DNA of 32,579 nt from Candidatus Kerfeldbacteria bacterium (GTDB lineage Bacteria > Patescibacteriota > Patescibacteriia > UBA9570): the NCBI GenBank assembly GCA_016182495.1, contig JACPGK010000014.1, positions 1 to 32,579 of the forward strand, in the 5' to 3' direction. Shown here piece by piece: positions 1-32,579 of the stretch (within the stretch, counting starts at the first letter, position 1; every line of letters begins with the position of its first letter). The position numbers were made by a program, and so were the translations under genes. The notes below the pieces were generated by a model that saw only the letters and a list, made by a program, of their open reading frames with translations, ran no database searches and was not told the DNA's origin.

Positions 1-611
1 CGACGAAGTAAAAATTTTACCGACTGCAGTCCAAAGTTTAAATATCTTAATGGGAAATGTTCATTACAGGTCAGCTTAAAACCAGGTCTTCAATTCCCTG
101 AAATCTTAGGTGTACAAGCACCCAATATTTAACGGTAACGGTAGTAAGGGAGATAACTAACTAGTTTGAACCACAACTTTAAGCTACCCCCTCCCAAAAA
201 CTAAAATTCAATTATGTTTAATGGCATTTCTACACTAACCGACAATCCATCACCTCCAGGTACTCAACAAAATCACTCTTTAATTGAGTTAAATAGGGTT
301 GTGAGAGTGGGGATGACTCCCCGTACACTTTCTTGCACTTTGTTCTATATAGTAACGAGATTATTAAAGGGTGGCATAGACGTGCTAGGTACTCTGAAAC
401 AATACCAACTGATCAAACTCAATACTACAAGAAAAGAACCCGTCAAGGTTCTCAATGAAATAGTTATTACGATGAGATGATTAATGGAAAGTACCTATGA
501 AACCGTATGATCAATGTAAAACACCAGAAGTGATCAGCACGATACTCTGGAGCCTAAGATGTGTCAATCATCTTCATATGCAATGCAAATTAACTGGATT
601 AAATAACTATT

Positions 612-839
612 ATGTCTACCATTATCAATTCAAACGAAGAAATTTTAACGCTTGCAGAAGTAGCCACCCTACTCAAGATCAGTCAAATCACGGCACGGCG
701 CTGGTGCAAGTCGGGCAAAATTCCAGCAATCAAAATTGGCAATCACTATCGCATTCGGAGACAAGATATAGATAAACTATTTGATAAGTATGCATTCAGA
801 GATACAACAATTTTTGAGCCAAAAACGCACCAGGCTTAG
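612..839 (+). CDS. Excisionase/MerR-like helix-turn-helix DNA-binding protein
   Basis: Protein ILTLAEVATLLKISQITARRWCKSGKIPAIKIGNHYRIRRQDIDKLF matches the HTH_17/excisionase pattern; overlaps the start of the downstream integrase. Confidence 0.85.
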   Translation: MSTIINSNEEILTLAEVATLLKISQITARRWCKSGKIPAIKIGNHYRIRRQDIDKLFDKYAFRDTTIFEPKTHQA

Positions 840-1683
840 CCCTCAGACGGTTAAGGCGTATGAAAGTGACTTAAACCGCTTTTGTGCTTTCCTTCAGGAT
901 AAGTCAATTAGTGAAGTCACTGCTCAGCATATTGAATCATTCCTCAAACACATTCAGGATAGCTCTGTAGTGCGTAAAAATGCCTATGACAAGAGCGCTA
1001 ACACAGCACGTAAGCTTTCTACAACCAGATCATTTTTTAAGTACCTACATCGCAATGGATTTATTGAGCTTGATCCAACACTTAAAGTTGAGCCAATACG
1101 GGTCAGTAACAGGGTATCTGAGTTCCTGTCACCTGAGGAAAAACAACGTCTCCTAGAGGCTATTAAACGCACTGCAACGCCTTATTACATTGAGCGAGAC
1201 ATGGCAATTGTTCAAACCTTTCTCTATACAGGTATACGATTGCGTGAATTGGTTTCATTAAAAGTAACCTGCCTTGATTTTGAAGGTCAGTGCATTAAAG
1301 TCGTCCGTAAAGGTGGCGATGAAGACAAAATTTTATTACCTAATGAAGCAGCAAAATTCTTAAAAGCCTATTTAGAGGTTAGGCCAAAGTCTGATATTGC
1401 TTACGTCTTTGTAAGTAAGCGTAAGCGAGTTACAAAAGATGGTTACGGCATCTCTCCAAGTGAAGTATATTTGATTATACAAAAATATTTAAGAAAAGCT
1501 GGTATTACCAAAGAACATTTGGGTGTGCATAGCTTGCGACATACATTTGCGACCGACTTATTACGTCTTAATGCTAATCTGGTTCAGATCAAAGAGTTGC
1601 TTGGGCATAAGAATATTGCTACCACCCAACGCTATGTTCACGTTGAGGAAAAAGATTTAAGAAAAATTATTAATCAATTATGA
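790..1683 (+). CDS. Tyrosine recombinase (XerC/XerD-like phage integrase family)
   Basis: N-terminal SAM-like core-binding domain; catalytic motifs TGIRLRE, HSLRHT, LGHKNI and TQRYVHV. Start is ATG 790 or TTG 781. Confidence 0.93.
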   Translation: MHSEIQQFLSQKRTRLSPQTVKAYESDLNRFCAFLQDKSISEVTAQHIESFLKHIQDSSVVRKNAYDKSANTARKLSTTRSFFKYLHRNGFIELDPTLKVEPIRVSNRVSEFLSPEEKQRLLEAIKRTATPYYIERDMAIVQTFLYTGIRLRELVSLKVTCLDFEGQCIKVVRKGGDEDKILLPNEAAKFLKAYLEVRPKSDIAYVFVSKRKRVTKDGYGISPSEVYLIIQKYLRKAGITKEHLGVHSLRHTFATDLLRLNANLVQIKELLGHKNIATTQRYVHVEEKDLRKIINQL

Positions 1684-1687
1684 TAGT

Positions 1688-2407
1688 ATGAAAAAAATTA
1701 CTTTCAATCAAATATTATTACTAATAATTACGGTGTTAGTGTTTGGAATATTACTAGTGGTAAGTTGGCCTTATACAAAAAAAGCTTATGATCAATACAA
1801 ATATAATAAAGAACAGGAACTAATAAAAGAAGTGGCCAAAGAACAATATAATAAATCTTTAGAGGAAGCTAATAAGTATGAAGAGACTTTAGCACTATAT
1901 AACTCTGTATTAAAAGAGCCAGCGATTAATGGAGTTCTTACTATGAGCGAAACTACAAAGATGATTGTACCAGGGGTAATTGCATCTACACTTGGTTCTG
2001 TCTGGATAGTTGACTGCAGCGAAATCAATAATGTTATGAGTAATAAGGTTGAGTACTATGACTGGTGCCAAGAAAGCTTCACTACGAGAGATCAGTTAGC
2101 AGAAGATGACATGGATTGGTTTCTTAAAGGGTTTGATATTGATGAGGATTGGCTTAATGAGTATCATCATCCAGAATGTTATTTAGATCATAAGCCGGTA
2201 ACAACAGAAAAGATCATTGAGAAAATTAATTCTTTCAAGCCACAATGTGAATCCGCAATTGTAAAAACCAACAGTTGGATCAAATCGTTAGAAAATGAGA
2301 CGGTTACTTATTCTAGCCTTATTACAGCGACTCAGGATGCCATTAAAGACACTGAAAGGAACCTAAGAAATTCTGATGCCTTTATTTTTAATAATAAGGT
2401 TTATTGA
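1688..2407 (+). CDS. Uncharacterised membrane-anchored protein (N-terminal TM helix, coiled-coil-rich)
   Basis: ORF of 239 aa, 4 nt after the integrase; hydrophobic ILLLIITVLVFGILLVVSWP at the N-terminus. Confidence 0.7.
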   Translation: MKKITFNQILLLIITVLVFGILLVVSWPYTKKAYDQYKYNKEQELIKEVAKEQYNKSLEEANKYEETLALYNSVLKEPAINGVLTMSETTKMIVPGVIASTLGSVWIVDCSEINNVMSNKVEYYDWCQESFTTRDQLAEDDMDWFLKGFDIDEDWLNEYHHPECYLDHKPVTTEKIIEKINSFKPQCESAIVKTNSWIKSLENETVTYSSLITATQDAIKDTERNLRNSDAFIFNNKVY

Positions 2408-2416
2408 TAAGAAAAT

Positions 2417-3136
2417 ATGAATAAAGATAATGGAATACAACTCCCCCAGTACCACACGTGGTCACGCCTGCACCCACAGTGTAAGCGTTGCGGTACACAA
2501 GAAACCAAACACAGAGGAGGTGGCTTGTGTTACACGTGTTACTATAAAGTCTACCGTGATAAGCATCCTGAACTCATAAAGAAAGCTATGAGACGGTGGT
2601 TAGATAAGCGTAAAGGCAGGTTTACATATGAGGAAGAAAAAGTATCAGAGTCTACGAAAATGGTATTTAGAGCAGTTGATGCATCATATTATATTCACGT
2701 TAATGAAAAAAAATTGTATCCAAGAAAAATTTGGATAGTGAACTTTTTATTATCATTTGTGGTTGCCTACTTATTCATGGTTAGCGCGTTAGATTTCAGT
2801 TACTTCGGATGTTATTTTACTTCTGACATACCTAATCAATGCACTCTATGGCCTGGCTTAACAAATATTGTCATTGCATTAGTAATAAATATTGTTTTGG
2901 CGTTGGTTGTTCCGTATTGGATATTAATGTTGCTAAGTGATTGGGTATATGATCTTGGTAAAAAAACTGAATCAGAGCTTATGAGACAAACTGTAAAAAC
3001 CCTAGAGCAGGATGGGTCTATAGATGCAAAATGTGCAGAAGTTGTTACGAATGGTATTATGAGCATGCATTGGTCACCAAGTGAAAGAATGATGGCCGCT
3101 ATAAATACGAGCAATGATAATAATAAAGATGGATAA
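2417..3136 (+). CDS. Uncharacterised protein with N-terminal zinc-ribbon-like CxxC..CxxC and two TM helices
   Basis: CKRCGTQ...GLCYTCYYK followed by two hydrophobic segments; co-directional and tightly packed with its neighbours. Confidence 0.7.
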   Translation: MNKDNGIQLPQYHTWSRLHPQCKRCGTQETKHRGGGLCYTCYYKVYRDKHPELIKKAMRRWLDKRKGRFTYEEEKVSESTKMVFRAVDASYYIHVNEKKLYPRKIWIVNFLLSFVVAYLFMVSALDFSYFGCYFTSDIPNQCTLWPGLTNIVIALVINIVLALVVPYWILMLLSDWVYDLGKKTESELMRQTVKTLEQDGSIDAKCAEVVTNGIMSMHWSPSERMMAAINTSNDNNKDG

Positions 3137-4637
3137 AGCGGTTTGTTATATTCGTGTCTCAACAAAAGAACAGGCACGACCTGGACGTCTTTCTCTTGGT
3201 ACACAAAAACAGATATGTGAAGACTTAGCTAAACGTTCAGAACTTCAGATAATAAAAGTATTTGAAGATGCTGGAAGGAGCGCTACTAAGATAAATCGTG
3301 CCGCCTTGCAAGAGATGTTAAGTTTTATCAATGACAATCCTGAAGTTAAAACAGTTATTGTCCAAGATACAGACAGATTAGCTCGCAATACTCAAGATCA
3401 CCTAACAATCATGGCACTCTTGAGGAAACAAGGAGTCCAGTTAATGTCAGCCTCACAGCCAGGCATAGATGACACACCGGAAGGCAATCTGCTTGATACT
3501 ATACTAGCTGCTGTAAATCAACTTCAGTCTGATCAGAATGGGCGCAAGGTTAGAAATAACATGAAAAGAAAAGCCCAGGAAGGCTGGTGGCCAACACAAG
3601 CACCGTTGGGCTATTTGAATGTTAAAAACGAGTTTGAAAAGAACATTATCAAGACTGACCCACAAGGTTCCAAGTACATCAAACAAGCGTTTAAATTATT
3701 TAGTACAGGAAATTATTCAGTTCGTGAGCTTGGTGACGTACTTTACCAAAATGGTTTTAGAAACCATCAGAATAGATCAGTAGGCAAAAACGCTATCAAC
3801 TCTATTCTGAAGAATAAATTTTACTTAGGTAAACTGATTTGGAAACAAGAGGAGCATAAAGGTCAACATGAAGCTTTAATTGACGAACAGACGTTTGATA
3901 AGGTTCAACGGATTTTATACTTGCATGGAGGAAAAGATAACCGTCGTCGTAAGCATACTTTTCTACTGCGAGGCTTTATCTATTGTGTCTGTGGGGCAAG
4001 AATGACCGCCGAGCATCACCCTAAAAAGAATAAGTCGTATTATCGTTGCCCGAAAGGCAAGGCCTGTGACGAGCCATTTATTCAAGTGAATGATCTGGAA
4101 GATGAGGCCGCTAATTTATTTAAGAACCTGCATTTTTCTGATAAGTTGCAACAAACATTAGTGGGTAGACTGCAAACCATTTTTGAGAAAAGAAAAGGTG
4201 TTATTGATAAAGAGCGTCAAACGATCATTAACCAAAGAGTAGCGGTTGAACAAAAAAGAAATGTTGCAGAGGATAAGTTATTGAAAGACGTTATTTCAGA
4301 TGAGGATTTTGGTCGTATCCGTAAGACTGTCGTGGATGAACTAGAGGCTTTGAATAAAGAGCTGAAACGTTTAGACGCTGAGCGTAATTTTGAAATTGAC
4401 CCCATACGAGTCGTATTGGAGTTTACGCGGGATATTCACTCGGCTTATATCAAAGCCCCTGAGAGGCTCAAGAGGCGCTATTTAAATCTATTCTGGGATA
4501 GGTTAGTCGTTCAGAATAAAAGTATCGTTTCTGTAGAACCTACAAAGGTGGTTAAGGCATTGTTGGATGCGAACGCTTTGGTAACAAAAGAACCGGCATT
4601 GAAGCCGGTTCTAATAACGGTTCGTCAGCAGGGGTAG
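3129..4637 (+). CDS. Large serine recombinase (resolvase + recombinase + zinc ribbon domains)
   Basis: N-terminal VCYIRVSTKEQA, IVQDTDRLAR, zinc ribbon CVCGARM...YYRCPKGKAC, C-terminal coiled coil. Likely start ATG 3129. Confidence 0.93.
   Translation: MDKAVCYIRVSTKEQARPGRLSLGTQKQICEDLAKRSELQIIKVFEDAGRSATKINRAALQEMLSFINDNPEVKTVIVQDTDRLARNTQDHLTIMALLRKQGVQLMSASQPGIDDTPEGNLLDTILAAVNQLQSDQNGRKVRNNMKRKAQEGWWPTQAPLGYLNVKNEFEKNIIKTDPQGSKYIKQAFKLFSTGNYSVRELGDVLYQNGFRNHQNRSVGKNAINSILKNKFYLGKLIWKQEEHKGQHEALIDEQTFDKVQRILYLHGGKDNRRRKHTFLLRGFIYCVCGARMTAEHHPKKNKSYYRCPKGKACDEPFIQVNDLEDEAANLFKNLHFSDKLQQTLVGRLQTIFEKRKGVIDKERQTIINQRVAVEQKRNVAEDKLLKDVISDEDFGRIRKTVVDELEALNKELKRLDAERNFEIDPIRVVLEFTRDIHSAYIKAPERLKRRYLNLFWDRLVVQNKSIVSVEPTKVVKALLDANALVTKEPALKPVLITVRQQG
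4580..4611 (-). terminator. Putative rho-independent terminator for tRNA-Trp, embedded in the recombinase 3' end
   Basis: Perfect 8-bp stem GAACCGGC-TTCAAT-GCCGGTTC followed on the minus strand by TTTTGTTACC. Confidence 0.6.
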
Positions 4638-4700
4638 CAGGACTCGAACCCGCGACGCGCGGTTTTGGAGACCGCCGCTCTACCAGCTGAGCTATACCCC
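4630..4700 (-). tRNA. tRNA-Trp (anticodon CCA)
   Basis: Reverse complement GGGGTATAGCTCAGCTGGTAGAGCGGCGGTCTCCAAAACCGCGCGTCGCGGGTTCGAGTCCTGCTACCCC; canonical D, anticodon and T arms; CCA tail not encoded. Confidence 0.93.
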
Positions 4701-4707
4701 TATTCTA

Positions 4708-4737
4708 CTACGCTCTAACTATGTTAGAGCTTCGTAG
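4708..4737. other. Inverted repeat (hairpin) just upstream of tRNA-Trp
   Basis: CTACG-CTCTAAC-tat-GTTAGAG-ctt-CGTAG. Confidence 0.6.
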
Positions 4738-4857
4738 GAATTTATCACAGGATAAAGACCAACGAACCTCTACCAACTGTTTGCCGCGCCGTAGCTTTAG
4801 CGAAGGCGGGAGCTATACCCCTATAAATAAAAGCCAAAGTATCATAGCAGTTTTAAG

Positions 4858-6071
4858 TCATTTGGCAAGAAACGCTGCAGCATTGTTTCGAGCTAAATCA
4901 CGGGCAATCTTTTTTGGTAATTGATCTAGTAATTTTTGAATCGGTTCAAGTGCTCCAATGGCATCATCACTTAAACTATCGGCTGTTGTTGTATTAACGA
5001 TCGTACTCCCCCAGTATTTACTATCCGAACTAATCATTATGCGATCGCGATACTGGGTAATAAAATCAAGCCAGTTCGATCGTAACTGCCCCGTGCTATT
5101 TAATGGGTATGATTTTGTTGCTTCATTGGGCTTACGCATTTTGATGGTAAGATATAAATTAGGATGATTAGCCATCATAGTGCTATAGGTAGTGGTTGTA
5201 TTCGGCAGCTAAATCAGCTAGCCATAGCATTAACTCACTATCTGCTGGAAAAGTAATGTACGGGTGATAATTCACCAAAACCAATATAATCGCCTGATTG
5301 GGCGGCTTCGGTTGCTTGTTGTTGAAACGTAGCTGTCCAGGTAGTGGCATCAGTTGCAATGGCTTGCGTATCCGCCAACAAACCAGATAGTTCAGCTTCG
5401 TTATCTAGGCCATTAGGATAAATATCTGCTAGCGCCAAGTTGGCCGTGCCACCCAAAGCATGCAAAATAGGGTTTAATGTGTTGCCTCCATATACTGTTC
5501 GAAATTGAATATTGTGTTCACCAATAAAGTTAAGCAGCCGGCTTTCAGAATAGCCATTAGCAGCATCTTTTAGCGCATTTGGCACCGGCATTAAATTCAT
5601 CATCGAGATATTCCAATCTGTTAGCACAGTTTGTAAATCTGTTAAGGCTGGTTCAGTGGTTTTAATATTCACATGTGCCAGCATATCAATCAAACGCGGT
5701 TGCGTACCGGTGAGGCTGCTTGGTTTGCTTGTAAATTGTATGGTCGAGTAGGCGCTGGCTCGACCAGTAACGTTGACGGTTTTAACTTGGGCCGTATAAA
5801 TGGTATGCGGTGCTAACCGATGTATCATGGCACTGGTATCAGTGGTATTGGCGGTGTAAAGTATATTTCCGTGGCTGGTAATTTTAATTTTATAATATTT
5901 TACTGTTGTCGTTGTAGCTTTATCCCAAGTTAATTTAACTGATCGAGTAGTGCGTTGACTGGCCGAGAGATGATATGGCGGAGCAAGTTTGCTATAGGCT
6001 GGCAGGCTGCTAGCCAATAACCAAACACAGCAGCTAACTAGTACGATACTGGCACGATAATATGCTGTCAT
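4858..6071 (-). pseudogene. Secreted fibronectin-III / amidohydrolase-like protein, frameshifted and internally disrupted
   Basis: Signal peptide plus FnIII (LAPPYHLSASQRTTRSVKLTWDKA...). GFGELSPVHY then changes frame to PYITFPADSELMLWLADLAAEYN and continues as ANHPNLYLTIKMRKPNE...YRDRIMISSDSKYWG in another ORF (4858-5178). Confidence 0.65.
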
Positions 6072-6123
6072 CTACCAATACTATCATAAAAATGTTATCA
6101 TGGCATTGTTCAAAATAGCTTGG

Positions 6124-6129
6124 TATAAT
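6124..6129 (+). promoter_or_regulatory. Extended -10 promoter element
   Basis: TGGTATAAT (TGnTATAAT) 33 nt upstream of ATG 6163. Confidence 0.45.
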
Positions 6130-6162
6130 CTAAGAACTAAAATAAAGTTAATGGATGCAATT

Positions 6163-8457
6163 ATGAGCAAAATTCAAAGTCGTTTCACTCTATTAGGTAT
6201 TCTTTCGTTCGGGCTGTTACTTGTTTCGCTACCATCTATGGCCCATGCATCTACGAGTATTTCCACGAGCGCGTTACCTGTTATATCAGGAGCTTCTGCT
6301 TCCGTGAATGCAGGGCGTGCCACCGCTATGGCGGATGTTAATGGCGATGGTTATGACGATATGATTATTGGTTCTCCTTTTTTGTCTAGAACTTCAGCTG
6401 GAGGCATCAATATCGTTTTTGGCGGAGTAATGGCTTTATCCACTACTACACTGTCTCCCTCAAATTCTTTAGTATATACAGGCTCAACGGGTGATGAAGC
6501 AGGTATTGCTTTAGCTACAGGAGATTTGAATGCCGATGGGTATGATGACGTGGTCATTGGTGCAAGAAAAGGTTCAACAGCGGTTGGACAAACATACATT
6601 TTGTATGGATCAGCATCTTTAGCAGTGGGCTCGGGCTTATTATCAACTTTACCGTCTTATACTGGGGTAGCACTAGGTGAACAATCGGGCAGTGCAGTGG
6701 CAGTAGGAGATATCAATGCTGATGGGTATGATGATATTGTGATTGGCGCGCCGTTTAATGCCATGGGTGGTTCTGGTACAGGGGCTTTTTATATTGTGTA
6801 TTCCAGTGCAACCCAGCGCACTGGTACTACGAGCTTATCAAGCGCGGTGCGGTTTTACGGTACAACTGACAATGGCGGAAACAACGCCAGCGTGGGTACT
6901 TCTTTAGCTGTTGGAGATGTGAATGGCGACGGAGCGGATGATATTTTAGCTGGCGCGTTCACAGGAAGTCCAAATTCTCTTTCGGCATCGGGATTCGCCT
7001 ATCTTCTAATGGGATCCACTACGAATTTTACAGGCGCTCAATTTAGTTCTTCTTCAATCCGTTTCGATGGTGAGGCCGCGAGTGATGCGCTTGGAACAAA
7101 TGTGGGAGTAGGGGACATAAATAATGATGGTTATGACGATATATTTTTAGGAGCTAGCGGCAATGATGATGGGGCGAGTTCTGCTGGAGCCGTGTATGTA
7201 AAATACGGGTCTTCTACTACGCCAACGAGCGCTCTTGCCAGTACTTTCATCGAACTCAATGGCAGCACGGTCAATGACATCGTGGGCTCCGCTATGGCTG
7301 TGGGAGACGTGAATAACGATGACTACAAGGATCTTTTGATTGGTGGTCCAAACCAAAATGGAACCGGTGTTACCTATATTGTGTACGGCAGTGGCACAGC
7401 CTTGACTTCTTTGGCTCTTGGAACCACTGCAGACGTTATCATGAGTTCAACCACCACAAATGATTCTTTCGGCAAATGGATTGCCACGGGAGATTTGAAT
7501 GGTGATGATATTGATGAGGCAGTGATTGGTGCTCCGCTATATACTTCTGGGCAAGGAGCTGCCTATATACTGTATGCTTCATTTGATGGGGATCATGATG
7601 GAACGCCTGGATCAACCGGCCTTTTAGTTACCGGCACCGACTGTAACGACGCCGATGCCACCGTGACAGCCAATCAAACCTACTATGCCGATAGTGATGC
7701 CGATACTCTGGGTGACCCAGTCGTTACCACTATGGTGTGCAGCAGCACCGCCCCAGCTGGCTACGTCGCCAATGCCACCGATACCAACGATACCATCCCA
7801 AATAATGGAGTAGAAATAGGCAACGATAGCATTGATAACGATGGTGATGGCAGTATTGATGAAGCCAATACCACTACGGAAAATGGAGCTCACCCCTACT
7901 ACAGTACTCTGGATAGTACCGATACCGCAGTTGTTGCTACGGCAATTACTGCTATTACCGCTACCACGGATGGATTAGTGCAAGTAACCTATGCCGATAA
8001 CTCGGTGTACACCTTTAGCGCCTTTACTGGAGGAGATGATGCCCTAGCAGTGGTACAGTACCAAGACACTGGCTATGTGTTGGCGTTGCAGCCAACCGGT
8101 AAAAACGTAGCCTTATTAAATGTCTTCACTGGCGTGGTTGATACAACGGTAACGCTATCCAAAACCAAACGCTATAGTGTCAATTCCCTCAAACTGCTCG
8201 ATGTCCGTAACGATGGTGCCGTGGAAGCCGTTATCACCTCACGCAGTAAAGCCAAGGTGTTACTGTCCATTGTCAAAGTGAATCTGGCTGGCGCCACCCT
8301 AAAAAAATACGATAGTGTTACTGCCACCAATAAAAGTGTCACTCCCTCAAAAACCACTGTCAAGAAGAAAACCCTGCTATTGAAGTCGAAGAAGGGCAAA
8401 GCGTTATTGCGGTATCAAACCAATAAAACATATACATTACATTTGGCCACCGCATGA
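6163..8457 (+). CDS. Secreted FG-GAP (integrin-alpha-like) beta-propeller protein with MopE-like metal-binding motif
   Basis: Signal peptide MSKIQSRFTLLGILSFGLLLVSLPSMAHAS; seven D-(V/L/I)-N-x-D-G-x-D-D type repeats; TDCNDADATVTANQTYYADSDADTLGDP. Start reassigned from 6100. Confidence 0.88.
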   Translation: MSKIQSRFTLLGILSFGLLLVSLPSMAHASTSISTSALPVISGASASVNAGRATAMADVNGDGYDDMIIGSPFLSRTSAGGINIVFGGVMALSTTTLSPSNSLVYTGSTGDEAGIALATGDLNADGYDDVVIGARKGSTAVGQTYILYGSASLAVGSGLLSTLPSYTGVALGEQSGSAVAVGDINADGYDDIVIGAPFNAMGGSGTGAFYIVYSSATQRTGTTSLSSAVRFYGTTDNGGNNASVGTSLAVGDVNGDGADDILAGAFTGSPNSLSASGFAYLLMGSTTNFTGAQFSSSSIRFDGEAASDALGTNVGVGDINNDGYDDIFLGASGNDDGASSAGAVYVKYGSSTTPTSALASTFIELNGSTVNDIVGSAMAVGDVNNDDYKDLLIGGPNQNGTGVTYIVYGSGTALTSLALGTTADVIMSSTTTNDSFGKWIATGDLNGDDIDEAVIGAPLYTSGQGAAYILYASFDGDHDGTPGSTGLLVTGTDCNDADATVTANQTYYADSDADTLGDPVVTTMVCSSTAPAGYVANATDTNDTIPNNGVEIGNDSIDNDGDGSIDEANTTTENGAHPYYSTLDSTDTAVVATAITAITATTDGLVQVTYADNSVYTFSAFTGGDDALAVVQYQDTGYVLALQPTGKNVALLNVFTGVVDTTVTLSKTKRYSVNSLKLLDVRNDGAVEAVITSRSKAKVLLSIVKVNLAGATLKKYDSVTATNKSVTPSKTTVKKKTLLLKSKKGKALLRYQTNKTYTLHLATA

Positions 8458-9554
8458 TTCGTCGCCTTGTACTGATTACACTATTCACTAGCGCAGCGGT
8501 GGTGTACGCCGCTGGCGGCGATCGTGATCAAGATGGTTATTTGAATAGCGTTGAAGTGGATGATGATGGCGATGCTATTTTCGATTGTAATAACGATGGT
8601 AGAAAAAATGGTCAGGATGACGACGACGGTGATGGCTTACTCGATAGCCAGGATAGCTACTTATTTGATAAAGATAATGACGGCATTAGGAATGATGCCG
8701 AAACCAAGTTAGTATCGAGCCAAAAAGACGACGACGGTGATGGCGTGCGCGATAAATTTGAAAAAATCGCTAATAAATTAAATCATGATAACGATGATTT
8801 AGCTGATAGTGTTGATAGTGATGACGATAATGATGGAATTACTGATGACGCTGAAGTTACAGCCGATAAACGCGATCATGACAACGACGACTATAAGGAT
8901 AAACGGGATAGTGATGATGATAACGATGGCATCCTTGATTTGGTTGAGCAAAACTGTGCTGCTGTTACTACTCCTACAGTGATATCGGCTAATTGGACAG
9001 ATGAATTATATATTGATAATGGCGGCGGATCGGTTGGACATGGTTTAGCCGTGGATAGTAATAATATGTTACACGCCGCCTGGACAGTGGCTACTGGCAG
9101 TAGGCTATATATTAATTACGGTAATTCAACTGATGGGGGAGCTACCTGGACGATAAGCGAAGATATCACCAATAGTAATGGTGCTTCGTTTGGCGGTAAT
9201 ATCGCAGTTGGACCAGATAACACCGTGCATATAGCGTATTTGGTTACCACTGCCACTGGCAATGCGCTGTATTATATTCAGTCAGCTGATCAAGGTAGTA
9301 GCTGGAGTCAGCCGATTAGTTTAACCGATACTGCCTCATTTGATGCGGCTACCCCATCAATTACGGTTGATGATAGTGGCCATATTCATATTGCTTGGCA
9401 TAACGGTGATACTGATTCCGCCACAGTGTATACCAAAGTGTTCTATACTCAATCAATCAAGGAGCTAGTTTTTCTACACCGCTCCAACTCAATACCAACA
9501 ATACCGGACACTCGGCTTGGCCACGCTTTACTGTGTTGGGTGATGGTAACGTAG
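8454..9554 (+). CDS. Secreted Ca-binding (TSP3-like DxDxDG repeats) plus BNR/sialidase-like protein, N-terminal part (frameshifted)
   Basis: DRDQDGYLNSVEVDDDGDA... repeats, then GGATWTISED / SSWSQPISLT Asp-box-like repeats; ATG overlaps the stop of the upstream gene (ATGA). Confidence 0.82.
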   Translation: MIRRLVLITLFTSAAVVYAAGGDRDQDGYLNSVEVDDDGDAIFDCNNDGRKNGQDDDDGDGLLDSQDSYLFDKDNDGIRNDAETKLVSSQKDDDGDGVRDKFEKIANKLNHDNDDLADSVDSDDDNDGITDDAEVTADKRDHDNDDYKDKRDSDDDNDGILDLVEQNCAAVTTPTVISANWTDELYIDNGGGSVGHGLAVDSNNMLHAAWTVATGSRLYINYGNSTDGGATWTISEDITNSNGASFGGNIAVGPDNTVHIAYLVTTATGNALYYIQSADQGSSWSQPISLTDTASFDAATPSITVDDSGHIHIAWHNGDTDSATVYTKVFYTQSIKELVFLHRSNSIPTIPDTRLGHALLCWVMVT

Positions 9555-10123
9555 TCGCCATCACCTGGCGGGATAATCGAGATGGTAACGATTGGGATGT
9601 GTACGTAGCCGTTTCAACTGATGGCGGCAGTATCTTTAGCGAACGAGCCGGTATGGCTACCAGTCAAGTGGAGTGGGATCCCGACGTGGTGGTGGATCGG
9701 TTTAGCACCATTCATTTAGGGGTGATGGTGTATGATAGTGATGGTATTGGTATTTACTATACGCGCTCCAGTGACGCCGGTGTTACTTGGACAACACCAG
9801 TAAAATTAACTGAATATTTTAGCCGCTTTCCATTTTGGGTAGTTGATCCACGCCTTGATGTGATATGGTTATTTTGGAAGGATGAACGTGATCGCACTAG
9901 TGATACCGATGTGCAAGCGGATATTGCGGCCAAATACAGCACTGATTACGGTGATAGTTGGAGTGCGTTAGAACGGGTTACTGATGAAGGTGCTCTTGAA
10001 GTGCGTTTTCCATCACCAGCCCTTGGCCCCAATGGCACTGTGTATCTCACCTGGAGCGATGAGCGCAGTGGCAGTGACGAAAATGAGCAGGTATTTTTTT
10101 CTAGCCGAACCGTGTTATACTAA
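9533..10123 (+). CDS. C-terminal continuation of the BNR/sialidase-like protein in another frame
   Basis: Asp-box-like repeats STDGGSIFSERAG, SSDAGVTWTTPVKL, STDYGDSWSALERV continue the upstream ORF after a one-repeat-unit frameshift. Confidence 0.75.
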   Translation: MLGDGNVVAITWRDNRDGNDWDVYVAVSTDGGSIFSERAGMATSQVEWDPDVVVDRFSTIHLGVMVYDSDGIGIYYTRSSDAGVTWTTPVKLTEYFSRFPFWVVDPRLDVIWLFWKDERDRTSDTDVQADIAAKYSTDYGDSWSALERVTDEGALEVRFPSPALGPNGTVYLTWSDERSGSDENEQVFFSSRTVLY

Positions 10124-10149
10124 ATGTATTAATACCTAATTTTAGTACT

Positions 10150-10512
10150 ATGCTTCAACGTCTACTTACTACTAGCCTGCTGGTCGCAGTATTCATTAGC
10201 ACTACACCAGCTGCCTTAGCCAGCACCAAAGCTACCATAACGCTTAAAGCTAATCCTGATACCGTAGCTGTTGATGAAGAATTTAATTTAGCGGTTACAT
10301 TAACCAATGCCAAAACTGGTCAGCGATTAGATCATAAAACAGTGAGCATACTGTATCGAACACCCGGTAAGTCGAATTGGTTCGTGTTAACCAAGGTAGT
10401 ATCCAATAAAAACGGTCGTATTAAATTAGCGCTAAGCTTAAAAAATGACGTTGAATTTAAAGCCAAGTGGAAAAAGCATAAATCGAATGTTGTCACTGTA
10501 ATGGTTGAATAG
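10150..10512 (+). CDS. Small secreted Ig-like/beta-sandwich protein
   Basis: Signal peptide MLQRLLTTSLLVAVFISTTPAALAS followed by ATITLKANPDTVAVDEEFNLAVTLTNAKTGQ. Confidence 0.65.
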   Translation: MLQRLLTTSLLVAVFISTTPAALASTKATITLKANPDTVAVDEEFNLAVTLTNAKTGQRLDHKTVSILYRTPGKSNWFVLTKVVSNKNGRIKLALSLKNDVEFKAKWKKHKSNVVTVMVE

Positions 10513-11278
10513 GGGGTCGTTTTACTGCTTTAAGCGCTAAAAATAAAGGAAATTCTTGGCGGGCTCGATTTTCGGCTTTGGCCCGTGGCCCTGGTTGACT
10601 GTGTTTTGGTGAGGTCCATTCTTCGATAGTTTGAATCATAAAGCCAGCTTCATGCAACGCCGCGCTGTAACTATGTAATGGTCGGTGATATGAATAGGTG
10701 GTCAGATAAGGAGATTTACCCGGATGCGCGCTAATGGCTACTTGATACGATGATATATATTGATCAATCCGACGGTATTGCAGTTGGCGTTGTTGATCCC
10801 ACCCCCAGCCACTTTGCCGTGGTAATCGAAAACAAGGATGGTTTAACACGATCACAAAATAACTGCCGGGTAGTAACACTCGGCTGGCTTCGGCTAGTAC
10901 CGGTGCAAACGGATTAAGATTTTGCAGTGCCAAAATGCAACTGGCACCAGTAAACTGTTGACCAGCACATAATTGGCTGAAGTGTTGTGCATCACCCACT
11001 ACAAATTTTGCACCAGTAATTTTTTTAGCCCGGGCCGCTTGAATTAATTTTGGCGCAGCATCCAAACCCATCAGGTTTTTTACATGGTAGTGCTGGTGTA
11101 AATATGCCAGGAACGATCCTTCACCGCAGGCAATATCAAGGTAATGCCCGCCAGCGTTGGGCTGAAGCAGTTCAGCCGTGCGTGGAAAAATAACAGTACG
11201 CTGATAAGTATTCGTTTGGTCTAAATAATCACGATACCAATCAGCCACCCGATTCCAGCTTGTATTTCGATGGCGCAT
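10493..11278 (-). CDS. Class I SAM-dependent methyltransferase
   Basis: Motif I LDIACGEGSFLAYL; GLDAAPKLIQAAR; VVGDAQHF; ASRVLLPGSYFVIVLNHPCFR. Confidence 0.88.
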   Translation of the reverse strand: MRHRNTSWNRVADWYRDYLDQTNTYQRTVIFPRTAELLQPNAGGHYLDIACGEGSFLAYLHQHYHVKNLMGLDAAPKLIQAARAKKITGAKFVVGDAQHFSQLCAGQQFTGASCILALQNLNPFAPVLAEASRVLLPGSYFVIVLNHPCFRLPRQSGWGWDQQRQLQYRRIDQYISSYQVAISAHPGKSPYLTTYSYHRPLHSYSAALHEAGFMIQTIEEWTSPKHSQPGPRAKAENRARQEFPLFLALKAVKRPPIQPLQ

Positions 11279-11287
11279 GAGTATAAT
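11260..11287 (+). promoter_or_regulatory. Putative promoter (TTGTAT-N16-TATAAT), -10 ends 8 nt before the ATG
   Basis: TATAAT at 11282-11287 upstream of ATG 11296. Confidence 0.5.
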
Positions 11288-11295
11288 AGTAACAC

Positions 11296-13272
11296 ATGCC
11301 TATCAAATTACTAAGCATTACCAGTTGTATTATAGTTGGTGTGTTGTTTAGCCAAACCGCCAGTGCTAAAATTTTTATTGTTGATGTAACCGATGATCCT
11401 ACTATTGATGGTAGCTGCAATGCCGAAGAAGATGGTGGTGGCATTTGTTCGTTGCGAGAAGCTATTAATAAAAGTAATAGTACTGGTACGGATGATACTA
11501 TTAATCTGGTGGCTGGCACCTATACTTTAAGTTTAACCGCTGGAGCTGATTCTGGCGATTTAGAAGTCGATAAATCTGGTACCACTGTTACTATTACCGG
11601 AGCCGGAGCCAGTACTACTATTATTGACGCTAATGGTTCAGTGACCAGTGATCGAGCTTTTCGAGTACAAGCCGGTACAGTCGAGCTCACTGGGTTAACC
11701 TTCAGTAATGGCCTGCGCTCTTCTAATACCGGTGCTGGCCTGCGCGTTGATAGTGGTGCTACTCTAACAGCTACTGAAATTATTGTTGAAAATAATTCGG
11801 CTGTTACTGGTGGAGGCATTACCAATCAAGGCACGATCAGCCTAATTGATAGCATTATCCGTGATAATACTGCCAGCGTAGGCCAGGGCGGCGGTATTTA
11901 TAATCTCACCGGTGCCGGTATCACTATCACTGGTACAACCATTAGCAATAATATTGCAGCTGGAGCAGGCGGTGGCATTTTTTCCCAGGCTACTCTGACC
12001 GTAACAAACACTACTATTAGCGGTAACACCAGTACCACGGGTGGAGGGATCCATTTAACAGATAGTTCTACCAGCACGCTGATCCATAATACTATTTATA
12101 ATAATACAGCCGCGGCTGGTGGCGGCGGAATATTTTGGTCAACTGCTGTTACAGCTACTATGCGCGGCAATATTTTTTCCGGTAATATTGATACCAGCAA
12201 TGTGGCACCAGAATGCACTGGTCAAACCGATCTTACTTCTGGCGGCTATAATTTAGTAACCACCACTACTGGCTGTACCGATAAGTTCACTTTACAAACT
12301 ACCGATTTAGTCAATGTGGCTGGTGATTTTTCTAGTAGTGGCTTAACCGATAATGGTGGTTTTTCACCCACGGTGGCGTTAGCTGCTACTAGCCCCGCCA
12401 TTAATGTAGTACCGAGTGTGGCCTGTGTGGATGCTGACGGTATCGACCTAACAACCGATCAACGCAGCTTGGCTCGTAGTGGCTACTGTGATATTGGAGC
12501 GTACGAGTATCAAGATAGTACAGCACCAACACTCACTTTGCTCGGTGATGAAACTATTACATTGATAGTAGGGGATAGCTATACCGAGGCAGGAGCAACC
12601 GCGGTGGATGATATTGATGGTGATGTCACAGCCAACATTGTCATTGATAGTAGTGCAGTCAATACTGCTGTACCAGGCACATATTTAGTGACCTATACAG
12701 CGACTGATTTATCGAATAATTCCAGTACTGCTGAACGAACCATTGAAGTATTGAAGATTGGTGGCAAACTTATCAAAGTGAAAAAGCGCGATAATGGCAC
12801 AATCAAACTAACGTATGCCAACGGCACTACCGAAACAATCAACCCATTTAGTGGAAAAAAGAAATTTACCTACGTCATCAGCACCAATCAACATCGTTTA
12901 CTGGTAACTAATGGCCAAGTGTTAAAAGTATATGAAGATGGCGATATGGTTGATCATAGCACTATTGGCAGCACAAGCGGTACCAAGCGAGTATTGAAAT
13001 TGAAAGATTTTTATAACGATAATACTGATGATATCATACTGGCAGTAAGCCATAACAATCAGGTTACAATAACCACCGTACAGCTAACAAAAAATAATAA
13101 ACTAAAACATAAACATAGAACTAGTCTATCCACCAATAGTATCGTAACAGAACTGCATATCAGCATTCAACCAAAGCAGAAACAATTTTCTGTCAGCAGC
13201 ACCGTAGATATTGCCACAATGCAAGTTAAAAAATCAGGTAGCATCGCATTGTTGTACTATTTGGTAAAATAG
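11296..13272 (+). CDS. Secreted right-handed beta-helix protein (CSLREAI type) with DUF5011-like Ig domain
   Basis: Signal peptide; GGICSLREAINKSN; beta-helix repeats (TISNNIAAGAGGGIFSQATLTVTNTTISGN); APTLTLLGDETITLIVGDSYTEAGATAVDDIDGDVT. Confidence 0.87.
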   Translation: MPIKLLSITSCIIVGVLFSQTASAKIFIVDVTDDPTIDGSCNAEEDGGGICSLREAINKSNSTGTDDTINLVAGTYTLSLTAGADSGDLEVDKSGTTVTITGAGASTTIIDANGSVTSDRAFRVQAGTVELTGLTFSNGLRSSNTGAGLRVDSGATLTATEIIVENNSAVTGGGITNQGTISLIDSIIRDNTASVGQGGGIYNLTGAGITITGTTISNNIAAGAGGGIFSQATLTVTNTTISGNTSTTGGGIHLTDSSTSTLIHNTIYNNTAAAGGGGIFWSTAVTATMRGNIFSGNIDTSNVAPECTGQTDLTSGGYNLVTTTTGCTDKFTLQTTDLVNVAGDFSSSGLTDNGGFSPTVALAATSPAINVVPSVACVDADGIDLTTDQRSLARSGYCDIGAYEYQDSTAPTLTLLGDETITLIVGDSYTEAGATAVDDIDGDVTANIVIDSSAVNTAVPGTYLVTYTATDLSNNSSTAERTIEVLKIGGKLIKVKKRDNGTIKLTYANGTTETINPFSGKKKFTYVISTNQHRLLVTNGQVLKVYEDGDMVDHSTIGSTSGTKRVLKLKDFYNDNTDDIILAVSHNNQVTITTVQLTKNNKLKHKHRTSLSTNSIVTELHISIQPKQKQFSVSSTVDIATMQVKKSGSIALLYYLVK

Positions 13273-13280
13273 GCTAGAGT
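13252..13280 (+). promoter_or_regulatory. Putative promoter (TTGTAC-N17-TAGAGT), -10 ends 8 nt before the ATG
   Basis: Hexamers at 13252-13257 and 13275-13280 upstream of ATG 13289. Confidence 0.35.
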
Positions 13281-13288
13281 ACTGCCGG

Positions 13289-16200
13289 ATGCAATCGCCA
13301 CAACCTACTATTCACCAGCGCCTAAGCAGTTATTTTTTGGCCAATCATCGCCTGACAATTTTATTGTTGATTTTTTTTATTGCCTTAGGCCTTGGTACAA
13401 CCATCCTGTTACGCACCACTGGTTTTCCCGAACCAGAAATAAAAGTTATTTTTGTACGCACGCTGTATCCTGGCGCTACTGCCGAAAGTGTGGCGGCTGA
13501 TATTACTACCCCACTGGAAGGCGCTATTAAAGATATTCCAGAAATTGATACGTATAGTTCATGGAGTAATCCATCACTGTCGGTGTTATCCTTGCGCTTA
13601 CACGAATCGGCTAGTACCGAAACAGTACGATCAAAAGTAGCCTCGGCACTTGATAGTATTACCTTGCCTGATACTGCTGAACAACCACAAATGACCATAC
13701 CCGAAATTTCTGGTCCCGACATGATTTTAGCAGTAGCTAGCACTGATCATCAAGCTATCTACCAACAGTACAAACAATTGCAGGCCGATTTGAATGAATT
13801 ATCAGCCACCGCCTCGATTACCCCAATGGTAGATATCGAGCAACGCCTAGTAGTACGAATCGATCAAACAAAGCTGATGGCCAGTGGCTTAACAATCAGT
13901 GAGATTACTCGACAATTACAATCACTGGGTGAGCAATTACCGGTAGTATCTGATGTTGAGTTAGATGGCCAACAGTATGCTATCAGTATGTCATTTCCAG
14001 ATGTGACCATTGATACCGTTCGCCAACTGCCACTGCAACCCGACCTAGTGTTACAGCAGGTCGCTACCGTTAGCCTGGAATATAGTTTTACTGATGATGA
14101 TAGTTTAATTGCTTTAAAACAACGCGGCCAAGCCCTGGTGTTACCAGCAGTGATACTGCATATTCGTACCATCGCCGAAGCATCATTATCGGATTATCAA
14201 CAAGCTGTTAATGATATTTTGGCCAAGTATACTGCTGCGGTGATTGTTGAACCAACCGCCGAAGCCGGTGAGGGCAACTTATTTATTGTTAAGGAATTCA
14301 GTAGCAATACCCAAAATGCCCAGCAAGTGGATGAAGTGATTGGTGGTTTAATTGGAACACCACTCGATATTGCCGGACCAGCCAAACACCTTGGGTGGAT
14401 ACTAGGCGGTATTCAATTAGTATTTTTAGTGATGTTAGCTTTTGTATCATGGCGAGCCGCTATTATTGCGGCTTTAGCCATACCTTTGAGCCTGGTATTT
14501 TCTAACATTTATTTGTATATCATCGGGGAAGATCTTAATACTCTGGCATTATTTTCGTTGGTGTTAGTGATTGGTTTAGTAGTTGATCCAGCGTTAGTGC
14601 TGTTGGAAAGTATTCAACGGAAAATCGATATTGGTTTACGCGGCATCAGTGCTGCTCAAGCAGCGGTGAAAGATGTTGGCGTTGGATTGTTTTTGGCCGC
14701 CCTTACTAATGTAATTGTGTTTGCTCCGTTTGCGGTAGTGTCGGGATTATTGGGCGCTGTTTTTGTTTATATTCCTATCACGATTATTCCAGCCATTGTT
14801 GGTTCGTACATTGTGCCGCTGATTTTTTTAGCCTGGTTTGGCAGCATTGTATTACGACCAAAAAAACATGCCACCCAAAACGAAACGGAAAATTTATGGG
14901 GCCTGGCTCGTGGTTTAATTCGTTTGAATACCAAAATTTTAGCCAGTTCAGCTTGGCAGCGCTTGGCTATTATTACAGTAGCATTAGTGGTGCCGTTATT
15001 GGTAGCTGGTGTGTTATTTAATAGTGGGGCTATGAAGGTAGTGCAGTTTTCTGTTACTAACGATGTTTCAACCTTACTGTTAATACAAGAATGGAAACCC
15101 GCCACCACTGCCACCCAGCGCCAGCAGCTGCGCGCCGAAGTATTACGCCGAACGGCGGCAGAACCAGAAGTTAAACATATCTATCCAGTAGAAAGTGTTG
15201 ATTCGTATTTTGTGAATTTAACTGATGAGCATGATCGCGTTCAATTAGGATCAGATATTGCCTGGGCGATTGATCAACGTTTAGCCGAGTTGCGGACAGA
15301 TTTTTTTGATCTGGTCATCAAACCAAGTACCTATGGCTCGCCAGAACCAAATTATCAAGTCAGCGTAGCGGTGCAAGCAACTGATCCGACCGCATTAAAA
15401 ACGGCGGCTCAAGCCATTGGCCTAGCTACTCAACGGGTCTGTTTGATTGATGGTACAGTGACTATTGTTGATGACTGTACCGGCAGGCGGTTAGTGACTA
15501 AAGTGGATGACGGCTATACAGAAAAATCACAACCGGTTATTGATGTTGAATTACAACGCCATGCTTTACTAACGAATCGGGCCATTTTTCCCGAAGGCCC
15601 CATTAGTTATTTTGTGCACAGTGCACTGCAACAACAGTTTGTGATTAATGATCAAAGTATTAGTAACGCTCTAGTGGATGGTGAACCAGTCGAGATTTAT
15701 CTTGATAAACAGGCCGATGACCCAACCACCGTGATTGATGTAGAACAGCTGTCAGTACCAACGCTCACCGGTACTACGGTACAGTTACAGCAGTTGGCTG
15801 ATATTCAAACGAACATTGGATCAACGGTAATTCGGCGAGTGAATGGCCAAACCTTGGCTGTGGTGCAAGCTCGATTAGCGTCTGGCTATACCGACCAGCA
15901 ACACGCTGTCGCCGTTACTAATGCTTTGGTAGAATATTTTCCAGAAAATGTTCAAGCGTTCAGCGAGGGATCTACCGCTGAAAATAATCGATCGTTTCAA
16001 GAATTATTTTTGGCATTAATTTTAGCTGTGGTATTATCATACATTGTGCTGGCAGTATTTTTTAACTCATTTACACAGCCGTTAGTGATTATTTTTGCGG
16101 TGCCATTAAGCTTTGTAGGAGTGTTTCCAGCCTTGTCGTTATGGAACAGGGGTCAATTTGGATTTTTAGAAATCATCGGGTTAATTATTTTGGTTGGAAT

Positions 16201-16570
16201 TGTAGAAAATGTAGCTATCTTTTTTATTGATGCTGCTCGTCAAAAAATTGAACACGAGGGCTGGGATGATAAGCGCGCCATCAGTTGGGCTTCTGGCGTT
16301 CGGTTTCGGCCAGTGATTTTAACCAAGCTCACTACCACCGCCTCACTGATACCACTGGCCTTATTTAGTGAAATCTATCGACCAATTTCACTGGTGATTA
16401 TTTTTGGCTTACTCACCTCGGGACTGGCATCATTAATTACCACGCCGATTCTGTTTATTTTTTTCCGCTGGCTATCGCGACATTTTTGGGCAGCTTCGAC
16501 TGGGCATAAAATCGGTTTCTGGTTCGCTTGGCCGATGTATCTGTGGTGGTGGTCACGACAAGATATATAA
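13289..16570 (+). CDS. RND-family efflux transporter (AcrB/CzcA-like)
   Basis: 1093 aa; PGATAESVAADITTPLEGAIKDI; two TM bundles (LGWILGGIQLVFLVMLAFVSWRAAIIAALAIPLSLVFS, LSYIVLAVFFNSFTQPLVIIFAVPLSFVGVFPAL). Confidence 0.92.
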   Translation: MQSPQPTIHQRLSSYFLANHRLTILLLIFFIALGLGTTILLRTTGFPEPEIKVIFVRTLYPGATAESVAADITTPLEGAIKDIPEIDTYSSWSNPSLSVLSLRLHESASTETVRSKVASALDSITLPDTAEQPQMTIPEISGPDMILAVASTDHQAIYQQYKQLQADLNELSATASITPMVDIEQRLVVRIDQTKLMASGLTISEITRQLQSLGEQLPVVSDVELDGQQYAISMSFPDVTIDTVRQLPLQPDLVLQQVATVSLEYSFTDDDSLIALKQRGQALVLPAVILHIRTIAEASLSDYQQAVNDILAKYTAAVIVEPTAEAGEGNLFIVKEFSSNTQNAQQVDEVIGGLIGTPLDIAGPAKHLGWILGGIQLVFLVMLAFVSWRAAIIAALAIPLSLVFSNIYLYIIGEDLNTLALFSLVLVIGLVVDPALVLLESIQRKIDIGLRGISAAQAAVKDVGVGLFLAALTNVIVFAPFAVVSGLLGAVFVYIPITIIPAIVGSYIVPLIFLAWFGSIVLRPKKHATQNETENLWGLARGLIRLNTKILASSAWQRLAIITVALVVPLLVAGVLFNSGAMKVVQFSVTNDVSTLLLIQEWKPATTATQRQQLRAEVLRRTAAEPEVKHIYPVESVDSYFVNLTDEHDRVQLGSDIAWAIDQRLAELRTDFFDLVIKPSTYGSPEPNYQVSVAVQATDPTALKTAAQAIGLATQRVCLIDGTVTIVDDCTGRRLVTKVDDGYTEKSQPVIDVELQRHALLTNRAIFPEGPISYFVHSALQQQFVINDQSISNALVDGEPVEIYLDKQADDPTTVIDVEQLSVPTLTGTTVQLQQLADIQTNIGSTVIRRVNGQTLAVVQARLASGYTDQQHAVAVTNALVEYFPENVQAFSEGSTAENNRSFQELFLALILAVVLSYIVLAVFFNSFTQPLVIIFAVPLSFVGVFPALSLWNRGQFGFLEIIGLIILVGIVENVAIFFIDAARQKIEHEGWDDKRAISWASGVRFRPVILTKLTTTASLIPLALFSEIYRPISLVIIFGLLTSGLASLITTPILFIFFRWLSRHFWAASTGHKIGFWFAWPMYLWWWSRQDI

Positions 16571-17268
16571 GCCATACCATCCCCAGTGGGTAGAGGAGGC
16601 ATAATCAGACCATGATTTTTCACAACCAATCCCGCGGTGACTTCTTTAGCAAGTTGCTCAACTTGAATGCCACTGCGAGGCATTTCTAGAGAACAACTCA
16701 AAAAAGCTAGTCCACCTGGTTTCACAATTCTTCTGGCCTCATGGATCCAACGCCGCCATTTCTGCGACCAATGCATAGCATTGATCGAAAATACCACATC
16801 AGCCGAGGCTGTAGCTAGCTGATTTTGGCTGATATCAGTAACAATAGTGGTTACTCTATCAGACAAGCCGATAGCTTCGGCAATGACCCGTGCTCGAGCC
16901 AACATAGCTGGGCTATGGTCAAGCAGGGTTACTTGCTCTATAAAACCATGTTTCAGTAGCCACAATTCGTAGCTAGCTGGGCCACTACCGAGTGACACCA
17001 GATGGCCAACTGGTTGTGACAGTCTTCCTAAAATTTGAACCAGGATATGATCCATGGTGGCCAATTGGAAATGGCTGGCTTCATACACACCATAACCAGC
17101 GGCTACTTTATCCTGGTAGCCAACCATGTTATGGTCTGCTCGCTTACTCATTTGGCCATCAGTGGCTTCACTAATACTGGCCAGAAAATCATCACGATCT
17201 TGATGATATTCAGGAAAATGTCTACACCAAAAAACCATGTAATCACTAAGTAGTTCTTCTCGAGACAT
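16375..17268 (-). CDS. Class I SAM-dependent methyltransferase
   Basis: LVSLGSGPASYELWLL; VTLLDHSPAMLARARVIAEAIG; ADVVFSINAMHW; ARRIVKPGGLAFLSC; Shine-Dalgarno-like TAGGAG before the ATG. C-terminal ~65 aa are antisense to the RND gene. Confidence 0.83.
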   Translation of the reverse strand: MSREELLSDYMVFWCRHFPEYHQDRDDFLASISEATDGQMSKRADHNMVGYQDKVAAGYGVYEASHFQLATMDHILVQILGRLSQPVGHLVSLGSGPASYELWLLKHGFIEQVTLLDHSPAMLARARVIAEAIGLSDRVTTIVTDISQNQLATASADVVFSINAMHWSQKWRRWIHEARRIVKPGGLAFLSCSLEMPRSGIQVEQLAKEVTAGLVVKNHGLIMPPLPTGDGMAYISCRDHHHRYIGQANQKPILCPVEAAQKCRDSQRKKINRIGVVINDASPEVSKPKIITSEIGR

Positions 17269-17327
17269 TTTGCTCCTAAAGGAACGCGTTGCTTTAGCGC
17301 GGAAAAATTTTATGCTATTTTTAACCT

Positions 17328-17519
17328 CTAGTCAATCTCGCGGTGTGGGCAATCTTTTTTTAAACACAGCCAAGCATTACTAGGTGTACCATTGAGCACA
17401 ACTAATTGTTTACAATTGCGACATTTTATTTCAATTTCGCTATCGATCAGTAAGCCACGAAATAATAATTTATTATCATTTGGGCAGCGATATTCTTGAT
17501 ACAATGGCGTCTGCATAAC
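17328..17519 (-). CDS. Com-like zinc-ribbon protein
   Basis: YRCPNDNKLLFRGLLIDSEIEIKCRNCKQLVVL resembles phage-Mu Com-type zinc ribbons. Internal ATG 17519 chosen as the start. Confidence 0.6.
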   Translation of the reverse strand, partial: VMQTPLYQEYRCPNDNKLLFRGLLIDSEIEIKCRNCKQLVVLNGTPSNAWLCLKKDCPHREID

Positions 17520-17648
17520 ACTAAGTATACTAATAAAAGTACTGATCAGTAAAGTGTAGCAAGGTAATGTTATATTCAACAATAATATTCAAGACAAACC
17601 CTTTACAATCACGTTAAAAAACGTTATAGTACGTTGGCTTTGCATAAT

Positions 17649-17716
<68 letters not shown>

Positions 17717-17723
<7 letters not shown>

Positions 17724-17795
17724 AACAGGATGTGTCCGAAAATTTGCAAACTCAACGTCCGCACGAGCGGGCGTTTTGGTTAGCAAATTCCAGGG
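17717..17795. repeat. Direct repeat copy 1 (79 nt, includes the last 7 nt of tRNA-Gln)
   Basis: CCAGCCAaaCAGGATGTGTCCGAAAATTTGCAAACTCAACgTCCGCACGAGCGGGCGTTTTGGTTAGCAAATTCCAGGG; 76/79 identical to copy 2. Confidence 0.95.
17741..17789. other. 49-nt imperfect palindrome with terminator-like core inside direct repeat copy 1
   Basis: AATTTGC...GCAAATT outer arms; core CGTCCGC-ACGA-GCGGGCG followed by TTTT on the + strand. Confidence 0.75.
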
Positions 17796-17839
17796 CGTTT
17801 TGAATTCCACTTCCACCTTCCACTCCCGCAGTTGGGCGT

Positions 17840-17946
17840 TCGAGCCGACCGAACTCACGCAACTCGGTTATTTGCGCTTCAATACTCAAAATCTGCCTAT
17901 TCGGCTCGTCCGTTGATTTTCGTGCATAGAGAAAGAATTTGCTCAT
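17840..17946 (-). pseudogene. Truncated serine recombinase N-terminus
   Basis: MSKFFLYARKSTDEPNRQILSIEAQITELREFGR is a typical resolvase-domain start; the ORF then loses similarity and ends inside the direct repeat. Confidence 0.8.
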
Positions 17947-18013
17947 ATCGCTTTTGGGCTAATAGGTACTAGTTACAAAAAAGCAATATGCCCAGATCAC
18001 CTTTGAACAGCCG

Positions 18014-18274
18014 GTGGTTAATAAGGATGTACAGATTGGCTTTTTAGTCCAAGTTGAGTCAACGTGTCAGTCGTACGAAAGTATCAGAACTTTGACTAAG
18101 TTGCTTGAAAAGAATTTAGTAACAACTAACTGGTCACTAATGTCTGATGGATTAACATTTCGAATGGGAATACTAACAGGCCGTTTACATGGCTATGATG
18201 AAGAGGATGCTATTAAGCAGCTGATTACATCAAGATTAAAGAAAGGACTACTGAAATTACCAAAAGCAGGTTAA
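18014..18274 (+). CDS. Small uncharacterised protein
   Basis: 86-aa ORF with GTG start, continuous 5' extension without ATG; the start may be misassigned. Confidence 0.45.
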   Translation: MVNKDVQIGFLVQVESTCQSYESIRTLTKLLEKNLVTTNWSLMSDGLTFRMGILTGRLHGYDEEDAIKQLITSRLKKGLLKLPKAG

Positions 18275-18375
18275 AAAATATAACCAATTAGACGTTAATG
18301 CAGTCTGTCGGGAATTCCGACCTACTGACGTGGATTGTAAAGGCTTGTGCTCTTTATTTTAGGCTCTATTTGAGC

Positions 18376-18381
18376 TATAAT
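18376..18381 (+). promoter_or_regulatory. Putative -10 element for the antirepressor/helicase operon
   Basis: TATAAT upstream of ATG 18417. Confidence 0.4.
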
Positions 18382-18416
18382 GGTTATGAAATTTAACCCC
18401 ATAGTTTTTAGTATTT

Positions 18417-19256
18417 ATGAAATCAATCATTTTATTCGAACATAGCCCAGTCCGTCGCATTTGGGTTGAGGCTGAAGAAAAATGGTATTTTAGTGTAGTT
18501 GATGTGGTTGGCATTTTAGCAGACAGTGCTAATCCTAATAACTACTGGAAAGTCCTTAAAAACCGTCTAAATAAGGAAGGTAGTCAGGTAGTTACAAAAT
18601 GTAACCAACTGAAATTAATGGCTAAGGATGGTAAAAAATATCTTACGGATGTAGCGGATGTTGAAAGTATGCTACGGATTATTCAAAGCATCCCATCTAA
18701 AAAAGCCGAGCCTTTTAAGCAATGGCTAGCAAAAGTTGGCTATGAACGCCTACAAGAAACGGTAGATCCGGAACAAGGGTTAAATCGAGCTAGAGAAAAT
18801 TGGCAAGAACTGGGTCGTTCTGACAAATGGATTGAGAAGCGCATGCTTGGCCAAGAAACCCGAAATAAGCTGACTGACTATTGGAAAAATCACAAAGTGG
18901 AAGAGCAATCAGAATATGCCATGCTAACGAATATTATTCACAAAGAATGGAGCGGGATTAATGTCAGCGAACATAAACAACTGAAGAAATTGAAAGGGCA
19001 CAATCTACGTGGTCATATGACCGAAGCGGAGCTAATTTTCACTGCGTTAGCGGAACTTTCAACTCGCCAAATTGCCCAAGAAGATCAAGCTGAAGGCTTT
19101 AATCAAAATGCCCATTCAGCCAAAAAAGGCGGTGCTATTGCCGGTAATGCGCGTAAGCAACTTGAACAACAAACGGGTAAAAAAGTAGTCAGTAATGAAA
19201 ATTTTTTAGCAGCACCTAAACCTAAACGATCACTACCAAAATCAGATAAAACCTGA
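18417..19256 (+). CDS. BRO-N/DinD-like phage antirepressor family protein
   Basis: VRRIWVEAEEKWYFSVVDVVGILADSANPNNYWKVLKNRL; KYLTDVADVESMLRIIQSIPSKKAEPFKQWLAKVGYERLQE; DinD-like C-terminus. Confidence 0.88.
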   Translation: MKSIILFEHSPVRRIWVEAEEKWYFSVVDVVGILADSANPNNYWKVLKNRLNKEGSQVVTKCNQLKLMAKDGKKYLTDVADVESMLRIIQSIPSKKAEPFKQWLAKVGYERLQETVDPEQGLNRARENWQELGRSDKWIEKRMLGQETRNKLTDYWKNHKVEEQSEYAMLTNIIHKEWSGINVSEHKQLKKLKGHNLRGHMTEAELIFTALAELSTRQIAQEDQAEGFNQNAHSAKKGGAIAGNARKQLEQQTGKKVVSNENFLAAPKPKRSLPKSDKT

Positions 19257-19258
19257 CC

Positions 19259-21406
19259 ATGCTCACACCCGATGAGAAAATTAAACTCTTCTTATCTTTA
19301 TTTAAAGGTAGGCCAGAGATCTTTGCGAAACGCTGGGAATCACGTGATGGTTTAAAATCTGGGTATTCACCCGTCTGTCAGAATGAATGGAAGCGCGGTA
19401 TTTGTACTAAGGCCCAGGGTCAACCATGTCAGAACTGTGTGTACACTGCTCTGACCCAAGAACATGTTCGTCAACACTTACAAGGTGAGTTAGTGGTTGG
19501 CATTTATCCAATGCTAGCAGATAACACTTCTCATTTTTTAGTAGCTGATTTTGACCAGACTTCGTGGCAAGAGGACGCTACAAAATTTATTGCTCAATGT
19601 GAACATTATCACATCCCAGCTTATTTAGAGCGCTCGCGTTCCGGTAATGGTGGTCATGTTTGGCTATTTTTCAGTGAACCCTATCCAGCAGCGCAAAGTC
19701 GTTTACTTGGTTTTCGACTTTTAAAAGCAGCCGGCTTAGTCAATCAATTCGATCCACTGGATAGCTTTGATCGGTTTATTCCGAATCAGGATATGTTGCG
19801 ACGTGGCGCGATTGGGAACTTAATTGCCTTACCATTACAACATCAGGCTCGCCAACATGGTAATACTGTATTTCTCGATACAAACAAGGATTATCAGCCG
19901 TATGAAGATCAATGGACATTTCTGCAACAGGTTGAAACCAGTACCCCAGAGCAACTAGACAGCGTACTAGCTGATTTCATGGACAAGAAAGGTACAGGTT
20001 CAAGTCAGTCGCAAAAAGTAGAAATTACCATCAATAACTATCTCAGTATTCCAAGAGCAAGTGTCACCTCATTATTGCAAGAGTTCCTCACCAAACAACT
20101 TAATTTTTTGAATGCGCAGTATCTCGTTCTTAAGCGCATGAATCGCAGCACCTATGGCATTGAAAAATATTTTCGTTTAATTGAAGCCGATGATGAACAC
20201 ATTTTTCTACCCAGAGGATTTTTGCAGGCACTTACGACATTTTGTGATCAACATGACATTTCCTATAACATTCAGAATCAACGCCATACCTGTGATAAAG
20301 TGTCATTTCATTCATCATATACATTGCGTACATATCAACTCCTGGCCATCGAAGCGTTAGCGCAACACAATGAAGGTATTGTTGTGGCGCCACCGGGTGC
20401 AGGCAAAACAGTCATTGGTTTAGAAGTCATTGCCCGTCAACAGCAACCAGCTTTAGTGATTGTGCATACCAAACAAATTATGGATCAGTGGGTACAACGC
20501 ATTGAAGATATGTTTGGTATTGCAAAACCAGAAATTGGTCAGCTGAGTGGAGCCAAGAAAAAAGTTGGCAAGTTAATCACGGTGGCGATGATCCAAACAT
20601 TGAGTCGGATGGAATCATTGGAAAAATATAAAGAGCAATTTGGTACTATTGTTGTGGATGAGTGTCATCACATGCCAGCCCAGATGTTTCGTAAAGTGAT
20701 TCCACAGTTTAACCCTTATTATTTGTATGGCCTGACAGCTACACCAGAACGTAAATTTAATGATGCGGCTTTGATTGAAACTTACCTTGGTGAGATTGTT
20801 TCAACGATTGATCAGTTGGCCATGCAAGACAACGCCAATCCAACAACTTCATCTCAACTGATTGATCTACATATCCTGGAAACAGCCGTGCAACTACCGT
20901 TTGCAATCCGAACCACTAATTTGGCATTAGGCTACAAAGCCCTACTGTTTGATACTCAACGTAATCAACAAATCGTAAGTGATATTATACAGTTAGCCGG
21001 CCAACATAAAAAATGTTTAGTGATGACTGAACGAAAAGATCACGTAGAACTGTTACGTTACTATTTAGGAAATAATCACGAAGTGATCACGTTAACTGGC
21101 GATTTAACTAAAACTCAACGTACTATGCGTTTGAAGCAAATCCAAACTGGTGATTTTGACATTGTTGTAGCAACTGGACAGCTACTTGGTGAAGGCACAG
21201 ATATTCCTAGTTTTGATGCCTTATTTTTAGTCTATCCATTTTCTTCGGCAGTAAAGTTAAAACAGTATATTGGTCGCATTCAACGTGGCAAAGAAACTGT
21301 CCGTAGTGTATATGATTATCGTGATCGGCAGATTGATTTCTTTGACCGGATGTATAAAAAAAGAAAGCAGGTGTATACAAAATACTTTGGAGTACAGCCA
21401 GAATAA
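19259..21406 (+). CDS. TOTE-type archaeo-eukaryotic primase fused to SF2 helicase
   Basis: AEP motifs LVADFDQ and RSGNGGHVWLFF; helicase Walker A APPGAGKT, box II DECH (VVDECHHMPA), LTATPER, C-terminal QYIGRIQRG. Confidence 0.87.
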   Translation: MLTPDEKIKLFLSLFKGRPEIFAKRWESRDGLKSGYSPVCQNEWKRGICTKAQGQPCQNCVYTALTQEHVRQHLQGELVVGIYPMLADNTSHFLVADFDQTSWQEDATKFIAQCEHYHIPAYLERSRSGNGGHVWLFFSEPYPAAQSRLLGFRLLKAAGLVNQFDPLDSFDRFIPNQDMLRRGAIGNLIALPLQHQARQHGNTVFLDTNKDYQPYEDQWTFLQQVETSTPEQLDSVLADFMDKKGTGSSQSQKVEITINNYLSIPRASVTSLLQEFLTKQLNFLNAQYLVLKRMNRSTYGIEKYFRLIEADDEHIFLPRGFLQALTTFCDQHDISYNIQNQRHTCDKVSFHSSYTLRTYQLLAIEALAQHNEGIVVAPPGAGKTVIGLEVIARQQQPALVIVHTKQIMDQWVQRIEDMFGIAKPEIGQLSGAKKKVGKLITVAMIQTLSRMESLEKYKEQFGTIVVDECHHMPAQMFRKVIPQFNPYYLYGLTATPERKFNDAALIETYLGEIVSTIDQLAMQDNANPTTSSQLIDLHILETAVQLPFAIRTTNLALGYKALLFDTQRNQQIVSDIIQLAGQHKKCLVMTERKDHVELLRYYLGNNHEVITLTGDLTKTQRTMRLKQIQTGDFDIVVATGQLLGEGTDIPSFDALFLVYPFSSAVKLKQYIGRIQRGKETVRSVYDYRDRQIDFFDRMYKKRKQVYTKYFGVQPE

Positions 21407-21593
21407 GTGCTAGCAGCATATTACGCAACTATACCCATCACTAGTCTAGGTATTTCTAGTCGCGATCGAGACAATGTGATATCCTTTTTATAGTGTCTCG
21501 TTTGTCTCATTCTACCTGACCCACCAACCCTGTAGGTAACTCGAAATTTAATCCTAATAAACCCTTGGCGGTCTAGGTTCTAGACCAGTACGT

Positions 21594-21672
21594 CCAGCCA
21601 GTCAGGATGTGTCCGAAAATTTGCAAACTCAACATCCGCACGAGCGGGCGTTTTGGTTAGCAAATTCCAGGG
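21594..21672. repeat. Direct repeat copy 2 (79 nt)
   Basis: CCAGCCAgtCAGGATGTGTCCGAAAATTTGCAAACTCAACaTCCGCACGAGCGGGCGTTTTGGTTAGCAAATTCCAGGG. Confidence 0.95.
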
Positions 21673-21700
21673 TTTACGTTAATCTCTGATGTGGAAACTG

Positions 21701-22102
21701 CTAACTGTGTGATTCTTCAATGTCATACTTAGATGGTGGTGGAACAGGACGTATTTTTTCGCGTTGGTGTGCATCATCAATTTCTTTTTTAGATCCAAAC
21801 AAAACTGATAATTCATCAATTTTTTGACAGACTAATTCGGAGATACCTGCTATACGTAACATTGCCGCCGTTTTTCTCAACTCACCTGCTTCTGCACGAG
21901 AATCACTATCTTGTTTTTCGGATATTTCCATGGATTGCTTCAAACTAGCCAATATATTTGCTTGCTTCACTAAAGCATCAATGCTGTCTCGCAATTTCTG
22001 TTCTGCCTGACCAATGACTGTTTTGGCTTTTTCGATTCGGTCTGATACATGCATTTGATCAAACGATTTTACTTTTCTACCAAACCCTGGTTCACCTATC
22101 AT
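21701..22102 (-). CDS. Uncharacterised coiled-coil protein
   Basis: 133-aa ORF, heptad-rich (RIEKAKTVIGQAEQKLRDSIDALVKQANILASLKQSMEI). Confidence 0.5.
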   Translation of the reverse strand: MIGEPGFGRKVKSFDQMHVSDRIEKAKTVIGQAEQKLRDSIDALVKQANILASLKQSMEISEKQDSDSRAEAGELRKTAAMLRIAGISELVCQKIDELSVLFGSKKEIDDAHQREKIRPVPPPSKYDIEESHS

Positions 22103-22228
22103 ATTATAAAATAAAGATACTATTAAAATATAAACTAGTTCAGGAATACTATAGTGACCCTCGCTGCCTAAATTGATGCCTGGTATTACTATAGCCTAAA
22201 ATCAACGAAGACGCTATACTGCACTGCG

Positions 22229-23161
22229 ATGACGATGGCTACAGTGCTAACAGTGCAAGGTTTAATCAAAAACTACGGTTCATTTCGAGCGGTCGATGGC
22301 ATTAGTTTTAGCGTACCACGCGGCCAAGCCATTGGCTTATTGGGCCCTAACGGAGCCGGTAAAACCACCACCATTCAAGTATTGCTGGGCATTACTAAAG
22401 TTAACGGCGGAACGATTCATTATTTTGGCCAAAATTTTCAGCACCACCGCCAAGCTTGTTTACAGCGCATCAATTTTTCATCATCCTTCAACACCTTGCA
22501 AGGTCGCATTACGGTGTGGGAAAATTTGTTGGTGTACGCCCAGCTCTATCGTGTTCAGCATTCTAAACAAAAAATTATGGAGCTGGTTGATTATTTTCAA
22601 ATCAATAATTTACTGCACGAACGTTTATGGGATGTATCAGCCGGCCAAAAAACTCGCGTTAATTTAATCAAAGCCTTACTGAACGATCCGGAATTGATTT
22701 TACTCGACGAACCGACCGCCTCGCTTGATCCGGATATTGCCGATAAGTTGCTCTCGTTGATAGAACAACTTAAACGTGATCGCCAATTATCATTGCTTTA
22801 TACCAGTCATGATATGGCCGAAGTTACCCGAATTTGTGACGAAGTGATTTTTTTAGATCATGGTAAAATTGTGGCGCAAGATACACCGCTTGGTTTAACC
22901 AAACGCATTACCCATAGTCAATTGCAGTTATCGTTTGACGGCGACCAAACCAAACTGCAGCAAGTGCTGAAGCCATATCAAGTACGGTATACTTTTCCTA
23001 CATCGTTCAGCATTCGAATCAATCTGCCAGAACAGCTGATTCCAAAAGTGATTTTCAATTTGAGCCAAGCCGGCGTATGGATTACTGATATCGAAATAAC
23101 AAAACCTACCTTGGAGGATGTTTTTTTACAAATAGCTCGTGGTCAACATGATATCACTTGA
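22229..23161 (+). CDS. ABC transporter ATP-binding protein
   Basis: Walker A GPNGAGKTTT; signature VSAGQKTRV; Walker B LILLDEPTASLDP; TSHDMAEV. Confidence 0.95.
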   Translation: MTMATVLTVQGLIKNYGSFRAVDGISFSVPRGQAIGLLGPNGAGKTTTIQVLLGITKVNGGTIHYFGQNFQHHRQACLQRINFSSSFNTLQGRITVWENLLVYAQLYRVQHSKQKIMELVDYFQINNLLHERLWDVSAGQKTRVNLIKALLNDPELILLDEPTASLDPDIADKLLSLIEQLKRDRQLSLLYTSHDMAEVTRICDEVIFLDHGKIVAQDTPLGLTKRITHSQLQLSFDGDQTKLQQVLKPYQVRYTFPTSFSIRINLPEQLIPKVIFNLSQAGVWITDIEITKPTLEDVFLQIARGQHDIT

Positions 23162-23939
23162 ACGCATCAAGGCTCTAGTGCAGCAAGAATGGTACATTTC
23201 CAAACGGTCATTGGAAGTGATTATGGATTTGCCGTTTTTTGCCGTGATTGATGTGATGCTGTTTGGCTACGTGGCCCAATATTTGGTTGGTTCCGCTGAA
23301 ACTGAAGCAGCCTATTATTTATTGTTAGGAGCAGTGTTTTGGGAGTCGATTCGGATTACGCAGTATTCCATGACGGTAAGTAGTTTATGGAACGTGTGGT
23401 CGCGTAATTTAAGTAATATGTTCATTACACCGTTATCGTTAACTGAATATATTAGTGCACACATGATCTCTGGCGTGTTAAAAAGTACTGTGATTACCAG
23501 TGGTTTAATTGTGCTCACTGCAGTGGTGTTTGATTTTAATGTGTTGGTGATTGGCTGGTGGAATGTGCTGTTCTGTTTTATCAATTTAGTCATGTTTTCC
23601 TGGAGCGTAGGATTAGTGTTGCTTGGTTTGATTTTTCGTTACGGCGTGCGTGTGCAAGCGTTAGGTTGGGCAGTTATTTTTATTTTTCAACCCTTATCGG
23701 CCGCCTTTTTTCCAGTAGCGGTGCTACCGCCAGTCCTACAAACTTTTGCCAAGTTGCTACCACCAACCTACGTGTTCGAGGCAGCCCGGGGTAATTTACT
23801 CGATCCAAGCATCAATTGGTCGCTGATGCTGACCGCTGTGGTAATAAACGCAGTCTATCTAACGGCGGCTGTAATTATTTTTAAACGTTTGTTTGTTGCC
23901 TCTACCGATACGGGTCAGTTTGCCCGCAATGAAAGTTGA
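23139..23939 (+). CDS. ABC-2 type transporter permease
   Basis: 266 aa with multiple TM helices; overlaps the 3' end of the ATPase gene. Confidence 0.88.
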   Translation: MVNMISLERIKALVQQEWYISKRSLEVIMDLPFFAVIDVMLFGYVAQYLVGSAETEAAYYLLLGAVFWESIRITQYSMTVSSLWNVWSRNLSNMFITPLSLTEYISAHMISGVLKSTVITSGLIVLTAVVFDFNVLVIGWWNVLFCFINLVMFSWSVGLVLLGLIFRYGVRVQALGWAVIFIFQPLSAAFFPVAVLPPVLQTFAKLLPPTYVFEAARGNLLDPSINWSLMLTAVVINAVYLTAAVIIFKRLFVASTDTGQFARNES

Positions 23940-24003
23940 AGTTATCAGCCGTGTGACCAAAATCCTTGAATAATTAATACTAACCATGCTAACACTACTC
24001 TAT

Positions 24004-24387
24004 ATGAAAACTATTCAACAAGAATATTTAATCGCTGCACCGATTGATGACGTGTGGCGAGCTCTAGTCGACGTAGAAGCGATTGAAGGTTGGGGTGGCG
24101 GTCCGGCTGAAATGGACGATCAAGTTGGCACCGAGTTTAGTTTATGGGACGGTGATATTTACGGAAAAAATATCGAAGTAATTCCACAAGAAAAATTAGT
24201 ACAAGAATGGTACGCCTACGATTGGGAAGAGCCTTCCACTGCTACCTTTACTCTGTTTGAAGAGGATAACGGCACGCGCTTGGAATTTTTACACGAAAAC
24301 GTGCCAGAACGTCATGCCAAAGATATTGAGCAAGGCTGGCGCGATTACTATCTGGGGTCATTAAAGGATTATTTGGAAAATAAATAA
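24004..24387 (+). CDS. SRPBCC/AHSA1-like (START superfamily) domain protein
   Basis: KTIQQEYLIAAPIDDVWRALVDVEAIEGWGGGPAEMDDQVGTEFSLWDGDIYGKNIEVIPQEKLVQEW. Confidence 0.85.
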   Translation: MKTIQQEYLIAAPIDDVWRALVDVEAIEGWGGGPAEMDDQVGTEFSLWDGDIYGKNIEVIPQEKLVQEWYAYDWEEPSTATFTLFEEDNGTRLEFLHENVPERHAKDIEQGWRDYYLGSLKDYLENK

Positions 24388-24405
24388 ATTTAAAGGTATA
24401 TCCAT

Positions 24406-25548
24406 ATGTTTAAAATGATTGGTCGAGTCTTGGTGAGTAGCTGCGCTATAATTATAGTAAGCGTATATAGCTGGCCAGTCTCGGCAAAAATTTCTACCTC
24501 GATTGAGGGAGTCAGTAATGATCAAGGATTGTATGCCTGGAAAGGACCAACCAGTATTGATAGCACTAATCGTATTAGTCAAAGTGCTGGTTCAATTAGC
24601 TCGGCCGTCGCCCGGGGTGTTTTTCATAAATATAAAATTACCATTGGCAATCAGGTTATTAGTGCCGGCACCAATGGGGATAATGATTATACTCATGTGC
24701 GAGCTGGTTCATTGTTTTACGGCAAAGCCAAATTTATTGGAGCACAACACAATCAAAAAGTGAAAAATTTTAAAATCGTGTACCATCTTGAAGGGGATTT
24801 GAGTTGTGTTGTAGCTGACCCAACAGTGCCAGAAGGTTACGCCTTAAGCTCGGTGGAAACTCAAGTGCGTTTTAATGGTACCGATCGTTTTGTTGGCACT
24901 GGTACAGTGGATGGCATTGGCGGGTTTGATGGTGGCACTGGTCGATTAGCTGGTCAGTTCAATAATACTGAACCATACAGTGCGAGTATCGATAAAAATT
25001 TTAAAGTTAATCTTGGCACAGTCCGTGATGGCCAGGTATATCCTATGCTGTTTTTCGGAGCCACTCTGGTATCGTACGCAGCTGATATTCCAGTGGATGA
25101 ATGTGCGGCAGATTTTTTAAAGACAGCTGAATTTACCGTAGATGATGACGTGGCAACTAATAAAGGACAATTTAAATTTCAATCGGCTAAAGTGGTTCAT
25201 GGTAGCGCTAATCCTAATCCATATAGTCTATCACAATATCCTGATGTGACGGTGTATCTAGAAAATAGTGATGAAACTTTTCTCAATGACATCGATATTA
25301 ATACCATTCAACTATTTGAACGGTTAGGGGATAACGGTCAACTGCAACCTAAAACAATGCATGACATAGGGGATGATGATAGTGATGGCGTACCAGATCG
25401 AGGTATCGTGTTTGACGGATTAACATTCTATCAGTTGTTAGGAATTGCCCTGGTTGGTTATGAAGATACCCTGACATTGTATTTGATTGGAGATACTACT
25501 GATGGCACTCCATTTGTCAGTACACTGGTTGTAGAAACTGAAGTCTAG
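24406..25548 (+). CDS. Uncharacterised secreted protein
   Basis: Signal peptide MFKMIGRVLVSSCAIIIVSVYSWPVSAK; beta-rich 380-aa ORF. Confidence 0.7.
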   Translation: MFKMIGRVLVSSCAIIIVSVYSWPVSAKISTSIEGVSNDQGLYAWKGPTSIDSTNRISQSAGSISSAVARGVFHKYKITIGNQVISAGTNGDNDYTHVRAGSLFYGKAKFIGAQHNQKVKNFKIVYHLEGDLSCVVADPTVPEGYALSSVETQVRFNGTDRFVGTGTVDGIGGFDGGTGRLAGQFNNTEPYSASIDKNFKVNLGTVRDGQVYPMLFFGATLVSYAADIPVDECAADFLKTAEFTVDDDVATNKGQFKFQSAKVVHGSANPNPYSLSQYPDVTVYLENSDETFLNDIDINTIQLFERLGDNGQLQPKTMHDIGDDDSDGVPDRGIVFDGLTFYQLLGIALVGYEDTLTLYLIGDTTDGTPFVSTLVVETEV

Positions 25549-25551
25549 TGA

Positions 25552-26121
25552 GTGATGCGATTAACCTGGTGGCGATTACCGTTAGCGGTGTTAGCTAGTA
25601 CAGAGGTATTGAGTGCGCTTGATATAATTCCGCTCCAGCCGGTGTTTACTGATGTCGGTTTATTATTAGTTTGTTTAGCAGTTTGGTTAGCGTTCGAGCT
25701 TACTAGTCGGTATTTAACAGCTTGGTGGATGGTGTTACCCGGAGTAATAGCTTTGTATCTTGATGCCGGGGGTGATTATTGGCATTGGTATGCCACGGTG
25801 CCGTATTACGACGCGGCCTTACATGCCTTTGGTTCAGGCGCGGTAGCCTGTTGGCTGTGGGGGGTATTACGAACACATGGCTGGTTAGTGCTAACGAGCG
25901 TGATTAGTTTAGGTACGGTGTATGAGATTGAAGAATACTTGGAAGATGTTATCACTGGTTCGCACCGGTTAGGCGACGGGCCAGATACGGCCAATGATTT
26001 GTTAATGAACCTGCTTGGTGTCAGCCTGGCTATCGCGGTGATTCATAGACGTGCTATAATTGACCACGTTCTGCACAGAATAAACTATGGTGGGCCTGCT
26101 CGCCATAGCCGAACGCAGTGA
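25552..26121 (+). CDS. Membrane protein, DUF2238/YjdF-like
   Basis: Multiple TM helices; YYDAALHAFGSGAVACWLWGVL...GTVYEIEEYLEDVI...GDGPDTANDLLMNLLG. Start GTG 25552 or ATG 25555. Confidence 0.65.
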   Translation: MMRLTWWRLPLAVLASTEVLSALDIIPLQPVFTDVGLLLVCLAVWLAFELTSRYLTAWWMVLPGVIALYLDAGGDYWHWYATVPYYDAALHAFGSGAVACWLWGVLRTHGWLVLTSVISLGTVYEIEEYLEDVITGSHRLGDGPDTANDLLMNLLGVSLAIAVIHRRAIIDHVLHRINYGGPARHSRTQ

Positions 26122-26129
26122 GGCAAAGG

Positions 26130-26205
26130 CGGGGTATAGCGCAGTTGGTAGCGCGCGCGCATGGGGTGCGTGAGGTCGTCAGTTCGAATCTGGCTACCCC
26201 GACCA
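26130..26205 (+). tRNA. tRNA-Pro (anticodon GGG)
   Basis: CGGGGTATAGCGCAGTTGGTAGCGCGCGCGCATGGGGTGCGTGAGGTCGTCAGTTCGAATCTGGCTACCCCGACCA; loop ATGGGGT; CCA encoded. Confidence 0.95.
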
Positions 26206-26273
26206 AATAACCATAGTTAGTAATATACTCTTTTTAACATTGACACTAATGAATAGCGGTATAGTATGTTTTC

Positions 26274-28085
26274 ATGTTAATACTTTTATTCATATTTTTA
26301 CCAATATTGACACAGGCCGTAGTAGCTGATGATGTTGTATGCACCGGCTGCATTAATACTAGCGATATAGCAATCAATGCTATCACCAGTCAAAAAATTG
26401 GCAATGGTACTATTACCAATTTTGATATCAGCGCTACAGCAGTCATTGATCCCAGTAAAATTTCTGGCACCGCCTGGACTGTAACCACGGATGGCCTGGG
26501 TTCAGGATTAGATGCCGATCTGCTGGATGGATTGGATAGCCTGCAATTTTTACGCGCCGATCAATCCGGCACTATGGTTGGGGCACTGACGGTGCGTACC
26601 ACCACCACACCACAGTTTTTGATTGATGCTGGCAGTTATGGCGTTGATTACTCGAAAGAAGCTGTCTTGTGGTTACAATCCAAAGATGACGCTGCCCAAA
26701 ATTGGAGAAACGGCCTTGTCACGGATGAAAGTGGAAATCTTGTTCTTAGAAAATCGGATAACGCTAATACTGACCCGAGCATTAACGCGCTGGTGATTAA
26801 TAGATCAGGAGATGTTACGATCGATGGCGTTTTGGGAGTTGGTACGATATCACCACAAGCAAAATTTTCAGTCGTGGCTGGTGCAGACGCGTGGGCCGGT
26901 TCATTTTTTGGCTTGAGCACATCCGACCAAGTACGGTTAGGAACATACGGTGGAGTCGCCACTCTAGGCGCGAATAACAACACCGGCAATGCTTGGTCAA
27001 ATCTTGCAATCAATCCGGGCGGGGGTAATGTCGGTGTTGGCACGAACGAGCCGAATCAAAAATTAGACGTTGTCGGAAATATCGTGTCGCGTAGAGGCGT
27101 GGGATTGGATGATTATGTTCTGTTAGGCGGCGAAGATGTAAATGCAGGAATTGAATTACGGTCAGGAACTTATCATGGTTCTCCATACATCGATTTTTCT
27201 AACGCAGCGGCAGATGATTTTGATATCCGTTTGTCGTTAAGTGGCGATGATCAGTTACTGGTGAATGGCGGCAATGTTGGTATTATAAATGGCGCTCTCG
27301 ATGTAGATGGATCAGTCAATGGTGATAAATTATGTATCAACGGCGACTGTAAAACCACCTGGCCAGCTGAAGGTGGCGGCGGTGTTGACCTGTGGACACA
27401 AAATGAATCAGATATTTATTATACTAGTGGCAATGTTGGTATTGGTACTACATCACCGAGCGCTGGTTTACAGGTGACTGACAATGATGGTGCCTTGTTT
27501 ACTGGCAGTATAAATAATGGTTCAATTCCTACAACCGGCGCTGGAATCAGAATGATGTGGTATTCAGCTAAAGCCGCTTTTCGGGTGGGTAATGCTACCG
27601 CAACAGAATGGGATATGAGTAATATTGGTTATTACTCTGTGGCTACCGGATATGCGACCAAAGCTAGTGGTACTTCTTCCCTGGCAATGGGAGATAATAA
27701 TACAGCAACAGGAGATTATTCGGCAGCTTTTGGTGCCTATTCAGATGCTACCGGCCAAGGATCATTGGCTACTGGTTACAGCACAAGCGCCGATGGAAGT
27801 TACTCGGCGGCTTTTAATAGAAATACTGATGTTGATGGAAATTATGCTACTGCATTTGGCTATAACACTACTGCAGAATCCTATGGTTCCGTTGTGTTAG
27901 GAAGATATAATGAATCGATCGGAAACAATTCTTCTTGGGTGAGTACGGATCCTTTATTTGTGATAGGTAATGGCACTTCTACTTCTGATACTCATGATGC
28001 GTTTGTTGTAGATAAAGATGGAACTATTGAAGTAACTGGCGATATCACATCTGATGGGGAGATCTGTATAGGTAGTGGTTGTTAA
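26274..28085 (+). CDS. Secreted tail-fibre/YadA-head-like repeat protein
   Basis: Signal peptide; GCINTSDIAINAITSQKIGNGTI; C-terminal SVATGYATKASGTSSLAMGDNNTATGDYSAAFGAYSDATGQGSLATGYSTSADGSYSAAF repeats. Confidence 0.85.
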   Translation: MLILLFIFLPILTQAVVADDVVCTGCINTSDIAINAITSQKIGNGTITNFDISATAVIDPSKISGTAWTVTTDGLGSGLDADLLDGLDSLQFLRADQSGTMVGALTVRTTTTPQFLIDAGSYGVDYSKEAVLWLQSKDDAAQNWRNGLVTDESGNLVLRKSDNANTDPSINALVINRSGDVTIDGVLGVGTISPQAKFSVVAGADAWAGSFFGLSTSDQVRLGTYGGVATLGANNNTGNAWSNLAINPGGGNVGVGTNEPNQKLDVVGNIVSRRGVGLDDYVLLGGEDVNAGIELRSGTYHGSPYIDFSNAAADDFDIRLSLSGDDQLLVNGGNVGIINGALDVDGSVNGDKLCINGDCKTTWPAEGGGGVDLWTQNESDIYYTSGNVGIGTTSPSAGLQVTDNDGALFTGSINNGSIPTTGAGIRMMWYSAKAAFRVGNATATEWDMSNIGYYSVATGYATKASGTSSLAMGDNNTATGDYSAAFGAYSDATGQGSLATGYSTSADGSYSAAFNRNTDVDGNYATAFGYNTTAESYGSVVLGRYNESIGNNSSWVSTDPLFVIGNGTSTSDTHDAFVVDKDGTIEVTGDITSDGEICIGSGC

Positions 28086-28086
28086 T

Positions 28087-30336
28087 ATGAAAACTATTTT
28101 GTTTTCATTTGGTATGGGTTTATTGAGCATATTTACTCCACAAACAGCTGCCATTCAACCTGCGCAACAACCGAGTGAATCCATTACATTTTCAGCACCA
28201 GAGCTTTTAGCATTAGATCAACAATTGCAACACGCGCGAATGGCTAGCGCTGAAAATAATTTCGAAGAAGCCATTGAGTTATTTGAAAATTTAGAAGAAT
28301 CGGGTTCCCACCGCCATCGCTGGGCAGCTATTTCTGGGCAAACAAATATTTATCGCCGTCAACATAATTTTGACGCAGCCCGTGCAGTCACCGCTCGTGC
28401 CAGCACAGCCGAACCAGCGGTCGCCGGATTAATGCATATTTGGAATGGTGATATAGATATGCAAAACAAGGATTACGAAGCTGCTATTACAGAATATCAA
28501 ACCGCGGAACAAAACTACGGCAACACCATAGTAAATAACATGATAATGGGAGAATTGGCGTTAAAGCAAGCTACTCGGGCCGCAATTCAATTTCAACACC
28601 CAGATCAAGCCGCCCAGTTTTCACGGAAAATGGCCAACACATACCCTACAGTTGGTAACCCTGAAGTTGCTTTGGCCAAAGCTTTATTATATGAAACCAT
28701 GGCCAAAGGTGATTTGCCAACAAAAACTTTAGAAACGGTTTTACATGATGGAATTTGTACTGCAGCCAAGCCCTGTTTTATTGCCCAGCAGCGCTTACAA
28801 AAAGAGACCAAATTAGATCAGGCACAATTTCAAAAGTTGGGCGGCATTACTGGAATTGTTTTTGTACTTAATGATAGTGATAGAAAGATTCTCGAAAATA
28901 TCCGACAACCACAGCAACTATCGATTCAACAATCGTTATTGCATTCGCTGGTACCAGCGGTACAAGCTCAAACTGTTAGCTATACGACTTGTGCTGTTGA
29001 AGAAGAATTAGCCTACGATGGTTTTTCTGATCCGATCACAGGAATTTCTCGCGGTGATTTGTTTATGGGGTATCCTGCTTCTGCCAGTACTGATATCGAT
29101 CTTTATCATCCTGGTGTTGATTTAAATAATGCTGATGATCATGTTGGTGGAGATGTATATGATTGCTCGAATCCAGAGGATGACTTTACTACGACAGCTG
29201 CCGGTTGCGTGCAAGATGCCTCAACGGCTGATTGGGGATCGCTAGCCATTACCCATAATTATACACCGTATGATGGTGATTTTGCATCAGATTATACAAC
29301 ATCACAGTATGGCCATGCTGATGAAATTTATGTTTCGGTAGGTGATGCGGTTGGTGCACATGAAGAGGTGGGTAGTATAGGAGGCATTAACGATGATGGT
29401 GATAGTGAATGGGCTTGTCATCTCCATTTTGAAATTCGCGAACCTGACCACCCAGATCCATATAACGCTGGCTATTGGGATACATCCGTCTTGAGTTCTC
29501 AAACCAGTGTCGGCCTCTACTACCAAGATCCGGAATCATTTATTGATGCTCACCCGGCGTTTGATTGGGTTACTTGGATTGACGAGAGTTCCTCTCAATG
29601 GTCTTATGACCCGGATTGGACATATATAAATACCAAAGGAAATGGTAATGATGAAGGGGAAAATGATTTAAACTATACCAGTACAACTGCGGCACCGTCT
29701 CCCACGGCCACGGCCACATTGAGTTTTACCGTCGGAAATGATGGTATACACAGGTTGTGGATGTTTGTTCCATGGAGTACACAATCAAAAAGTGATTCCG
29801 TTCCGGTTGTGATTACTTCGGCAGATGATGGCAGCACAGTTGTATCTACCACCCTTAACTTTTATGGCAATGAAGAGGCAGGAACCGGCACGTGCGACGA
29901 AGATATCGATGGGGATGGTGTGTGGAATTTTGCTGTAACAAAACGGTGCGATGAATGGATTGAGATTGGTAGTGTATATTTGACGAAAAATGAAAACTAC
30001 GAGCTAACAATCTCTAATGCCACCGGAGCGAATGGAGACATCATTATTATTGATGATCTTTTGATTACGTATGGTGATAATATTGGACTATATAAAGTAG
30101 CCATTGTTACAGATGATGAAAATAGATGTACGGTGCCGTTGGCAGGTGATTGGACAGTGTCTAGTGATTGTACGCTAAATTATGCTGCTACCGCACCTGG
30201 CAACGTAATTGTGACAGACAACAAAACCTTAACAATCAATGGTGCTGGTTCCTTGAATATGGATTTGAGTAGTTATTATTTAAGAATACAAAATAATGCT
30301 CGAGTAATTATTGAAATTGGTGGAAAAATATATTAA
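28087..30336 (+). CDS. Secreted TPR-containing M23 (LytM-like) peptidase
   Basis: TPR-like N-terminus (NNFEEAIELFENLEESG..., KDYEAAITEYQTAEQNYG); M23 ligands HPGVD and CHLHFEI. Start reassigned from 28075. Confidence 0.8.
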   Translation: MKTILFSFGMGLLSIFTPQTAAIQPAQQPSESITFSAPELLALDQQLQHARMASAENNFEEAIELFENLEESGSHRHRWAAISGQTNIYRRQHNFDAARAVTARASTAEPAVAGLMHIWNGDIDMQNKDYEAAITEYQTAEQNYGNTIVNNMIMGELALKQATRAAIQFQHPDQAAQFSRKMANTYPTVGNPEVALAKALLYETMAKGDLPTKTLETVLHDGICTAAKPCFIAQQRLQKETKLDQAQFQKLGGITGIVFVLNDSDRKILENIRQPQQLSIQQSLLHSLVPAVQAQTVSYTTCAVEEELAYDGFSDPITGISRGDLFMGYPASASTDIDLYHPGVDLNNADDHVGGDVYDCSNPEDDFTTTAAGCVQDASTADWGSLAITHNYTPYDGDFASDYTTSQYGHADEIYVSVGDAVGAHEEVGSIGGINDDGDSEWACHLHFEIREPDHPDPYNAGYWDTSVLSSQTSVGLYYQDPESFIDAHPAFDWVTWIDESSSQWSYDPDWTYINTKGNGNDEGENDLNYTSTTAAPSPTATATLSFTVGNDGIHRLWMFVPWSTQSKSDSVPVVITSADDGSTVVSTTLNFYGNEEAGTGTCDEDIDGDGVWNFAVTKRCDEWIEIGSVYLTKNENYELTISNATGANGDIIIIDDLLITYGDNIGLYKVAIVTDDENRCTVPLAGDWTVSSDCTLNYAATAPGNVIVTDNKTLTINGAGSLNMDLSSYYLRIQNNARVIIEIGGKIY

Positions 30337-30339
30337 ACC

Positions 30340-30634
30340 ATGGTCAAGCAGTTTTTAAAAAGACTAGCTAGTGTACTAGTTATCATTATCGTGGTAGGGG
30401 TGTCGTTGCGTTTGGCTATTCGCTATGTACCAATACCGTTATAGCGCATTGGCTAAAGCTACCATGGACCCAACGGTGTGTGAACGCATCACAGATACGC
30501 GCAGCCAAGGGAGCTGTTATTTTACCCTAGCCCAGCAGCTGGATGATAGCAGTTTATGCGATCGTAGCCCGGAAGAACATGATCGTAAAATGTGTCATAG
30601 TCGCTACAATCAGTATCGTCTACCGTTTTTTTAG
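30340..30634 (+). pseudogene. Small TM-anchored Cys-containing protein, apparently frameshifted (or two overlapping ORFs)
   Basis: Frame 1: MVKQFLKRLASVLVIIIVVGVSLRLAIRYVPIPL*. Frame 2 from 30425: MYQYRYSALAKATMDPTVCERITDTRSQGSCYFTLAQQLDDSSLCDRS... Confidence 0.5.
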
Positions 30635-30922
30635 TATAAGCTGTGCATATTATTTTTGCTGCAATGCTTTGATTCTCAATTAGCGTTAGGTCGTTTTTTC
30701 ACAAACCAGCGCCGTCGCGTGAAATGTTATCCACAAGAATTAAAGTCAAATTTTTCAATATTAAAATAGCTTTTTTTGTGATTGCGCCGTCGCATACCAC
30801 CCCTTGTCTATTGTGTCATATCCGTTCACACTAAATTACAGCCTTTCGCACCCTCCACACCACAGCACATTATGCTTTCTTGTCACGGACGGCCAAGGAA
30901 CTGAACTCTTCATGCTCTGGTT

Positions 30923-30977
30923 CTCCCTCGGCGATCCGGATTCAATCTACAACGAATGAATCGGGATCACGAGGGAG
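30923..30977. other. Long interrupted inverted repeat (possible structured RNA)
   Basis: CTCCCTCG..GATCC.GATTC / GAATC.GGATC.CGAGGGAG, 18 paired bases. Confidence 0.65.
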
Positions 30978-31090
30978 GCGAAAGCACTCCCATGTATCCA
31001 CCTTTACCCACAGCGATTCAACATCGGTGTAGTACTGGTTAGGACGTTATTTTATTAAACCCATCTAATGAATACTACAGCAAGCTCACT

Positions 31091-31720
31091 ATGAATCAAT
31101 CTAAACCCATTCTTATCTCCACCCTCGCCGCTAGCCTCCTGTTACTAGTCGGAGCCGGATGCACACAACCAACCACTAACCAGAACAATACCAACACCAG
31201 CAACGTTAATGCAGTTGTGGTAGTAAATACCAATACCGTTGTGGCCAATGAAAATACAAATACCACCAATACTAATTCTGAAGTAGATACCAGCGATTGG
31301 TTGACCTATACGAATGAGGAGTATGGGTTTGAGTTTAGGTATCCGAGGGAGTGGATAGTAAATGACCAACAAAAAAATGTTAGCCTTTATAGCCCAAAGT
31401 TAGTCGGCAGTACTTATGCTAATTCGTTGACCATCGAGATAACAGCAAATGATTTTGTTAGTCAAAAAAAGCAGGTTGAAGATTCCGATTTGATTAATGG
31501 CAATTTATCTCTAAGTAAATTCAATAATGACATAGAAGAATTGGATATAAACGGTTTAACTGCAAAGGTTGGTACGCATTCTACTGCAATAGGGCTTGAT
31601 GAAAGATATTATTTTATTTCCTTATCAAATGATGTAGGTTTGTATTTTGAGTTTTTAAAACCTACGGAAAAAGTTAATGCGTCAATTGAAGATGTGATAC
31701 ATACTTTGGAAATACTATAG
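31091..31720 (+). CDS. Secreted lipoprotein with Asn/Thr-rich linker and PsbP-like C-terminal domain
   Basis: Lipobox LLLLVGAGC; NNTNTSNVNAVVVVNTNTVVANENTNTTNTN linker; YTNEEYGFEFRYPREW. Confidence 0.8.
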   Translation: MNQSKPILISTLAASLLLLVGAGCTQPTTNQNNTNTSNVNAVVVVNTNTVVANENTNTTNTNSEVDTSDWLTYTNEEYGFEFRYPREWIVNDQQKNVSLYSPKLVGSTYANSLTIEITANDFVSQKKQVEDSDLINGNLSLSKFNNDIEELDINGLTAKVGTHSTAIGLDERYYFISLSNDVGLYFEFLKPTEKVNASIEDVIHTLEIL

Positions 31721-31790
31721 TACATTCGGAATTATTTTTTCTCTTGACTAACTTAGTGTAGGTTAATGAAGGGAGGAAGTAATTCCTTCA

Positions 31791-31810
31791 ACTGAGCAAT
31801 CCAGCTCAGT
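31791..31810. other. Perfect 7-bp hairpin in the leader of the downstream M23 gene
   Basis: ACTGAGC-aatcca-GCTCAGT. Confidence 0.5.
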
Positions 31811-31841
31811 CGTTCCTTCACAACTGAAAGTGAGGTAACTC

Positions 31842-32579
31842 ATGGAACGGTTCGTTCGTGTCCTCCTGCTCGGCATCATGATGATGTTCGGACTCGTCAA
31901 CACGGCCAGCGCTGAATCCGTTCGGTATCCTCTTAACTCTTACGTCATCACTTCCGCGACCTGCGACTTCATGGGTGAGTGCGACATGACCGGCCTGCAC
32001 ATGGCTGAGGACGTTGTCGCTTCTGCGGGTACCGCTGTGTACGCCCCTGCGAGTGGCACGATCAAGGACAATACTGTGCATACGCTCTACGGCACGGTCG
32101 TTCTTCTTGAAGCGAACGTCGACGGTGACACCGTGGTCTTCCTCATGGGGCACATGCGTCAGGTTGATATCCAGGTTTCGATCGGTCGATCAGTGAACAA
32201 GGGCCAGCTCCTCGGCTACATCGGCACCAACAAGGGTGATCGCAATTCATTATACGACAACGGTGGATGGCCTGATCATCTTCACTTCGGTGTCCACAAG
32301 GGAAGCTATTCCAATGGAACTTCCTGCACCGGAGCGTGGACCTACGCTGGCTACGAAACTTTAGAGTGTGCCTACGATGATTGGTACGACCCCACCGACT
32401 TCATCACCTCCCACCAGATCGACTGCACCGACTACAGTAGCGAGATCTCTGCGGTGAAGACCAGCTACGGCTCCTTCATCGGCACCGCCACCAACGACCC
32501 CCACCTGTACTACCAGAACGGCGAATACAGCGACAACGTCTGCATTCGCGACTACGACGCTAGTGGCTCGTCCGACGGT
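31842..32579 (+). CDS. Secreted M23 family metallopeptidase, truncated by the window end
   Basis: Open for 246 codons to the window edge: MERFVRVLLLGIMMMFGLVNTASAESVRYPLNSYVITSATCDFMGECDMTGLHMAEDVVASAGTAVYAPASGTIK...; ligands HMAED and DHLHF; missing from the supplied ORF list, apparently because it has no stop. Confidence 0.87.
   Translation, partial: MERFVRVLLLGIMMMFGLVNTASAESVRYPLNSYVITSATCDFMGECDMTGLHMAEDVVASAGTAVYAPASGTIKDNTVHTLYGTVVLLEANVDGDTVVFLMGHMRQVDIQVSIGRSVNKGQLLGYIGTNKGDRNSLYDNGGWPDHLHFGVHKGSYSNGTSCTGAWTYAGYETLECAYDDWYDPTDFITSHQIDCTDYSSEISAVKTSYGSFIGTATNDPHLYYQNGEYSDNVCIRDYDASGSSDG

Follow-up and report, generated by a model that had tools for sequence, protein, structure and literature searches.

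A BRO gene and an AEP-helicase gene as probable independent cargo of a relic tRNA-Gln element in a Candidatus Kerfeldbacteria genome

The stretch of DNA analyzed here, called the window throughout, comprises 32,579 nt of contig JACPGK010000014.1 from a Candidatus Kerfeldbacteria bacterium of the phylum Patescibacteriota (assembly GCA_016182495.1). Next to a tRNA-Gln gene it carries two collinear ORFs, encoding a BRO protein and an AEP-SF2 helicase, which are bracketed by direct repeats and accompanied by remnants of a serine integrase gene. The features discussed below are as follows.

17649–17723, plus strand: tRNA-Gln (TTG), anchor of the putative element (ARAGORN)
17712–17858, minus strand: C-terminal integrase remnant, residues 444–492, 53% identity, running into tRNA-Gln (tblastn)
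17717–17795, plus strand: left direct repeat (attL-like), comprising the tRNA 3' terminus and about 25 terminal codons, antisense, of the serine-integrase gene (blastn)
17839–17946, minus strand: N-terminal integrase remnant, residues 1–36, 81% identity (tblastn)
18014–18274, plus strand: GTG-start ORF of 86 aa, without family or relative, probably no component
18417–19256, plus strand: BRO ORF, 279 aa, ATG start; Bro-N domain, full-length match to PADLOC PDC-S13, predicted DdrC-like fold
19259–21406, plus strand: AEP-SF2 helicase ORF, 715 aa, ATG start
19274–19963, plus strand: AEP-TOTE primase domain inside the helicase ORF (residues 6–235, Pfam PF22548)
20318–21286, plus strand: ResIII and Helicase_C core (residues 354–676), closest to XPBII/RAD25 and RadD
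21575–21593: decayed stretch resembling the tRNA-Gln 3' end, preceding the right repeat
21594–21672, plus strand: right direct repeat (attR-like), a second copy of the integrase 3' terminus

Both ORFs, and the 2 nt that separate the BRO stop from the helicase ATG in the ORF reading, agree exactly with an earlier note on this DNA, which had taken the spacing to imply translational coupling. The spacing itself is nothing unusual: gaps of 10 nt or less make up 10 of the 22 same-strand neighbor gaps across the window, so that short gaps are ordinary here and the 2-nt gap alone implies no special coupling. In addition, BRO genes elsewhere closely adjoin many unrelated genes, among them housekeeping genes only a few nt away, and a short gap was rejected as a mark of BRO operon coupling for this reason. 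Matches in a promoter and terminator scan did not rise above those in shuffled sequence. Neither the ORF at 18014–18274, which had been proposed as a possible third component, nor the stretch at 21701–22102 gave a family match in domain searches or had a relative in the set of fetched loci; both were dropped as parts of a system.

The domain assignments of the earlier note proved to be right: BRO carries Bro-N, and the helicase carries AEP-TOTE, ResIII and Helicase_C. In the helicase, the Pfam match to AEP-TOTE (4.9e-86) covers positions 1–229 of the 230-position profile, nearly its full length, and is followed by ResIII (residues 354–498) and Helicase_C (residues 573–676). The AEP catalytic motifs hhhDhD, sxH and hD are present as D97-x-D99, S128..H133 and D171, residues that are invariant across nine aligned relatives, and the SF2 Walker A and B motifs and motifs III and VI are present as GAGKT, DECHH, TATP and QYIGRIQR. 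Four cysteines of the AEP half (C40, C49, C57 and C60), common to L026–L028 and missing from other aligned relatives, may form a zinc site. A PDB sequence search related the helicase core to XPBII (8.8e-32), RadD (5e-15) and also UvsW, and the primase half to 7nqd and 7nqf, which were deposited as TPR_REGION domain-containing protein and which we take to be CRISPR-associated primase-polymerases. The NCBIfam model for CRISPR-associated PrimPol matches the ORF below its cut-off, and the ORF also falls short of the equivalog cut-offs of the XPB and RadD models in NCBIfam; relative to XPB/RAD25 and RadD, the best PDB relatives of its core, the window protein adds an AEP primase half. Z1568 itself is an AEP-SF2 fusion, and the window protein likewise joins an AEP-TOTE domain to an SF2 helicase, as in the E. 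coli Z1568-like AEP family. This family has been listed within the Prim-Pol clade (PMC5862659).

As had been read from the letters, the helicase ORF has no nuclease domain detectable by Pfam, NCBIfam or PDB sequence search; its AlphaFold model (mean pLDDT 69, pTM 0.41) was set aside both for fold claims and for the nuclease verdict. Bacteroidota helicases of about 1000 aa (L107, L109 and others) continue at the C-terminus for about 280 aa that match no Pfam family; this extension is absent from the window helicase and therefore cannot supply a nuclease here. The description of the enzyme as TOTE-type holds for its AEP domain only. A TOTE system is defined with TPR, OB and TBP genes plus an effector (PMC12458937); the window helicase shares the AEP-TOTE effector domain, but by Pfam the cassette, which holds only the BRO gene, the helicase gene and a short orphan ORF, is without TPR-OB (cold-shock) or TBP genes, and hence there is no TOTE system in the sense of that study.

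The BRO protein carries Bro-N (PF02498, residues 12–106, 1.6e-8), and its residues 3–272 match positions 6–275 of the 286-position PADLOC profile PDC-S13 (2.5e-123, 409 bits). PDC-S13 is itself a computational phage defense candidate for which a literature search by name found nothing, so that no function can be inherited from this full-length match. The predicted model of BRO (pLDDT 87) has Deinococcus DdrC as its best solved-structure match in Foldseek, with an E-value of 6.4e-7, a probability of 1.00 and most of the model covered; TM-scores are modest (TMq 0.41 for the best match, 0.28–0.43 overall), and the fold match comes without detectable sequence similarity. DdrC is a protein that binds DNA in single- and double-stranded form, protects it and anneals strands (PMC5436757). 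The likeness, seen in the predicted fold, is consistent with the association with DNA damage suggested in the earlier note; DdrC is, however, a damage-induced host gene, whereas BRO appears as mobile cargo. The closest viral folds are Bro-N and KilA-N phage proteins. The combined label BRO/DinD holds for its Bro-N part and fails for its DinD part: locus L115 has a DinD-like Bro-N protein, presumably DinD, 376 nt downstream of its helicase, and the window protein shares with it the Bro-N domain alone and no BLAST similarity.

BRO relatives were found in 79 of the 380 genomes of the phylum and the helicase in 15 of the 380, under differing E-value limits. Besides the window's genome and that of locus L027, four genomes (G141, G299, G336 and G366) hold both genes, always on separate contigs. 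Judged from this occurrence, BRO is independent of the helicase and has its own distribution. At L042 and L068 a BRO gene stands between helicase and methyltransferase genes, as identified by sequence reading without a family scan. Arrays of Bro-N-type genes occur at L045, L061 and L064, where BRO-BRO-DinD-like and BRO-RhuM rows (families by reading) lie close together on one strand. Direct repeats were also seen near the ends of some BRO genes (L048, 1396–1460 and 2329–2393; L052; L046; L051), the L052 repeat resembling a copy of the 3' end of a neighboring tatD-like gene; 4 of 31 BRO genes were bracketed in this way, one of the four by a dispersed repeat, versus 1 of 78 other genes at the same loci (Fisher p 0.02).

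The repeats at 17717–17795 and 21594–21672 share 96% identity over 79 bp on the same strand and bracket the BRO and helicase genes (blastn); a separate repeat scan recovered them as a 98-bp family, D1, at 88%. The tRNA portion of the right copy is decayed. Searched against its own genome, the repeat stretch occurs in only these two places at the search threshold, and a longer repeat query revealed weaker similarity at a tRNA-Gln(CTG) on contig C19. This contig encodes an intact 492-aa serine integrase whose 3' end overlaps that tRNA gene, and with this protein as tblastn query the integrase remnants of the window were found: residues 1–36 and 444–492 remain, as two minus-strand pieces between the left repeat and BRO. 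Residues 37–443 are lost, so that the window cassette is non-autonomous; it would be movable only with the help of another copy, such as the intact C19 integrase acting in trans. The two integrase 3' ends fit successive insertion at one tRNA gene. Taken together, the BRO-helicase pair is best read as lying inside a relic tRNA-anchored mobile element of about 3.9 kb.

In three genomes of the same family, an empty-site comparison found tRNA-Gln present with flanks that are not collinear (in relative G003, for example, tRNA-Gln and the ABC-transporter neighbors are separated by 10.8 kb that hold other genes), and for this reason no empty site is claimed. With Islander-type tRNA islands the window shares an intact tRNA gene and a direct repeat in the same orientation, with 3.9 kb between; unlike in those islands, the integrase is a serine and not a tyrosine enzyme, and its gene is deleted internally. 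A second serine recombinase of 507 aa is encoded at window positions 3114–4637, its 3' end overlapping tRNA-Trp (4628–4701), and a tyrosine integrase gene (781–1683) lies upstream of it in a tightly packed gene row.

The association of such integrases with tRNA genes extends beyond this locus. Within the same genome, where the integrase contigs include C19, C4, C35, C21, C22 and C32 (L263, L265–L269 and L271), seven of eight integrase loci end at, or at most about 200 nt from, an opposite-strand tRNA gene, the tRNAs being Gln-CTG, Lys, Ala, Val, Trp, Ser and Gln-TTG. Relatives of the integrase at E ≤ 1e-60 are present in 150 of the 380 genomes of the phylum. Among the 28 best loci with enough sequence (other genomes, L272–L300), a tRNA gene lay from −120 to +400 nt of the integrase stop in 18, a number that rises to 23 of 28 with L280, L281, L287, L288 and L295, where the tRNA lies slightly further inside the end of the integrase ORF and which were admitted by widening the range after the result had been seen; all 23 arrangements are tail-to-tail. 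These arrangements strongly suggest that serine integrases of Patescibacteria target tRNA genes. In two papers it is stated as a rule that tRNA genes are not targets of serine integrases (PMC4383910; PMC9262239), and a literature search found no paper on tRNA-using serine integrases of Patescibacteria. If confirmed, such enzymes would break the stated rule of target choice and mark islands in a phylum for which genetic tools are scarce and to which they may also bring site-specific integration vectors. The sole integrase of this genome without a nearby tRNA shares a stretch with a RhuM-like ORF (by reading) on contig C38 (L303, 4974–5999 and 9665–11218).

The helicase family is common: hundreds of genome loci carry relatives, and 1,037 plasmid records match the helicase, only 91 of them over most of the query. 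For comparison, 100 non-duplicate helicase loci were drawn from 80 genome-contig loci, 15 whole-genome hits and eight viral loci. All 20 tRNA genes found within 3.2 kb downstream of helicases lie on the opposite strand with their 3' ends facing the helicase, and 14 tRNAs occur within 800 bp (75.5 kb of sequence) versus seven at 3.2–6.4 kb (182 kb); since these counts include tRNA clusters, about 15 loci stand behind them. At L030 (tRNA-His) and L137 (tRNA-Ser), direct repeats at the 3' end of the tRNA gene enclose the helicase and a Fic gene; at L149 (tRNA-Arg) they enclose it with a RelE/ParE-like gene (by reading), and a weaker repeat (68%) was found at L033 (tRNA-Met, PIN). At L028 a serine integrase adjoins the helicase at tRNA-Ser, and a flanking repeat was not found there; a serine integrase is recognizable in 8 of the 100 helicase loci.

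The genes beside the helicase vary widely. Pfam families, counted in aggregate over 71 immediate same-strand neighbors, included Fic (12), SLFN_AlbA_2 (9), RhuM (5), AbiEii (4), HipA (2), AbiEi (2) and PIN (2), and Bro-N was absent among the 25 families shown. The earlier note was right in seeing a conflict- or defense-type setting. Partner labels for each locus came from BLAST and motif matching and were placed on a tree of 96 helicases built by a quick method (FastTree). Fic required 14 changes for 15 rows, compared with a shuffled mean of 14.1, and so shows no phylogenetic signal; AlbA required 7 changes for 11 rows and RhuM 3 for 5, clustering which indicates that some pairings are inherited. 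At 60 of the 96 loci, screening for six partner families within 450 nt gave no match, and partner association is therefore a tendency rather than a rule. Among the 96 helicase relatives, BRO is the nearest recognized partner in the window only, and a BLAST search of the helicase loci with BRO as query found, besides the window, L027 alone. The helicase partners are best read as exchangeable, a reading also supported by the 89%-identical helicases of L124 and L127 with their differing upstream genes, and BRO as one that is seldom used.

Combining these observations, we favor, with moderate confidence, a relic tRNA-Gln element carrying a conserved helicase and BRO as independent cargo rather than a dedicated pair. 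The element would stem from a Patescibacteria serine-integrase family that sits at tRNA genes, its own integrase having since been deleted internally. Its conserved cargo would be the AEP-XPB-like helicase, which across bacteria appears repeatedly at tRNA genes beside exchangeable toxin- or defense-type genes and which may act on invading or damaged DNA by ATP-driven translocation, possibly with AEP priming or fill-in. BRO would be an independently acting DNA-binding defense or stress protein that may bind broken or single-stranded DNA like DdrC, and the two would be co-expressed passengers. We infer a defense function only from gene company and domain content.

The reading proposed in the earlier note, a dedicated two-gene defense in which BRO would be the sensor of phage or DNA damage and steer a translationally coupled AEP-helicase effector, is unlikely, and we give it little credence. 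The two genes are indeed collinear with a 2-nt gap, the predicted fold of BRO is similar to that of a DNA-binding protein of the damage response, and L027 also has a related BRO (47% identity) 0.6 kb from a related helicase (48%). Yet the L027 BRO is divergently oriented with a stop in its frame, BRO stands at no further helicase locus, four genomes keep both genes on separate contigs, the helicase swaps partners, and gaps as short are ordinary in the window. In the neighborhood survey, BRO was not a regular partner: the pairing was essentially unique to this contig, much the outcome that the earlier note had named as refuting its reading, and elsewhere the helicase often stood beside unrelated toxin or defense genes.

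Two further explanations leave the helicase at the center. It might be the replication or mobilization enzyme of the element, with Fic, AbiEii, HipA, PIN and BRO as addiction or stability modules, a view to which we attach a low but real probability. Mobile elements often carry AEP proteins (PMC5862659), helicase loci are tRNA-anchored, many plasmids encode related helicases (one of which has AlpA and inovirus Gp2-like genes as neighbors), and classic toxin-antitoxin genes are among the partners; on the other hand, the core is XPB/RadD/UvsW-like, unlike the replicative SF3 and DnaB types, the cassette contains no recognized origin, relaxase or excisionase, and few helicase loci have a recognizable integrase. 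Rather doubtful as well is a single modular immune system, in which foreign DNA would be recognized by the constant helicase, which then switches on an adjoining toxin-like partner. Many partners lie 0–40 nt from the helicase, and partners are swapped upstream of near-identical helicases that share their downstream gene: at L124 and L127 the helicases are 89% identical and the upstream genes unrelated (AbiEii versus Fic). However, the placement of the partner varies (upstream, downstream, divergent or convergent), a recognized partner is missing from many loci, and BRO, for one, occurs elsewhere as free-living cargo. It is likewise only tentatively that we entertain a modular immune element with a constant AEP-XPB core and interchangeable partners (Fic, Schlafen/AlbA, RhuM, AbiEii, HipA, BRO), spread in Patescibacteria by tRNA-targeting serine integrases.

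For the relic element with independent cargo, which we prefer, the exchangeable partner turns the question of operon function into a testable one, that of a constant core versus a swappable partner. In two Chitinophaga species, a 205-aa gene is conserved downstream of the helicase (L124, 10034–10651; L127, 9155–9772) and is a possible further component.
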